Below the pieces are notes generated by a model. It saw nothing but the letters and a program-made list of their open reading frames with translations. It was not told where the DNA came from and made no database searches. From Chloroflexota bacterium (GTDB lineage Bacteria > Chloroflexota > Dehalococcoidia > Lucifugimonadales > UBA2985): DNA of 64,000 nucleotides. The DNA is taken from positions 62,001-126,000 of the forward strand of contig JAPPHY010000007.1 of the NCBI GenBank assembly GCA_028877205.1, in the 5' to 3' direction. The position numbers were made by a program, and so were the translations under genes. Positions 1 through 64,000 of this stretch are shown here, piece by piece (position 1 is the first letter of the stretch; the number at the start of each line of letters is the position of its first letter).

Positions 1-923
1 CCAGACCCCTTCGTGCTGGGGTCGAAGCATCCCATTTGCTCGTACAGGTCCCGCAGAGGAGTATCCAGGCTGCAAGCTCTTGACAACAGGAGTTTCATTT
101 CACTCCTTGTCTCCTCGAAAGGAGTGGGAAATGAACTCCCGGAATGTTCCTGCCACGTCCGAATCCACTTTTGTACCGAGTCGGAGAGTGTCTCTAGATT
201 TAGGCTAGCCACAAAGTCCCCGAGGGCGTCAACAAAGTCCTTCTGATCTGTTGCTTGGTTATTGATCAGGGTATGCACGGCCTTTGCATACACTAAAGCA
301 CCCCAAATGGCTCTGGGATGTCCGTGGGTCACAATAGTGTTTTCCCAAGCAGCGCAGGTCATCATAGCTTCGTCACCTCTGTTGGCAAGCGCCAAGGGAG
401 AAATCCTCATCGCTGCGCCATTTGCACCAGCATCTACGTAGCTGGACTTCCTGCCTTTGCTCTCGTAAACGAAGAAATTGTTGTTCCACATCGCCTGCCT
501 TCTAGAAGCAGCCTTGGCAGCCCGCGTCACGGTGGCGCCAGCTCCTCTAGCATAGGCCAGCCAATTGGGGAGTTCTCGCTTGGCAAAGTACTCTCCGTCA
601 AATGAGCCGTCGGGCCGAATAGATCGGGCGGTGCTCAATGTGAGTTGCGTATCGTCCGAATAGTCCCCTGGTTGTATATAGTCGATGTACGAGTTGAACC
701 TGCCCCCAGTCACCTTTTCCCAAGGGATAAAGTCTCTAACCTCATCAACCCCGTGGAGTCTGGCGAGTTGCGCCTTGGACCTGATGAACTCTGTAGGCCA
801 GCCCAAGGCGTCAGCGACAGCTGAACCGAGCAAGACTCCTGCAAACCTATCCCTTAGTGCGTCGAATCGTTCAAAATCTTGGAGGAGCCTGTCACCTTCG
901 TCCCGCGCGCTCGTTTCCAGCAT
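1..923 (-). CDS. ADP-ribosylglycohydrolase family protein (partial, C-terminus beyond window edge)
   Basis: Own reverse-strand reading, open from ATG at 923 to the window edge: MLETSARDEGDRLLQDFERFDALRDRFAGVLLGSAVADALGWPTEF...GDYSDDTQLTLSTARS...DAGANGAAMRISPLALAN...THGHPRAIWGALVYAKAV. Shows ARH family motifs (GxxxGxAxxDALGxPxEF, SDDT, GANGAAMRxxPL). Not in the ORF track because no stop lies inside the window. Confidence 0.88.
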   Translation of the reverse strand, partial: MLETSARDEGDRLLQDFERFDALRDRFAGVLLGSAVADALGWPTEFIRSKAQLARLHGVDEVRDFIPWEKVTGGRFNSYIDYIQPGDYSDDTQLTLSTARSIRPDGSFDGEYFAKRELPNWLAYARGAGATVTRAAKAASRRQAMWNNNFFVYESKGRKSSYVDAGANGAAMRISPLALANRGDEAMMTCAAWENTIVTHGHPRAIWGALVYAKAVHTLINNQATDQKDFVDALGDFVASLNLETLSDSVQKWIRTWQEHSGSSFPTPFEETRSEMKLLLSRACSLDTPLRDLYEQMGCFDPSTKGS

Positions 924-947
924 CGGCCTCTCCCCTCTCAGTCGGTC

Positions 948-1592
948 TCAGTAATTGCCCCTAAACTGGTATGGACTGACCTCAAACCTAAAGGCTTCAG
1001 ATACTGCTCTTCCATCTGGAAGACTTACACCTTCCAGAGAATCCAGCGCGCTCGCTTTAGAATTCTCACTGTGAAAATACATTTGCGGAACGAAGTAGGT
1101 CAACTCTATGCTGTGGGGAATCAGTATCTCCCCAGGAGCCGGGGATGGGAAACTGCTAGTCCGATTCGCAAACATCGAGTCAAAAACCTCGGCGGTGTTG
1201 TTTTTGAGGAGCAGCTGGAGTGTCACGCTATTGTGGGAACTCCATGTGGGCGAAAACAAAGTGCCCTCACGCCAAAGCAGACACCGCTGAAGAAGAATCA
1301 GAACCTTGGAGTCCGGATACTGCCAAGACATTCCCCAAGGGGGGCGCAATGAGCAACAGATGTAATCTTTCATCTCTTCGGCTTTGCCTTCCGCGCCCCA
1401 ACCGCTCATTCTGTAAGCGATTCCTTCCTCATCCATCTTGGCTCTACTTAGTAGGCCTCCGAACGTGAAGATTGACCGCAACTGATCAACGCGGCCTAGG
1501 TGTCTCAGAGGCTCAATGCCCCGCCGACGTACACTCGCTTGTATTTGGCTGGCATTTGCTCCAAGTCTAAATCTCCGCGCGCTTACATCCAT
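948..1592 (-). CDS. DarT-like (DUF4433-type) ADP-ribosyltransferase, putative toxin
   Basis: LRHLGRVDQLRSIFTFGGLLSRAKMDEEGI resembles the DarT N-terminal H...NL..I...GLLSR block; GEILIPHSIEL resembles the catalytic-Glu strand. Located 24 bp upstream of the ARH gene. Confidence 0.6.
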   Translation of the reverse strand: MDVSARRFRLGANASQIQASVRRRGIEPLRHLGRVDQLRSIFTFGGLLSRAKMDEEGIAYRMSGWGAEGKAEEMKDYICCSLRPPWGMSWQYPDSKVLILLQRCLLWREGTLFSPTWSSHNSVTLQLLLKNNTAEVFDSMFANRTSSFPSPAPGEILIPHSIELTYFVPQMYFHSENSKASALDSLEGVSLPDGRAVSEAFRFEVSPYQFRGNY

Positions 1593-1676
1593 TTATGGCA
1601 TTCTATAACATAAAGTCAGTTGTTTGCATGTATTTGCAACCGGATTAGTCTTGCCCCGCCGCTCGGCAAGCGCGGC

Positions 1677-3434
1677 TCACGCCCGCGCGTCTATGGCGTC
1701 GCGGATCAGGTCCGCCGTGGCGTCGATGGACGTTGGGCCGAGGTCGCTGCCGTCGCGCAGGCGCACGGAGGCCGTGTCCGCCTCCGCCTCCTTGTCACCC
1801 ACCACCAGCATGTACGGCACCTTCTGAAGCTGCGCGTGTCGTATCTTGGCGTTCATCCGCTCAGAGCGGTCGTCCACCTCCACGCGGATGTCGGACTGCT
1901 TCAGCCGCTGCGCCACGCCCTGCGCGAACTCCACGTGCCGGTCGGCGATGGGTATGACCACCGCCTGCACGGGCGCCAGCCACACGGGGAACGCCCCGGC
2001 GTAGTGCTCGATCAGCACGCCGAAGAACCGCTCCATCGAGCCGAGCAGCGCCCGATGCACCATGAACGGCCGGTACTCGCGGCCGTCCTCCGCCACGTAG
2101 GTCACGTCGAACCGCTCCGGCAGGTTGAAGTCAAACTGGATCGTGGTGCACTGCCACTCGCGGCCCAGCGCATCCACCATCTTCACGTCGATCTTCGGCC
2201 CGTAGAACACCGCGCCGCCCTCATCCTCCTCGTACGGCAGGCCGCGGGAGCGGATCACGTCCCGCAGCGCCTCCGTCGCCATGTCCCAGTCCTCAATCGA
2301 GCCGGCGAACTTGCCGCCCTCGTTGCGGGTCGAGAGGTAGACGCGGAAGTCCTCGAAGCCGAATGCGCTCAGAAAGAAGCGCATGAAGTCGACGCAGCTC
2401 TCGAGCTCGTCCCGCACCTGGTCGGGGCGGCAGAAGATGTGGGCGTCGTCCTGTGTGAAGCCGCGGACGCGCAGCAGGCCGTGGAGCACGCCGGACCGCT
2501 CGTATCGGTACACGGTGCCAAGCTCGCCGAGGCGCATGGGAAGCTCCCGGTAGCTCCTCAGCGAGGACTTGTATATCTGGATGTGGAACGGGCAGTTCAT
2601 GGGCTTCACGTAGTAGTCCTGGCCGTCCACGTCCATGGGCGAGTACATGTTCTCGGCGTAGAAGTCCAGGTGGCCGCTGGTCTCCCACAGCGTGGACTTG
2701 CCGATGTGCGGCGAAAAGACGAGGTCGTAGCCAGCGCGGTAGTGCTCCCTGCGCCAGAAATCTTCGATGACGGTGCGTATGCGGCCGCCCTTGGGGTGCC
2801 AGAACGCCAGCCCGGGGCCATACTCTTCGTGGAACGACAGCAGGTCGAGCTCACGCCCGAGCCTGCGATGGTCGCGGCGCTGCGCCTCCTCGAGACGCGC
2901 CAGGTGGTCGTCAAGCGCTTCCGCGGTCTCGAAAGCGGTGCCGTAGATGCGCTGCAGCATCGGACGGCGCTCGTCGCCGCGCCAGTACGCGCCGGCCACG
3001 TTCAGCAGCTTGTAGGCGCTTATCTTGCCCGTCGACGCCACGTGAGGCCCCTGGCACAGGTCGATGAACTCGCCGTGGCGGAAGATGCTGATGGCCTCGT
3101 CCTCCGGCAGCTCCTCGATGATCTCCAGCTTGAAGGGCTGCTCCGCGAACATGCGGAGCGCCTCCTCGCGGCTAAGCTCCTCGTACACGAATGGCAGGTC
3201 GCTGTCGATGGTCTGCCGTATGTGCGCGTCGATGGCCTCCAGGTCCTCGGGCGTGAAGGACCGCGGCAGCAGGAAGTCGTAGTAGAAGCCGTCGGCGGTC
3301 GGAGGGCCGATGGCCAGCTTGGCGTCCGGGAAGAGGCGCGTGACGGCGTCGGCCATGACGTGCGAGGCGGAGTGTCGCATCCGCTCCCGCAGTGCGCCGA
3401 GTTCCGAGTCTGTGTCTGCGTGGTGAGTAGTCAT
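1677..3434 (-). CDS. thrS: Threonyl-tRNA synthetase (no N-terminal TGS domain)
   Basis: 585 aa; HSASHVMADAV editing domain and class II core (MNCPFHIQIYKSSLRSYRELPMRLGELGTVYRYERSGVLHGLLRVRGFTQDDAHIFC). Confidence 0.97.
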   Translation of the reverse strand: MTTHHADTDSELGALRERMRHSASHVMADAVTRLFPDAKLAIGPPTADGFYYDFLLPRSFTPEDLEAIDAHIRQTIDSDLPFVYEELSREEALRMFAEQPFKLEIIEELPEDEAISIFRHGEFIDLCQGPHVASTGKISAYKLLNVAGAYWRGDERRPMLQRIYGTAFETAEALDDHLARLEEAQRRDHRRLGRELDLLSFHEEYGPGLAFWHPKGGRIRTVIEDFWRREHYRAGYDLVFSPHIGKSTLWETSGHLDFYAENMYSPMDVDGQDYYVKPMNCPFHIQIYKSSLRSYRELPMRLGELGTVYRYERSGVLHGLLRVRGFTQDDAHIFCRPDQVRDELESCVDFMRFFLSAFGFEDFRVYLSTRNEGGKFAGSIEDWDMATEALRDVIRSRGLPYEEDEGGAVFYGPKIDVKMVDALGREWQCTTIQFDFNLPERFDVTYVAEDGREYRPFMVHRALLGSMERFFGVLIEHYAGAFPVWLAPVQAVVIPIADRHVEFAQGVAQRLKQSDIRVEVDDRSERMNAKIRHAQLQKVPYMLVVGDKEAEADTASVRLRDGSDLGPTSIDATADLIRDAIDARA

Positions 3435-3530
3435 GGCCGTAAATCGTCGAAGGGTAGTCTACAGCCTGGCACATGGGCGGGCAAGGGGCGGCGACCCAAG
3501 TGGCACTGCCCCCCCTGCTATAATCCCACC

Positions 3531-4223
3531 GTGAACATCCAGTCGCTGCACCCGTGGGACGTCGACGCGCGCACCGCCGCCGACATCCAGCGGGAGCTCG
3601 CCGCCCGAGTGGTCGTGCGCGACGAGGTTACACCCGAGCCTCGATTCGTCGCAGGCGTTGACCTGTCGCCGCCGGACGCGAACGGCGAGGCCACGGCCGC
3701 CGCGGTGGTGATGGAGCTGCCGTCGCTGAGCATCGTGGAGGTGAGGTTGCACCGGGGCGTGCCCGCGTTCCCCTACGTGCCCGGCCTGCTGTCCTTCCGC
3801 GAGGCGCCTCTCGTGCTGGGCGCGCTTGCGAAGCTGTCGACTCCGCCGGACGCGATACTGGTCGACGGCCACGGCATGGCGCATCCGCGCCGGTTCGGGC
3901 TGGCATGTCACATCGGGCTGCTGACCGGCATCCCGACCGTCGGCTGCGCCAAGTCGATTCTCTGCGGCAGGCCGGACGGGAGCCTGAAGCCCGAGCGTGG
4001 CTCGCACGTGCCGCTCGTGGACCGAGGAGAGGTGATCGGCGCGGCGGTCCGAACGCGCGACTCCGTAAGCCCCATCTACGTGTCCGTGGGACACCGTGTC
4101 AGCCTGGAGCGGGCCGTGGAGTTGACTCTAGCCGGCTGCTGGCGTTATCGTATGCCGGAGCCCACGCGGCTGGCGCACCTTGCCGCCGCGGGTCGCATCG
4201 AACCGGTTGGCGCAGGCGCGTAG
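3531..4223 (+). CDS. nfi: Endonuclease V
   Basis: C-terminal part of ORF 1620..4223 from GTG 3531: FVAGVDLSPP...PYVPGLLSFREAPLVLGAL...DAILVDGHGMAHPRRFGLACHIG...PTVGCAKSIL. Confidence 0.92.
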   Translation: MNIQSLHPWDVDARTAADIQRELAARVVVRDEVTPEPRFVAGVDLSPPDANGEATAAAVVMELPSLSIVEVRLHRGVPAFPYVPGLLSFREAPLVLGALAKLSTPPDAILVDGHGMAHPRRFGLACHIGLLTGIPTVGCAKSILCGRPDGSLKPERGSHVPLVDRGEVIGAAVRTRDSVSPIYVSVGHRVSLERAVELTLAGCWRYRMPEPTRLAHLAAAGRIEPVGAGA

Positions 4224-4268
4224 TCGCCGAAAGCATCGAACACGAACAACGGAGGAAGACGACCAGCC

Positions 4269-5373
4269 ATGCAGGACCTCAGAGGCCGCTTCCAGGAGCT
4301 CGGCGAGCGCATCTCACACATGATGGTGCGACTTTGACGTACCGGGCAAAGAGTCGGAGATAACGAAGCTGGAGGCGGAAGCCTCCAACCCGCAGTTCTG
4401 GGACGACTCCCAGTCGGCGCAGGCCGCTATGATTCGCCTGGCCGACCTCAAGCAGACGACCGAGGCCTGGCAGTCGCTCAGCGCGCGCGCCTCGCAGGCT
4501 GGCGAGCTTCTGGAGCTTGCGCTGGAGGAGGGCGACACCTCGCTGGAGGAGACGCTGCTCGGAGAGCTGGACTCCATCACGAAGGAGATCGGCTCCCGGG
4601 AGTTCACGCTCATCCTCTCGGACGAGTACGACGAGCGCGACGCGATCCTGGCCGTCCACGCTGGCGCTGGAGGCACGGAGTCGCAGGACTGGGCGCAGAT
4701 GCTGCTGCGGATGTACCTGCGCTGGGCCGAGCGCGAGGGCTACGCCAGCAGCGTCATGGACGTGTCGCCGGGCGACGAGGCGGGAGTCAAGAGCGCGTAC
4801 GTCAACATCGCCGGCAAGTACGCCTACGGTTACCTGAAGGCGGACCGGGGCACGCACCGGCTCGTGCGCCTCTCGCCGTTCGACTCGGCGCACATGCGCC
4901 ACACCTCCTTCGCGCTGGTGGAGGTGCTGCCGGAGGCGGAGGACCACGGTGACGTGGAGATCAACGCGGACGACCTGCGGATCGACGTGTTCCGGGCCAG
5001 CGGCCACGGCGGGCAGGCCGTGCAGAAGAACGCCACGGCGGTGCGCATCACCCACCTGCCAACCGGCCTCGTCGTCAGCTGCCAGAACGAGCGCTCCCAG
5101 TTCCAGAACCGCGAGTACGCCATGAAGGTGCTGAGGGCGCGCCTCATGGAGCTGGAGATGAAGCGCCGGGCGGAGGAGCAGGCGAGGCTGAAGGGCGAGC
5201 ACGTCTCGGCCGAGTGGGGCAGCCAGATCAGGAGCTACGTGCTCCACCCCTACCGGATGGTGAAGGACCACCGCAGCGGCTACGAGACCTCCGACACCGC
5301 CGCCGTGCTCGACGGCGACCTGAACCCGCTCCTGGAGGCGTTCCTGCTGTCGCGCGTGGGACGGGAGGGGTAG
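4269..5373 (+). CDS. prfB: Peptide chain release factor 2, programmed +1 frameshift at CTT TGA (4332-4337)
   Basis: Frame 0 ATG 4269: MQDLRGRFQELGERISHMMVRL-stop(TGA 4335); +1 frame continues FDVPGKESEITKLEAEASNPQFWDD... into ORF 4429..5373, which carries the GGQ motif (ASGHGGQAVQKNATAVRITHLPTG). Confidence 0.95.
4332..4337 (+). other. prfB recoding site CTT TGA C
   Basis: In-frame TGA followed by homologous RF2 sequence in the +1 frame. Confidence 0.93.
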
Positions 5374-5383
5374 CGACCGCGCC

Positions 5384-5425
5384 TCACCTGTACCGCGGCC
5401 GCCTGAGCGACACGAACAGCGCGGC
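5384..5425 (-). pseudogene. Detached copy of the 3' end (13 codons plus stop) of the MFS gene at 8148-9467
   Basis: 39/42 nt identical to 8148-8189; encodes AALFVSLRRPRYR*; all three differences are synonymous. Confidence 0.85.
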
Positions 5426-5724
5426 CGATCTTTGCGTAGCTTACCGCCAACACACGCAGTAACTCCATTCTGAGCCCTACGGCTACACCCGGAGACACTT
5501 CGTTCTCCAACTTTCGCCTCCCCAGGCCTATTATAGTCTGGTTATGCATATTGGCCTGCAAGTTACAGATAAGTTATTACACTGGGGTTGACTCTATCCT
5601 CAAGTTACTCGAAAATGCTACAGCGGCGCTCGGCTGTCTCTCTTTCCAGCTCCACTTCCAGCCGCCGCCGGCCACATCGTACCCGGCTGCTACAAGGCGG
5701 TCGTGGAGCGCGAGGAGGAGCGCC

Positions 5725-5985
5725 ATGGCTGAACCCTACTTCCAGCGCCACTCGGCCTCACCAGAGTACCCTCCGGCATTTCCACGCCCAGGTAGCATTG
5801 ATGATCCCGTGCTTCCACCACGGGGACCCCAGTCTGGCATGACCCTTCGCGACTGGTTCGCTGGCATGGCGCTTGCAAACTCAATGTTAGTACAGGCTAT
5901 GCCTGGCTATGGCTACTTGGCAGCGCGCCGAGCGTAGGACATTGCCGACGACATGCTTCGCGAACGCGAGATGACGCAGGAGTGA
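5725..5985 (+). pseudogene. Small phage-like protein with in-frame TAG at 5935-5937
   Basis: SD-like GAGGAGGAG upstream; MAEPYFQRH...SGMTLRDWFAGMALANSML...YLAARRA*DIADDMLREREMTQE*; the sequence after TAG resembles the usual C-terminus (..AYxIADAMLxERE) of short phage proteins. Confidence 0.55.
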
Positions 5986-5986
5986 C

Positions 5987-7297
5987 ATGGCCGAACCCAA
6001 CTTCACGAACAGAACGCTCTGGACCAAGGATAACTTGGACATCCTGCGCGGGATGAACTCCGAGTGCGTCGATCTCATTTACCTGGACCCGCCCTTTAGC
6101 AAGAACAAGGCGTACGCAGCGCCTATCGGCAGCAAAGCGGCTGGGGCTTGGTTCAAGGATACGTGGACGCTCTCCGACCTGGACATGGCGTGGATGGGCC
6201 TCATCGCCGACGAGCACCCCGCAATCGCCGAGCTCCTGCACGCGGCAAAGCTGACCCACAGCAAAGGAATGCAGTCTTACCTGACCGCAATGGCCGTGCG
6301 CCTCATTGAGATGAAGCGTGTGCTCAAGCCGACTGGCACAATCTACCTGCACTGCGACCCGACGGCAGGTCACTACCTAAAGGCCATGATGGACGCCATT
6401 TTTGGAGAACAGAACTTCGTGACTGAGATAGCTTGGTACATTGGGGCACGCTCCGGCAACATACCGCGCTACAAGCCGGGGAAGGCGCATGAAACCATAT
6501 TGGTCTACGCAGTGAAGTATGGAAAGCATACGTACAATGTCCAGTACACTCCCTACAGCGAAAGCTATAAGAAGAATTGGTTTCGGCACGTGGATGAGGA
6601 CGGTCGTTACTACCGAACGAGGACGCGCAAGGGCAAGGTCATTCGTCAGTACCTAGACGTCAGTCCAGGCGTGGCACTGCACGATACGTGGATGGACATT
6701 AGCCACCTTTACACTTCCTCTGGTTGGTTCCCAGGCAAGAGAGTCGAGATGACAGAGTATCCAACCCAAAAGCCCCTTGCCCTGCTGGATCGCATCATCC
6801 GCGCATCCTCGAACGAGGGCGACCTAGTGCTGGATCCATTCTGCGGCTGCGCCACAGCATGCGTGGCAGCCGAGCTTGCCGGTAGGAAATGGGTCGGCAT
6901 AGATATATCTCCCAAGGCGGTTGAGCTGGTCAATAAGAGACTGGCTCATGGCGCTCCTCTAGGCATGGGCAGTCTCTTTCACAACCGGCTTGTAACTGCC
7001 CGTGAAGACGTGCCGCGCCGCACGGACATCGAAGCGCCCATCGACTACAGGAAACACAAGCACATACTATACGGGCAACAGGGGGGGCAGTGCACAGGTT
7101 GCAGGAATTGGTTCTACATCCAGAACTTCACCGTCGACCACGTGGTGCCGCGAAGCAGGGGCGGGACAGACCACATTGAGAATTTGCAACTCCTTTGCGC
7201 GCACTGCAACTCGGTCAAAGGCGACCAGACCCAGGAGTGGCTGATCGCTCGGCTGCGGGAGCTAGGAATCGCCACGAGAGAGGCGGTGACGGCGTGA
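5987..7297 (+). CDS. Beta-class DNA methyltransferase fused to a C-terminal HNH endonuclease domain
   Basis: DLIYLDPPF (motif IV) precedes VLDPFCGCATACVAAELAGRKWVGIDIS (motif I); C-terminus CTGCRNWFYIQNFTVDHVVPRSRGGTDHIENLQLLCAHCNSVKG is a canonical HNH. Confidence 0.92.
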   Translation: MAEPNFTNRTLWTKDNLDILRGMNSECVDLIYLDPPFSKNKAYAAPIGSKAAGAWFKDTWTLSDLDMAWMGLIADEHPAIAELLHAAKLTHSKGMQSYLTAMAVRLIEMKRVLKPTGTIYLHCDPTAGHYLKAMMDAIFGEQNFVTEIAWYIGARSGNIPRYKPGKAHETILVYAVKYGKHTYNVQYTPYSESYKKNWFRHVDEDGRYYRTRTRKGKVIRQYLDVSPGVALHDTWMDISHLYTSSGWFPGKRVEMTEYPTQKPLALLDRIIRASSNEGDLVLDPFCGCATACVAAELAGRKWVGIDISPKAVELVNKRLAHGAPLGMGSLFHNRLVTAREDVPRRTDIEAPIDYRKHKHILYGQQGGQCTGCRNWFYIQNFTVDHVVPRSRGGTDHIENLQLLCAHCNSVKGDQTQEWLIARLRELGIATREAVTA

Positions 7298-7587
7298 ACT
7301 CAGGGCATCGCGAGATAATCATGGACAAGATATTGGAGAAGATGGGTGACCGGAGACTTGTGTGTCCGATCTCTGGGCCGGAAGCAAAGTGGTCCATTCA
7401 TCCTAAGACCGCTTCCGTGTATGCTGTGGGGGCTCCAAACGAACTCCCAGTCCAATCCATGCCCTCACAAGCATATCCGCTTGCTGTGATCATATGTGAG
7501 GACTGTGGGTATACGATTTTCGTCAACCTCATCAAGTTGGGTCTTGCCGCAGAGCTTGACATTTCGGTAGCATCAGATGAGCAGTAA
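7294..7587 (+). CDS. Small Cys-containing (zinc-ribbon-like) hypothetical protein
   Basis: GTGA overlap with the MTase stop (GTG 7294; alternative ATG 7321); CPISG...CEDCGYTIFVNLIKLG. Confidence 0.6.
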   Translation: MNSGHREIIMDKILEKMGDRRLVCPISGPEAKWSIHPKTASVYAVGAPNELPVQSMPSQAYPLAVIICEDCGYTIFVNLIKLGLAAELDISVASDEQ

Positions 7588-7936
7588 CTTTCCCGACCAG
7601 TTTGAGGCCCCGCGAAGCCCCGCGGTAACGGTGCATCCCGCTAGTATCAACGTGTTTCAGGTGACAGAGGAGCAACTCGACACCGTCGCCAGCGGCGAGT
7701 ACGCGCTCTTGTACTCAATCTCCGCTGCCTTTTTGGGTGCATTCATTTCCTTGCTGGGAACATTCGCAAATTTGCCCCGTGAGGAGCCCTCTTTCGCAGT
7801 ATCTCTAGTTGCGGGTCTGCTTGTAGGTTCCCTCGCTGCATTTGTTGTCCCTGGCTACTTGGGCATCCTCGCACATAGGCGACACTCACGGGCGGTGAGA
7901 ACCATAAAGGGCACGGCGAACCGGAACAGATCATAG
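7577..7936 (+). CDS. Hypothetical two-TM membrane protein
   Basis: Overlaps the preceding ORF; two hydrophobic segments (ALLYSISAAFLGAFISLLGTF; VSLVAGLLVGSLAAFVVPGYLGIL). Confidence 0.6.
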   Translation: MSSNFPDQFEAPRSPAVTVHPASINVFQVTEEQLDTVASGEYALLYSISAAFLGAFISLLGTFANLPREEPSFAVSLVAGLLVGSLAAFVVPGYLGILAHRRHSRAVRTIKGTANRNRS

Positions 7937-8147
7937 GCTACGCCCTCCAACAGAATGAGCACGCGTAACATGGTGAGAGGGAGCGGGACGCCAGGGTTCT
8001 TGTGGGTGGGCGTCTAGGTCGGATTTCTTTTCCTGTAACTCGCTTGCCAGGCTTCGCCAGGTCCTCTTCGGTCGCAAGACTTGAGGGCGCAGTCTCTTGC
8101 CTTCCCTCGTCCGCGGCGATGACATTCTGTACTGTGCAATAGCCCCA

Positions 8148-9467
8148 TCACCGGTACCGCGGACGCCTGAGCGACACGAACAGCGCCGCCGCAATTAACA
8201 GCAGCACCGCGAAGCTGAGGAATGCCAGCCGGTAGCTGCCCGTGGTCTCGAACACGAAGGCGGCGTAGACGGGACCAAGCATCGAGCCGCACACCTGCAC
8301 CATGCCGCTCAGCCCCAGTATCGAGCCGAACGACCGCCGCCCGAAGTAGTCGCCCTTGATCGCCGGCATCGTGGCGGCGGAGCAGCCGTAGGACGGCGCG
8401 TAGAGCGCCACGAACAGCCAGACCTGCCACAGCTCCTGCGCGTAGGCGATGATGAGGCAGGACAGGGCAAGCGTGCATACGCTCGCCACGTTGACCGTCT
8501 TGGTGCCCAGGATGTCGTTGAGGAAGCCGCCTCCCAGCCTGCCTACAATGCTCACCATGCCCATGCTGCCGAGCACCGCCGCCGCAGTCGCCCTGGAGTG
8601 GCCCATGTCCTCCACGAGCGGTATGGCGTGAAGCGTCGCCGCGCCCGTGACCATGAGGCGGATGGCAAAGCCGAACGATAGCGCCCAGAAGGGTCGAGAC
8701 CGCAGCGCCTCCATGACCGTCATGCCGATGTCTTCGTCGGGCGGCTGCGCCCGCGCGTCCGCGCTCTCGACGGCGGCGGGCGCCGCGTCCGAGCTGCCGT
8801 CCCCGCCATCCGAGCCGCCGGACACCTCCTGCGGCCGCGACCGACGTTGCTCCCGCGGGCCGCCGTCGGGCAGCATCCCGTACTGCTCCGGCCTGTGGCG
8901 CATGACCAGCCCCGCCGGTATGCCCACCAGCAGCGTCCCGATGCCGGTCGCAACGAATGCCATTCTCCAGCCGAACACGTCGATGAACCACGCCACCACT
9001 ATCACGCCGGCGGCCCCGACAGCCACCGCGGAGCGCAGCAGCCCGAAGGCTGTGCCGCGCCGCTGGATGAACCAGTTGGCCACGGTGGTGTCGATCGCGA
9101 TCATGGAACTCAGGCTCCGCCCGACCGTCACCAGCAGTATGAATATCAGGTAGAACGCGAGCAGCGAATTGGTGAAGGACAGCAGGACCATCCCTATGCT
9201 GGTGAAGATCACCCCCACAATGATCATGATCCGGGGGCCGAACCTGTCGACCAGGAACCCCTCTATGCCTCCCAGGAATCCGGCCTCCAGCCGCGACAGC
9301 GAGATCGCGCCCGCGAGCGCCGTCCGCCCCCATCCAAAGTAGTCGATCAGGCGCTTGTAGAAGAGACTAAAGCCATATGCGCCGGTCATGCTGGTGAAGG
9401 TCAGCAAGAGAAACGCCGCCAGGACGATCCACCAGCCGTAGAAGACCTTGCGCCCGCCCTGCTGCAT
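8148..9467 (-). CDS. MFS transporter (FYGWW-type)
   Basis: 439 aa; MQQGGRKVFYGWWIVLAAFLLL, VDRFGPR motif, multiple TM segments. Confidence 0.92.
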   Translation of the reverse strand: MQQGGRKVFYGWWIVLAAFLLLTFTSMTGAYGFSLFYKRLIDYFGWGRTALAGAISLSRLEAGFLGGIEGFLVDRFGPRIMIIVGVIFTSIGMVLLSFTNSLLAFYLIFILLVTVGRSLSSMIAIDTTVANWFIQRRGTAFGLLRSAVAVGAAGVIVVAWFIDVFGWRMAFVATGIGTLLVGIPAGLVMRHRPEQYGMLPDGGPREQRRSRPQEVSGGSDGGDGSSDAAPAAVESADARAQPPDEDIGMTVMEALRSRPFWALSFGFAIRLMVTGAATLHAIPLVEDMGHSRATAAAVLGSMGMVSIVGRLGGGFLNDILGTKTVNVASVCTLALSCLIIAYAQELWQVWLFVALYAPSYGCSAATMPAIKGDYFGRRSFGSILGLSGMVQVCGSMLGPVYAAFVFETTGSYRLAFLSFAVLLLIAAALFVSLRRPRYR

Positions 9468-9469
9468 GG

Positions 9470-10069
9470 CTAGCTGCCGTCAAGCTCCCTGTGGATGTGC
9501 CAGAACCGGTGCAGGGTGGTGAATACCGTCAGGACAGCGATGACGGCCAGCGCGATCGTAACCTGCCCCAGCAGGAGTCCTACCGCCAGCGCCACCACGC
9601 GCTCGGGCCGGGTCATGATGCCCACTCGGCAGTCGACGCCCAGGCCCTCGCCCCGCGCTCGCAGGTAGCTGACCATGAACGAGCCGACCAGCGACACGTT
9701 GATGAGCACGATCTCGGTGGCGGACACGGGCTCCAGGTAGTACACCAAAAGGCCGAGGAAGACCGTGGCCTCCGCCACGCGGTCTACGACCGAGTCCAGC
9801 AGCGCGCCCCGCGGTGAGGCCGTGCCGCTTCGCCGCGCCAGTGCGCCGTCCACCATGTCCATTATGCCCGCGAAGATGAGCACGGCGCCGCCGGCCACGA
9901 ACATGCCCTGGCTGAGCAGGTAGGCGCACGCCCCGCTGACCAGCAGTCCCAGGAAAGTGACCCTGTTGGGAGTGAGGCCGATCGCCATCAGCGAACGCGC
10001 GAGCGGCTCCTCGAAGTAGCGCGTGGAGAACCGGCGGGCGTGGGTCCTGTAGTCCTGCCAGGTAGGCAT
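9470..10069 (-). CDS. CDP-alcohol phosphatidyltransferase (possible phosphatidylinositol-phosphate synthase)
   Basis: Motif MDMVDGALARRSGTASPRGALLDSVVDR matches D-x2-DG-x2-AR-x8-G-x3-D-x3-D. Confidence 0.9.
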   Translation of the reverse strand: MPTWQDYRTHARRFSTRYFEEPLARSLMAIGLTPNRVTFLGLLVSGACAYLLSQGMFVAGGAVLIFAGIMDMVDGALARRSGTASPRGALLDSVVDRVAEATVFLGLLVYYLEPVSATEIVLINVSLVGSFMVSYLRARGEGLGVDCRVGIMTRPERVVALAVGLLLGQVTIALAVIAVLTVFTTLHRFWHIHRELDGS

Positions 10070-10074
10070 AACGC

Positions 10075-11241
10075 TCAGGGGAGGATGAGGTCTTCCCTAG
10101 GCTCAGCCAGGTCTGCTGACTGGCCTGCGCTCCGCCTCTCCAGCAGGTAGGTGTAGTAGTCGATGATCTGTGCCGTGACCCGCTCCCAGTCGTAGCGCGG
10201 CGCCTTGGACGCGCCGCGGGCGCCCATCTCCTCACGCAGGGCGGGATCGGAGATCAGGGTCTCGAGCGCCACCTGCAGCGCCTCCTCACTCCGCGGCGGG
10301 ACCAGCAGCCCCTCCTCGCCGTGGGACATCACGGAGGAGTAGCCCTCGATGCTGGTTGCGACGATGGGCTTGCCGGACGCCATGGCCTCCAGCAACACTA
10401 TGCCAAAGCTCTCCTTGCCGGTGGCGGGCGAGCAGAAGATGTCCGCGGCCTGGTAGTAGCGCGGCAGGTCCTCGTAGGACACGCCGCCGACCAGCACCAC
10501 GTCCTCCAGGTTGCGCTCGGCTATGAATCGAAACACCTCCGGCTCCGGGTTGCCGGGGCCCACGACAATCAGCCGCGTGTTGGGGTGCCTCCACTTCAGC
10601 TTGCTGTAGGCGCCCAGAAGGTACTTCAGCCCCTTGCGCTTCTCCAGGCGCCCCACGAACAGGATGTTCAGCTTGCCGTCCTGGAAGTCGGTCAGGGGGC
10701 GGGCCGGCGTGGCGAAGCGGCTGAACTCGATTCCGTTGGGGATGACGCGGTAGTCGCCCGGGAAGTGACGGCTTACCATGCTCAGCGCAGGGGTCGAGAC
10801 GGCTATGCAGCCGTCCAGCCTGCTGTGCCACCTCCTGAGCATGTACTTGCTTGCCCAGTAGACCCGGCCGCTGCCGTGGAAGGCGTGGAACGTGCCGACG
10901 TTGACGGCGTCGGACAGGCGGAGAATGTACAGGGGTATGACGGGCGCGAGCGGCTCGTGCAGGTGAATGACATCGAACTGCTCCTCCGCGAGGAGGCGCT
11001 TGATACGCGGCTCCAGCCACACGGACAGGGATATGCGGGCCACGGAGCCGCCGGTGGGGACGGAGAAGGAGCGGCCCAGTCGGATGAAGCCCTTGTCCAG
11101 GATGGCGGGGGGGCTGGTGAGCGGGGCGATGATCTTGATTTCGTGTCCGGCGGCGACGAGGTGCTGGCTCAGATGGAAGATGTGAGCCATGACGCCGCCG
11201 GGGTAAGCGTAGTCGTATGGAGAGACAAGGCCAATCTTCAT
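10075..11241 (-). CDS. Glycosyltransferase family 4, PimA-like
   Basis: MKIGLVSPYDYAYPGGVMAHIFHLSQHL; GT4 C-terminal EX7E region (GKESFGIVLLEAMASGKP). Confidence 0.9.
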   Translation of the reverse strand: MKIGLVSPYDYAYPGGVMAHIFHLSQHLVAAGHEIKIIAPLTSPPAILDKGFIRLGRSFSVPTGGSVARISLSVWLEPRIKRLLAEEQFDVIHLHEPLAPVIPLYILRLSDAVNVGTFHAFHGSGRVYWASKYMLRRWHSRLDGCIAVSTPALSMVSRHFPGDYRVIPNGIEFSRFATPARPLTDFQDGKLNILFVGRLEKRKGLKYLLGAYSKLKWRHPNTRLIVVGPGNPEPEVFRFIAERNLEDVVLVGGVSYEDLPRYYQAADIFCSPATGKESFGIVLLEAMASGKPIVATSIEGYSSVMSHGEEGLLVPPRSEEALQVALETLISDPALREEMGARGASKAPRYDWERVTAQIIDYYTYLLERRSAGQSADLAEPREDLILP

Positions 11242-11283
11242 GTAGCTTGCCCCTGTTGGCCTCGGGCGAGGCCTGCCGGCGCC

Positions 11284-12354
11284 CTAGTCGCCGTCTATGA
11301 AGCTCTCCACCATGCGCCGAGCCTCATCGTCGGAGTACTGGATGGGGGGAGACTTCATGAAGTAGGCCGCCGGGCCCTTGAGGGTGCCGCTTATGCCCCT
11401 GTCGAGCGCCAGCTTGCAGCACCGGATCGCGTCCACCACCACGCCTGCGGAGTTGGGGCTGTCCCACACCTCCAGCTTCAGCTCCAGGTTGATGGGCACG
11501 TCGCCGAAGGTGCGCCCCTCCATGCGGATGTGGCACCACTTCCGGTCCGCCAGCCACGGCACGTAGTCGCTGGGGCCAACGTGGACGTTGTCAGGCCCCA
11601 GGTCGTAGTCCAGCTGCGAGGTCACCGAGTTGGTCTTCGATATCTTCTTCGACTCCAGCCGGTCCCGCTCAAGCATGTTGTAGAAGTCGGTGTTGCCGCC
11701 GAAGTTCAGCTGGTACGTGCGCTCCAGCTTGATGCCGCGCTCCCGCATCAGCCGTGTGAGCACGCGGTGCGTGATTGTCGCGCCCAGCTGCGACTTGATG
11801 TCGTCGCCGATTACGGGCAGACCCTTCTCCTCGAAGCGCTTCTGCCAGTAGTCCTCCCGCCCGATGAACACCGGGATGCAGTTGATAAAGCCACAGCCCG
11901 CCGCCAGCACCTGCTCCACGTACCACTTGGTGGCCTGCTCGCTGCCCACGGGCAGGTAGTTTATGACAACGTGCGCATCCCTCTCCTTGAGGATGCCCAC
12001 GATGTCGGCGGTGGAGCCGGGGTCCTTGACGATGACCTCCTTGAGGTACTTCCCGAGGCCGTCGTGCGTCATACCGCGCTCCACTGGCACGTTCATGAAG
12101 GGGACCTCTGTGAACTGCACGGTGTTGTTGGGCGGCGTGAAGATGGCCTGCGAGAGGTCCTTGCCCACCTTGTTGCGGTCGATGTCGAAGGCGGCGACGA
12201 AATTGATGTCGGAGATGTGATAGCCGCCCAGGACGGGGTGCATCAGGCCGGGGATGAAGGCGTCCTCGTCCGCCTCCTGGTACTTGTACACGCCCTGCAC
12301 CAGGGAGGAGGCGCAGTTGCCCGCCCCGATTATGGCCACGTTGATCTTGGACAC
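11284..12354 (-). CDS. ino1: Inositol-3-phosphate synthase
   Basis: [22 protein letters not shown]...[27 protein letters not shown]. Confidence 0.94.
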
Positions 12355-12486
12355 AGCCCTACCTCTTGAACCTTAGTCTGCGTGCCCGGCCCTTTGCGGC
12401 CGTGAGACACGCGTCGTAGAATCTTAGCAGGTTTCACACGCAGGGACAAGCCAAACTGGAAAGCGAAGGCGCGGCTGCCACTCTCC

Positions 12487-12515
12487 TTGACACCCCCACG
12501 GCCTCCAACTATAAT
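12487..12515 (+). promoter_or_regulatory. Sigma70-like promoter TTGACA-N17-TATAAT upstream of the yceD/rpmF operon
   Basis: TTGACA 12487-12492, TATAAT 12510-12515. Confidence 0.8.
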
Positions 12516-12554
12516 CGCAAGCTGTTGCAGGGGCGCCCGCCCCGGAGATTTACA

Positions 12555-13091
12555 ATGCGATTCAACGTGGCCCAGCTGCTCAAGGAAGGCGTCGGAGCGC
12601 GCAGGAGCTATGCCATCGACGAGACCCTGGAGCCCCTGGCCGAGACCGGCACCACCCGCGTGAAGGGCAGCATTACCGTCACGCGCATCGACAAGGGCGT
12701 GTGGGCCAGCGGCTCCATCGAGACCAACGCCTTCAGCGCTTGCGCCCGCTGCCTGGGACCGGCGGAGCACGCGGTGCGCTTTCGCATGGACGAGGAGTTC
12801 CTCCCCACGGTGACCATCGACGCCGGGACGCCCCAGGCGGTCAAGAGTTCGCAGGCAAACAGGGAGGGGCTGTTCACGCTGGACTCCCACCACAACCTTG
12901 ACCTGACCGAGGCCGTGAGACAGTACGTAATCATCAACCTGCCTATGAAACCGCTCTGCCAATGGGAGTGCGCCGGTCTGTGCGCCTCCTGCGGCGTCAA
13001 TCTGAACGACCACCAGTGCGGCTGCTCTGCCGGCGTGGACTCCCGTTGGGGCCCACTTCTGGAGATGCTGGCAGCCGGCAGCAGGGGGTAA
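12555..13091 (+). CDS. DUF177/YceD family protein
   Basis: MRFNVAQLLKEGVGARRSY...CARCLGPAEHAVRF...PLCQWECAGLCASCGVNLN; directly upstream of rpmF. Confidence 0.88.
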   Translation: MRFNVAQLLKEGVGARRSYAIDETLEPLAETGTTRVKGSITVTRIDKGVWASGSIETNAFSACARCLGPAEHAVRFRMDEEFLPTVTIDAGTPQAVKSSQANREGLFTLDSHHNLDLTEAVRQYVIINLPMKPLCQWECAGLCASCGVNLNDHQCGCSAGVDSRWGPLLEMLAAGSRG

Positions 13092-13104
13092 ACGGAGGCT
13101 ATAC

Positions 13105-13308
13105 ATGGGAGCGCTGCCGAAGAAGAAGAGGACTCGATCGCGCATAGGGCACCGCAGGACGGCATATCGCCTGTACGTGCCTCAACTGGGCGCCTGCCCG
13201 CAGTGCCGCAGCCCGCGCAGGCCGCATCGCGTGTGCGGCGTTTGCGGCTACTACAACGGGCGAGAGGTCATCGCGAAGGAGGAGGCCGGACAGGCGACCG
13301 GCGGCTAG
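13105..13308 (+). CDS. rpmF: 50S ribosomal protein L32
   Basis: MGALPKKKRTRSRIGHRRTAYRLYVPQLGACPQCRSPRRPHRVCGVCGYYNGREV. Confidence 0.96.
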   Translation: MGALPKKKRTRSRIGHRRTAYRLYVPQLGACPQCRSPRRPHRVCGVCGYYNGREVIAKEEAGQATGG

Positions 13309-13353
13309 CCGCCGGCTGTCAGAGGGCCAAGGCCCGCATCGGTCTGCACTTGT

Positions 13354-14310
13354 ATGGCCAGCAGCACTTCAGGACCAACTGTCGCATTCTTGTTCCCGGG
13401 GCAGGGCTCCCAGGCCGTGGGCATGGGCTTGGATCTGTATCGGGAGTCGCCGGCCGCCAAGGCCGTCATCGACGAGGTGGACGAGGCTCTGGGCGTGTCC
13501 CTCTCAAGCATCATCTTCGAGGGGCCGGAGGACGAGCTCCGACGCACCGTGAACGCACAGCCGGGTATCATGGCAGTCAGCCTTGCGTGCCTGCGAGCAA
13601 TGGAAGAGACGCTGGGCGCATCGAAAATGCCGTCGCCGTCGCTCGTGGCCGGGCACAGCCTCGGCGAGTACACCGCGCTCGTGGCGGCTGGTGCGCTGAG
13701 CGCATCGGACGGTGTGCGGCTGGTGCGTGAGCGAGGACGGCTGATGCAGAGCGCGGCAGACATGTCCGACGGAGGCATGGCCGCCATCCTTGGCATGGAG
13801 GACGCCGACCTGGCAGATATCTGCCGCGAAACTGACACCGAAATCTCCAACATGAACACGCCAGACCAGACGGTCATCAGCGGAGCCAGGGCCGCCGTTG
13901 AGCGGGCTATGGAGCTCGCCAACGAGCGGGGCGCTCGCAGGACGGTCGCGCTGCCGGTGGCGGGTGCCTTTCACTCGCGGCTCATGCAGCCCGCGCAGGA
14001 GGGATTGGCCGCCGCGGTCGCAGGCGTTGCACTCTCGAATGCAGCCACGCCCATCGTGGCCAACTGCACCGGCGCGCCGATCTCCACCGCCGGCGAGATT
14101 CGCACTGAGCTGACCACCGGCCTGTGCAGCTGCGTGCGGTGGAGGGACTGCGTGCAGCACATGCTGCAGTCCGGCGTAAACGTCTTCTACGAGATAGGCC
14201 CGGGCAGGGTGCTGGCCGGAATGGTCAAGCGCATCGAACCGGACGCGGAGGTCTTCAACGTCGGCGACGTGGAGGGCCTGCAGCAGCTTGCGGAGTCGCT
14301 CGGCGCCTGA
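13354..14310 (+). CDS. fabD: Malonyl CoA-ACP transacylase
   Basis: FLFPGQGSQAVGMG; GHSLGEYTALVAAGALS. Confidence 0.96.
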   Translation: MASSTSGPTVAFLFPGQGSQAVGMGLDLYRESPAAKAVIDEVDEALGVSLSSIIFEGPEDELRRTVNAQPGIMAVSLACLRAMEETLGASKMPSPSLVAGHSLGEYTALVAAGALSASDGVRLVRERGRLMQSAADMSDGGMAAILGMEDADLADICRETDTEISNMNTPDQTVISGARAAVERAMELANERGARRTVALPVAGAFHSRLMQPAQEGLAAAVAGVALSNAATPIVANCTGAPISTAGEIRTELTTGLCSCVRWRDCVQHMLQSGVNVFYEIGPGRVLAGMVKRIEPDAEVFNVGDVEGLQQLAESLGA

Positions 14311-14398
14311 GTCGCCCAGCGAACCGACACTCCCGGCGGGCCGATCTCGACCGGGGTTCTTTAACATAGGGAGCAGCATCAGCGCGGGGTCTAGAGAG

Positions 14399-14842
14399 AT
14401 GGCGGAGGACGGGTTTGTCACGGCAAGGCGCAAGGCAAGGACCGCTGCCTTCCAGGTCCTGTACGAGGTTGACTGCGTCAACCACCCGCTGGACGAGGTG
14501 TGCAAGCGTCACCTGAACGGCCGTCGCCTGCCGAAGGCGGCGGTGGCCTTCGCTGAAGGACTGGTGGGAGGCGTACAGGACAACCTGGCCTTCATCGACG
14601 GGGTCATCGCCTCGCTGGCGCCCACCTGGCCGGTCTCGCAGCTCTCGATAGTGGACCGCAGCCTGCTCAGGCTGGCCGTCCTGGAGCTGCTGGTCGAAAG
14701 GGCGACACCGCCAAAGGTGGTGATCAACGAGACGGTGGAGCTGGCGAAGCAGTACGGCAGCGACGGCTCGCCAAGGTTCATCAACGGGGTGCTTGGCTCG
14801 GCGGTGGAGATGGGCGAGGCCCTGGACGGAACAAACGAATAG
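14399..14842 (+). CDS. nusB: Transcription antitermination factor NusB
   Basis: RKARTAAFQVLYEVD...LLRLAVLELLVERATPPKVVINETVELAKQYGSDGSPRFINGVLGS. Confidence 0.94.
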   Translation: MAEDGFVTARRKARTAAFQVLYEVDCVNHPLDEVCKRHLNGRRLPKAAVAFAEGLVGGVQDNLAFIDGVIASLAPTWPVSQLSIVDRSLLRLAVLELLVERATPPKVVINETVELAKQYGSDGSPRFINGVLGSAVEMGEALDGTNE

Positions 14843-14872
14843 AGGCACAACTGAACTCACAGGAGGTTCCGG

Positions 14873-15133
14873 GTGGCAACAGTTCTAGAGCGAGTACAGA
14901 AGATCGTGGCGGAGAGGCTGGGCGTCGACGAGTCGGCCGTGGTGCCGGAGGCGTCGTTCACGGAGGACCTCGAGGCCGATTCGCTGGACCTGGTGGACCT
15001 CATCCTTGCCTTCCAGGACGAGTTCAGCACGGACGACAACCCGATTGAGATCTCCGACGAGGACGCGGAGTCGCTCCTGACCGTTCAGGACGCCATCACA
15101 TACCTAACCGGCCGCGGCGTCGCAAACGAGTAG
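14873..15133 (+). CDS. acpP: Acyl carrier protein
   Basis: [23 protein letters not shown] (DSL phosphopantetheine site). Confidence 0.96.
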
Positions 15134-15158
15134 CGGCGGCAGGCGCCAGTCCGTTCAT

Positions 15159-15210
15159 CCCCGCATCGCGGTGCGGGGCAAGCTCTAAGCTAGTCGAAGG
15201 GCGTGAGCGG
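15159..15210. repeat. Interspersed palindromic repeat (CCCCGCatcgcgGTGCGGGG plus GTCGAAGGGCGTGAGCGG tail)
   Basis: Hairpin-forming; related in layout to the repeats at 16117 and 49021. Confidence 0.65.
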
Positions 15211-15389
15211 AAGGGCTACCGTCCGCTACTCATGACAGGTAAACCGGACACTCAACTGGACCTACCCAGCGTGGGTCCGTAGAGTATTCGCATCGCCAAG
15301 CAGACACCGTTGCCACTTCTCCGACGGCTGGTCGCCACAGCTTATCAGGTTAGCTTGATCGTTAAGCCGATATTGAATCGAGCACAAAG

Positions 15390-16061
15390 GTGAAAAAGTA
15401 CATTCTCTTTGACCATGACGGGGTTCTAGTCGAAACGGAACACTGGTATTACCTGGCAAACAAGCGAGCGCTGGCATCTCTCGGACTTGATCTCCCACGA
15501 GACGCATACTTGGCGAATATGGCCAACGGAGTTTCCGCGTGGGCAGCGGCACGAGCTTCAGGACTATCCGAATCTGAAATCAAGCGTGGCCGAGAACTGA
15601 GGAACCTATACTACCAGGAGTACCTGATGACCGAAAACATCGAGATCGAGGGTGTCCTACAAACACTTGCCGAACTCGCAGATACGTACAGGATGGGTAT
15701 AGTTACTACATCCAAACGAGCGGACTTCGACCTAATACACGAAAAGCGATCTATCCTGGACTATATGGAGTTCTTCCTGACTGAGGAAGACTACGAGCGA
15801 GCTAAACCTCATCCCGAACCCTATCTGAGAGGGCTCCAGCGCTTTGGCGCTACCGCCGCTGAAACGGTAGTTGTCGAGGACTCGGCGAGGGGGTTGAAGT
15901 CGGCAATAGCGGCGGGTATTGACTGCATCGTGGTTGCAAACGAGTTCACCGCAACTCACGATTTGTCCCAAGCAACTGCCAAGGTCGCTACGTTCAGGGA
16001 ATTGCCATCCGCCATAGAGGGCTTACCAAGTTTAGCCAGGAACCTATCCCAGAATCCTTGA
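15390..16061 (+). CDS. HAD-superfamily hydrolase
   Basis: FDHDGVLVETE...GIVTTSKRADF...KPHPEPYLRGLQRFG...VVVEDSARGLKSAIAAGI. Confidence 0.9.
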   Translation: MKKYILFDHDGVLVETEHWYYLANKRALASLGLDLPRDAYLANMANGVSAWAAARASGLSESEIKRGRELRNLYYQEYLMTENIEIEGVLQTLAELADTYRMGIVTTSKRADFDLIHEKRSILDYMEFFLTEEDYERAKPHPEPYLRGLQRFGATAAETVVVEDSARGLKSAIAAGIDCIVVANEFTATHDLSQATAKVATFRELPSAIEGLPSLARNLSQNP

Positions 16062-16116
16062 GTAGGTGGTCACGAGGCAGGCGTCGGGGTCTTGCCCGCT
16101 CAAGAGGTTCGACATG

Positions 16117-16165
16117 CTCACCCCCGTATCAAGTACGGGGCAGGCTATGAGCGGGTAGGTAGGAT
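16117..16165. repeat. Interspersed palindromic repeat (CCCCGTatcaaGTACGGGG)
   Basis: CACCCCCGTATCAAGTACGGGGCAGGCTATGAGCGGGTAGG. Confidence 0.65.
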
Positions 16166-16174
16166 GCTCTGCCT

Positions 16175-17881
16175 CTACCCAGCCGTCCCCTCAAGCAGCG
16201 ACCGCACGGCATCCGCCACGCCGTCAAGCTCCACCGAGCGGCCCTCCGACTCATCGCGCCGCCTGAGCTCTACAGTGCCCCCGCGCAGCCCGCGCGGACC
16301 GACCACCACTCGAACCGGCAGCCCCAGCAGGTCGGCGTCGTTGAACTTCACACCCGCTGACTCCTCGCGGTCGTCGAAGAGCGTTTCGAGGCCCGCCCCA
16401 GTCAGCTGCCGGTAGAGATCACCGGCGGCCTGCATCACCTCCGGGTCGTCCACGTTCAGCGCCGCAAGGTACACCTGGTAGGGGGCGATCGCGTCCGGGA
16501 ACACGATGCCTTTCTCGTCGTTGTTCTGCTCGATGGCCGCCGCCAGCAGGCGCCCGACGCCTATGCCGTAGCAGCCCATGATGATCGGCTTCTGCGCGCC
16601 GTCCCTGTCCAGGTACGTGGCCTCCAGCGACTCGCTGTAGAAGGTGCCCAGCTTGAACACGTGGCCTACCTCGATCGCCCTGTCGGCCTGCAGCGGCGAG
16701 TCGCACCGCGGGCAGGCGTGTCCCGCCTGTGCCATGGCGATGTCTGCGATCACGTCCGGCTGGATGTCGCGGGGGTAACAGGCGTTGCGAACGTGGTAGT
16801 CGGGTCGGTTGGCGCCGACGACGAAGTTGGCGCCCGTCCGAATAGAGTCGTCGGCGATGGAGCGTATTCCCTCCAGCCCGATGGACGACGCGGAGCCGGC
16901 CACCAGGCCCGCCGCCTCCACCTCCTCAGGCGATGCCAGGCGCAGCTCGCGGCAGCCTAAGAGGCGGGTCAGCTTGATCTCGTTCACCTCCAGGTCGCCG
17001 CGGATGGTGACGAACACCACCTCTCCGTCGCAGGCGTAGAAGACGGCCTTGAGCGTCTTGGGGGCGGGAATGCCCAGGTGCACGCCCAGGTCCTCGATGG
17101 TCTTCATGCCGGGCGTGTGAATCTCCTCCAGAGGCAGAGGCTCCTCGTGCTCCAAGGGCGGCTTCACGCTTTCGGCGCGTTCCGCGTTAGCCGCGTAGTC
17201 GCAGCCGGAGCAGTGGATGAGCAGGTCTTCGCCGCTTTCGGCGGGCAGGAGAAACTCGTGGGAGTCCTTGCCGCCGATTGCGCCGCTGTCGGCCTCCGCC
17301 ATCACGGCGTTCAGGCCGCAGCGGCGGTAGATGTTGCGGTAGGCCTGCACCATAGCGTCGTAGCTGCGGTCCAGTCCTTCCTCGTCGGCGTCGAAGCTGT
17401 AGGCGTCCTTCATGTCGAACTCCCGCACGCGTATCAGGCCGCCGCGCGGGCGGGGTTCGTCGCGGAACTTGGTCTGTATCTGGTAGAGGATCTGCGGAAG
17501 ATCGCGATAGCTGTGGACATTGGCCTTGACCGTCTGCGTGACCACCTCCTCGTGCGTGGGGGCCATGACCAGCGAGCGGTCCCGGCGGTCCCTCAGCCCG
17601 AAGAGCGTCTGGCCCATCGCATCAGCGCGGCCGGTCGACTCCCACAGCTCCAGAGGATGGAGCGCGGGCATCCGCAGCTCGTGGCTGCCCGCCGCGTCCA
17701 TCTCCTGCCGGATGATGCTCTCAATCTTGCGGAGCGAGCGCCAGGCGAGCGGCATGTAGGTGTACACACCGGAGGCCACCTGCCTGATCATCCCGGACTT
17801 CAGGAGGAGACGATGGCTGGAGGTCTCGGCCTCCGCGGGCTCCTCCCGCAGCGTCTTGCCAAAGAAAGCGGACATTCGCAT
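16175..17881 (-). CDS. proS: Prolyl-tRNA synthetase (with YbaK-like editing insertion)
   Basis: 568 aa; class II motifs, RPRGGLIRVREFDMKDAYSFD; INS domain region. Confidence 0.97.
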   Translation of the reverse strand: MRMSAFFGKTLREEPAEAETSSHRLLLKSGMIRQVASGVYTYMPLAWRSLRKIESIIRQEMDAAGSHELRMPALHPLELWESTGRADAMGQTLFGLRDRRDRSLVMAPTHEEVVTQTVKANVHSYRDLPQILYQIQTKFRDEPRPRGGLIRVREFDMKDAYSFDADEEGLDRSYDAMVQAYRNIYRRCGLNAVMAEADSGAIGGKDSHEFLLPAESGEDLLIHCSGCDYAANAERAESVKPPLEHEEPLPLEEIHTPGMKTIEDLGVHLGIPAPKTLKAVFYACDGEVVFVTIRGDLEVNEIKLTRLLGCRELRLASPEEVEAAGLVAGSASSIGLEGIRSIADDSIRTGANFVVGANRPDYHVRNACYPRDIQPDVIADIAMAQAGHACPRCDSPLQADRAIEVGHVFKLGTFYSESLEATYLDRDGAQKPIIMGCYGIGVGRLLAAAIEQNNDEKGIVFPDAIAPYQVYLAALNVDDPEVMQAAGDLYRQLTGAGLETLFDDREESAGVKFNDADLLGLPVRVVVGPRGLRGGTVELRRRDESEGRSVELDGVADAVRSLLEGTAG

Positions 17882-17891
17882 TGGCTTGCCC

Positions 17892-18338
17892 CTATCGGAA
17901 CAGGCCCTTCATGCGGTCGCCAAAGGACTTGGACTTGAACCGCCTCAGCATCCCGGCCCACTCATTCTCCGCGTCCTCGGAGCGCTTCAGGTCCTTCACA
18001 CGCTGCTTCATGATCTCCAGCACCCGCTTCTCCTCGCCGCTGTCCAGCCAGAAGCCGTGCTGGTTGGGGCAGAAGTCCATCTCCAGGTTGAAGGCGCGAT
18101 AGTGGAACATCTGCATCCCGCCGTCGCAGGTAGGGCAGTGTAGGTCTCCCACGTAGGAGCGGAACATTAACGAACCCTTCAACTCGTCGTCGTCCATCTG
18201 CCTGTCTTCCAGCAGGTCAAGCTCGTCGTACTCCAGCCACATGCCCTTGCAATCGGCGCAGCGGTCCACCTCGATGTCCTTGAACTTCTCGACCGACAGT
18301 GCGGACCGGCACCTTGGACAGACCATCCTGTTTATCAC
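17892..18338 (-). CDS. zf-TFIIB domain protein
   Basis: MVCPRCRSALSVEKFKDIEVDRCADCKGMWLEYDEL; second CxxC...FCPNQHGFWLDSGE. Confidence 0.8.
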   Translation of the reverse strand: MINRMVCPRCRSALSVEKFKDIEVDRCADCKGMWLEYDELDLLEDRQMDDDELKGSLMFRSYVGDLHCPTCDGGMQMFHYRAFNLEMDFCPNQHGFWLDSGEEKRVLEIMKQRVKDLKRSEDAENEWAGMLRRFKSKSFGDRMKGLFR

Positions 18339-18503
18339 AACCAGACCTCCCGTTAGCGGAGCGCTGTTCCGTGTACGATACTCGGCAGATTAAGACCCGC
18401 GGGCGCGGTTGTCAATGAAGCCGACCGCCTGCGAGTCCCATGGGAGACCCTGTACTATAATCTCTATGTAGGTCTTACGGCGTACTGCCCACCGGTAGAC
18501 GTG

Positions 18504-19484
18504 ATGAAATACCGCACCATAGCAGACACTGGAATCGAGGTCTCCACCATAGGCCTCGACATGTGGTCTCTTACCGGGCCCGAGGCGGCCGGACGCGACG
18601 AGCGCGAGACCCTGACCCTGCTCAGCGAGGCCATCGACTTGGGCATCACCCTCTTCGACACGGCGGATGTCCACGGCCGCGGCTACGGCGAGGAGCTGCT
18701 CGCCCGCGCGCTGGGCAGGGGCCGCAGCCGCTTCGTGGTTACCACGAAGGCCGGATACGACTTCTACTCCAATCCTCTCCTGGAACCGGACGCTGATCCC
18801 GCGCAGGACTTCTCGCCATCCTACGTACGCCGCGCCTGCGAGCAGAGCCTGCGGCGCCTGAAGAGCGACTACATCGACCTGTTCTACCTCCACTTCCCGC
18901 CCTGGGACGCGCTGGAGTCGGACGAGCTGTTCGAGACGCTGGACGCGCTGGTGCGCGAGGGCAAGGTCCGCTGTTTCGGCGTGGCGGTGGCGTCGGACGC
19001 GGAGCGCCTCGACGAGGGAGCCGATGCCATACGGGAGCGGCGTATACCAGCCATCCAGATCGCTCACAACATCCTGTGGCAGGAGCACGCACGGACCCTG
19101 GCGCCCGCCGGGCAACCGGGCGGCGCGCCGACGCTGCTGTGCCGCGTGCCCCACGCCTCCGGCCTGCTGGACGGCACCTACGACGCCCGCGCCGAGTACC
19201 CGGACGCCGATGAGCTGCTGCAAACGGACTTGCGAAAGCTCCGGATGCTGGACTTTCTGACGCACGAGACGGAGGCCACGATCGGCCAAGTTGCGCTGCA
19301 GTTCGTGCTGGCCGGCGAGCGAGTGGCCGCGGCCCTGCCCACCGTCACGAGCGCGGACAGGCTGCGGGAGTTCGCCGCGGCGGCCGACATGCCGGAGCTT
19401 GACGCCGCTACGCTATCGCGCATCGACGATCTGTACGTCAGCGGGTTCGGGCTGGAGGAAGGCGCGTCTGAGCGGGACGGTTAG
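18504..19484 (+). CDS. Aldo/keto reductase
   Basis: MKYRTIADTGIEVSTIGLDMWSL...LGITLFDTADVHGRGYGEELLARAL. Confidence 0.92.
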   Translation: MKYRTIADTGIEVSTIGLDMWSLTGPEAAGRDERETLTLLSEAIDLGITLFDTADVHGRGYGEELLARALGRGRSRFVVTTKAGYDFYSNPLLEPDADPAQDFSPSYVRRACEQSLRRLKSDYIDLFYLHFPPWDALESDELFETLDALVREGKVRCFGVAVASDAERLDEGADAIRERRIPAIQIAHNILWQEHARTLAPAGQPGGAPTLLCRVPHASGLLDGTYDARAEYPDADELLQTDLRKLRMLDFLTHETEATIGQVALQFVLAGERVAAALPTVTSADRLREFAAAADMPELDAATLSRIDDLYVSGFGLEEGASERDG

Positions 19485-19969
19485 TAGCCGTTCTGCGCCC
19501 GACGCTGCCGGGCCGAGCGAGAGTTCACCTTTCGCATCTCCTGCTCCAGCAGCTCGAAGTCTGCCTTGGGCAGGATGTGGAGGTTGCCTTGGAACGCCAG
19601 CGGCCACATCTCCGGAGGCCACCTGCGCACGTACTCCATGCGCGGGCCTATCTGCCTTGCGTCGAGGAACAGCTCATCGTCGAGCGCCACCTCAGGCCGG
19701 ATGTTCACCCTCCACGGGAAGTCGTCCGACCTGCCGTCGCTCTTCCAGATCAGCTCGTGACCCTCTGAGCACTTCGAGGTGATGGTGGCCGTTGCCCCGA
19801 ACCCCTGCACACCGGTAATGTAGAAGACCAGCCGGTCTCCCGGCTCCATGCGCTGCGCCTTGCGACGCTGGCGGGACATCATGCCCTGGAGCGAGAAGTC
19901 AAGTTCCCGTGTGATGTGAAAGTTCTCGAGGGAGCTGGCGACCATCCAGTAGGTCTTGCCCCTAGCCAA
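19481..19969 (-). CDS. EVE domain-containing protein
   Basis: YWMVASSLENFHITRELDFSLQGMMSRQRRKAQRMEPGDRLVFYITG. Confidence 0.85.
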   Translation of the reverse strand: MARGKTYWMVASSLENFHITRELDFSLQGMMSRQRRKAQRMEPGDRLVFYITGVQGFGATATITSKCSEGHELIWKSDGRSDDFPWRVNIRPEVALDDELFLDARQIGPRMEYVRRWPPEMWPLAFQGNLHILPKADFELLEQEMRKVNSRSARQRRAQNGY

Positions 19970-20068
19970 TGCTCTCTCCCGTTGAATCTAATGCGGGTTG
20001 GATTCCGCGCCATCATAGTAACATGCTGCGGACGGCACGGCAAACGCGGCAGCGTGTAATTCCGGCAG

Positions 20069-20710
20069 CTACAGGTTGCTGCGGAGGACGGCCACCACCT
20101 TGCCCTGGACCTCTAGGTTCTCGGGGTCCACGTAGATGGGGCTCATGGTGGAGTTGGCGGGCTGGAGCCGGATGCGCTCGCCCTCGTTGTAGAAGCGCTT
20201 GAGCGTGACCTCCTTCTCCGTCTGGAGCCACGCCACAACCATGTCGCCGTTCTTCACAGAGTCCACGGGGCGCACGATCACGACGTCGCCGTCGTCCACC
20301 AAGGCGTCGATCATCGAGGTGCCCTTCACGCGCAGGGCGTATGCGTCCGCTGGGACCTCTCCCAGGAGGCCCTGAGGCACCTCAAGTTCGTCGATTGCTT
20401 CGAAGTCGCTCCACGACTCCTGCGTTGGCACGGGCGACGGCTCACCGGCCGCGATGTAGCCGAGCACGGGCACTCGACCGCGACGCCGGCCGCCCACCAG
20501 CACCTCGATGCCCCGCGAAACCTCGCGATCGCGGCGTATGTGACCCGACCGCTCCAGGATCCGCAGGTTGTAGTCGACCACGGACGTGGAGCTTATGCTG
20601 CATGCCTGCTGAATGTCGCGAATCGTGGGGGGATAGCTCCGCTCCTCGTAGAAGTCCTGGATGAACTCCAGGATACGCTTCTGCCTTGCGCTGAGACCCT
20701 TCTTTGCCAT
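20069..20710 (-). CDS. lexA: LexA repressor
   Basis: MAKKGLSARQKRILEFIQDFYEERSYPPTIRDIQQACSISSTSVVDYNLRIL...VLGYIAAGEP...VKGTSMIDALVDDGDVVIV. Confidence 0.95.
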   Translation of the reverse strand: MAKKGLSARQKRILEFIQDFYEERSYPPTIRDIQQACSISSTSVVDYNLRILERSGHIRRDREVSRGIEVLVGGRRRGRVPVLGYIAAGEPSPVPTQESWSDFEAIDELEVPQGLLGEVPADAYALRVKGTSMIDALVDDGDVVIVRPVDSVKNGDMVVAWLQTEKEVTLKRFYNEGERIRLQPANSTMSPIYVDPENLEVQGKVVAVLRSNL

Positions 20711-20725
20711 TTGACTACTCCTCAA

Positions 20726-20739
20726 TGAACGCATGTTCG
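20726..20739 (-). promoter_or_regulatory. LexA (SOS/Cheo-type) box overlapping the lexA upstream region
   Basis: Minus strand CGAACATGCGTTC; GAAC-N4-GTTC on plus at 20727-20738. Confidence 0.85.
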
Positions 20740-20804
20740 TGGCGACAATAGCACATGTGATTCAACCTGTCAACGGCAGCCTGCGGGAACGCTTACGGCA
20801 TCCC

Positions 20805-20833
20805 TTGCCCCTGGGGTTCGGCTTGCCTATAAT
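20805..20833 (+). promoter_or_regulatory. Sigma70-like promoter TTGCCC-N17-TATAAT upstream of mazG
   Basis: TTGCCC 20805-20810, TATAAT 20828-20833. Confidence 0.65.
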
Positions 20834-20962
20834 CAGCCGTGGCGGGAGCGAACTCTCTTTGTTGGCAATCGCTATCGGCATCGTCCAGACACGACTCCGG
20901 GAAACATCTGCGACTGGACTGCTCACAACGGCCATCGCAGCCCGATTGAAAGGCAGGCACAA

Positions 20963-21736
20963 GTGGACCAGCCCGGCGGGACATATCAGGCCCTGGACAG
21001 CGTCGTAGCGCGGCTGCTCGGCCCAGGCGGCTGCCCCTGGGACCGGGAGCAGACGCACCAGTCGCTGAAGCGCTACCTGCTGGAGGAGTGCTACGAGTTC
21101 ATGGAGGCAGTCGACGCCGGCGATGCCAAGGGCATGATGGAGGAGCTAGGCGACATCCTGGCGCAGGTCGCTCTTCACATCCGGCTTGCGGAGGAGGCGG
21201 GCACGTTCAGCGCGGAGGACGTGTTCAGCGCCATTGGAGACAAGCTGGAGCGCAGGCACCCTCACGTCTTCGGCGACGACCAGGCCGACACGCCGGAGCA
21301 GGTGAAAGCCAAGTGGGAGGAGATCAAGCGGCAGGAGCGCGGCGAGTCCGCGTCGCGGCTGGGGCAGGTGCCGGAGTACCTGCCCGCGCTGGCCCAGGCG
21401 CAGCTGATCCAGGACCGGGCCGCGATCGCCGCGTTCGACTGGGACCGCGCGGACGACGTGCTCGAGAAGGTTGAGGAGGAGGTTCGCGAGCTGGGCGAGG
21501 CCTCCAGCGACGGCGAGCGCGAGGCCGAGATGGGCGACGTGCTGTTCTCGCTGGTGAACTCCGGCCGCTGGCTTGGGATACGGATGGAGGACTCCCTGCG
21601 GGGCGCAAACCGTCGCTTCACTCGCCGATTCGTGCAGATGGAAAAGCTCTGCGCTGAGCGAGGCGTGGACTTCGCAGGCCTGACCATGGAAGAAAAGGAG
21701 TCCCTCTGGCAGGAGGCCAAGAGGAACGTGGGCTAG
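20963..21736 (+). CDS. mazG: Nucleoside triphosphate pyrophosphohydrolase
   Basis: [37 protein letters not shown]...[13 protein letters not shown]. Confidence 0.95.
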
Positions 21737-21771
21737 ACCCGACATCATCCGAAGAAAGGCTGGAAATTGCC

Positions 21772-22881
21772 ATGCAGTTGAATATCGCACTCCTACCGGG
21801 CGACGGCGTAGGACCCGAGGTCATCGCAGAGGGCGTGAAGGTCCTCCGGCGCGTGGAGCAACTCACGGATGCGCCCTTCAACCTGGAGACGGAGCTTGTC
21901 GGCGGCATCGCCATAGACGAGGTGGGCAACCCCCTGCCCGCGGCGGCGCTCGACCTGGCGCGCAGGAGCCACGCGGTGCTCTTTGGCGCGGTCGGCGGCC
22001 CCAAGTGGGACGACCCGCTTGCGCCCCATCGCCCGGAGGACGCCATACTGGGCCTGCGGAAGGCACTGGGGCTGTTCGCCAACCTGAGGCCCGTCAAGGT
22101 CTTCCCGTCCCTCATCAACTCCAGCTCCATCAAGCCGTCCGTCCTGGAGGGCGTGGACATCCTCGTGATCCGCGAGCTGACCGGCGGCCTCTACTTCGCA
22201 AAGCCGAAGAAGCGGTGGCAGACCTCCCGTGGCCGGCGCGGCGTGGATACGCTGCGATACACCGAGGGCGAGATCGTGCGCGCCCTGCGCGTAGGTTTCG
22301 AGCTGGCGCGCCGGCGCCGCGGAAAGCTCACATCCGTGGACAAGGCCAACGTGCTGGAGAGCTCGCGCCTGTGGCGCGAGATCGCCATCGAGCTGGGCAA
22401 GGAGTACCCGGACGTGGAGCTGGAGCATATGCTGGTGGACTCGTGCGCGATGGCGCTGGTGAGGACGCCGTCGCGGTTCGACGTGCTGGTAGCCGAGAAC
22501 ATGTTCGGCGACATCCTGACGGACGAGGCGGCGATCCTGGCCGGATCGCTCGGAATGCTGCCGTCGGCCAGCCTCGCGGGCATCCCGCGCGAGGCGGGGC
22601 GCAGGGGCCGTCCGGCCCTGGGCCTCTACGAGCCCATCCACGGCAGCGCGCCGGACATCGCCGGGCAGGGCAAGGCTAACCCCATCGCCACCATCCTGAG
22701 CGTGGCGTTCATGCTTCGCTACTCGCTGGGGCTGTCGGACGCGGGAGCGGCGGTGGAGCAGGCCGTGGAGCGCGTGCTGGAGCAGGGCTACCGCACCCAG
22801 GACATTGCGGAGGAGGGCGCGGGCAGCGTACTGAGCACTACGGAGATGGGCCAGCGCATAGTGGACGCGATCGAGGTGTAG
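21772..22881 (+). CDS. leuB: 3-isopropylmalate dehydrogenase
   Basis: [20 protein letters not shown]...[11 protein letters not shown]...[19 protein letters not shown]...[19 protein letters not shown]. Confidence 0.95.
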
Positions 22882-23013
22882 CGGGAGGCGCGGCGGGAAC
22901 AAGACTGGACAACCCTTCGCGGACTCTCTATCATAGCCACAGTTCCGCTCGCAGGCGCGGCCCGCGGGCAACCTCGGTATCGGGTTCCGGCTCTCGCCAC
23001 TTGCCGGAGGTCG

Positions 23014-24480
23014 ATGCCAACCATCGGCCGGGAGGAACGGGCCTCCGTGGACTTCGACAGCTACAACCTCGACCCCGCCATCTACGACGAGATGTTCCTG
23101 CCGGACGGGACTCCCCGGGAACACTGCCGCGAGCTCTACAACACGCTCCTCGGTCTAACGGTCGAGGAGGTCTCGACCATGCAGGAGCGCGTGACCCGCT
23201 CGTTTTCCAACGAGGGCATCTCCTTCAAGGTATACGGCGAAGACCAGGAGGAGGAGCGCATCATCCCCGTCGACTGCCTGCCCCGCATAGTCTCAGCCGA
23301 GGACTGGAGCCTGCTGGAGCGCGGCCTCGCGCAACGCCTCAAGACCCTCAACCTGTTCCTGGAAGACGTCTACAACGACGCCCGCATCATCCGCGACGGC
23401 GTCATACCGGAGGACGTGGTCACCGAGTGCCCCCACTACCGGCGGGAACTGAAGGGATTCTCGGCGCCTCAGGGCGCGTGGGCCGTCATCTGCGGCACGG
23501 ACGTAGTCCGAACCAACGACGGCTTTCACATCCTGGAGGACAACCTGCGCGTACCCTCCGGCATGTCATACATGATAGCCAACCGCAAGGCGATCAAGGC
23601 CACCATGAGGCGGCTGTTCCGTACCTCGCGCGTCTACGGGGTTGAGCGGTACGGCGAGACCCTGCTGACGACCCTGCGCGAGCTGGCTCCGGAGGGCGTT
23701 ACCTACCCGGCGATCGCCCTGCTCACGCCCGGCGTCTACAACTCCGCATTCTATGAGCACATGTTCCTGGCCCACGAGCTGGGCGCAGAGCTGGTGGAGG
23801 GACGCGACCTGCTCGTCGAGGGCGGCTACGTGTACATGCGCACCTCCCAGGGCCTCCGGCGCGTCGACATCATCTACCGCCGCGTGGACGACGACTTCCT
23901 GGACCCGCTGGTATTTCGCCAGGACTCGATGCTCGGGGTGCCCGGCCTGCTCGACGTCTACAAGCGCGGCAACGTCACGCTGGCCAACGCCCCCGGCACA
24001 GGCGTCGCCGACGACAAGAGCGTCTACGCCTACGTGCCGGACATGATGCGCTACTACCTGGGTGAGGAACCCCTGATCTCAAACGTGGAGACCTACCTCT
24101 GCCGGCGCCCCCGCGACCTGGAGTACACGCTGGACAACATGCAGGACCTGGTCGTGAAGCGGGTGGGCGAGTCGGGCGGCTACGGCATGATCGTCGGTCC
24201 CCACGCAACTCCCGAGGAGCGCGCCGACTACGCAGTTCAGCTGCGCGCCAATCCCGCCGACTTCATCTCGCAGCCCGTCCTCTCGCTGTCGCGCTCCCCG
24301 TGTCTTGTCGACGGCCACTTCGAGCCGCGGCACGTAGACCTGAGGCCCTTCGTGCTGCAAGGCCAAGTAAACCGTGTCGTGACGGGCGCCTTCTGCCGCG
24401 TCGCCCTGCGGCGTGGCAGCCTGGTCGTGAACTCAAGCCAGGGCGGCGGCGGCAAGGACGTCTGGGTGCTGGAGGGCTGA
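23014..24480 (+). CDS. Circularly permuted type 2 ATP-grasp protein
   Basis: YDEMFLPDGTPREHCRELYNTL...HILEDNLRVPSGMSYMIANRKA...LDNMQDLVVKRVGESGGYGMIVG. Confidence 0.9.
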   Translation: MPTIGREERASVDFDSYNLDPAIYDEMFLPDGTPREHCRELYNTLLGLTVEEVSTMQERVTRSFSNEGISFKVYGEDQEEERIIPVDCLPRIVSAEDWSLLERGLAQRLKTLNLFLEDVYNDARIIRDGVIPEDVVTECPHYRRELKGFSAPQGAWAVICGTDVVRTNDGFHILEDNLRVPSGMSYMIANRKAIKATMRRLFRTSRVYGVERYGETLLTTLRELAPEGVTYPAIALLTPGVYNSAFYEHMFLAHELGAELVEGRDLLVEGGYVYMRTSQGLRRVDIIYRRVDDDFLDPLVFRQDSMLGVPGLLDVYKRGNVTLANAPGTGVADDKSVYAYVPDMMRYYLGEEPLISNVETYLCRRPRDLEYTLDNMQDLVVKRVGESGGYGMIVGPHATPEERADYAVQLRANPADFISQPVLSLSRSPCLVDGHFEPRHVDLRPFVLQGQVNRVVTGAFCRVALRRGSLVVNSSQGGGGKDVWVLEG

Positions 24481-24485
24481 CGAGA

Positions 24486-25436
24486 GTGCTAGCCAGAAGT
24501 GCTGAAGGCCTCTACTGGATGGGCCGATACCTGGAGCGTGCGGGCCACCTGTGCCGCCTGCTTCGGCTGCAGACGGAGGCGCTGGTGGACCGGCCCATCG
24601 TTGAGATCTACGCAGGCTGGAGCCTGATCTACCGCAGCCTCGACCGCGAGCCTCCCGGCGGCAGTCTGGTGGTTGTCAGCAGCGACGACTTCACCCTGGC
24701 AGACTCGTTCACACTGGCCGACGACTTGACGTTTGAGCCCTCAAATCCAGACTCCATCCGCAGCTGCTTCGTCATGGGCCGCGAGAACGCACGACAGATG
24801 CGCCACTACATATCCGGCGAGATGTGGCTGCGACTCAACCTGGCCTACCTTCGCATGCAGGGACGCGGCATAAGCGAGATCTGGCGGACATCGCCGGAGG
24901 GGTTCTACGCGGAGACGGAGGCGGACATAGACACCTTCATGGGCACGGCGGCCGCAACCATGTACCGCGACCTGGCCTGGCGCTTCGCGCAGCTTGGACG
25001 CTTCATAGAGCGGGCTCAGGCGCTGGCGTCTTTGCTGCTGACGCAGACCACCCTCGACGGCGAAGCGGAGGAGCCGTCGGAGACGGACTGGACGGGGTTG
25101 CTGCGCCTGCACCACGCGCTGGATGCCTACGGCCGAATCTACGGGGTGGAGGTCCTGCCCGCGCATGCCCTAGACCTTTTGGCCACCGACCCGCTGCTGC
25201 CGGACTCCATAGGCCACTCGGTGGACAGGGTATCGGAGGAGCTGAAGGCGATAGGATCTGGCATCGACGACGAGGCAGTGGCCGCCGCGCGACGGCTGGC
25301 CGGACGCCTGAGCGGGCTTGTCCACCACCAGTGGCCGGACAGCGAAGACCACTCGGCGCTGCTGGCGCAAACGGTCCGCGACTGCCGCCGCCTCCACGAG
25401 CTGGTCACCGCCGCATACTTCCGCCACGCGGGCTAG
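24486..25436 (+). CDS. Alpha-E domain-containing protein (DUF403)
   Basis: GTG start; VLARSAEGLYWMGRYLERAGHLCRLLRLQTEALVD; adjacent to the CP ATP-grasp gene. Confidence 0.88.
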   Translation: MLARSAEGLYWMGRYLERAGHLCRLLRLQTEALVDRPIVEIYAGWSLIYRSLDREPPGGSLVVVSSDDFTLADSFTLADDLTFEPSNPDSIRSCFVMGRENARQMRHYISGEMWLRLNLAYLRMQGRGISEIWRTSPEGFYAETEADIDTFMGTAAATMYRDLAWRFAQLGRFIERAQALASLLLTQTTLDGEAEEPSETDWTGLLRLHHALDAYGRIYGVEVLPAHALDLLATDPLLPDSIGHSVDRVSEELKAIGSGIDDEAVAAARRLAGRLSGLVHHQWPDSEDHSALLAQTVRDCRRLHELVTAAYFRHAG

Positions 25437-25458
25437 CGGCGAACTCGCCTGCCGCCCT

Positions 25459-26844
25459 CTACTCTTCGTCTTCGTCGTACACTTCGGGCATCAGCACGAA
25501 CTCCGGGTACGCCTCGATGCCCAACTCGCCGACGTCCTGGCCCAGCCGTTCCACCTGGGGCGATACCCGCAGGCCCAGCGTCTTGTCCAGCACAATCCAC
25601 ACCACCATCGAAGTCGTAAAGACGAACGCGCCAATAGCCACCACGCCCAGCAGCTGAATATGGAGTTGAGCCCCCGCGGCGATGCTGGCCGCCAGCGTGC
25701 CCCAGATGCCTGCAACCAGGTGCGCCGGGATTGCGCCGACCACGTCGTCCAGCTTGACGATCTCCAGCAGCTTGAGCGCAGCCGTGCACAAGACACCGCC
25801 GACCGCGCCGATGATGATGGCCCAGTAGTGGTCGATGATGTCGGGGCCAGCGGTGATGGACACCAGACCGACGATGGCCCCGTTCAGGCCGGCAAACAGC
25901 GCCATGCGGCCGAGGATGGGACGGGAGACAGCCAGTGCTGCCATGACGCCCGCGGCGGCGGCCAGATTGGTGTTGACGAGCACGTGGCTTATCGCCACCG
26001 CGTCCAGCGCACTGCCCAGCGCGAGCTGGGACCCGCCGTTGAACCCGAACCACCCAAGCCACAGGATGAAGACTCCCAGCGTCACCACCAGAACGTTGGA
26101 GGGAGGCGTGGGGCTGACGCTGCCGTCGCGCCGAAACTTGCCGAGCCTGGGACCGACCATGATCACGCCGGCAAGCGCGGCCCAGCCGCCCGTGCTGTGG
26201 ACGATTGTCGAGCCGGCGAAATCCTGAAATCCCATTCCGTCCAGCCAGCCTCCACCCCAGGTCCATGCGCCCACTATCGGGTAGATGATGCCTGTCAGCA
26301 GCAAAGTGACGAGGAAGAATGACCAGATCTTCACGCGCTCGGCAATGGCGCCGGACACGATGGACGCGGCGGTAGCCACGAACACCATCTGGAAGAACCA
26401 GTCGGACATAGTGGAGTAGCCGCCGTCGATCACCTTCGCAGCTGCCTCAGCCTGTCCGCCGACCAAGGCCACCTCGTCTGCAGACGGCCCGTACATGAAC
26501 TTGAAGGTGCCGATCACCTCTTTGACGTCCACGTACATCAGGTTGTAGCCGATAAAGAAGTACGCCAACCCGGCGATGGAGTAGATGCCGATGTTCTTCA
26601 GGCAGATCATGGAGGCGTTCTTGGTACGCACCGCGCCCGACTCCAGCATGGTGAAGCCGGCGCACATCCACATCACCAGTACGCCCCAGATCAGGAATGC
26701 AAAGGTGTTAAGAACGAACTGGGTCTCCTGGTCGATTCCCTGGGCGTGGGCAACTGACGGCCTCGCCAGGAAGTACCCCATGCCGATCACGGCGATCCCC
26801 ACCATAATCGTCACCGATCGCCTGCGGCTCAGTATCGTACTCAT
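25459..26844 (-). CDS. amt: Ammonium transporter
   Basis: TQFVLNTFAFLIWGVLVMWMCAGFTMLESGAVRTKN...DFAGSTIVHSTGGWAALAG. Confidence 0.94.
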   Translation of the reverse strand: MSTILSRRRSVTIMVGIAVIGMGYFLARPSVAHAQGIDQETQFVLNTFAFLIWGVLVMWMCAGFTMLESGAVRTKNASMICLKNIGIYSIAGLAYFFIGYNLMYVDVKEVIGTFKFMYGPSADEVALVGGQAEAAAKVIDGGYSTMSDWFFQMVFVATAASIVSGAIAERVKIWSFFLVTLLLTGIIYPIVGAWTWGGGWLDGMGFQDFAGSTIVHSTGGWAALAGVIMVGPRLGKFRRDGSVSPTPPSNVLVVTLGVFILWLGWFGFNGGSQLALGSALDAVAISHVLVNTNLAAAAGVMAALAVSRPILGRMALFAGLNGAIVGLVSITAGPDIIDHYWAIIIGAVGGVLCTAALKLLEIVKLDDVVGAIPAHLVAGIWGTLAASIAAGAQLHIQLLGVVAIGAFVFTTSMVVWIVLDKTLGLRVSPQVERLGQDVGELGIEAYPEFVLMPEVYDEDEE

Positions 26845-27042
26845 CGGCCACCTCCTGAGCGTGTCGAGTCCTGACCCGTCGCGCATGATAGCACGGCGGC
26901 GGCCGGGTGGTCACCGTCGCCCATGCCGACGGCGCTTGTCACGGATACCAGCAGCTTCCCAAGGCGGGCTATGACCGCGCCACAAACCTAAAGGGGAGCG
27001 ACATGTTCTTTGAGAATGCCGACGCTGCGGCCACTTGACCTC

Positions 27043-27630
27043 CTACCCAACTCCTCCCAGCCGCGTGGTGTGGAGCCGCGTGTACTCCGAGCCCGCGGGC
27101 GTCAGCACGCTGCGTATGAGCGCGATGGTCTCGACGGGCAGCATCGGGCCGGCGTCAAACTCCACGGCGGCTAGTGCATCCGCAACGGCCCGCCTCTGCG
27201 GAACGGGCGCGCCGTCCCTCACGCGGCCCAGCGTGATGTGAGGCCGGAACGCGCGCCGCTCTCTCGCGAACCCTAGCGACTCCAGCTCGTCCTCCACCGC
27301 TCGGTACAGCTGCGTCAGGGGCTCCACGTCGCCTGCGATCGACATCCAGATGACACGCATGGCGCGCAGGCGCTCGAAGCCCCCGATGCCGCCGAGCGCA
27401 AGCTCAAACGGGCGCGCGCTGGCCGCGCACCGCGACACCACGTCCGACACGGCCGGAACCGATTCGACATCGATGTTGCCCAGGAACCGCAGCGTGAGGT
27501 GCAGGCTCTCGGGTCTCGACCACCGCACGCTGCCGTCCACGCGAGAGGCGAGATGTTGCACCACACCAGCGAGCATGTCACGTGTGGGTGGGGGCAGCTC
27601 CACGGCGATAAAGGCTCTGATCTGCTGCAT
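27043..27630 (-). CDS. thpR: RNA 2',3'-cyclic phosphodiesterase
   Basis: Two HxT motifs: LHLTLRFLG and PHITLGRV. Confidence 0.93.
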   Translation of the reverse strand: MQQIRAFIAVELPPPTRDMLAGVVQHLASRVDGSVRWSRPESLHLTLRFLGNIDVESVPAVSDVVSRCAASARPFELALGGIGGFERLRAMRVIWMSIAGDVEPLTQLYRAVEDELESLGFARERRAFRPHITLGRVRDGAPVPQRRAVADALAAVEFDAGPMLPVETIALIRSVLTPAGSEYTRLHTTRLGGVG

Positions 27631-27659
27631 GGTCGGGCTCCGGCCCGTGCGGATAAAGG

Positions 27660-28517
27660 CTAGGGCTGCTCCGCCTGCGGCAATCCGAGCATCCGGGCGG
27701 CGTTGCGGTACAGGATGCCCTCCTTAGCGTCGTCCGAGATGGACGCGTCCACGACCTGGCGGAGGAGCCTCTTCTGGCTGATTAGAGGGTAGTCCGTCCC
27801 AAACATGACTTTGTCCTCGCCGACCAGTCCCACGACCGCCTCAAACACCTCCTCCCGGTAGAGGAAAGGCGATGCGGCGGAGTCGAAGTACACCCGCTTC
27901 AGGGCCTCCTTCACCTCCGGCATGAGCGCGTAGAAGGGCAGTCCACCTCCCCAGTGCGCGCAGACGATCGTTGCCTCCGGGAATGCCTCGATAAAGCGGC
28001 ATAGGACGACCGGTGTTGTGCTCCCCTTGCCCGCGTATGTGTGTCCCACCGGCTCAGACGTGTGCGTGAGGATGGGCATACCCGCCGCTGTGGCCGCTTC
28101 CACCACGGGCGCCATGACCGACCTGTCGCCCAGGTCGAATCCCTGCGTGTCCGGGTGCAGCTCGCCCACACCCGACAGCCCGGCGTCTGCGCACCGCTCC
28201 ACCTCGGCGACTGCTGCGGCTCCCCACGCCGGGTTGACGGCGCAGAAACCCCTGAGACGCAGCGGAAAGCGGCGCACCGCATCGATAATGTAGTCATTGG
28301 CCTCACGCGCCAGTCCTGGGTCGTTCCAGCCAATGCCCACCATCACGGACAGGTCAACGGCCGCGCCGTCCATAGTGGCCACAAGCTCCTCGGCGTCCGC
28401 CATGCGCGAGCGGGGATCGGAGAACATCGCGGACAGCGTCACGTCGCGGTCCAGAAGCTCCTCTCGGCGTCTGATCACCTCCGGCGGGAAGACGTGCGTG
28501 TGCGAGTCAATGATCAT
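27660..28517 (-). CDS. Amidohydrolase family protein
   Basis: MIIDSHTHVFPPEVIRRREELL...ICAHWGGGLPFYALM...FGTDYPL. Confidence 0.9.
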   Translation of the reverse strand: MIIDSHTHVFPPEVIRRREELLDRDVTLSAMFSDPRSRMADAEELVATMDGAAVDLSVMVGIGWNDPGLAREANDYIIDAVRRFPLRLRGFCAVNPAWGAAAVAEVERCADAGLSGVGELHPDTQGFDLGDRSVMAPVVEAATAAGMPILTHTSEPVGHTYAGKGSTTPVVLCRFIEAFPEATIVCAHWGGGLPFYALMPEVKEALKRVYFDSAASPFLYREEVFEAVVGLVGEDKVMFGTDYPLISQKRLLRQVVDASISDDAKEGILYRNAARMLGLPQAEQP

Positions 28518-29332
28518 GGCGATACAGCAGCGTCCGTCCGGTCGCGGTCCCGCCGCGTGAACAGCAGGCCCGACCACGTCCCATCGATGGAGCATATCTT
28601 GTAATCCACGAGACCCAACTCTAGGCCCGCGTCCCGCACGACCACCTGCGTAAGGTCGGACGGTACGCCGGAGGCCTTCTTGGGCCAGGCGATCCAGAGG
28701 CTGCCCTTCACGTCCACGCCGCGCAGCACGTTGTCCAGCCGCTCTACGATGTCGCTCCTGGACCGGACGAACCAGATGGCCAGGCGGCGGGGATCGTCCG
28801 GCCTCGCGTGGAGCGACACGCCCTCCGGCAGCGGGCCAAGCGTCTCCTCGAACCCGGCCGGTGCGTCTACCAGGAGCACCGAGTAACCGGCGCGAATGCC
28901 CAGCTTGCTGACGAGCGGCGTTGAAGAGTACGCCTCGAAGCCGGAGATCGGCACGTGTGGCGCCGCCGGCGCGTCTCTTATGGCGCACCGGATGGCCTCG
29001 CCGATATCGCTCCAAGAGGCAAATGCGGCGTCCGGCAGGACGTCCCTGACGCGCTGCACCTTGTCCGGCGCGCCACCAACGAATAGCAGCGGCGTGCCGC
29101 GTGACGACTTGCGGCTGCGCAGGTACACGCCAAACTCGCGGCCGTGCGAAGGCAGCCTGCCGAGGTCGATCACCACGGCGTCGCCCGGGTCCGCGGACAG
29201 CGCCTTCATGTCGTCGAGCGTGTCAAGCTGGCGGTACGTCGCCTCAAAACCGGCGCTGCGCAGCCGCTCGACGCGCTCCGGGGCCTCAGCGGCCTTCCAG
29301 TGGACCAGGCGCACAATGTGCTTGGAGGTCAC
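28514..29332 (-). CDS. DUF3052-type protein with receiver-like N-terminal half
   Basis: C-terminal KLGIRAGYSVLLVDAPAGFEETLGPLPEGVSLHARP...GSLWIAWPKKASGVPSDLTQVVVRDAGLELGLVDYKICSIDGTWSGL. Confidence 0.65.
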   Translation of the reverse strand: MTSKHIVRLVHWKAAEAPERVERLRSAGFEATYRQLDTLDDMKALSADPGDAVVIDLGRLPSHGREFGVYLRSRKSSRGTPLLFVGGAPDKVQRVRDVLPDAAFASWSDIGEAIRCAIRDAPAAPHVPISGFEAYSSTPLVSKLGIRAGYSVLLVDAPAGFEETLGPLPEGVSLHARPDDPRRLAIWFVRSRSDIVERLDNVLRGVDVKGSLWIAWPKKASGVPSDLTQVVVRDAGLELGLVDYKICSIDGTWSGLLFTRRDRDRTDAAVSP

Positions 29333-30105
29333 GTGCGGCCCGCCTCTCCGCGCACTGCGGAAAGCAGCTGCTCCACGCGCTGCCAGATGAGCTCTGAAAT
29401 CTCCTCCTGGGGGAGCCTCGCATCGATGACGATCCACCGCTTTGGCTCACTTCGGGCCATATCCAGATAGCCCTGGCGGATGCGTCGGTGGTAGTCCATA
29501 GCTTCTCTGTCCTCGTAGCCTCCCTCAAAGAGGGCGCCCTGGCTCGAATCCTGTTCCCGGCCGGGTGTGCCCTTCTCCTCGGCCGCGTCCGCGAACAGGT
29601 AGCCCTGGCTGGCCTCCTCCCGGAAGCCCCCGACGGCCTTCTGTTCCATTTGGTCACCTGACCAGGTGTCCCGCTTCAGCCTCTCCTCCGGCGGCAGATC
29701 AAGCAGGACGGTCAAGTCCGGCTTCAGTCCGGCGGCGCCCACCTTGTTCACGCCCTCTACCTTGTCCAGAGGAATGCCGCGGCCGTAGCCCTGGTACGCG
29801 ACGGTGGAGTCGGCGAAGCGGTCCGAGACCACCACGTCGCCGCGATCCAGCGCGGGGCGTATGACCTCCGACACAAGCTGCGATCGCGAGGCGTTGAAGA
29901 GCAGGAGCTCCGCGTCCGGAGTCCGGGGGGCGTTGGCGAACTTGAGCACGCTCCTGAGCAGATCGCCAAGTCGGGTATCGCCGGGCTCACGCACGGCGGT
30001 CACCGGAATCCTCCGTTGCCGCAGGCGGTCGACGAGCGCGGCAACCTGCGTGGACTTGCCGCTGCCGTCTCCGCCCTCAAGCGTGATGAATAGACCTCCC
30101 GGCAT
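29329..30105 (-). CDS. tmk: Thymidylate kinase
   Basis: GLFITLEGGDGSGKSTQVAALVDRL...VVSDRFADSTVAYQGYGRG. Confidence 0.94.
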   Translation of the reverse strand: MPGGLFITLEGGDGSGKSTQVAALVDRLRQRRIPVTAVREPGDTRLGDLLRSVLKFANAPRTPDAELLLFNASRSQLVSEVIRPALDRGDVVVSDRFADSTVAYQGYGRGIPLDKVEGVNKVGAAGLKPDLTVLLDLPPEERLKRDTWSGDQMEQKAVGGFREEASQGYLFADAAEEKGTPGREQDSSQGALFEGGYEDREAMDYHRRIRQGYLDMARSEPKRWIVIDARLPQEEISELIWQRVEQLLSAVRGEAGRT

Positions 30106-30115
30106 GGACGTCCAC

Positions 30116-31636
30116 CTACCGCCGGGATATGGTCACGCGGCGGTTCGGCTCTCTACCCACGCTCGTGGAGGCCAGGCTGCTCTCCTGGGCGATCTGGTGC
30201 TGTAGCCGCCTGATGTAGGCCATCTGGGGCGTCAGCGTCACGGTGTCCTCACCTTCTTGTACCTGGCGAGTTGCATTCTCCGCCTCGCGCACGGCCGTGA
30301 CCACAGGGTCCTCCCAACCTCGCTCTCGCGAAAGACCTGTGAGGAAGTCGCGTATCTGCGGCGGAGTGTTGTTCCTGAGCACGAAAATGGACTTGCCGGA
30401 CTCCTCGGCATTTCGGAGCATCCGCGGCATCTTGCGGAAGAACTGCTTGGTAGTGAGGAGTATCTCCGCCCGCTCCATCCTGTCCACAACCTCAATGGGC
30501 ATCCTCCCGGCCTGCACGGTCTGGACAAGCCTGCCCCGGTTCACGCCGAATGGCAGCACCCGGATGCGGTCTCCGGCAGGCTGGAACTCGAAACGTTCTC
30601 CCTGCGCCTCAACTGCGCCATTGCCTGGCAGGAGCGTCGTTGCTGGCGCTTCCCTGGAAACGGTGACCTCGCCGCGGCCGTCCGACGAGCGTATCTCCGG
30701 CGACACCGGCATCCCGCGCAGCATCGCGTCCACGACGCGGGCAACGTCGTCGTGGACGGCCACCCGGTCCCACGACTGAATCTCGACCACCACGTCGAAT
30801 GTCGGAGGAGACTTGCGCTCCAGCACGCTCTTCTGTGTGCGGCGCCTGCGGGCCTCCTCGTCGCCGAGGGTGACCGTCTGGATGCCGCCTATGAGGTCGG
30901 ACAGCGTGGGGTTGAGCACCAGGTTGCTGAGCGTGTTGCCGTGGGCGGTGGCGATGAGCTGCACGCCGCGCTCGGCGATTGTGCGAGCGGCGGCCGCCTC
31001 CAGCTCCGTGCCCATCTCGTCGATGATGATAACCTGCGGCATGTGGTTCTCCACCGCCTCGATCATAACGGCATGCTGCAGGGCCGGCGTGACCACCTGC
31101 ATGCGGCGGGCGCGTCCGATGGCAGGATGCGGTATGTCGCCGTCGCCCGCGATCTCGTTGGACGTGTCCACGATGATCACGCGCTTGCGCACGTCGTCGG
31201 CCAGCACACGCGCCACCTCCCGGAGCATGGTGGTCTTGCCCATGCCCGGGCGGCCCAGGAGCAGGATGCTCTTGCCGCTCCTCACGAGGTCGTCAATGAC
31301 GCGAATGGTGCCGAAGACGGCCCGGCCTACGCGGCAGGTGAGTCCCACGATCTTGCCGCGCCGGTTGCGAATTGCGGAGATGCGGTGGAGCGTCCGTTCG
31401 ATGCCGGCGCGGTTGTCGTCGCCAAAGTCGCCGATACGCGCCACCACGTGCTGGATATCCTCCTCCGTCACCTCACCCGGCGCCAGCACCACCTCGCGCT
31501 CAGGGAACCTGGCCTCCGGCGGGCGTCCCAGGTCAAGCACCACCTCCAACAGCTCGTCCAGGCTACCCCCTTCCCTAAGCGGCGCCTGTACATACTGAGG
31601 CAGCGCGCCGACCAGGGCCTCCAGGTCATCGAACAC
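30116..31636 (-). CDS. R3H/AAA ATPase (SpoIIIAA-like)
   Basis: SILLLGRPGMGKTTMLREVARVLAD...VIIIDEMGTELEAAAARTIAERGVQLIATAHGNTLSNLVLNPTLSDLIGGIQ. Confidence 0.88.
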   Translation of the reverse strand: MFDDLEALVGALPQYVQAPLREGGSLDELLEVVLDLGRPPEARFPEREVVLAPGEVTEEDIQHVVARIGDFGDDNRAGIERTLHRISAIRNRRGKIVGLTCRVGRAVFGTIRVIDDLVRSGKSILLLGRPGMGKTTMLREVARVLADDVRKRVIIVDTSNEIAGDGDIPHPAIGRARRMQVVTPALQHAVMIEAVENHMPQVIIIDEMGTELEAAAARTIAERGVQLIATAHGNTLSNLVLNPTLSDLIGGIQTVTLGDEEARRRRTQKSVLERKSPPTFDVVVEIQSWDRVAVHDDVARVVDAMLRGMPVSPEIRSSDGRGEVTVSREAPATTLLPGNGAVEAQGERFEFQPAGDRIRVLPFGVNRGRLVQTVQAGRMPIEVVDRMERAEILLTTKQFFRKMPRMLRNAEESGKSIFVLRNNTPPQIRDFLTGLSRERGWEDPVVTAVREAENATRQVQEGEDTVTLTPQMAYIRRLQHQIAQESSLASTSVGREPNRRVTISRR

Positions 31637-31681
31637 GTACTTCTCTATGCGTTCCTCTATCGTGTCACCCCTTGCTTGCGA

Positions 31682-32611
31682 TTATGCCCTCGCGGGCGCA
31701 AAGGCCCTTTCCTTCACTCTTACGGCCAGAGGCTTCACCATCAACTGATACTGGCGAACGGGCACAAAGTCCGCTCGCTCCAGCGCGCGAGCCTGTTCGG
31801 GCTGGTGGCTGGGAACCAGTGAGAGGAATGGGGCCGACGATCGCCCCTGCCGCAGCGCCCAGCTGACCAGAGTGTCCCAGGCTGCCTCATCCTCGGATGG
31901 ATGCATCATGGCCTCAAGGCTGTTGACGGACTGCCTACCGGAGCCCACGCGCGCCCAGCCGCGAACGCTGCCTCTCACCTCGTACACGCCCTGCCGCACG
32001 CGCTTGCCGGGCGACTCCAGGGCGTGACTCCACTCGTCGAATGTCATAGCGTACTCCCACTTCACCCTTGACGGTACACAGCGGTCGTACAGCAGGAACA
32101 CCTGGTAAGCATCCGAGGGCTCTAGTTGACGGATGGCGCTCTCGTCGCCCTGCTCGGCGGGTGGCAGCGCCTCGCGACTGTAGAGCGTTTCCTGCGTGCA
32201 GCGCACGAATCCGGCCTCACGGGCCAGATCCACCACGCGGTTCAGGGCGGGCAGACGAAGGAAGACGCGCTCGCCGCCCTGCTCGCCGGCCAGTGCACAC
32301 AGACCCTCCAGAAGCTCGATGCCCTCGTGTTCGATCTCCGGCGGCAGGTTGAGCAGGTGGACCTCCCACGCCTTGGGGCCCGAGCGAGTCCTGACGGAGG
32401 CCAGGGCGCGCAGATGCAGCCCCTCCGTCAGTACGCTGCCGCGCTCTCGCTCCCTGTGCAGGGCCAGGCCACCGGCCACGGAGCGCGGGCTGGGAGGGCT
32501 GTCCGCGCTCTTGCCCACGCGGTCCCAGGTCTGGGCAAGGCTGGGGCCAAGCCGCGGCCCGTCGATGAGGTACCACAGCAGGTCCGTGGTGCGCAGCCTT
32601 CGGATGGTCAA
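31682..32611 (-). CDS. GNAT-like acetyltransferase superfamily protein
   Basis: Weak GNAT-like pattern (ALNRVVDLAREAGFVRCTQETLYSRE) in a 309-aa ORF. Confidence 0.5.
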   Translation of the reverse strand: MTIRRLRTTDLLWYLIDGPRLGPSLAQTWDRVGKSADSPPSPRSVAGGLALHRERERGSVLTEGLHLRALASVRTRSGPKAWEVHLLNLPPEIEHEGIELLEGLCALAGEQGGERVFLRLPALNRVVDLAREAGFVRCTQETLYSREALPPAEQGDESAIRQLEPSDAYQVFLLYDRCVPSRVKWEYAMTFDEWSHALESPGKRVRQGVYEVRGSVRGWARVGSGRQSVNSLEAMMHPSEDEAAWDTLVSWALRQGRSSAPFLSLVPSHQPEQARALERADFVPVRQYQLMVKPLAVRVKERAFAPARA

Positions 32612-32612
32612 C

Positions 32613-33194
32613 TTACTCCTCTGACGCCATGCTCAGAAAGTAGGAGTGGAACCTGTGATCCCCCGTCAGTTCAGGGTGGAATGACGTTGCGAGTATGTTG
32701 CGCTGCCGGACGGCCACGACGCTTCCATCGTCCAGGCAGGCAAGCGTCTTGACACCGGGGCCGACTTCCGCGATTACCGGCGCCCGGATGAACACGGCCC
32801 GGAAGGCATCGTTGCCGAGCTCCGGCACGTGAAGGTCGGCCTCGAAGCTGTCGACCTGCCGGCCGTAGCCGTTGCGCTGCACGCGAACGTCCATAAGGCC
32901 GAGTGGCTTGGGGCGGTCGTCGGTGAGACTTGCCGCCAGCACGATGAGACCTGCGCACGTTCCCCACGTGGGCATCCCGTCGCGTACGCGCCCTTCGATC
33001 TCGCCGGAGAGGTCGAAGACGTCCATGAGGCGGCAGATGGTGGTGCTCTCTCCGCCGGGGATGACCAAGGCTTCCACGCCGGCGAGATCCCTGGGCAAGC
33101 GCACCTGAACCGGCGCAGCCCCCGCGCGTCCGAGGGCCGTCTCGTGCTCGGCAAAGTCCCCCTGAAGGGCCAGGACTCCGACCTTCTTGGCCAC
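32613..33194 (-). CDS. pdxT: Pyridoxal 5'-phosphate synthase glutaminase subunit
   Basis: VGVLALQGDFAEHETAL...VIPGGESTTICRLM...WGTCAGLIVLA. Confidence 0.96.
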   Translation of the reverse strand: MAKKVGVLALQGDFAEHETALGRAGAAPVQVRLPRDLAGVEALVIPGGESTTICRLMDVFDLSGEIEGRVRDGMPTWGTCAGLIVLAASLTDDRPKPLGLMDVRVQRNGYGRQVDSFEADLHVPELGNDAFRAVFIRAPVIAEVGPGVKTLACLDDGSVVAVRQRNILATSFHPELTGDHRFHSYFLSMASEE

Positions 33195-33195
33195 T

Positions 33196-34077
33196 CTACC
33201 AGCCTCTTACGGCCAGGATCTCCTCCTGCTTCATGGTACGAATGTCCATGCCGGGCATGGGCTCGCCCAGGTCCTCGGACGCCTTGGCGATGACGTCCGG
33301 GTCGTTGTAGTGGGTGGTGGCGGCGACAATGGCCTTGGCGCGTGCCTCAGGATTGTCCGACTTGTAAATACCTGAGCCAACGAACACGCCCTCGGCGCCA
33401 AGCTGCATCATCAGGGCTGCGTCGGCGGGTGTGGCCACGCCGCCTGCGGCGAAGTTGACCACGGGCAGGCGTGCGGTGTCATGAACCTCGCGCACCAGCT
33501 CGAAGGGAGCGCCCAGCGCCTTGGCCTCAGCCATGAGCTCGTCCTGCGTCATGCCGACGATCTTCCTGATCTCGCCCATCACGGAGCGCATGTGGCGCAC
33601 GGCCTCCACGATGTTGCCGGTTCCGGCCTCGCCCTTGGTGCGGATCATGGCCGCGCCCTCCCCGATGCGCCTGAGCGCCTCGCCCAGGTCGCGGCATCCG
33701 CACACGAACGGCACCCTGAAGTCGTGCTTCCAGATGTGGTTGCTCTCGTCGGCGGGTGTAAGAACCTCGGACTCGTCGATGTAGTCGGCGCCCAACGCCT
33801 CAAGCACCTGCGCCTCCACGAAGTGGCCGATCCTGCACTTGGCCATGACGGGGATGGTGACCGCGTTCATGATGGCCGTGATGCGGGTCGGGTCGGCCAT
33901 GCGGGCCACGCCGCCTGCCGCACGAATGTCTGCGGGCACGCGCTCAAGGGCCATGACGGCGCATGCGCCTGCGTCCTCAGCGATCTTGGCCTGCTCTGCG
34001 TTGACCACGTCCATGATCACGCCGCCCTTGAGCATTTGGGCTAGTCCGGCTTTGACACGCCACGTTCCCTGGTCCAT
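33196..34077 (-). CDS. pdxS: Pyridoxal 5'-phosphate synthase lyase subunit
   Basis: [63 protein letters not shown]. Confidence 0.98.
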
Positions 34078-34206
34078 TAACCGCTCCTCCTCCGGGAAGC
34101 ATCCCGCTGGTGAGGCCATTATACAACAGCCACTGGGGAGTTACCAATTGCGGGGTCACGTTCGGCTTTGCGGGTGGCGGGAGTTTAGACGTCCCATTCC
34201 ACTCCA

Positions 34207-35361
34207 CTACTCCAGTACTGTTGGAGCCTCGATAAGGTCAAGTAGGTCCATAGCTACGTACAGCCTAGGCCACTCGTCCCCAAGTTCCTCCAGAACGCCT
34301 GCTCCGACCAGTCTCTCCAAGATGCGGCGGGCACCCGCAGGCGTTATGTCCAGCAACCGGGATACTTCGACGGCTGTCACGACTAATCTGGCAAAGACCT
34401 CGTCCAGCAATCTGAGAGCATTAGCTGACTCGCGTCGCTGTAGCAGGACCTGCCTCTTCTGCTCCTGCAATTCCCTCACCTGCCTGACGCGGGCCTGGGC
34501 GTCCCGCGCCTGTTCGGCAACGCCTCTCAGGAAGTAGACGATCCAGGTCTCCCAGTCGCCGGTGGCACTCACTCTAAACAGCTGATCGTAGTAGTCGCTC
34601 CGGTCGCGCTCGAAGTAGGCGCTGAGGTAGAGGAGCGGCTTCGGCAGGACGCCCCGTTCACACAGGAACAGCGGTATCAGCAGCCGGCCGATGCGGCCGT
34701 TTCCGTCACGATAGGGGTGGATAGCCTCGAACTGGTAGTGCATCATGGCGCACTGGAAAAGAGCCGGCAACGAATTGGACTCGTTAGCGAACCGCTCCCA
34801 ATCCGAGAGCAGGTCTCTGACCAAGTCGGCAGGAGGAGGAATGTAACGAGCCTCTTGGATTGAGGTGCCGGGCGGGCCGATCCACACCTGTCCGTCACTC
34901 AATTCTCCCGGCCGGTTCTCTCCTCCACGCACACCCCTCATTAGGACGGTATGCAACTGATTATTGAGCCGGAGGGAAATGGGCAAATCCTCCAATAGCT
35001 CCAATCCCTTCTCCAAGGCTTCCACGTAGTTGGCGACTTCCCTGACGTCACCCCCGGGACGGCTGCGCCCGGATGCCTCGTACCGGAACAGGTCGGAAAT
35101 GGATGCCTGGGTTCCTTCGATCCTTGAGGAGAGCACTGCTTCGCGTCGCACAAACGGACCTATGAGAAGTTGCGGGTTCTGCATGGTCTCGCCGACTCCC
35201 GCCAGGTTTGCTACTGCGCTCACAGCCTCTTCGAGTGACCGCATGAGTTGAATACTGGGTTCTATATGGCGCGGTAGCGGCGCGGGTACAAACGCGCGCT
35301 GTCCTTCCAGAGTAGGCACAAGCTGCCCGCAGGGACTGTCCTGCAACCGTTCCATGCTCAT
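34207..35361 (-). CDS. Fic family protein with N-terminal inhibitory motif and C-terminal winged-helix region
   Basis: SSRIEGTQAS inhibitory helix motif; FEAIHPYRDGNGRIGRLLIPL Fic motif; C-terminal ITPAGARRILERLVGAGVLEEL. Confidence 0.95.
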   Translation of the reverse strand: MSMERLQDSPCGQLVPTLEGQRAFVPAPLPRHIEPSIQLMRSLEEAVSAVANLAGVGETMQNPQLLIGPFVRREAVLSSRIEGTQASISDLFRYEASGRSRPGGDVREVANYVEALEKGLELLEDLPISLRLNNQLHTVLMRGVRGGENRPGELSDGQVWIGPPGTSIQEARYIPPPADLVRDLLSDWERFANESNSLPALFQCAMMHYQFEAIHPYRDGNGRIGRLLIPLFLCERGVLPKPLLYLSAYFERDRSDYYDQLFRVSATGDWETWIVYFLRGVAEQARDAQARVRQVRELQEQKRQVLLQRRESANALRLLDEVFARLVVTAVEVSRLLDITPAGARRILERLVGAGVLEELGDEWPRLYVAMDLLDLIEAPTVLE

Positions 35362-35464
35362 TTGGATACTCCAGTATCCTTTTCCCCATCAAAAGATACT
35401 AAACGGCCAAATAGTATCTTTTGCCCACATCAATGTCAACCGGCGTATCCTTTTAGACGATGCA
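35361..35464. promoter_or_regulatory. Operator cluster: repeated AGTATCYTTTT half-sites
   Basis: GGATACTccAGTATCC 35364-35379; AAAAGATACT 35391-35400 / AGTATCTTTT 35413-35422 (10-bp perfect inverted repeat); GTATCCTTTT 35455-35464. Confidence 0.75.
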
Positions 35465-35648
35465 GCATTTGGGGTCGGTCACAACACTACATATCGTGGC
35501 CAAATGGCACCTATACCCCTCACTTCAACCCGCGCCTTGTTGACCTGCGCACTGCAAGGTAGAATGCGACGGGCGGCAGGCCGGCGGCGCCCGGCTGGTG
35601 GTCGCGCCGCGGCATCCCAGGTTGGACACGGAGCGAGAGCAGGACACT

Positions 35649-36929
35649 GTGACGGTAGCAAGCAAGAAGCGAGCGATCTTCTATGGATGGTGGCTGCTCG
35701 GCGCGGGCACCATTGTACTGGTCATGCAGGGTGGCCTATATGCCTACGGCTTCCCGCTCTTCTTCGTGCCTCTGGCAAACACCCTTGGCACCAGCCGGGG
35801 TGCTCTCTCGCTGGCCTTCTCCTTCACCCGGCTGGAGAGCAGCCTTCTCGGTCCCATCGAGGGCTATCTGATCGACCGCTTTGGCCCCAGAGGCATCATG
35901 TACGTGGGGTTCGCACTGCTCGGCCTGAGCTTCATCCTGTTCAGCCGCGTCGATACGCTGCTGGGCTTCTACATGGTGTTCCCAATTCTGGCGCTGGGTG
36001 CCAGCCTGTCTGGGTTCCTGCCGGTGATCACCGCCGTGAACAACTGGTTCTCGCGCCGGAGGGGGCTTGCCACGGGCATATGCTCCTCGGGCGTCAACAT
36101 CGGCGGCGCGCTGCTCTTTCTGATGGCAATATGCATTTCGACATACGGGTGGCGCCCGACCGCCGCGCTCACGGGCGTGCTGATCCTGGCCCTGGGGTTC
36201 CCGTTGACTGCGATGATGCGTCACCGGCCCCAACCCTACGGTTATCTCCCCGACGGCGACGAGGAGGAGGAAGCCGGCGTTGCGTCGGACGGCACGTCAG
36301 CTCGTGCGCAGGAAACGCCCGACTTCACGCCGAAGCAGGCACTGAAGACGCCCGCGTTTTGGATCATCGCTTCCGCGCACGGATTCTCGCTTTTCATTGT
36401 GGGGACGGTGTCCATTCACCAGGTGCCGCTGCTGGTCGATCACGGCATGTCATTCGATGCCGCGGCATTCGTGCTGTCGTTCATGACGGTGGTGGCTATG
36501 GTCGGGCGCGTGTTCGGCGGCTACCTGGGAGACCGATTCGGCTACAAGCCGGTACTATTGGCGAGCTTCCTGTTTCTGTCCCTGGGAGTGGTGGTGCTCT
36601 CCACAGCGCATACGATGACTCAGGCCCTGGTATATGCCGTGATCTACGGGATGGGCTACGGCGCCAGAGCGCCGCTCCTTATTGCAATGCGCGCCGACTT
36701 CTTTGGCCCGCGGAACTTTGCCACTATCATGGGCCTCTCGCAGCCCGTCATGGTCATCGGCTCGTTCTTCGGCCCCATAGCCGCCGGCTTCGCCCACGAC
36801 GCGCAGGGCAGCTACCAGATGATCTTCAGCGTCATCGCCGTCCTCAACCTCGTGGGCGCGGTGCTGATATTCTTCATCAACAGGCCGGAACTCCCTAGTC
36901 GAACGGAGGCCACAGCGGAGTCGGGCTAG
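35649..36929 (+). CDS. MFS transporter (FYGWW-type paralogue)
   Basis: KKRAIFYGWWLLGAGTIVLVMQGGLYAYGFPLFFVPL...LIDRFGPRGIMYVGF. Confidence 0.92.
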   Translation: MTVASKKRAIFYGWWLLGAGTIVLVMQGGLYAYGFPLFFVPLANTLGTSRGALSLAFSFTRLESSLLGPIEGYLIDRFGPRGIMYVGFALLGLSFILFSRVDTLLGFYMVFPILALGASLSGFLPVITAVNNWFSRRRGLATGICSSGVNIGGALLFLMAICISTYGWRPTAALTGVLILALGFPLTAMMRHRPQPYGYLPDGDEEEEAGVASDGTSARAQETPDFTPKQALKTPAFWIIASAHGFSLFIVGTVSIHQVPLLVDHGMSFDAAAFVLSFMTVVAMVGRVFGGYLGDRFGYKPVLLASFLFLSLGVVVLSTAHTMTQALVYAVIYGMGYGARAPLLIAMRADFFGPRNFATIMGLSQPVMVIGSFFGPIAAGFAHDAQGSYQMIFSVIAVLNLVGAVLIFFINRPELPSRTEATAESG

Positions 36930-36938
36930 CTCCTCCGT

Positions 36939-39875
36939 TTACGCCCCGGCCTCCACCTTGACCCTGGCCTTCGCTTTGGCCCTGCTCTTGGACTTCACCC
37001 TGCCGTTGGTCTTTGCCCCGTTCTCCTTCGCCAGCACACCCCGCAGGTAGCGGCCCGTATGCGACTCCTCCCACTCCGCAACCTCCTCCGGCGTACCAGC
37101 CACGATCACCTCACCGCCGCGCTCGCCCGCGCCCGGCCCGAGGTCTACGACCCAGTCGGCGTTCTTGATCAGGTCCAGGTGATGCTCGATGAGGACGACA
37201 GTGTTGCCAGCGTCCACCAGCCGGTGCAGCACGCCGAGCAGGGCGGCGCAGTCCTGGAACGACAGGCCGGTGGTCGGCTCGTCCAAGATGTAGAGAGTCT
37301 TGCCCGTGGCCCGGCGGGACAGCTCTGTGGCCAGCTTCACGCGCTGCGCCTCGCCGCCGCTGAGCGTGGTTGCCGGCTGGCCCAGTCGGATGTAGCCTAG
37401 GCCCACGTCCTTCAGCGTCTCCAGCTTGGAGCGCACGCGAGGGAAGTTCCAGAAGAACTCCAGCGCCTCCGAGACGGTCATGTCCAGAACCTCGGAGATG
37501 TTCTTGTCCTTGAGAGTAATCTCCAGGGCCTCGCGATTGTACCTCTGCCCGTGGCACACCTCGCACGGCATGGTCACGTTGGGCAGGAACTGCATTTCGA
37601 TCTGGATGTAGCCTGCGCCGGTGCACGCCTCGCACCGACCGCCCTTGACGTTGAACGAGAACCGGCCCGGCATGTAGCCGCGCACGCGTGACTCCGGCAC
37701 GGCGGCGAAGATCTCGCGCACGGGCGTGAACATTCCCGTGTATGTGGCTGGGTTGCTGCGCGGCGTCCGGCCTATGGGCGACTGGTCTATGTTCACCACC
37801 TTGTCTATGTTCTCAATGCCGTAGACCCCGTCGCTCACGCCCGGCCTGTCCCTTGCTCCGTAGAGCATCTGCGCCAGGCGCTTGTACAGCACCTCGTAGA
37901 TCAGGCTGCTCTTGCCGGAACCGGACACTCCGGTGATGCACACCAGCATCCCTGTGGGCAGTGTCACGTCTATGTTCTTGAGGTTGTTCTCCCGGGCACC
38001 CCTGACCACCAGCTCACCGCCGTTACCGAGGCGGCGCGACTCCGGCAGCGGTATCTTGAGCCGGCCGCTCAGGTACCGGCCCGTGATCGAGACATCGTGG
38101 CCGGACACCTCTTCGACTGTGCCGGTCGCCACCACGTGACCGCCGTGCTCGCCTGCGCCCGGCCCCAGGTCGATGATGTGGTCGGCGGCGCGCATGATCG
38201 CCTCGTCATGCTCCACGATGATGACGGTGTTGCCGATGTCGCGAAGGCGCTTCAGCGTGTCGATGAGAAGGTGGTCGTCGACGGGGTGGAGGCCTACGCT
38301 AGGCTCGTCGCACACGTAGAGCACTCCCATCAGGCCGGAGCCGATCTGCGTGGCGAGCCGGATGCGCTGCGCCTCACCGCCGCTGAGCGTGGACGCCGTG
38401 CGGTCCAGTGTCAGGTAGTCCAGCCCTACGTCCTTGAGGAACCGCAGGCGGGCGTGAATCTCCCTAAGGATCTGCCTGGCGATGGTGCTTTCGCGCTGGT
38501 TCAGGGGCGACTCACCGCCGTCGCCGTCCAGCCACTCGACCCACTCGATAGACTGGCCGATGGTGGCAGACGTCATCTGTATGATGTTCCGGTCGGCCAC
38601 GGTGACCGCCAGCGACTGGGGCTTGAGACGCTTGCCGTTGCAGTCGGCGCACGGACGGGCAGCCATGTACCGCTCGATCTCCTGGCGCATGTAGTCGGAT
38701 GCCGTCTCGCGGTAGCGTCGCTCCAGGTTGGGGATCACACCCTCGAACCTGGTGTCCCACGTGTACACGCGGCCCCGGTGCGTGCGGTGTCGCATCTTCA
38801 CCACCTTGCCGCGGTTGCCGTACAGAATCAGGTCAACGTGCTCCTGCTTCAGGTCACGCACCCTGTCCTTGACCGAGAACCCATACGCCTCGGAAAGCGA
38901 CCTCAACAGGCTCGCAAACCACGGGTTGGCCGTCCCGGCACGGGACCAGGGAACTACCGCGCCCGCTTCCAGGGTCGAGTCTTTGTTAGGCATGACCAGG
39001 TCGGGGTCGATCTCCAGCCGGTAGCCGAGGCCAGTGCAGGTGGGGCAGGCTCCGTGCGGGCTGTTGAAGGAGAATGTGCGAGGCTCTATCTCGCCCAGGC
39101 TCACGCCGCAGTGCAGACAGGCGAACCGCTCGGAGAAGAGCAGCTCCTCGCCGTCCACCACCGAGACCTGCACCACGCCGTTGCCCAGGCCGATGGCCTG
39201 CTCCACGGAGTCGGTGAAGCGGTTGACGTCGGCGTCATCACCGACCACCAGCCTGTCCACCACTACCTCGATGGTGTGCCACTTCTGTCTGTCCAGGACG
39301 ATGCTCTCCGACAGGTCGCGTATCTCGCCGTTGACGCGCGCCCTCACGTATCCGGCGGAGCGTGCGTCCTCCAGTATATCCTTGTGCTCCCCCTTGCGTC
39401 GGACCACAAGCGGCGCCATCACCATGATGCGGCTTTCGCCCGGCAGGGACATGATGGCGTCCACGATCTGCTGCACGGTCTGTCGCTCGACGGGCCTGCC
39501 GCACTGGTGGCAGTGGGGACGGCCGGCGCGGGCGTAGAGGAGGCGCAGGTAGTCGTAGATCTCGGTGACGGTGCCCACCGTGGAGCGCGGGTTGTGGGAG
39601 ACGCCCTTCTGGTCTATGGATATCGCCGGGGAGAGGCCCTCGATGTACTCCACGTCGGGCTTCTCCATGAGGCCGAGGAACTGGCGCGCGTACGCGGAGA
39701 GGGACTCTACGTAGCGGCGCTGCCCCTCCGCGTATATGGTGTCGAACGCCAGGGAGCTCTTGCCGGAGCCGGACACGCCGGTGATGACGACGAGCCGGTT
39801 CCGGGGGATGGAGACATCGATGTTCTTGAGGTTGTGCTCCCGTGCGCCCTTGACTACGATGCTGTCCTGAGACAT
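36939..39875 (-). CDS. uvrA: Excinuclease ABC subunit A
   Basis: [61 protein letters not shown]; two ABC halves and zinc motifs. Confidence 0.98.
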
Positions 39876-40133
39876 GGCGTCCTTTGCTCTCGAATGTACC
39901 GAATGGGCCAAGGGCTATTCTACCACCGCGGAGGGGTGTGAGGGCAGGGTGTTTGGACTAAATTGAAGACCGACCCCTAGCTTTAGCGAGCACGCGCTCC
40001 GTGAAGGGGACAGTTCGGGATCGGCCTGCATCCAAGCTCAGGATACGCCGACGCTATGTACTGGCCAATGCCCTAGAGACGTGTGGGAAATGCGTTGCAC
40101 ATGCCCACATCTCCCCACCAAAACCCCGCGCGT

Positions 40134-40162
40134 TTGACAGCTAGCTACGCATGGCCTACCAT
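40134..40162 (+). promoter_or_regulatory. Sigma70-like promoter TTGACA-N17-TACCAT upstream of dxs
   Basis: TTGACA 40134-40139, TACCAT 40157-40162. Confidence 0.6.
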
Positions 40163-40221
40163 AGCCACAGGCGCAACGGGCGTCCGCCGCTCTGACCTTC
40201 ACGACGCTCCCGCCGAGTCTA

Positions 40222-42123
40222 TTGCATGGAAGTCTTGAAGTGGATACCCGGATACTGGACAGAATCAACGATCCCGCCGACCTGAAGTCCCTCTCCTACG
40301 ACGAAGTAGCCCAAGTAGCCCAGGAAGCCCGCGACACCATCATCTCCGTAATCACGGAACGAGGTGGACACCTCGCCTCAAACCTCGGCGTGGTGGAGCT
40401 AACGCTAGCGCTTCACCGCGTATTCAACAGCCCCACGGACAGCATCGTCTGGGACACCACCAACCAGACCTACACCCACAAGCTGGTCACCGGCAGGCGG
40501 GACGAATTCCCGAACATACGCCTGCAGGGCGGCCTGTCCGGTTTCGGCGAGCCCACCGAGAGCCCGCACGACACGCTCGCCGCCGGTCACGCCGGCACCG
40601 GCCTGTCGATCGCTCTGGGCCTTGCGCAGGGCGCTTCGCAGCGTCAGCTCGACTCGTGGACCATTGCCGTCGTCGGTGACGGCGCGATGACGTCCGGCTC
40701 CAGCTTCGAGGCGGTGAACAATATCGTCCACCTCAACCCGGAGAGGTTCGTCGTCATCCTCAATGACAATGGCATGTCCATCTCCGAAAACATTGGCTTC
40801 CTCACCAACTGGCGAAAGAGCCTGATCACACACCCCGAAGTCCAGTCCATGATTGGCCGGGCAAGAGCCTTTTCCCAGCGCGTGCCCAGCGGCGACGTGC
40901 TGTACCGGCTGGTCAGGCGTCTCAACACTGGGCTGGCCGGCCTCATCGTGCCGACGATGTTCTGGACCGAGCTGGGGTTCCAGTACCTGGGCCCCGTGGA
41001 CGGCCACGACATCAGGCAGATGGAGGAGGTCCTGAGACAGGCCAGGACCCCCACCGGCTCGGTGCCGCTGGTGCACGTGGTCACCCACAAGGGCCACGGC
41101 TACGAGCCCGCCGAGGAAGACCCGGTCAGGTTCCATCAGCCAAGCTCTCCCCTTGGAGCCGGGTCCGGGGCGCCCACGTACTCCAAGGTGTTCTCCCAGA
41201 CTCTGACGCGGCTCATGCGCGACGACGAGAATGTCGTGGGCATCAGCGCCGCCATGCTTGAGGGCACGGGCCTGGTGGACGTGCAGCGAGACTTCCCGGG
41301 CAGGGTCTTCGACGTTGGAATCGCCGAGCAGCACGCTGTGAGCATGGCTGCGGGGATGGCCTCCGGCGGCCTGCACCCATTCGTCTCCATATACTCCACC
41401 TTCCTGCAGAGGGCGTTCGATCAGATTGTGCACGATATCTGCCTGCAGAACCTGCCCGTAACCATCATCGCCGACCGCGCCGGCATCGTCGGCGAGGACG
41501 GAAAGACGCACCACGGCGCATTCGACATCTCATACCTTCGCTGCCTTCCGAACGCAGTGCTGGCGGCGCCAATGGACGAAAACGAGCTGCAGCACCTGGT
41601 GTACACCGCCTACAGGCACCAAGGGCCGTTCGCCATACGGATTGCGCGAGGCGCCGCGGTCGGTACGCCCCTGGATGAAGAGCTGAAGGAGCTGCCCATT
41701 GGCAAGGGAATGGTTGTGCGGGAGGGCAGCGACGTGGTCATCTTCGCTCTGGGCAAGTCCGTTAGCGCGGCGCTGCAGGCAGCGGAACGCCTGGAGGAAG
41801 ACGGCATATCGTGCGGCGTGGTCAACCCGGTGTTCGTCAAGCCGCTGGACGTAGAGCTGCTGCTCAACGAGGCTCGCAGGACGCGAAGGGTGGTCACGGT
41901 GGAAGAAAACGTGCTGGCCGGCGGCTTCGGCTCCGCGGTCCTGGAGGCAATAGCCGAGGCCGGGCTGGAGTACACGTCCGTTCACCGCATCGGCATGCCG
42001 GACTCCTTCATAGAGCACGGCACGGCAGCCGACCAGCGCCGACAGCTCTACCTGGATGCGGAAGGAATCGCGTCCAATGTGCTGAACGCGTTCTTCCCGC
42101 AGGTGGGCGCGCCGAAGACCTAG
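40222..42123 (+). CDS. dxs: 1-deoxy-D-xylulose-5-phosphate synthase
   Basis: HLASNLGVVELTLALHRVFNSPTDSIVWDTTNQTYTHKLVTGRRDEF...VVGDGAMTSG...YSTFLQRAFDQIVHDICLQNLPV. Confidence 0.95.
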   Translation: MHGSLEVDTRILDRINDPADLKSLSYDEVAQVAQEARDTIISVITERGGHLASNLGVVELTLALHRVFNSPTDSIVWDTTNQTYTHKLVTGRRDEFPNIRLQGGLSGFGEPTESPHDTLAAGHAGTGLSIALGLAQGASQRQLDSWTIAVVGDGAMTSGSSFEAVNNIVHLNPERFVVILNDNGMSISENIGFLTNWRKSLITHPEVQSMIGRARAFSQRVPSGDVLYRLVRRLNTGLAGLIVPTMFWTELGFQYLGPVDGHDIRQMEEVLRQARTPTGSVPLVHVVTHKGHGYEPAEEDPVRFHQPSSPLGAGSGAPTYSKVFSQTLTRLMRDDENVVGISAAMLEGTGLVDVQRDFPGRVFDVGIAEQHAVSMAAGMASGGLHPFVSIYSTFLQRAFDQIVHDICLQNLPVTIIADRAGIVGEDGKTHHGAFDISYLRCLPNAVLAAPMDENELQHLVYTAYRHQGPFAIRIARGAAVGTPLDEELKELPIGKGMVVREGSDVVIFALGKSVSAALQAAERLEEDGISCGVVNPVFVKPLDVELLLNEARRTRRVVTVEENVLAGGFGSAVLEAIAEAGLEYTSVHRIGMPDSFIEHGTAADQRRQLYLDAEGIASNVLNAFFPQVGAPKT

Positions 42124-42152
42124 ACTCGCAGATCTGCCTGGCCCGCTTCGCG

Positions 42153-44041
42153 CTACTGGTCCGTCCGGTACAGATACCTGATGTCCCAGAGGCCGTACAG
42201 CGTGGGCGTGGAGTTCCCGAAGACGTTGCGTACCGCGCTGATTCGCTCCGACAGCGTAGTGTAGATCACAGGCACGTTCTCTGCGGCCAGTGCCTGCGCC
42301 CGGTGGTAGTACCCAACCCGCGTCTCGCGGTCGAGCTCCTGGCTGGCCTTCACGTACAGCTCATCTATCTCCGCCTCCCACTCCGTGGCGGGACTCGGCT
42401 GGTTGGGATACCACAGGTGAAGCCCCTCTGCGCTGTGCCAGAAGGTAATGCCGCCGTGCGGGTCGGTGCCGCCGGTGAAGCCGATAATCATGGCCTCCCA
42501 GTCGTAGGTGGCCGTCAGCTGGGCAACCAGCTCACCGAACTCAACCAGCGTGTAGTCCACGTCGAGGCCGATCTCCCTCATGTTCTCGCTGATAAGCCTG
42601 CCGACCTCTGCGCGCACGCTGTTGTCGCCATTGGTCACCAGTGAGAAGGCGATCTCATTGCCTTCGTCGTCCTCGCGAATACCGTCTCCGTTGGTATCGG
42701 TCCAGCCGATGCCGTCCAGGATATCGTTCGCCTCCTCGAGGTCGAACTCGTATTTCCGCACGTCGGGGTTGTGGAAGTCGCCCGCAGCCGGGCTTATCGA
42801 CGACCACTGCGGATACCCCGCGCCGTGCTGCACCTGATCGATGATGGTGGACTTGTCCACGGTGTGAGCCACGGCCTGCCGGAACTCCGTGTTCTGGAAC
42901 CACTTCAGCTTCTCAGGCGCAAGGTAAGGCTCGCCGGTGTCGGCGCTCGTTCCCGGGTTCATGTTGAACCCCATGAACGTGGTCCCGAATGCCGGGCCGC
43001 GCCTGTGGATCGTGAAGTTGCCGTCTTGCTGCAGCGGCTCGAGCTCAGCGAGCTCCTCGCCGAGCACGCCATGCACATCGGATTCGCCCGCCTTGAAACT
43101 TGCCAGCTCCGCCGCCAGGTCATCCACGATAACGTGGACTATCTCGTCCAGGTACGGCAGGGAGTTGCCCTCCTCATCATTCAGCCAGTAGTCCGGGTTG
43201 CGCTGAATCACAACGCGCTCACCCGGCACGTAACTGCCTATGGTGAACGGGCCCGTGCCGATAATCTCGGACGGGTCGGTGTTGACGTCCCACGTGGTGA
43301 CGAATGTGCCGTCGTCAACGTGCTTCTCCAGGATGTGCTGCGGGTATATCGCAGTGCCCATGGTGCGAAGGAACGTGGCGAACGGCACAGGAAGGACGCA
43401 CTGAACGGTGTAGTCGTCCAGCGCCGTGACGGTCATTGGCGCCTCCTCCCATTCGCCGCTCTCCTCGTCCAGGTATCGGAAGTGGAATGCCGGCCGGCTG
43501 CTGGCGGGAATGTCGTGATTGTAGATGATGCGGTTGAATGTGAAGTCCACGTCGCTGGCTGTGAAGGGCTGCCCGTCGTGCCACGTCACATCACTGCGGA
43601 GGTGGAACGTCCACGTCAGGCCGTCGTCGGAGCGCTCCCAGGACTCCGCCAGCGACGGCTCGACCTGATCGGTCAGCCACGAGGTCTCGGTCAGGCCATC
43701 GTAGAGATATCCCAGGACGCCGGTCGACGAAGCGTCGGCGGCGATGGCGAGGTTGAAGGTGAGAGGCTCGGATATGGTTGCGAGGGTCAGGGAACCTCCC
43801 TGCTTCCCGATGGCGTACTCGAACTCCTCGGCGTTGTTCCTGAGCCGTTCAACAATGGTGGGCTCTGAAGTAGGAGTAGGCGTGGGGACCGGCGTGGGAG
43901 TTGCCGTTGGCGCTGCGGTGGCGGTTGGACTTGGAACCGTCGGAATGGGCGTATTAACCGGCCCGCCGTCGGTTGGATTTAAGCATGCTGCAAGGATCAA
44001 GAGGCAAGCGGTGAGTGCCAGCATGGGTAGGATGCGCTTCA
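42153..44041 (-). CDS. Extracellular solute-binding lipoprotein, family 5
   Basis: MLALTACLLILAACLN lipobox; TPTPVPTPTPT linker; LAESWERSDDGLTWTFHLRSDVTWHDGQPFTASDVDFTFNR. Confidence 0.93.
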
Positions 44042-44176
44042 CGATTTCTCCTTTCGGTCTGCGACGGCCGCCGTGGCGGCCGTCATGCACTGTCGAGACA
44101 TGTTATTCTACTACGAAGGCATTAGGCCCGTCTTGCAACTTTCCCCCTTTTGCACCTCTCCGGCCCCGGCCGGCAG

Positions 44177-44205
44177 TTGCCGTAAGCTGACGTATCACCT
44201 ATAAT
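44177..44205 (+). promoter_or_regulatory. Sigma70-like promoter TTGCCG-N17-TATAAT
   Basis: TTGCCG 44177-44182, TATAAT 44200-44205, upstream of ORF 44253. Confidence 0.65.
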
Positions 44206-44252
44206 GTGAACGTTCCGGGCACCTTCATCACGCAGAGGAGATACCACCCATC

Positions 44253-44900
44253 ATGTTGAGGTTCGCCGAGGAAATCATTCTGCTCCTGCTGGACGACGAT
44301 GGCCGTTTCGCGCGGCTGCCAAGCTGGTCGCTCAACTACGCGCTGGCCGGCGGCGTGCTGATGGACCTGGCCCTCGAGAACCGCATCGATACCGACCTGG
44401 ATAGTCTGGTGCTTCTCGACGCCACGCCCCTGGGAGACAGCCTGCTGGACCCCACGCTCGCCGACATTGCGGCCGGCGGCGAGAGCGACGCCAGGTACTG
44501 GGTGGGACGCACCGCGAGCCGGGGTGAGGAGCTCCGCGAGGAAGCCCTCAGGCGCCTGATGGAGCTGGGCATCCTGGAGAAGCGGGACGAGAGCTTCCTG
44601 TGGGTCTTCCGCGCACGGCGCTACCCCTCCATCGACGGCAAGGTGGAGCGGGAGGTGAAGCTGCGCATCATGGGCGTGCTGTTCAGCGACGAGATTCCCG
44701 ACCCGCGGGACATAGTCATCATCTGTCTTGCAGATGCCTGCGGAATCTTCAACGAGCTGCTCTCATCGCGCGAGCTGGAGAGCGCCGCCCAACGAATCGA
44801 GCAGGTGCGCAGGCTGGACCTGATTGGTCAGGCGACCACCCAGGCGATTCGAGACATCGAAGTATCGATCGCCACTTCGATGAACCAGCAGCTTTTCTGA
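44253..44900 (+). CDS. GPP34 (Golgi phosphoprotein 3-like) family protein
   Basis: MLRFAEEIILLLLDDDGRFARLPSWSLNYALAGGVLMDLALENRIDTD. Confidence 0.88.
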   Translation: MLRFAEEIILLLLDDDGRFARLPSWSLNYALAGGVLMDLALENRIDTDLDSLVLLDATPLGDSLLDPTLADIAAGGESDARYWVGRTASRGEELREEALRRLMELGILEKRDESFLWVFRARRYPSIDGKVEREVKLRIMGVLFSDEIPDPRDIVIICLADACGIFNELLSSRELESAAQRIEQVRRLDLIGQATTQAIRDIEVSIATSMNQQLF

Positions 44901-44961
44901 TTCGCCAGCGCGCAGCCGGCTTTTCTCGCTTCCCGCGCGACTTTGTGGTCTGTCCGCCTGT

Positions 44962-45765
44962 CTAGTGACGCGTCGCGCGCCCCTTCAGAGCCAGCAACGC
45001 CAACCCAAGGCTGACCACCCCCACCAGCATCACCGCCCCGATCCCCTGAAGCAGCACCACCGGCTCCCATCCCTCCGTTATCAGTGAGCGCAACGCAGCC
45101 AGGAGGTAGGTCACCGGGTTGTAGTCCGTCACGGTTGCCAGCCAGGACGTCATCGCCTCCTGCGGCAGGAAGAGCGTGGTCATGAACAGGAACGGGAAGA
45201 ACAGGAGAAACGTCAGGTTCACGGCGGAAATGTTGCCCGTCTTGAGGGCAATGGCGTAGGGAAATCCTGCGAAGATCAGTCCCCACAACCCCCCAAGCAG
45301 CATGAACACCACTATGCCCGCCGGTCCCGACTCGAAGCCTACGCCCACAAGGAAGCCCATGAGCAGCACCGGCACCGTCAGCAGGACTACGAGGGCAAAG
45401 TCGGCGAGCATCAGGCCGAGCAGCAACGCCAGCCTGTTAACCGGCGTGATCACCAGCCGGTCGAAGTAGCCGCTCTGTATATCCAGCACAACGGTGGTCG
45501 CGCGCGACACGCCCGTAACTGCGAACAGGATTGCCACCGGCAGCTGAAACGCCTTGTAGTCCAGCCCCGGAATCTGCTCGGCAAAGTCGGCGAGTGCGCC
45601 GATGTTGAGGAAGAAGAAGAATACCGGGACTACCACCGCGGGTATGGTGATCTCCGGGTCCCTCGCAACGGAACGCACGGCGCGCTCCGCCACGGACATA
45701 ATGTCCCGCAGGAATCCTGCCCTGCGGGCCTGTACCTGCTCTGCGGTTGTAACTCGAGTTGCCAA
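44962..45765 (-). CDS. ABC-2 type transporter permease
   Basis: TTG start with SD GGAGGAG; FDRLVITPVNRLALLLGLMLADF; multiple TM segments. Confidence 0.85.
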   Translation of the reverse strand: MATRVTTAEQVQARRAGFLRDIMSVAERAVRSVARDPEITIPAVVVPVFFFFLNIGALADFAEQIPGLDYKAFQLPVAILFAVTGVSRATTVVLDIQSGYFDRLVITPVNRLALLLGLMLADFALVVLLTVPVLLMGFLVGVGFESGPAGIVVFMLLGGLWGLIFAGFPYAIALKTGNISAVNLTFLLFFPFLFMTTLFLPQEAMTSWLATVTDYNPVTYLLAALRSLITEGWEPVVLLQGIGAVMLVGVVSLGLALLALKGRATRH

Positions 45766-45823
45766 GCGCTTAGCTCCTCCCCGTTCTCTCGTCGCTGCTG
45801 TGCAGTCGGGCACTGACCCGACG

Positions 45824-46828
45824 TTACGCCTGCGCCTCGCCGTCCTCCTGCGACCACTGTTGGTCGGCGGCCTCATCCTGAAGCCTCTCGCCGGTGACCT
45901 GCAGGAATACATCGTCGAGCGTTGGCGTACGCAGCGTGAGCTCCTGCACCGCCACGCCGCTCTGAGCCAGCGCAAGCGCCACGGCGCTGATGACAGCGGC
46001 GCCATTGCCCACGCTGGCGGTCAGCTCGCTTCCGTGGACTTCCACGCCGTTCACTCGGCCCGTGCCCATGAGCGCCTCCACGGCTACCTCAGTATCGCCG
46101 TCCACCTTTGCGATGATCAGGTCGGAGCCGCGAGCCCGCTTCAGCTCCTCCGGCGTGCCCTGCGCGGCCAGCCGGCCGCGGCTGATGATGCCGACCCTGT
46201 GCGCCAGGGCGTCGGCCTCCTCAAGATACTGGGTTGTGAGGAATATGGTCACGCCCAGCCTCTCGTTGATGGCCCGTACCTCCTCCCACACGCGGGAACG
46301 GCTGACGGGATCGAGGCCTGTCGTCGGCTCGTCCAGGAAGAGCACCTCCGGGCTGTGTATCAGGGCTGCAGCCAGGTCAAGCCGGCGCTTCATGCCTCCT
46401 GAGTAGGTGCCGATGAGCCGATCCATGGCTTCGCCAATGTCGATGAGGTCGGAGAGATCGGCAATGCGCTGCGCGGCCTGCCGGCGTGACAGGCCGTAGA
46501 GCTGGGCCTGGAGTCGAAGAAGCTCGCGACCGGTCTGCTTCACGTCCAGCGCGGCGTCCTGCAGGGCCACGCCTATGCGCAGCCGCACCTCGCCGGGCTG
46601 GCTGACGACGTCGTAGCCCGCCACGTTTATGCTGCCACCGGTAGGGGCCAGGAGCGTGACGAGCATCCGGATGACCGTGGTCTTCCCTGCGCCGTTGGGG
46701 CCCAGGAATCCGAATATCTCGCCCCTACGAACCTTGAGGTCAACGCCATCGACGGCCCGGACCGGTCCGAACGTGCGGACCAGCCCCTGCACGTCTATGG
46801 CGTATGTGTTGTCGGTATCGGCGCTCAT
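45824..46828 (-). CDS. ABC transporter ATP-binding protein (DrrA-like)
   Basis: GFLGPNGAGKTTVIRMLVTLLAPTGG...[33 protein letters not shown]. Confidence 0.93.
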   Translation of the reverse strand: MSADTDNTYAIDVQGLVRTFGPVRAVDGVDLKVRRGEIFGFLGPNGAGKTTVIRMLVTLLAPTGGSINVAGYDVVSQPGEVRLRIGVALQDAALDVKQTGRELLRLQAQLYGLSRRQAAQRIADLSDLIDIGEAMDRLIGTYSGGMKRRLDLAAALIHSPEVLFLDEPTTGLDPVSRSRVWEEVRAINERLGVTIFLTTQYLEEADALAHRVGIISRGRLAAQGTPEELKRARGSDLIIAKVDGDTEVAVEALMGTGRVNGVEVHGSELTASVGNGAAVISAVALALAQSGVAVQELTLRTPTLDDVFLQVTGERLQDEAADQQWSQEDGEAQA

Positions 46829-46970
46829 GGGAAGGGTGTTCCTCGGAGTGGACATTCTACTTCCCGTCGGAGCGCCGCACAAGGGCGTTGTGGCCTCTCG
46901 CCAAGGCAATGCCAATGAGGCTCAGCCAACGCGGAGGGCTCGCGCCATGTACAGGCAGGCCGCGTCACCC

Positions 46971-48056
46971 CTAGTCGAACATCAGGACGCTGCGCGTCAC
47001 CTCGCCCGCCTTCATGGCGCGGAAGGCTTCGTTCACGTCCTCAAGCCGGCCGCGGCGTGTGATCATCTCGTCCAGCAGCAACCGGCCCTGGCGGTACAGC
47101 TCGATGAGGCGGGGCATGTCCGTGCGGAACCGGTTGGAACCCATGCCGCTGCCCTGTATCTTGCGCTCGCTGAGGAACATCCGACCCTCTATCTCCACCT
47201 TCTCCCCCACCGGAATCATGCCCACGACGGTCGCGGTACCCCCGGGAATCACGCAGTTCCACGCCTGCTCGGCAGCCACCTTGAGGCCGATGGCCTCGAA
47301 GGAGTAGTCCACACCGCCGCCGCTGAGGTTGCGTATCGCCTCCACCGGGTCATGCGATGAGGCGTCCACCACGTGGGTCGCGCCCAGCTCCAACGCGTGT
47401 GCCAGCTTCGGCTCCACCACGTCAACGGCGATGATCATCCTGGCCCCGGCGATGCGCGCTCCCTGCACAACTGACATCCCGACTCCGCCCAGTCCGAATA
47501 CGGCGACGCTGCACCCCGGCTCTATGCGCGCTGTGTTGAAGACGGCTCCTACACCGGTTATGACGCCGCAGCCGATGAGCGCTGCGCGGTCCAGAGGCAT
47601 GTCGTCGTCTATCTTGACCAGCGCGTTCTCGTGGACGAGCATGCGCTCTGCATAGCTGGACAGATTGAAGCCCTGCGTGAGGGCCGCGCCGCTGCCGGCG
47701 AGTGACAGTCGCGGCGGCTCGTCCTCGGCGCGGCGGGGCCGCTGGGAGCAACGGCTAGGGTGGCCGGACAGGCACTGGTGACAGGTGCCACAGAAGACGG
47801 ATAAGCAGGATATGACGTGGTCGCCGGGCTTCAGGTAGGTCACCAGGTCGCCTACCTCCTCCACGACGCCCGCGGTCTCGTGGCCCAGGATGGCGGGCGT
47901 GACCATGGGGTACAGCCCTTCTACGAAGTGGAGGTCGCTGTGGCAGACACCGCTCGCGGCGGTGCGCACCACGACCTCCCGGGCCATTGGCCCGTCAATG
48001 TTCACCTCTTCGATTGTCAGGGGCGTGTTGACGGCATGAAACACGGCGGCTTTCAC
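46971..48056 (-). CDS. Zn-dependent alcohol dehydrogenase
   Basis: GVCHSDLHFVEGLYPMVTPAILGHETAGVVEEVG...VAVFGLGGVGMSVVQGARIAGA. Confidence 0.92.
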   Translation of the reverse strand: MKAAVFHAVNTPLTIEEVNIDGPMAREVVVRTAASGVCHSDLHFVEGLYPMVTPAILGHETAGVVEEVGDLVTYLKPGDHVISCLSVFCGTCHQCLSGHPSRCSQRPRRAEDEPPRLSLAGSGAALTQGFNLSSYAERMLVHENALVKIDDDMPLDRAALIGCGVITGVGAVFNTARIEPGCSVAVFGLGGVGMSVVQGARIAGARMIIAVDVVEPKLAHALELGATHVVDASSHDPVEAIRNLSGGGVDYSFEAIGLKVAAEQAWNCVIPGGTATVVGMIPVGEKVEIEGRMFLSERKIQGSGMGSNRFRTDMPRLIELYRQGRLLLDEMITRRGRLEDVNEAFRAMKAGEVTRSVLMFD

Positions 48057-48132
48057 GATGCACCTCCCGATTGGAACTCTCCGCTATCGATGGTGTGCCT
48101 ACGCCTCACCTCGACCGCAGCGCAGCGTCGAT

Positions 48133-48324
48133 TCACCGGTCGCCGGCCATCACTCTGCGCTGAATGATCTCCAGTGCAATGCCCATGCCAATGGGCAGAA
48201 AGCCAAGCGCATTCCCGAGGATGATCCAGCCCACCCCCATGCCGATCACTATTCCGTTCCACATCCCGGACCAGCGTTGGCGCCTCGCCAGGGCAAGCTC
48301 GGGTCTCTGCTCTTCCATGTTCAC
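48133..48324 (-). CDS. Small membrane protein
   Basis: 63 aa with two hydrophobic stretches (GIVIGMGVGWIILGNALGFLPIGMGIALEI). Confidence 0.5.
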   Translation of the reverse strand: MNMEEQRPELALARRQRWSGMWNGIVIGMGVGWIILGNALGFLPIGMGIALEIIQRRVMAGDR

Positions 48325-48402
48325 CCTCCTGGACTCGATGGGTACAACTATACTCCCATGCGGCCCCGTTTGCCAAACCGCAGCGGAGGGCGGCAGCGGA
48401 AG

Positions 48403-48939
48403 CTAGCGGCGGCTCAGCCCCAGACGAATCTTCTCCTCCGGCGACAGCGCAGATACGTCGACGTCGGAGCGCGCCGGCGCGCCCGAGGGCGTTCGCTCCA
48501 TCAGCGCCTGCTCCTCCAGGCGGCCGCGCACCCGCTCCACGATCTCCCGCGCACGGTCGCGGGACGCCCGAAGCTCCTCGATGGTGTAGCCGGCGACCAG
48601 GTTTTCAGGCAGGCCGGGCTCGGCCTCCAGAATCGAGGCGCGGTAGGCCTCCAGCGCCTGCGACAGCTGCGCCCTCACCCCCTCAGCCTGCTGCTCGCGC
48701 TCCCCGGCGGTGCGCTCCATAACGCTGACGGCGGCCTCCAACTCCGCAATGCGCGCGTCCCTCTGCTCCAACGTCCCGTTAAGGCGGGCAAGCATCTGCT
48801 CCCTGTCCGATAGACCGGCCTCCAGCTCCGCGATTCGTGCAGCAAGGGCCGCGGTGCCGTTAGTGTCCCCTCCGGGCGTCTCTTCCGGCTGCTCTGCCTC
48901 CGTCGCGGTCTCCTCCGTGGTGTTCTCGTCGTCACTCAT
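48403..48939 (-). CDS. Coiled-coil hypothetical protein
   Basis: MSDDENTTEETATEAEQPEE... acidic N-terminus, heptad-like LAARIAELEAGLSDREQMLARLNGTLEQRDARIAELEAAV. Confidence 0.6.
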   Translation of the reverse strand: MSDDENTTEETATEAEQPEETPGGDTNGTAALAARIAELEAGLSDREQMLARLNGTLEQRDARIAELEAAVSVMERTAGEREQQAEGVRAQLSQALEAYRASILEAEPGLPENLVAGYTIEELRASRDRAREIVERVRGRLEEQALMERTPSGAPARSDVDVSALSPEEKIRLGLSRR

Positions 48940-49020
48940 GTACTGCTCCTGCGAGTGGTTTCGCGCAGGATACGCGGCATCTGTCGAGGCGGGCAAGCGG
49001 GAGTTGGCAGGGAGACGCGG

Positions 49021-49094
49021 CTCCGTTCGTGCTTCGACAGGCTCAGCACGAACGGAGTTACTGTGCCCGCTCACCCTGAGCCTGTCGAAGGGCG
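49021..49094. repeat. Nested palindromic interspersed repeat
   Basis: CTCCGTTCGTGC (49021-49032)/GCACGAACGGAG (49046-49057), loop TTCGACAGGCTCA (49033-49045) inversely repeated as TGAGCCTGTCGAA (49077-49089). Confidence 0.85.
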
Positions 49095-49242
49095 TGAGTG
49101 GGCAGGAGAGCCGCGTTGGCCGCCGCCGAAATCGAGCAGCCGGCGCGGAACCCGCTCGCCGTATCGCCCGGCCAACCGGCGTGTGGTAACATTCGAGCAT
49201 CCCTTTCGTTTTCGCAGACAAACACAACCGAGGAGGACGCAA

Positions 49243-49683
49243 ATGGCCACGACACGCAGAGCGGAGGCTACCTGGGACGGCGAACTGGTATCGGGGAGCG
49301 GTGTAGTGAGCGCGGTGAGCAGCGGCGTGTTCACAGACCTGCCAGTGACGTGGGTGTCACGAACCGAGGACGCGGGCGGCCGGACCAGCCCCGAAGAGCT
49401 GGTGGCCGCGGCGCATGCGGCCTGCTACAGCATGGCGCTCTCCTACGTGCTCGGTAACGCGGGCACACCGCCAACGAAGCTCGAGGTCAGCGCGACCGTC
49501 ACATTCGAGGTGGGTCAGGGCGGGCCTAGGGTGGCGTCGAGCGCGCTCACCGTGCGCGGAGAGGTGCCCGGCGTGGATGCCGACGCCTTCCGCGAGGCGG
49601 CCGAGGCTGCCAAGGACGGCTGCCCCATCTCACAGGCGCTGCAAGGCAACGTCGCGTTGAGCGTGGAGGCGGAGTTGGCGTAG
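49243..49683 (+). CDS. OsmC family protein
   Basis: MATTRRAEATWDGELVSGSGVVSAVSSGVFTDLPVTW...TSPEELVAAAHAACYSMALSYVL. Confidence 0.9.
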   Translation: MATTRRAEATWDGELVSGSGVVSAVSSGVFTDLPVTWVSRTEDAGGRTSPEELVAAAHAACYSMALSYVLGNAGTPPTKLEVSATVTFEVGQGGPRVASSALTVRGEVPGVDADAFREAAEAAKDGCPISQALQGNVALSVEAELA

Positions 49684-49810
49684 GGCTGCTCATACCCGTA
49701 CCCGCCGGAACGCGATACAACCGGGGCGCCCATGATGCGAGTCAGGTCACTCCTCGCAAGTGCCTTGTGGCCCAAATGTTGATGGAGACTGCGGGCTGGG
49801 CCGCGCGGGT

Positions 49811-49913
49811 ACGCCCCCGACGCAGCTTGAGGTCTGTGCGACGGTAACGTCCGAGGTAGGCCAGAGCGGACCGCGGGTGGCGTCCAGCGCCCAGATCGTG
49901 CCCGAGGTAAAGA
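49811..49913 (+). pseudogene. OsmC gene fragment
   Basis: TPPTQLEVCATVTSEVGQSGPRVASSAQIVPEV* resembles the upstream OsmC TPPTKLEVSATVTFEVGQGGPRVASSALTVRGEV. Confidence 0.8.
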
Positions 49914-50188
49914 ATTGCCTCGAATGAAGTTACAATAAGTTACATAGATTTGCCCCAAAAGTAACAACAACATTACGCTTAGAAGCGTTATAGTTCATTG
50001 GGGTTGGCTTGAAAGACGGGACTACATGCTTGCCTTAGGTGCGCCGGCAGTTCAAAGCAGGTTCAGTTTGACCATCCACCTCCAGAGACTGGTAACAGCG
50101 CACCCTTTGATTCGGCACGATTGAGTGTCACGGCGTCGTGGTGTGCGGGCCAAGATCCACATGACTATTCTCCACTGAGGAAGCGAAC

Positions 50189-52279
50189 GTGTTACAGCTC
50201 AAAATAGCCTATGTGCTGGGGACGATGCTCCTTGCCCTAGTGTTGGCCGGATGTTCGGATGAGTCGAGTCTCATACCGACGACAGCGCCAACAACCTCCC
50301 CAACCGCGACGCCTGCCCCTACGCCAACACCAGTGCCCACGCCGATGTCTGTGCCAACCGCGACGCCCGAACCTTCCCCAACTCCAGCACCCACTCCCAC
50401 AAGAGCGCCTGTGCCCACGTCGACTGTAGTTCCTACCAACACGCCCGTGCCCACGGCAACGCCCGCGCCCAAACCGACAAGAGTACCACTACCAACGGCA
50501 ACTCCATTCCCCTCCAGCACTCCCACGCCTACGGCGACGCCATTGCCGACCAGCACCCCCGTGCCCACGCCAACATCCATTCCAACTTCCACATCTACTC
50601 CCACACCCACACCTACGCCCGTTCCGTTGGAGCTTTACGTCTCACCCGTGTCGCCGACGGAGGTGGAAGTCAGCTGGTCACTGGGCATTCAGGACGCTGA
50701 AGGACTCTCCCTTTACAGGGACGGAGAGCTCTTAACCACGTTAGAGACGGAAGACCGTTCGATCCGAGACACTGAGCTTAGCCCCAACACGCGATACGTC
50801 TACAGGATTGTGGCGAACCGGCCGAACGACTCAGAGGTTGCAGACGAGATAGCTGTGGCTACCCTGGCCTATCCTCCCAGGATCTCCGGCCAGATGGCCA
50901 CCCACTGGACGGGGTTTCAGCAGCCTATAATAGACGAGCTCAACCCGGACTACACGGAGTACCGCGTGGTTCTAACCAAGAGAGGCGAACTCACCCCTGT
51001 AGCAGACGTGGCGGATTCTGGCTGGAGCACTAGCAGATGCAGGAAGCTGGATGGCCTTGAGCCCAGGCAACTTTACACTATTTCTGTCACTGCAAGGAAC
51101 CTGGACGGTGTTGAGACTGAGCCGGCGAGACTGATCGAAGATTCCCCCTTTGACCGTTACCGCTCTGGTAGTACCAGAATTCACCCAGCCAACGAGAGCC
51201 AGTGGGCCAAGAACAGAGTTGGTGACTTGGTTGATATCTACGGACTCACCGATGCCGCCGAGGAGTGGATGAATAACGACATTCAAATCGCATGGGCACG
51301 AGGCGAGCCCTTTATCGGAAGGGCTTATTGGGGCAAACCCACCGTGGGACACAGGTTTCCAGGGACGCTCATGCATGAGGTGATGCACGTATTCTGGCAC
51401 TTCTGGGACGGGTTCCCGGAGCCGTGTGACAGGATGAACCGGTACACCTTCAGGCGCGACGTAGCGCAGTTTGTGCTCGACTTTCGAGACTACCTCCGGT
51501 CCGACTTCAGCACCCCTTTTCCTTGGGAGTCGTGGCGCTTGTACTACGACATGCTGGTGGGACTCCTTGAAGCAGCATCGCCGGATAACGAGGATTCTTG
51601 GGAGATTCTAGAGCGCCAGGAATACACAAAGCTGTGGGGGGGATTCTTCCATCGCATGGAGGCCAACATTCTGAACCATATTCAACGGACGCCCTCACTC
51701 TTACCCCCAACTATCCGGAGGTACTTCGAGGGATTCATAGAGCCAGGGGAAAACATCACATGGGAACAGCATCTGTCCTGGTACTCGCGGCTCGCCGAGG
51801 AAGACCGACACCTCGCCACCCGCTACAGGACTCACGACATCGCAAGCTATGTGGAGGAATTTAGGGCGGATCCCGGAGGGCCAAGGACCAGGTTCCCCGA
51901 ACCGCTGAGGACCACTCTGAGGGAGGCTGACAGGCAGATGCTGGTGGACTTCATAAACGCATTGGAGGACATAAAGCCTAGAGAGGAGTGGACACCCTGG
52001 TTCTGGTCATACAACGTCAGGCAGTACCTCTACCGCCTGTCGCTATACGGGGCGGAGATGGACTCTTCGGTAGGGATAGAGCTGGAAGAGGCCAACCTTG
52101 AGGCCGTTCTCGCAACTCTGCGAGCGTTGTACGACCACAACTGTCCCCAGGGTTGTTGGTCCAACGCTATTAGCCGGACCAGCCGGGAAGACGTACATCA
52201 ATTGATCGCAAGCCTGGAGAATCTCTCCGATACCCAGCGTCGAGTCCTTCGTGATATGACCGAGATAGAGCCACCTTAG
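50189..52279 (+). CDS. Surface lipoprotein: PT-rich linker, FN3-like repeats, putative HExxHxxxH metalloprotease
   Basis: LALVLAGCSDESS lipobox; long TPTPTPVPTP tract; LYVSPVSPTEVEVSW FN3-like; HEVMHVFWH. Confidence 0.6.
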   Translation: MLQLKIAYVLGTMLLALVLAGCSDESSLIPTTAPTTSPTATPAPTPTPVPTPMSVPTATPEPSPTPAPTPTRAPVPTSTVVPTNTPVPTATPAPKPTRVPLPTATPFPSSTPTPTATPLPTSTPVPTPTSIPTSTSTPTPTPTPVPLELYVSPVSPTEVEVSWSLGIQDAEGLSLYRDGELLTTLETEDRSIRDTELSPNTRYVYRIVANRPNDSEVADEIAVATLAYPPRISGQMATHWTGFQQPIIDELNPDYTEYRVVLTKRGELTPVADVADSGWSTSRCRKLDGLEPRQLYTISVTARNLDGVETEPARLIEDSPFDRYRSGSTRIHPANESQWAKNRVGDLVDIYGLTDAAEEWMNNDIQIAWARGEPFIGRAYWGKPTVGHRFPGTLMHEVMHVFWHFWDGFPEPCDRMNRYTFRRDVAQFVLDFRDYLRSDFSTPFPWESWRLYYDMLVGLLEAASPDNEDSWEILERQEYTKLWGGFFHRMEANILNHIQRTPSLLPPTIRRYFEGFIEPGENITWEQHLSWYSRLAEEDRHLATRYRTHDIASYVEEFRADPGGPRTRFPEPLRTTLREADRQMLVDFINALEDIKPREEWTPWFWSYNVRQYLYRLSLYGAEMDSSVGIELEEANLEAVLATLRALYDHNCPQGCWSNAISRTSREDVHQLIASLENLSDTQRRVLRDMTEIEPP

Positions 52280-52479
52280 CCCTGGCAGGCTTCCACCACG
52301 GCGACGGCCCCGCCGCCTAAGCCGCGGCCATAGCGGAGGCGAACATGCCCAATTGGTCAACGGCTCGCCTCCCGTCAATAGGAGTTAGGAGCCTGCAAAC
52401 GCCCTACCACCCCTACCCCACACCACGCACGCCAATCTGATATACTTGACGCCGCACCAATCACTCGGAGGCTGCGTCC

Positions 52480-53412
52480 ATGACCATGACCACCGGCATC
52501 AGGCACCTTCTGTCCGTGGCGGACCTCTCGCCCGCGGAAGTCGAGGCGATGCTGCGTCGCGCGGCTGAGCTCAAGGTCGCGCCCGCGCCGCAGGTCCTGT
52601 CCGGCAGGACGGTCGCCCTCGTATTCGAGAAGCCGTCCCTGCGCACGAGAGTCAGCTTCGACGTGGCGATCCACCAGCTCGGCGGCCACGCCCTCTACCT
52701 CGGACGTGACGAGGTCGGCATGGGCGTGCGTGAGCCGGTGTCCGATACGGCCCGCATCCTCTCGCGCTACGTGGACGCCATAGTGGTGCGCACGTTCGCG
52801 CAGGCCACGCTGGAGACGCTGGCCCGGTACTCCTCCGTGCCCGTGATCAACGCGCTGTCCGACGCCGAGCACCCGTGCCAGGCCCTCGCCGACCTGCTCA
52901 CCATCCAGGAGCACAAGGGACGGATTAACGGCGTCAACGTTGCCTACATCGGCGACGGCAACAACTGTGCCGTAAGCCTGGGGATCGCCGCCGCGTCCAT
53001 AGGCGCCCACTTCTCGATTGCTTCGCCTGCGGGCTACGAGCTGCCGGACGCGGCCGTTGAGGAGACGCGAAGGCGCGGCGCGCTCACCGGTGCGCAGGTC
53101 ACGCTCACCGACAGCCCGCAGCAGGCGGTCGCAGGCGCGGACGTGGTGTACACGGACGTATGGACGAGCATGGGCCAGGAAGCGGAGTCCGAGCTTCGCC
53201 GCCAGGCATTCCGCGGCTTCCGCGTCGATGCCGACCTGATGGCTCTTGCCGGAGACGGCGCGCTGTTCATGCACCCGCTGCCGGCGCACCCAGGCGAGGA
53301 GATTGCCGAGGGGATGCTGGAGCACCCTCAGTCGGTGGTGTTCGTCCAGGCGGAGAACCGCCTGCACGTCCAGAGGGCGATACTCGCCGAGCTGTTCGCC
53401 GCGGAGGCGTGA
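52480..53412 (+). CDS. argF: Ornithine carbamoyltransferase
   Basis: ALVFEKPSLRTRVSFDVAIHQLGGHALYL...MHPLPAHPGEEIAEGMLEHPQS. Confidence 0.94.
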   Translation: MTMTTGIRHLLSVADLSPAEVEAMLRRAAELKVAPAPQVLSGRTVALVFEKPSLRTRVSFDVAIHQLGGHALYLGRDEVGMGVREPVSDTARILSRYVDAIVVRTFAQATLETLARYSSVPVINALSDAEHPCQALADLLTIQEHKGRINGVNVAYIGDGNNCAVSLGIAAASIGAHFSIASPAGYELPDAAVEETRRRGALTGAQVTLTDSPQQAVAGADVVYTDVWTSMGQEAESELRRQAFRGFRVDADLMALAGDGALFMHPLPAHPGEEIAEGMLEHPQSVVFVQAENRLHVQRAILAELFAAEA

Positions 53413-53415
53413 CGC

Positions 53416-54735
53416 GTGGCCAGGCCACTCGTAGCCATCGTGGGGCGGCCGAACGTGGGCAAGTCCACGCTCTTCAACCGGCTGGCCGGTCAGCCCCTAG
53501 CCATCGTGTCAGACGTGCCTGGCACCACGCGCGACCGCGTGACCTCCACCGTGCCTTTCAGGGACGGCTCACTGATCCTCGTCGACACCGGCGGCATCGA
53601 GACGGCTCCCGCTTCCAACCTCTGGGAACAGGTGCGGGCGCAGGTGGAGATCGCTCTGAATGACTCAGACGCCATCATCTTCCTGACGGACGTGGTGGAC
53701 GGCGTCACGCCATCGGACATCGCCATCGCGCAGTCTCTCCGCGAGCGGGGCAAGCCCATCGCGCTCGCCGTGAACAAGGTGGACAACCCCAGGCGCGAGC
53801 TGGACACGACCGAGTTCTACTCCCTGGGCCTCGGCGACCCGCTGCCCATCAGTGCGTACCACAACCTCGGCGTCAGGGACCTGCTGAGCAGACTGGACGA
53901 GCTGCTGCCCGAACAGGCTGACGACGAGGAAGACGAGGCCGGCTTGAGGCTGGCGATCGTGGGCCGGCCCAACGTGGGCAAGTCAATGCTGCTCAACTCG
54001 ATCCTGGGCCACGAGCGCGTCATCGTTTCCGATATGCCGGGCACAACGCGCGACGCCGTCGACATCCCGTTCACGTTCGACGACGAGCTTGTCACGCTCA
54101 TCGACACCGCGGGCCTGCGCCGCCGCGGCCGCATCGAGCAGGGCATCGAGCAGTACAGCGTGCTCAGAGCGGTCCGCGCAATCGAGCGCTCCAACGTGTG
54201 CCTGCTGGTCATCGACGGCATGGAGTCGATCACCGCGCAGGACACGCACGTGGCCGGTTACGTCACGGACGCGTACAAGGGCGTCGTGGTGGTGGTGAAC
54301 AAGTGGGACATGGCGGGGCAAGAGACCGACACCGAGTGGATGGAGTCGGAGGTGCGCCGCCGCCTGAGGTTCGTGTCGCACGCGCCTGTCCGCTTCACGT
54401 CCGCGCTCACGGGCGCCGGCGTGCTGGAGGTAATGGAGACGGCGCTGCACGTCTACGAACAGGGCCGGAAGATGGTCTCCCGCGGCGCTCTGGACAGGAC
54501 GCTCATGAACGCGCTGTCCGAGCACCTGCCGAGCGGTCGAGGCAGACGGTCGCTGAAGGTGTTTCGCATGTACCAGAAGGGCGTTAGCCCGCCAACGTTC
54601 GTCACATTCGTCAACAACCCGGAACTGGTGCACTTCTCCTACCAGCGATACCTGGAGAACCGGCTACGCTCGGCGTTCGGCTTTGCGGGAAACCCCATTC
54701 ACCTGATATTCTCCACCAGGGGCAGAAGAAGATGA
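53416..54735 (+). CDS. der: Ribosome biogenesis GTPase Der
   Basis: Two GTPase domains: IVGRPNVGKSTLFNRL and IVGRPNVGKSMLLNSI. Confidence 0.96.
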   Translation: MARPLVAIVGRPNVGKSTLFNRLAGQPLAIVSDVPGTTRDRVTSTVPFRDGSLILVDTGGIETAPASNLWEQVRAQVEIALNDSDAIIFLTDVVDGVTPSDIAIAQSLRERGKPIALAVNKVDNPRRELDTTEFYSLGLGDPLPISAYHNLGVRDLLSRLDELLPEQADDEEDEAGLRLAIVGRPNVGKSMLLNSILGHERVIVSDMPGTTRDAVDIPFTFDDELVTLIDTAGLRRRGRIEQGIEQYSVLRAVRAIERSNVCLLVIDGMESITAQDTHVAGYVTDAYKGVVVVVNKWDMAGQETDTEWMESEVRRRLRFVSHAPVRFTSALTGAGVLEVMETALHVYEQGRKMVSRGALDRTLMNALSEHLPSGRGRRSLKVFRMYQKGVSPPTFVTFVNNPELVHFSYQRYLENRLRSAFGFAGNPIHLIFSTRGRRR

Positions 54736-55373
54736 CGATAGTCCTTCCGGTCCTGGTCAGCTATCTGCTGGGCGCGCTGCCGTTCGGGCTGCTCATGGCG
54801 CGGTTCGTGCGGGGCATCGACGTGCGCCGGTACGGAAGCGGCAGCACGGGCATGACCAACGTGCTCCGCACCATCGGAGTTGTGCCGGCCCTCGTGGTGC
54901 TTGCGCTGGACGCGGGCAAAGGCATTGCGGCGGTGTTTCTGGCCCGCGCCCTCGATGCCGGACTGGCCGTTGAGGCGACCTCCGCGCTGGCTGCGCTCAT
55001 CGGCCACAACTGGTCGGTGTTCATCCGCTTCCAGGGCGGCAAGGGCGTCGCCACCGGCGTCGCCGCGCTCTGCGCCCTGTCGCCGATAGCGGGCCTGATC
55101 GCTCTGCTGGTCGGCGTTCCCACTATCGCACTCAGCCGGTACGTATCGCTGGGTTCGGTGGCGGGCGCGACCACCGGCGCCATCGCTGTGCCGGTGCTGG
55201 CGATGACCGACCCGTCGATGACGCTCGGAGTGCCGTCCTACAGCTACGCCATCTACACATCGATAGGCGTCCCACTGATACTGCTCAAGCACCGCTCGAA
55301 CCTTGGAAGGCTGCTCAAGGGCCAGGAGCGCAAGCTCGGCGAGTCGGTGCCCCTGACCGAGACGCAGGGCTGA
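54732..55373 (+). CDS. plsY: Acyl-phosphate glycerol-3-phosphate acyltransferase
   Basis: SYLLGALPFGLLMARFVRGIDVRRYGSGSTGMTNVLRTIG...HNWSVFIRFQGGKGVATG. Confidence 0.95.
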   Translation: MTIVLPVLVSYLLGALPFGLLMARFVRGIDVRRYGSGSTGMTNVLRTIGVVPALVVLALDAGKGIAAVFLARALDAGLAVEATSALAALIGHNWSVFIRFQGGKGVATGVAALCALSPIAGLIALLVGVPTIALSRYVSLGSVAGATTGAIAVPVLAMTDPSMTLGVPSYSYAIYTSIGVPLILLKHRSNLGRLLKGQERKLGESVPLTETQG

Positions 55374-55387
55374 GCCGCGGAGGCCGT

Positions 55388-56404
55388 ATGGCAAGAGTAA
55401 CCGTTGTGGGCACCACCAGCTGGGGGACTTCGCTGGCCATCCTCCTGGCCAACAACGGCTCCGACGTGACGCTGTGGGCGCGAACGGCGGAGGAGGCCAA
55501 CGCGCTTGAGCAGGCGCGCGAGAACCCTCGCCTGCCGCCCGGCTCGACGTTCCCGACCGGCCTGCGAGTCACGGCGTCGCTCTCGGAGGCCGCGCCCGAC
55601 GCCGACATGGTGGCCGTGTCGGTGCCGTCCAGAACCCTGAGAGAGAACTTGCGCAAGCTGCGCCCGCATCTGAGCAATAGCTCGATGGTCCTGAGCGCCA
55701 CCAAGGGGCTGGAGATCGAGTCCGCACGGCGCATGAGCGAAGTGATGGAGGAGGAGCTGCCAGAGCCTCTCCACGATCGCATCGCCGTGCTGTCCGGCCC
55801 CAACCTGGCGCGGGAGATAGTCCGCGGCATGCCGGCGTCAACGGTCATCGCCTCACGCAACGAGGAGGTCGCACTGAGGGCGCAGGAGCTGTTCATGTCG
55901 CCCGTGTTCAGGGTGTACACCAACGCGGACGTGGTTGGCGTGGAGCTTGGCGGGGCGCTGAAGAACATCATCGCACTGGGCGCGGGTATCTGCGACGGCC
56001 TGGACTACGGCGACAACGGGAAGGCGGCCTTCATCACCCGCGGGCTGGTGGAGATGACGCGGCTGTCCGTGGCCGCGGGCGCCAACCCGCTTACGCTGGC
56101 CGGGCTGGCGGGCCTGGGCGACCTGGTGGCCACCTGTTCGAGCCCGCTGAGCCGGAACCGGTACGTCGGCGAGCAGCTTGCGGCGGGCCTGACGCTCGAC
56201 GACGTGCTGTCCTCGATGCAGAACGTGGCGGAGGGCGTCGACACGACTCGGGCGGCGCTCACGCTGGCTGCGCGGCTGGGCGTGGACATGCCGCTCACAG
56301 AGGCGATCAGCGGCGTGCTGTTCCGCGGCGTGGAGCCTCGCGCGGCGGTTGCAGAGCTGATGGGCCGCGCGCCGCGCTCGGAGTGGGCGGGGCTGGAGGG
56401 GTAG
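55388..56404 (+). CDS. gpsA: Glycerol-3-phosphate dehydrogenase (NAD(P)+)
   Basis: TSWGTSLAILLANNGSDVTLWART...VLSGPNLAREIVRGMP...GALKNIIALGAGICDGLDYGDNGKAAFITRGLVEM. Confidence 0.96.
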   Translation: MARVTVVGTTSWGTSLAILLANNGSDVTLWARTAEEANALEQARENPRLPPGSTFPTGLRVTASLSEAAPDADMVAVSVPSRTLRENLRKLRPHLSNSSMVLSATKGLEIESARRMSEVMEEELPEPLHDRIAVLSGPNLAREIVRGMPASTVIASRNEEVALRAQELFMSPVFRVYTNADVVGVELGGALKNIIALGAGICDGLDYGDNGKAAFITRGLVEMTRLSVAAGANPLTLAGLAGLGDLVATCSSPLSRNRYVGEQLAAGLTLDDVLSSMQNVAEGVDTTRAALTLAARLGVDMPLTEAISGVLFRGVEPRAAVAELMGRAPRSEWAGLEG

Positions 56405-56405
56405 G
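56322..56405 (+). repeat. Direct repeat copy 1 (gpsA 3' end)
   Basis: 79/84 nt identical to 57985-58068. Confidence 0.9.
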
Positions 56406-56419
56406 GGGAAGTCGAAGTA

Positions 56420-57946
56420 GTGCAACGCTCAAGCCTGTGTTTATCGCTACTGCTGGTGGGCGCGTTGGGCGCGTTCTTCACGGCCTGCGACGCCCAATCA
56501 CCTACGGCTACGTTACAAGCTACACCCACAGACACACCGATATCGACTCCAACACACGCGACTTTGCCTGCACCTTCACCTACCCCAATCAGTATTCCAA
56601 AGCCTTCTCCCAGCGACATTGAGGCATGTTCCAATGGCCTCGCTGTGCGCAACCCTAGTGAAAGCCCCGACTTAGTCAGAGACTGCGCGATTCTGTTGGG
56701 AGCCCGGGATATTCTTGTGGGAGAGACGTCTCCGGGTTACGTGTCATGGGACTTGAATTGGAGCCCTCACATTCACATCGAGGATTGGGAAGGGATCCAT
56801 ATCGCTGGCGGACGGGTCAATGGCATAGAACTCGTCTCACATGAGGTGACGTCTAGCGACATATCAGATGGGAAGCCTCACATTCACATCGCAAATTGGG
56901 ATGGGAGCCAATTCGCTGGGGGACGCGTCAGTGGCACAAGACTTGTTTCACATGACGTGACAGTCAGTAACCCTCCCCAATGGGTCTATCTCGCCGGGAG
57001 CATCCCGCCGTTGCTGGGAGGACTTACTGCCCTGCAAGAACTGAACCTCTGCAACAACGCGCTCACAGGAGAAATACCAGCCCCCCTGGGAAACCTCTCC
57101 TATCTAGAGCGGTTGTATCTGTGCGGCAACGATCTCACCGGAGAAATTCCATCCTCCTTGGGCAACCTCTCCAGGCTAAAGGTATTCGATTTGACGAACA
57201 ATGAGCTGGAAGGCGAGATCCCCATATTCATAAGCACCCTAACCGGCCTGCGAGATCTCTCACTTGCGCACAACAATTTCACTGGGGAGATTCCCAATTC
57301 CTTGAGTAACCTCGAAGGCCTTCATTCTCTCAGCCTTGGCAACAACCAACTTACGGGCGAGATTCCAGCTTCCCTAGGTAGCCTTGCCGGTTTGGAAAGC
57401 CTTTACCTACGCGGCAACAAACTTACGGGAGAGATTCCCTCTTCAGTTGGCAACCACCCAAAGCTGAAATGGCTCAACCTTGAAGATAATCTTCTCACTG
57501 GAGAGATACCCTTTTCCATCGGGGGCCTCAGCAGCCTAAGTGACCTGGCCTTAGGCAACAACCGACTCTCCGGCGAGATACCCGCTTCCTTGGGCAATCT
57601 TTCCAATCTGAGTTTTCTCAAGTTGGACAGCAACCTACTGACTGGAGAGATTCCTTATTCCCTGGGGAACCTAGTTAGCCTAGTGCGCTTGGACTTAGAC
57701 AGGAACCAGCTCTCAGGGGAGATTCCATCTTCACTTGGCAACCTCACTGAACTTTGGCATTTGCACCTCTATCGCAACTCTCTGACTGGCGAGATACCGA
57801 CCGGGCTTGCTGCACTGAACCGGCTGCGAGAAGTCAACATTGCCTACAACAACCTGAGCGGCTGTATTGCGGAGGAGTTTCCGGACATTTGGGTGACGGG
57901 AAGCGGACTCCCGCGTTGCAACCGGGGAGTAGAGGCCACACCATGA
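56420..57946 (+). CDS. Leucine-rich repeat lipoprotein (plant-type LxGEIPxxLGNL repeats)
   Basis: FFTACDAQ lipobox; about 12 repeats of the form LxxLxLxxNxLTGEIPxSLGN. Confidence 0.93.
   Translation: MQRSSLCLSLLLVGALGAFFTACDAQSPTATLQATPTDTPISTPTHATLPAPSPTPISIPKPSPSDIEACSNGLAVRNPSESPDLVRDCAILLGARDILVGETSPGYVSWDLNWSPHIHIEDWEGIHIAGGRVNGIELVSHEVTSSDISDGKPHIHIANWDGSQFAGGRVSGTRLVSHDVTVSNPPQWVYLAGSIPPLLGGLTALQELNLCNNALTGEIPAPLGNLSYLERLYLCGNDLTGEIPSSLGNLSRLKVFDLTNNELEGEIPIFISTLTGLRDLSLAHNNFTGEIPNSLSNLEGLHSLSLGNNQLTGEIPASLGSLAGLESLYLRGNKLTGEIPSSVGNHPKLKWLNLEDNLLTGEIPFSIGGLSSLSDLALGNNRLSGEIPASLGNLSNLSFLKLDSNLLTGEIPYSLGNLVSLVRLDLDRNQLSGEIPSSLGNLTELWHLHLYRNSLTGEIPTGLAALNRLREVNIAYNNLSGCIAEEFPDIWVTGSGLPRCNRGVEATP
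56765..56962 (+). repeat. In-frame 111-nt tandem duplication within the LRR gene
   Basis: PHIHIEDWEGIHIAGGRVNGIELVSHEVT / PHIHIANWDGSQFAGGRVSGTRLVSHDVT. Confidence 0.85.
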
Positions 57947-57984
57947 GTATCAAAATACCAAGGCCTGTTGGAAACCTAGGCATG

Positions 57985-58068
57985 TCCGCGGCGTGGAGCC
58001 TCGCGCGGCGTTGGCCGGGCTGATGGGCCGCGCGCCGCGCTCGGAGTGGGTGGGGCTGGAGGGGTAGG
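57985..58068 (+). pseudogene. Direct repeat copy 2: detached gpsA 3' end
   Basis: Reads RGVEPRAALAGLMGRAPRSEWVGLEG* against gpsA RGVEPRAAVAELMGRAPRSEWAGLEG*. Confidence 0.9.
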
Positions 58069-58124
58069 AGGGCGGGGTAAGGTCAACAACAATTGGCCCG
58101 CTCTACGTTCTCAAGCCCTGACCA

Positions 58125-59033
58125 TCACTTCCAAATGTCTAAGTCCTTCCAGCCAGGGATAAACCCCATCCGGTCTATAGGGATACTCTTGTACTGATCC
58201 ATTAGACCTACAAGATGCAGTTGCCACTCGTTGCTGTTCGTTATGACTCTCGCCAAATGAGCCATCATCACAAGGGAATTGTAGAGCTTCACGTTGTTTT
58301 GTCTATTGAAGAATGATCTTGGATCCTTGAATGTCCCCATCCTCTTGGGCACAGTGAGCTTTGTTATGAACTCCCTGTCCCACAGTCGCTCATGATGAGC
58401 ACAAATATTGCGAATTGGTGCTAGATGGCGCAAAAGAGTTCGAAGTATCCGCTCATCGATCTGGTAGTGCCGTGCGACGAGCTGTCTCACCGGTTTGTTG
58501 GTGTCGCCATACCAGCGCGACAGGAGGCCGAATGACATTACCTCCGCGACCACCCAAGTCGGACAGTTAGCAAATTGGTAGTGGTGCATACGATTCCCGT
58601 GTTGCTGATAGTCTCTGGACAGAGTAGCCAAGTTCACATAATAGTCTTTCGAAAATAGCTGTGGGTCAAAGTGAGACAGTTCGCCTCCCTGTTGGGTATA
58701 CGCCAAGTGATAGGTCCACTGGGTGCGAATTGACACTTCAATGTGATTGAACGCTTCAAGCAGCAAGATACGTAGCTTTCTGTCGAAATCATATCTCTCG
58801 ATCACGTTCTCGAAGGACGTGTTCGCCAAGAAGGCGTGCGAGTTACTGCTCGCTGTGTGGTCTACGAAAGGTTCCAAGTATCCCCGTAGGCGGTAGAAGC
58901 CAACGTTGCTTAGGAACTGGGAGGCCATACCAAGATCCGCAAACAACATACCTCGCTGCTTCAGCCGGGTGATCTGGTCGCTGATTGAAGTGGGAGGACC
59001 TGGGGGGCTTGGAGTAGGTTGGGTAGCAGTCAT
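58125..59033 (-). CDS. Abi family (Abi_2, AbiD/AbiF-like) protein
   Basis: ITRLKQRGMLFADLGMASQFLSNVGFYRLRGYLEPF...YDFDRKLRILLLEAFNHIEVSIRTQ; HEPN-like RNICAHHERLW. Confidence 0.92.
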   Translation of the reverse strand: MTATQPTPSPPGPPTSISDQITRLKQRGMLFADLGMASQFLSNVGFYRLRGYLEPFVDHTASSNSHAFLANTSFENVIERYDFDRKLRILLLEAFNHIEVSIRTQWTYHLAYTQQGGELSHFDPQLFSKDYYVNLATLSRDYQQHGNRMHHYQFANCPTWVVAEVMSFGLLSRWYGDTNKPVRQLVARHYQIDERILRTLLRHLAPIRNICAHHERLWDREFITKLTVPKRMGTFKDPRSFFNRQNNVKLYNSLVMMAHLARVITNSNEWQLHLVGLMDQYKSIPIDRMGFIPGWKDLDIWK

Positions 59034-59054
59034 TTACAGGTTCACAAAATCAAA

Positions 59055-59094
59055 ACCCCTCTGGTGCGCCGTTCCAATGAGAGGCGTGAGGGGT
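59055..59094 (-). ncRNA. Candidate structured RNA in the Abi leader
   Basis: Minus strand ACCCCTC-ACGCC-...-GGCG-CACCA-GAGGGGT then TTTGATTTT; 7-bp outer stem and inner GCC/GGC pairing. Confidence 0.5.
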
Positions 59095-59106
59095 ATCGTC
59101 ACTTGA

Positions 59107-59134
59107 ATTCTATCACAGGAATTCGCAGTGTCAA
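59107..59134 (-). promoter_or_regulatory. Sigma70-like promoter TTGACA-N16-TAGAAT upstream of the Abi leader RNA
   Basis: Plus-strand TGTCAA 59129-59134, ATTCTA 59107-59112. Confidence 0.7.
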
Positions 59135-59208
59135 GATTATGTAGTCCTTTAGTAACACACAGCGGGATACACGCCTAGGCTAGACGCGGTCCGGCTGTAC
59201 GTTGCACC

Positions 59209-59436
59209 CTACCGCCCAAACAACGCCCGTACTCGCGCCCACAGTGACTTCGGGCGGGGTTCCGGCATGGAGGAGCGGCGCTCGCCTTCCTCGCGCATCT
59301 GGGCAGCCGTCATCTCGCCAGCCGGCCGCCGCGACGGGCCTTTCGCGCCAAACAGCGCCCTAGCGTCGTTACCGCGCCCCCGGCGCTGCAGGCTGTCCGC
59401 GGCCCTAGACTTCCACTCTCCGCCTCCTCCCGGCAT
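59209..59436 (-). CDS. Small hypothetical protein
   Basis: MMPGGGGEWKSRAADSLQRRGRGN...SLWARVRALFGR; no recognised family. Confidence 0.35.
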   Translation of the reverse strand: MPGGGGEWKSRAADSLQRRGRGNDARALFGAKGPSRRPAGEMTAAQMREEGERRSSMPEPRPKSLWARVRALFGR

Positions 59437-59595
59437 CATGGCACACCTCCCTAGAGAAGCTCTTAACAGCATAACATAATGTAGGCGTATTTACAATTTG
59501 CTCGGCCGGTCAGGCACGCTTAGGATTTGGAGTAGAGACCACGGCGGCGGCGGCCGTCGAAGTGGGAAGAACACCGGCCGCAACCCTCCGGCTCG

Positions 59596-59624
59596 TTGAC
59601 AGACCACGGCACGTAACCTATGGT
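59596..59624 (+). promoter_or_regulatory. Sigma70-like promoter TTGACA-N17-TATGGT
   Basis: Upstream of the GNAT gene; TTGACA 59596-59601, TATGGT 59619-59624. Confidence 0.55.
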
Positions 59625-59666
59625 GAGTGGTAGCCCGGCGGCCCCTTGAACCCGGGGAGTGAGTGC

Positions 59667-60092
59667 ATGGCAGAGCTAGAGATCAGACCTTTCCGGGAAT
59701 CCGACCAGGACGCCGTCGTGAGTCTATGGGTGGAGTGCGGCTTGGTAGTGCCCTGGAACGATCCCGTGAAGGACATCAATCGGAAGCTCACCACACAGCG
59801 AGAGCTGTTTCTGGTTGGGACCATCGGTTCCAGACTGGTCGCGTCCGTTATGGCCGGCTACGACGGCCACCGCGGCTGGATCAACTACTTGGGCGTCGCC
59901 CCTGACTGTCAACAGCTGGGCTTCGGACGCCGCATGATGGACGAGGCGGAGGCACGGCTAAGGGAGCTCGGTTGCGCGAAGATTCAGCTGCAGGTCAGAA
60001 ACACGAACCCCGGTGCGGTTGGGTTCTACTGGACTATCGGGTACTCTGTGGACAATGTCATCAGCATGGGTAAGCGGCTTGAAGAAGACTGA
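59667..60092 (+). CDS. GNAT acetyltransferase (YpeA-like)
   Basis: LEIRPFRESDQDAVVSLWVECGL...INYLGVAPDCQQLGFGRRMMDEAEARLRELGCAKIQLQVR. Confidence 0.88.
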   Translation: MAELEIRPFRESDQDAVVSLWVECGLVVPWNDPVKDINRKLTTQRELFLVGTIGSRLVASVMAGYDGHRGWINYLGVAPDCQQLGFGRRMMDEAEARLRELGCAKIQLQVRNTNPGAVGFYWTIGYSVDNVISMGKRLEED

Positions 60093-60136
60093 CATGCCGC
60101 ATACAGCTTAGGATTGTTGCAAGAGCCCGCGGCTTG

Positions 60137-60165
60137 TTGACAAGCCTTCGCTTGTGGCCTATATT
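60137..60165 (+). promoter_or_regulatory. Sigma70-like promoter TTGACA-N17-TATATT
   Basis: Upstream of the M16 peptidase; TTGACA 60137-60142, TATATT 60160-60165. Confidence 0.65.
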
Positions 60166-60195
60166 GCAACGTTTCGTGTCACGGCGCCAGCACAC

Positions 60196-61479
60196 ATGGA
60201 GGGAACAGGCATCATCGCACACAGAAAGACGGTAACGGACGACGGGCTTCGCATCCTCACCTCTCGCATGCCTCACACGCAGTCGGCGAGCATAGTGCTC
60301 TACGTAGGCGCGGGCTCGCGCTACGAGTCGCCGGAGGAGGCGGGCATATCACACTTCGTGGAGCACATGTGCTTCAAGGGCACGCCCCGGTACCCGACGT
60401 CGAAGGACATCTCGGAGGCCATCGAGGGTGTGGGCGGCGTCATGAACGCCTCGACGGATCGGGAGCTCACCGCCTACTGGTGCAAGGTGCCCGTGACCCA
60501 CTTCCACGATGCGCTCGACGTCCTGGCCGACATGGTCCGGGAGCCCATCTACGACGCGGACGAGATCGAGAAGGAGCGGCAGGTCATTCTGGAGGAGCTG
60601 GCCATGACCTACGACGTGCCCAGCTACCGCGCCGAGCTGCTCATCGACGAGGTGATGTGGCCCGACCAGCCGCTCGGCAGGGACGTCGGAGGCACCCGCG
60701 ACTCGGTGGCCGGCATCACGCGCGACATGATGCTGGACTACATGTGCCGGCAGTACACCCTCCCCAACCTGGTGGTCTCCATCGCCGGCAATATCCACCA
60801 CGACGAGGCTATCGAGGCCGTCGAGAACCGCTTCCGGGGCTGGGCCGGCCACTCGCCGGGTAACTGGATCCCAGCCGACGACGGCCAGGCGTCGCCCTCG
60901 TTCGGGATGGAGCGCCGCAAGACCGAGCAGGCCCACCTCTGCGTCGCCGTGAAGGGGCTGTCGTCGTCGCACCCGGACAGGTACGCGCTGGACCTGCTGA
61001 ACGCCATCCTCGGCGAGGGCATGAGCAGCCGCCTGTTCCTGGAGCTGCGCGAGAAGCGCGGCCTGGTCTACGACGTCCACTCGACCGTCAGCCACCTGAA
61101 GGACTGCGGCACGTTCACCGTCTACGCCGGCATGGACCCGAAGAACGCCCGCACGGCCGTCGGGAGCATCCTGGATGAGCTGGACCGCGTCAAGAGCGGG
61201 GTGCCGGAGGAGGAGCTGCACAAGGCCAGGGAGTACCTCAAGGGCAGGCTGGTGCTGCGAATGGAGGACAGCCGCAGCGTGGCCGCCTGGCTTGGGGCGC
61301 AGGAGCTGCTCACGAACCGGGTGCGCACGGTCAAGCAGGTGCTGTCGCAAGTGGACGCGGTGACGACGGACGACGTGCGGCGGGTCGCGAACGAGCTGCT
61401 GGTGACGGAGAAGCTGAGCACGGCGATCGTGGGGCCGTTCCGCAGCGAGCGGCCGTTCCAGTCGCGGCTGCGGATCTAG
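60196..61479 (+). CDS. M16 family (insulinase-like) peptidase
   Basis: GISHFVEHMCFKGTPRYPTSKDISEAIEGVGG (HxxEH). Confidence 0.94.
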   Translation: MEGTGIIAHRKTVTDDGLRILTSRMPHTQSASIVLYVGAGSRYESPEEAGISHFVEHMCFKGTPRYPTSKDISEAIEGVGGVMNASTDRELTAYWCKVPVTHFHDALDVLADMVREPIYDADEIEKERQVILEELAMTYDVPSYRAELLIDEVMWPDQPLGRDVGGTRDSVAGITRDMMLDYMCRQYTLPNLVVSIAGNIHHDEAIEAVENRFRGWAGHSPGNWIPADDGQASPSFGMERRKTEQAHLCVAVKGLSSSHPDRYALDLLNAILGEGMSSRLFLELREKRGLVYDVHSTVSHLKDCGTFTVYAGMDPKNARTAVGSILDELDRVKSGVPEEELHKAREYLKGRLVLRMEDSRSVAAWLGAQELLTNRVRTVKQVLSQVDAVTTDDVRRVANELLVTEKLSTAIVGPFRSERPFQSRLRI

Positions 61480-61500
61480 CGCGCACCGAACCTTCGAGCG

Positions 61501-62316
61501 CTACGACTGGTTCGATGTTACTGTTGTCTGCCCATCCCCGCGGATGGCGATTATCACCGACTCCAGCCATCCTATGAGGGTAGCCAGTTGAGATTCATCC
61601 AGACTGTGCTCCGTTCGACACGCGAGCTCGCCAATCCCGCCTATGGGAACGAAGAGACCCGTACTTAGGGCATCGCTTCTGAGGGACTCGATGACCTCTT
61701 CGGGAACGTTGGTCTTCCTGCGAAGCATCTTGAAGTCCGTGTAGATGTCCTGATTGTACTTGGCGGGCGGATAGCCCGTGCAGACCGTCACTTTCTCGCC
61801 GTTGGAGTTAAGCCTGAGCGAAAAGCCTGACCTGCCCCAATAGACACCCATTCCGTTTCGCATACCAAGCTCAAGAACCTTCTCGTAGACTGCTCTCGCG
61901 CTTTCGTTCAATGCCCGCAGGAAGTCCGTCTCGTTGGCGCGAATCTGGTTGCGCTTGAATTCCTCGGCTGCTTGGCTGTCCTCCGGCTGAAGCGCAGCTG
62001 TCTGCTCGATGACGCCCGGCGTCACGTCAACACCAGGCATGACCTGAAGCACAGCCTCAACTTGCTCTGACTCAATCTGAAAGAACTCACGATATGGGTG
62101 TACTCTGTTCGGGCCGAAGGCAATGTGTAGCGCATTCTCGACCTGAGACGCTTCTATGCCCTCAAGCTGGCGCGCTATTGTGCACTCAAATGGTAGCGGC
62201 ACACCCGTGGAGAAGAGCTCGGCCATCCTGGGTTGTACGTCATTCCTCTGGGTCAGGCCGATCTTCACGATCCCAGGCATCGCCGGGTTGGTGAGCACGT
62301 ACACAATGTTGGGCAT
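61501..62316 (-). CDS. T5orf172/GIY-YIG-like domain protein
   Basis: MPNIVYVLTNPAMPGIVKIGLTQRNDVQPRMAELFSTGVPLPFECTIA. Confidence 0.8.
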   Translation of the reverse strand: MPNIVYVLTNPAMPGIVKIGLTQRNDVQPRMAELFSTGVPLPFECTIARQLEGIEASQVENALHIAFGPNRVHPYREFFQIESEQVEAVLQVMPGVDVTPGVIEQTAALQPEDSQAAEEFKRNQIRANETDFLRALNESARAVYEKVLELGMRNGMGVYWGRSGFSLRLNSNGEKVTVCTGYPPAKYNQDIYTDFKMLRRKTNVPEEVIESLRSDALSTGLFVPIGGIGELACRTEHSLDESQLATLIGWLESVIIAIRGDGQTTVTSNQS

Positions 62317-62525
62317 AGTCCTTCCTCCTGCCTGACCTAGAACGTCTTCCCAATAGTTGTACCACCTCCTGCACAAGCGGCACAAGCGACAAATCGTAAC
62401 CGGAGAAGCCCCGGACCGAATCTCCGCTAATGGGTATTGCATTCCCTGTTTAATTGTCGTAAACTAGTTTGTGTTACAAACTCGACGGGCAATTCAAGAC
62501 CCGGACAATGCCAAGGAGGTGCGAC

Positions 62526-63158
62526 ATGCAGGAGTCAAGCGGAGAGGCGAGAGCGCCCTCACCGAGCGAGAGCTGGCAGACCATCCATTCAACGATGGAG
62601 GCGGCCCGCAGCTCAATGTACCTCGCAGGGACAACGACCATAATCCTGCTCTGGGGCGCAATTGCGTCCCTGGGGTTCTTGTCTCAGCACGCCATTGCGA
62701 CGCTTGCGCCGGAGTTTGCGGCCGACCGTCCCTGGTTCCCCGGGCCGCTGTGGGTTGCCTTGGCAGCGGTAGGCACTATAGCCAGCGCCATCATCGGGCA
62801 CCGCGCCGGCAGAGACAGCGCGATCGGCGGCGCGATGCGCAGCGCAGGAATCAGGGTGTTCCTCTTCTGGCTCGCGGTGCTGGCGGCGGCATTCGCCATC
62901 CCGGCAGCGGCGGGACTCTGGAACGCGGACGGAGCGGAGAGAATACCCGGCGTCACCATAGGCATTGTGGCACTCGGTCACGTCCTGTTCGGCATCATGG
63001 TGCGTCCGGCGATCGCGGTGGTGGGCGTCGGATTAGCGGCGGCGTACTACATCCCCAACAGCCTCGCGGGCGACGCCGCGCCGGTAGTGACGGCAGTTGC
63101 CCTATTGATGCTGGTCACAGTGAGCGCGGTATGGCTGCGCAGGAGCGGCGCGCTGTGA
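62526..63158 (+). CDS. Multi-pass membrane protein
   Basis: MQESSGEARAP... several hydrophobic segments. Confidence 0.7.
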   Translation: MQESSGEARAPSPSESWQTIHSTMEAARSSMYLAGTTTIILLWGAIASLGFLSQHAIATLAPEFAADRPWFPGPLWVALAAVGTIASAIIGHRAGRDSAIGGAMRSAGIRVFLFWLAVLAAAFAIPAAAGLWNADGAERIPGVTIGIVALGHVLFGIMVRPAIAVVGVGLAAAYYIPNSLAGDAAPVVTAVALLMLVTVSAVWLRRSGAL

Positions 63159-63463
63159 TCGACGACGGGGCCCTGGATGAGACCATCCACCAGTCCACCC
63201 GGCTACGCATCATGACGATGCTGGTCTCCATGCCGGAATCGGACAGGCTGGCCTACGGGTTCATTCAGAAGACGCTGGACCTGACCGGCGGCAACCTGAC
63301 CACCCACCTGCGCAAGCTGGAGGACGCCGATTTCCTGGCGATAACGAAGGAGTTTCGGGACTCCAAGCCGCAAACGTGGATACAGGTGACGCCGGCTGGC
63401 CGACGGGCCTTCGCCGACTACCTCTCCAACCTGCAGAAGGCGCTGAACTGGCGGCCGGGCTAG
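63155..63463 (+). CDS. Winged-helix transcriptional regulator
   Basis: GTGA overlap with the upstream ORF; LDETIHQSTRLRIMTMLVSMPESDRLAYGFIQKTLDLTGGNLTTHLRKLEDADFL. Confidence 0.85.
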   Translation: MIDDGALDETIHQSTRLRIMTMLVSMPESDRLAYGFIQKTLDLTGGNLTTHLRKLEDADFLAITKEFRDSKPQTWIQVTPAGRRAFADYLSNLQKALNWRPG

Positions 63464-64000
63464 ACCAGCCACTCGATGAGCAACGCGGCCAACCCCAGGA
63501 ACATCAGGAAGCCGAGCACGTCCGTAAACGTGGTCACGAAAATCGCGGAGGACACAGCCGGGTCCATCTTCAGACGGCGCAGCAGAAGCGGCACGCCGCT
63601 GCCCGCCAGACCCGCCACGACCATGTTGCCCAGCATCGCCGCTCCGACCACCGCGCCGAGCACCGGAGTCCCCATCCACATGTAGGCCACCGCTCCCACG
63701 ACTGCCGCCAGAAGCAGGCCGTGCAACAGCCCGAGCAGCAGCTCGCGAGCCACCAGCCTCATGCCGCGCGTGCTGCTCAGCTCGCCGAGCGCCATGCTTC
63801 GCACCACCAGCGTCAGCGTCTGCGTGCCAGCGATGCCACCCTGTCCCGCCACAATCGGCAGGAACACGGCGAGCGCCGCCACGCGCGCGATCGTCGACTC
63901 GAAGAAGCTGATCACAAGAGCCGCCAGAAACGCCGTGCCCAGGTTGATGTACAACCAAGGCAAGCGGCTTCGCACCGAGCTGCCGAAAGGCCCCATCACT
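63460..64000 (-). CDS. mgtE: Magnesium transporter MgtE (partial, N-terminus beyond window)
   Basis: RSRLPWLYINLGTAFLAALVISFFESTIARVAALAVFLPIVAGQGGIAGTQTLTLVVRSMALGEL. Confidence 0.9.
   Translation of the reverse strand, partial: VMGPFGSSVRSRLPWLYINLGTAFLAALVISFFESTIARVAALAVFLPIVAGQGGIAGTQTLTLVVRSMALGELSSTRGMRLVARELLLGLLHGLLLAAVVGAVAYMWMGTPVLGAVVGAAMLGNMVVAGLAGSGVPLLLRRLKMDPAVSSAIFVTTFTDVLGFLMFLGLAALLIEWLV

Follow-up and report, generated by a model that had tools for sequence, protein, structure and literature searches.

The 64-kb stretch of DNA analysed here (the window; coordinates are positions in it unless a locus code such as L011 or G001 is given) carries a gene encoding a full-length AbiD/AbiF (Abi_2) HEPN protein, and the comparison of homologous leader sequences confirms that the hairpin preceding this gene is a genuine abiF RNA (RF03085), scoring below the Rfam threshold. 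By homology with relatives that have been studied experimentally, the locus very likely represents an AbiF-type toxin-antitoxin module (type III). The window system is in that sense a previously unlisted, sub-threshold abiF member whose mechanism has already been worked out in relatives (features in Table 1).

Table 1. The abiF locus and its surroundings in the window
Feature	Positions	Strand	Basis
abiF (Abi_2/AbiD-F family) HEPN ribonuclease toxin gene, 302 aa	58125..59033	-	Pfam, PADLOC, 8vz6 match, predicted fold
HEPN catalytic motif RNICAHH, residues 208-214	58392..58412	-	homologue alignment, PbAbiF alignment
-35 element TTGACA	59129..59134	-	consensus match
-10 element TAGAAT	59107..59112	-	consensus match
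abiF RNA hairpin (RF03085-type)	59055..59094	-	Rfam match, model R1, covariation
U-rich tract TTTTGATTTT immediately 3' of hairpin	59046..59055	-	sequence
Accessory insert, gpsA to M16 peptidase gene	56409..60153		comparison with G004, G001
Second copy of gpsA 3' end	57985..58071	+	87 nt, 93% identical to 56322-56408; also by protein search
Leucine-rich-repeat (LRR) gene, 508 aa	56420-57946		between the gpsA 3'-end copies

The initial annotation had described an AbiD/AbiF-like protein with an RNICAH motif of HEPN ribonucleases, and the evidence on the protein agrees with this. The 302-aa product matches the Pfam family Abi_2 (PF07751) over the whole profile (positions 1-184 of 184; E 9e-45, 153.7 bits against a cut-off of 25.6), is matched by PADLOC to AbiD (E 1e-59), and aligns over residues 11-301 with PbAbiF in the cryo-EM structure 8VZ6 (E 3e-34). 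When its AlphaFold2 model, computed from 40 homologues (pLDDT 93.8), is compared with the PDB by Foldseek, 8vz6_A is the only significant match (E 1.5e-17, TM 0.81/0.83), with 24% identity in the structural alignment. Residues R208, N209, H213 and H214 show no variation across 40 aligned homologues, and R208/H213 fall on R210/H215 of PbAbiF, whose double mutant is reported to be inactive (PMC12373285).

The same annotation placed a TTGACA-N16-TAGAAT promoter and a hairpin (ACCCCTC...GAGGGGT) in the leader. The promoter is indeed present at 59134-59107, with 11 of 12 consensus letters, where shuffles of the leader region yield 0.1 promoter-like sites on average; L011, L012 and L013 likewise have TTGAC elements, some 40 nt before the hairpin, and no second promoter-like site was found between the leader promoter and abiF on the minus strand. 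Transcription is predicted to start at about 59100, so that the RNA would begin some 6 nt before the hairpin. In the latter, ACCCCTC (59094-59088) pairs with GAGGGGT (59061-59055) to form an outer stem, inside which lie an unpaired A, an inner stem CGCC/GGCG enclosing an apical loop of 12 nt that opens with UCUC, and a bulge CACCA. The hairpin is followed by UUUUGAUUUU, in which the U run is interrupted, and then by the start codon at 59033, the hairpin and the Abi_2 gene lying on the same strand with a spacing of 21 nt. The U-tract probably makes the hairpin RNA an intrinsic terminator or attenuator, to judge from the sequence; a simple terminator scan of the leader found no terminator, the loop being longer than such a scan accommodates. 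Folding of the single sequence is unremarkable (z -1.57, with 15 of 200 shuffles folding equally well), and for this reason thermodynamics is not used here as evidence and the claim is carried by comparative data. An 87-aa ORF upstream on the same strand (59209-59472) was considered as a third component and rejected, having no family match and no convincing relative in 60 genomes.

The proposal that this hairpin is a divergent abiF RNA can be evaluated with covariance models. The Rfam abiF model (RF03085) matches 59093-59055 with 28.9 bits, which is the best Rfam match at the leader hairpin and the only match of this model across the 2-Mb genome (E 0.003), but fails the gathering cut-off of 37 bits, a threshold that reflects curation and not a structural feature. 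Since L011-L014 and L054, which are undoubted relatives, also fall under 37 bits, the threshold excludes a whole branch and not the window sequence alone; of 20 diverse loci tested, it passes 10 and misses 10. We chose 80 homologous loci by protein alignment alone and then read their leaders, which display a near-universal pattern, CCCGCC-A-[C/A]GC-CUCU...GC[G/U]-CA...-GGCGGG-UUUU. An abiF RNA lies directly upstream, on the strand of the gene, in 76 of the 80 (it is absent from L063, L074, L076 and L083), a count in which 50 loci match by construction, having supplied the model. This model, R1, and the underlying alignment, A3, comprise 50 distinct leaders, none of them from Dehalococcoidia (the window and three relatives were left out); R1 nevertheless finds the window hairpin with 41.9 bits genome-wide (E 3.6e-7), the next match having 20.7 bits (E 0.19). 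The covariance-model search suggested as a check, run with the Rfam model, gives abiF at the leader hairpin and nowhere else in the genome.

Covariation among homologues, whose absence had been named as grounds for refuting the idea of an abiF RNA, is present in both helices: in A3, both partners vary in 7 of the 10 pairs, 99% of cells are paired (28-50% in controls with the partner shifted by 1-3 columns), and none of 500 shuffles reaches the covariation score of the alignment. The motif finder itself requires pairing, which biases a raw scan; its score of 26 is, however, reached by only 1.5% of shuffled leaders against 94% of real ones, so that the leader pattern is not an effect of the search. 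Two other alignments were set aside, A2 (MAFFT on bare motifs) because the 3' arm was misplaced in leaders with a 5-nt bulge, A3 with flanks being preferred, and A4 because of the same misplacement. Finally, 50 of 54 distinct leaders have at least 7 T in the 12-nt stretch that follows the hairpin; 20 nt further on, none of the 54 does.

Some of these leaders deserve mention for their own sake. In L033, L062 and L071, a single toxin gene is preceded by two tandem copies of the abiF RNA, an arrangement also known from C. difficile RCd22. In three alphaproteobacterial loci (L063, L076 and L083), the Abi_2 gene is preceded by a hairpin of different architecture that the abiF model misses; it has two helices of 9 bp each plus a U-rich tail in L063/L076, and a 9-bp outer stem in L083. 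This is possibly a second RNA type for the Abi_2 protein family.

If the locus works as its relatives do, the single promoter would make an RNA of about 55-60 nt, essentially the abiF hairpin with a U-tail. Most transcripts would end at the hairpin, which would double as an intrinsic terminator, and a minority would read through to give the toxin mRNA. The abundant RNA would bind the AbiF dimer and block the HEPN active site (R208/H213), leaving the cell unharmed; should the supply of RNA fail, for example if a phage shut off host transcription, free AbiF would cut RNA and growth would stop. The phage trigger is conjecture on our part. Toxicity, RNA-protein binding and termination are what we infer for the window system from studied relatives, the evidence in the window itself being the homology of protein and RNA, the gene order, the promoter, the U-tract and the conservation of structure. 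As far as can be read from the sequence, RNA gene, terminator and toxin gene share one transcription unit. Weighing against this model are the Rfam score under the cut-off, the interrupted U run with its negative terminator scan, and the single motif copy. Tandem antitoxin repeats, another hallmark of type III systems, are not seen here, as there is one motif copy only; PbAbiF is reported to bind one RNA per monomer (PMC12373285 and PMC12737573), and for this reason repeats do not appear to be a strict requirement for AbiF. The initial annotation had left the choice between antitoxin, guide and attenuator; homology to RCd22-AbiFCd (PMC12373285) makes a combined antitoxin and attenuator/terminator role the best supported, and nothing supports a guide.

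One may ask whether the hairpin is an attenuator (terminator) only, which keeps abiF expression low through an RNA that does not bind the protein. The C. difficile leader does lower abiF expression at the transcriptional level (PMC12373285), and the conserved U-tract after the hairpin, which supports the termination half of our proposed mechanism across the family, suits this explanation too. However, a plain terminator needs a stem and a U-run only, yet letters of the inner stem, loop and bulge are conserved across phyla (the inner-stem GC, the U in the loop after the inner stem and the CA at the bulge) and the inner stem covaries. Furthermore, the RNAs of relatives act on the toxin in trans: RCd22 combines premature termination in cis with binding and neutralisation of AbiFCd in trans (PMC12373285), and PbAbiF is bound and inhibited by its ncRNA (review PMC12737573). 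We consider an attenuator without antitoxin function unlikely.

We find it more unlikely still that the module has decayed into a relic with a non-working RNA or protein. The window ORF is intact, matches PbAbiF colinearly throughout and retains every invariant residue, and in the closest relatives (55% protein identity) the hairpin is kept with changed loop letters and an intact stem. It is true that no obvious ribosome-binding site is seen before the abiF start codon, but L011, the closest relative, likewise has none at the same place. Decay of such modules does seem to occur elsewhere: in L007/L057 (Anaerolineales), an apparently intact promoter and a perfect abiF RNA precede an abiF gene whose N-terminal part and frame are gone, that is, an antitoxin RNA has apparently been retained beside a broken toxin. 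As for a guide role, in which the RNA would direct the HEPN nuclease to RNA targets in the manner of a Cas13 crRNA, the proposal that AbiD/F is the ancestor of Cas13 (PMC12165695) invites the idea, to which we give almost no credence, since the 12-nt apical loop leaves no room for a spacer, the RNA is single-copy without an array, and PbAbiF and AbiFCd are reported as non-guided toxin-antitoxin systems (PMC12373285, PMC12737573).

The type III toxin-antitoxin module that we favour lies in an accessory insert of 3.7 kb, comprising the LRR gene, the gpsA 3'-end repeat, abiF with its RNA and a GNAT acetyltransferase gene. In two sister genera, the M16 peptidase gene adjoins gpsA at a distance of about 180 bp (G004) and about 100 bp (G001), which supports the earlier idea of an accessory hotspot; acquisition of the insert is the simplest explanation. 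It had also been stated that abiF lies right next to gpsA, and this has to be corrected, as the LRR gene and the second copy of the gpsA 3' end intervene. That copy suggests a scar or boundary of the accessory insert, and the repetition of the gpsA end points to integration at this end, at least as far as the LRR part is concerned. A gene for a T5orf172/MUG113 (GIY-YIG-like) protein (61501-62442, minus strand), possibly more accessory cargo, neighbours the M16 peptidase gene. Elsewhere in the window, a DUF3800-IX RNA (RF02968; 39963-40027, minus strand; 47 bits, above cut-off, E 4.4e-9 genome-wide) sits about 50 nt upstream of uvrA (36939-39911) and not of a DUF3800 gene, the two DUF3800 genes of this genome being on other contigs, which suggests an orphan or re-used RNA.

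Among 98 genomes searched, abiF is rare, occurring in two related genomes besides its own and in none of four other genera of the same family. A scan of viral contigs with the AbiF protein found no relatives, and there is thus no sign of this branch riding on sequenced viruses. The nearest protein relatives are three Dehalococcoidia loci, L011-L013, with 42-55% identity in a supported clade, and they have in common with the window the inner stem CGCC/GGCG, a bulge opening with CACCA and a promoter-like TTGAC before the hairpin.

The inner stem and the bulge appear to vary together. A C-G pair at the first position of the inner stem goes with C as the third letter of the bulge (CAC-), and an A-U or G-C pair there goes with A (CAA-): 49 leaders, a number inflated by near-copies, combine C-G with C, 20 combine another pair with another letter, and 5 are exceptions. 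The count by branches is independent of near-copies; on the tree of 74 proteins (147 branches), the stem pair switches seven times and the bulge letter six times, four of these on the same branch, as counted by simple parsimony on one tree. We suggest, quite tentatively, that there are two coupled forms of the abiF RNA, reflecting a tertiary contact or a toxin-specificity switch, and that the Dehalococcoidia RNAs, which have an extra inner pair and mostly a 5-nt bulge, are a separate specificity class. If so, the switch would lie within the nuclease-silencing portion of the RNA, and Dehalococcoidia RNAs would not cross-neutralise toxins of the A-U type.

More generally, these findings extend a known RNA-antitoxin system to Dehalococcoidia (Chloroflexota), and also to Rhodobacterales, where it was missed by the Rfam threshold; a better model, based on the 50 sequences of A3, would annotate most of the loci so missed. 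The compact layout, with an antitoxin hairpin that itself carries the U-tract, offers a simple substrate for examining how one element sets both the dose and the silencing of a toxin.

Like RF03085, the window RNA directly precedes an Abi_2 gene, has two stacked helices separated by an unpaired A, begins its loop region with CUCU and carries a 3' bulge starting with CA. It differs in its inner stem (CGCC/GGCG), which has one additional pair and a closing C-G in place of A-U, a C-G form also common among Rhodobacterales and Actinomycetota relatives, and in its 5-nt bulge, CACCA instead of CAAAUC. The RCd22-AbiFCd system of C. difficile phage phi027, an RNA antitoxin with a toxin whose toxicity has been demonstrated (PMC12373285), resembles ours in its SigA-type promoter, short structured abiF-motif RNA, terminator and RN-C-H HEPN toxin. 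RCd22, however, has two motif copies, both of which matter (PMC12373285), and a separate terminator, whereas the window has a single copy, to which the U-tract is directly attached; moreover, the window system belongs to an accessory insert beside gpsA, and no prophage genes are seen adjoining it. Finally, PbAbiF-AbiFr from a Prevotellaceae bacterium (Zilberzwige-Tal et al., as described in PMC12373285 and PMC12737573), whose structure 8VZ6 was solved with its RNA and is reported to have bulge contacts at C32 and U38, is homologous to the window system over the full length of the protein, with the same predicted fold and equivalent catalytic residues.
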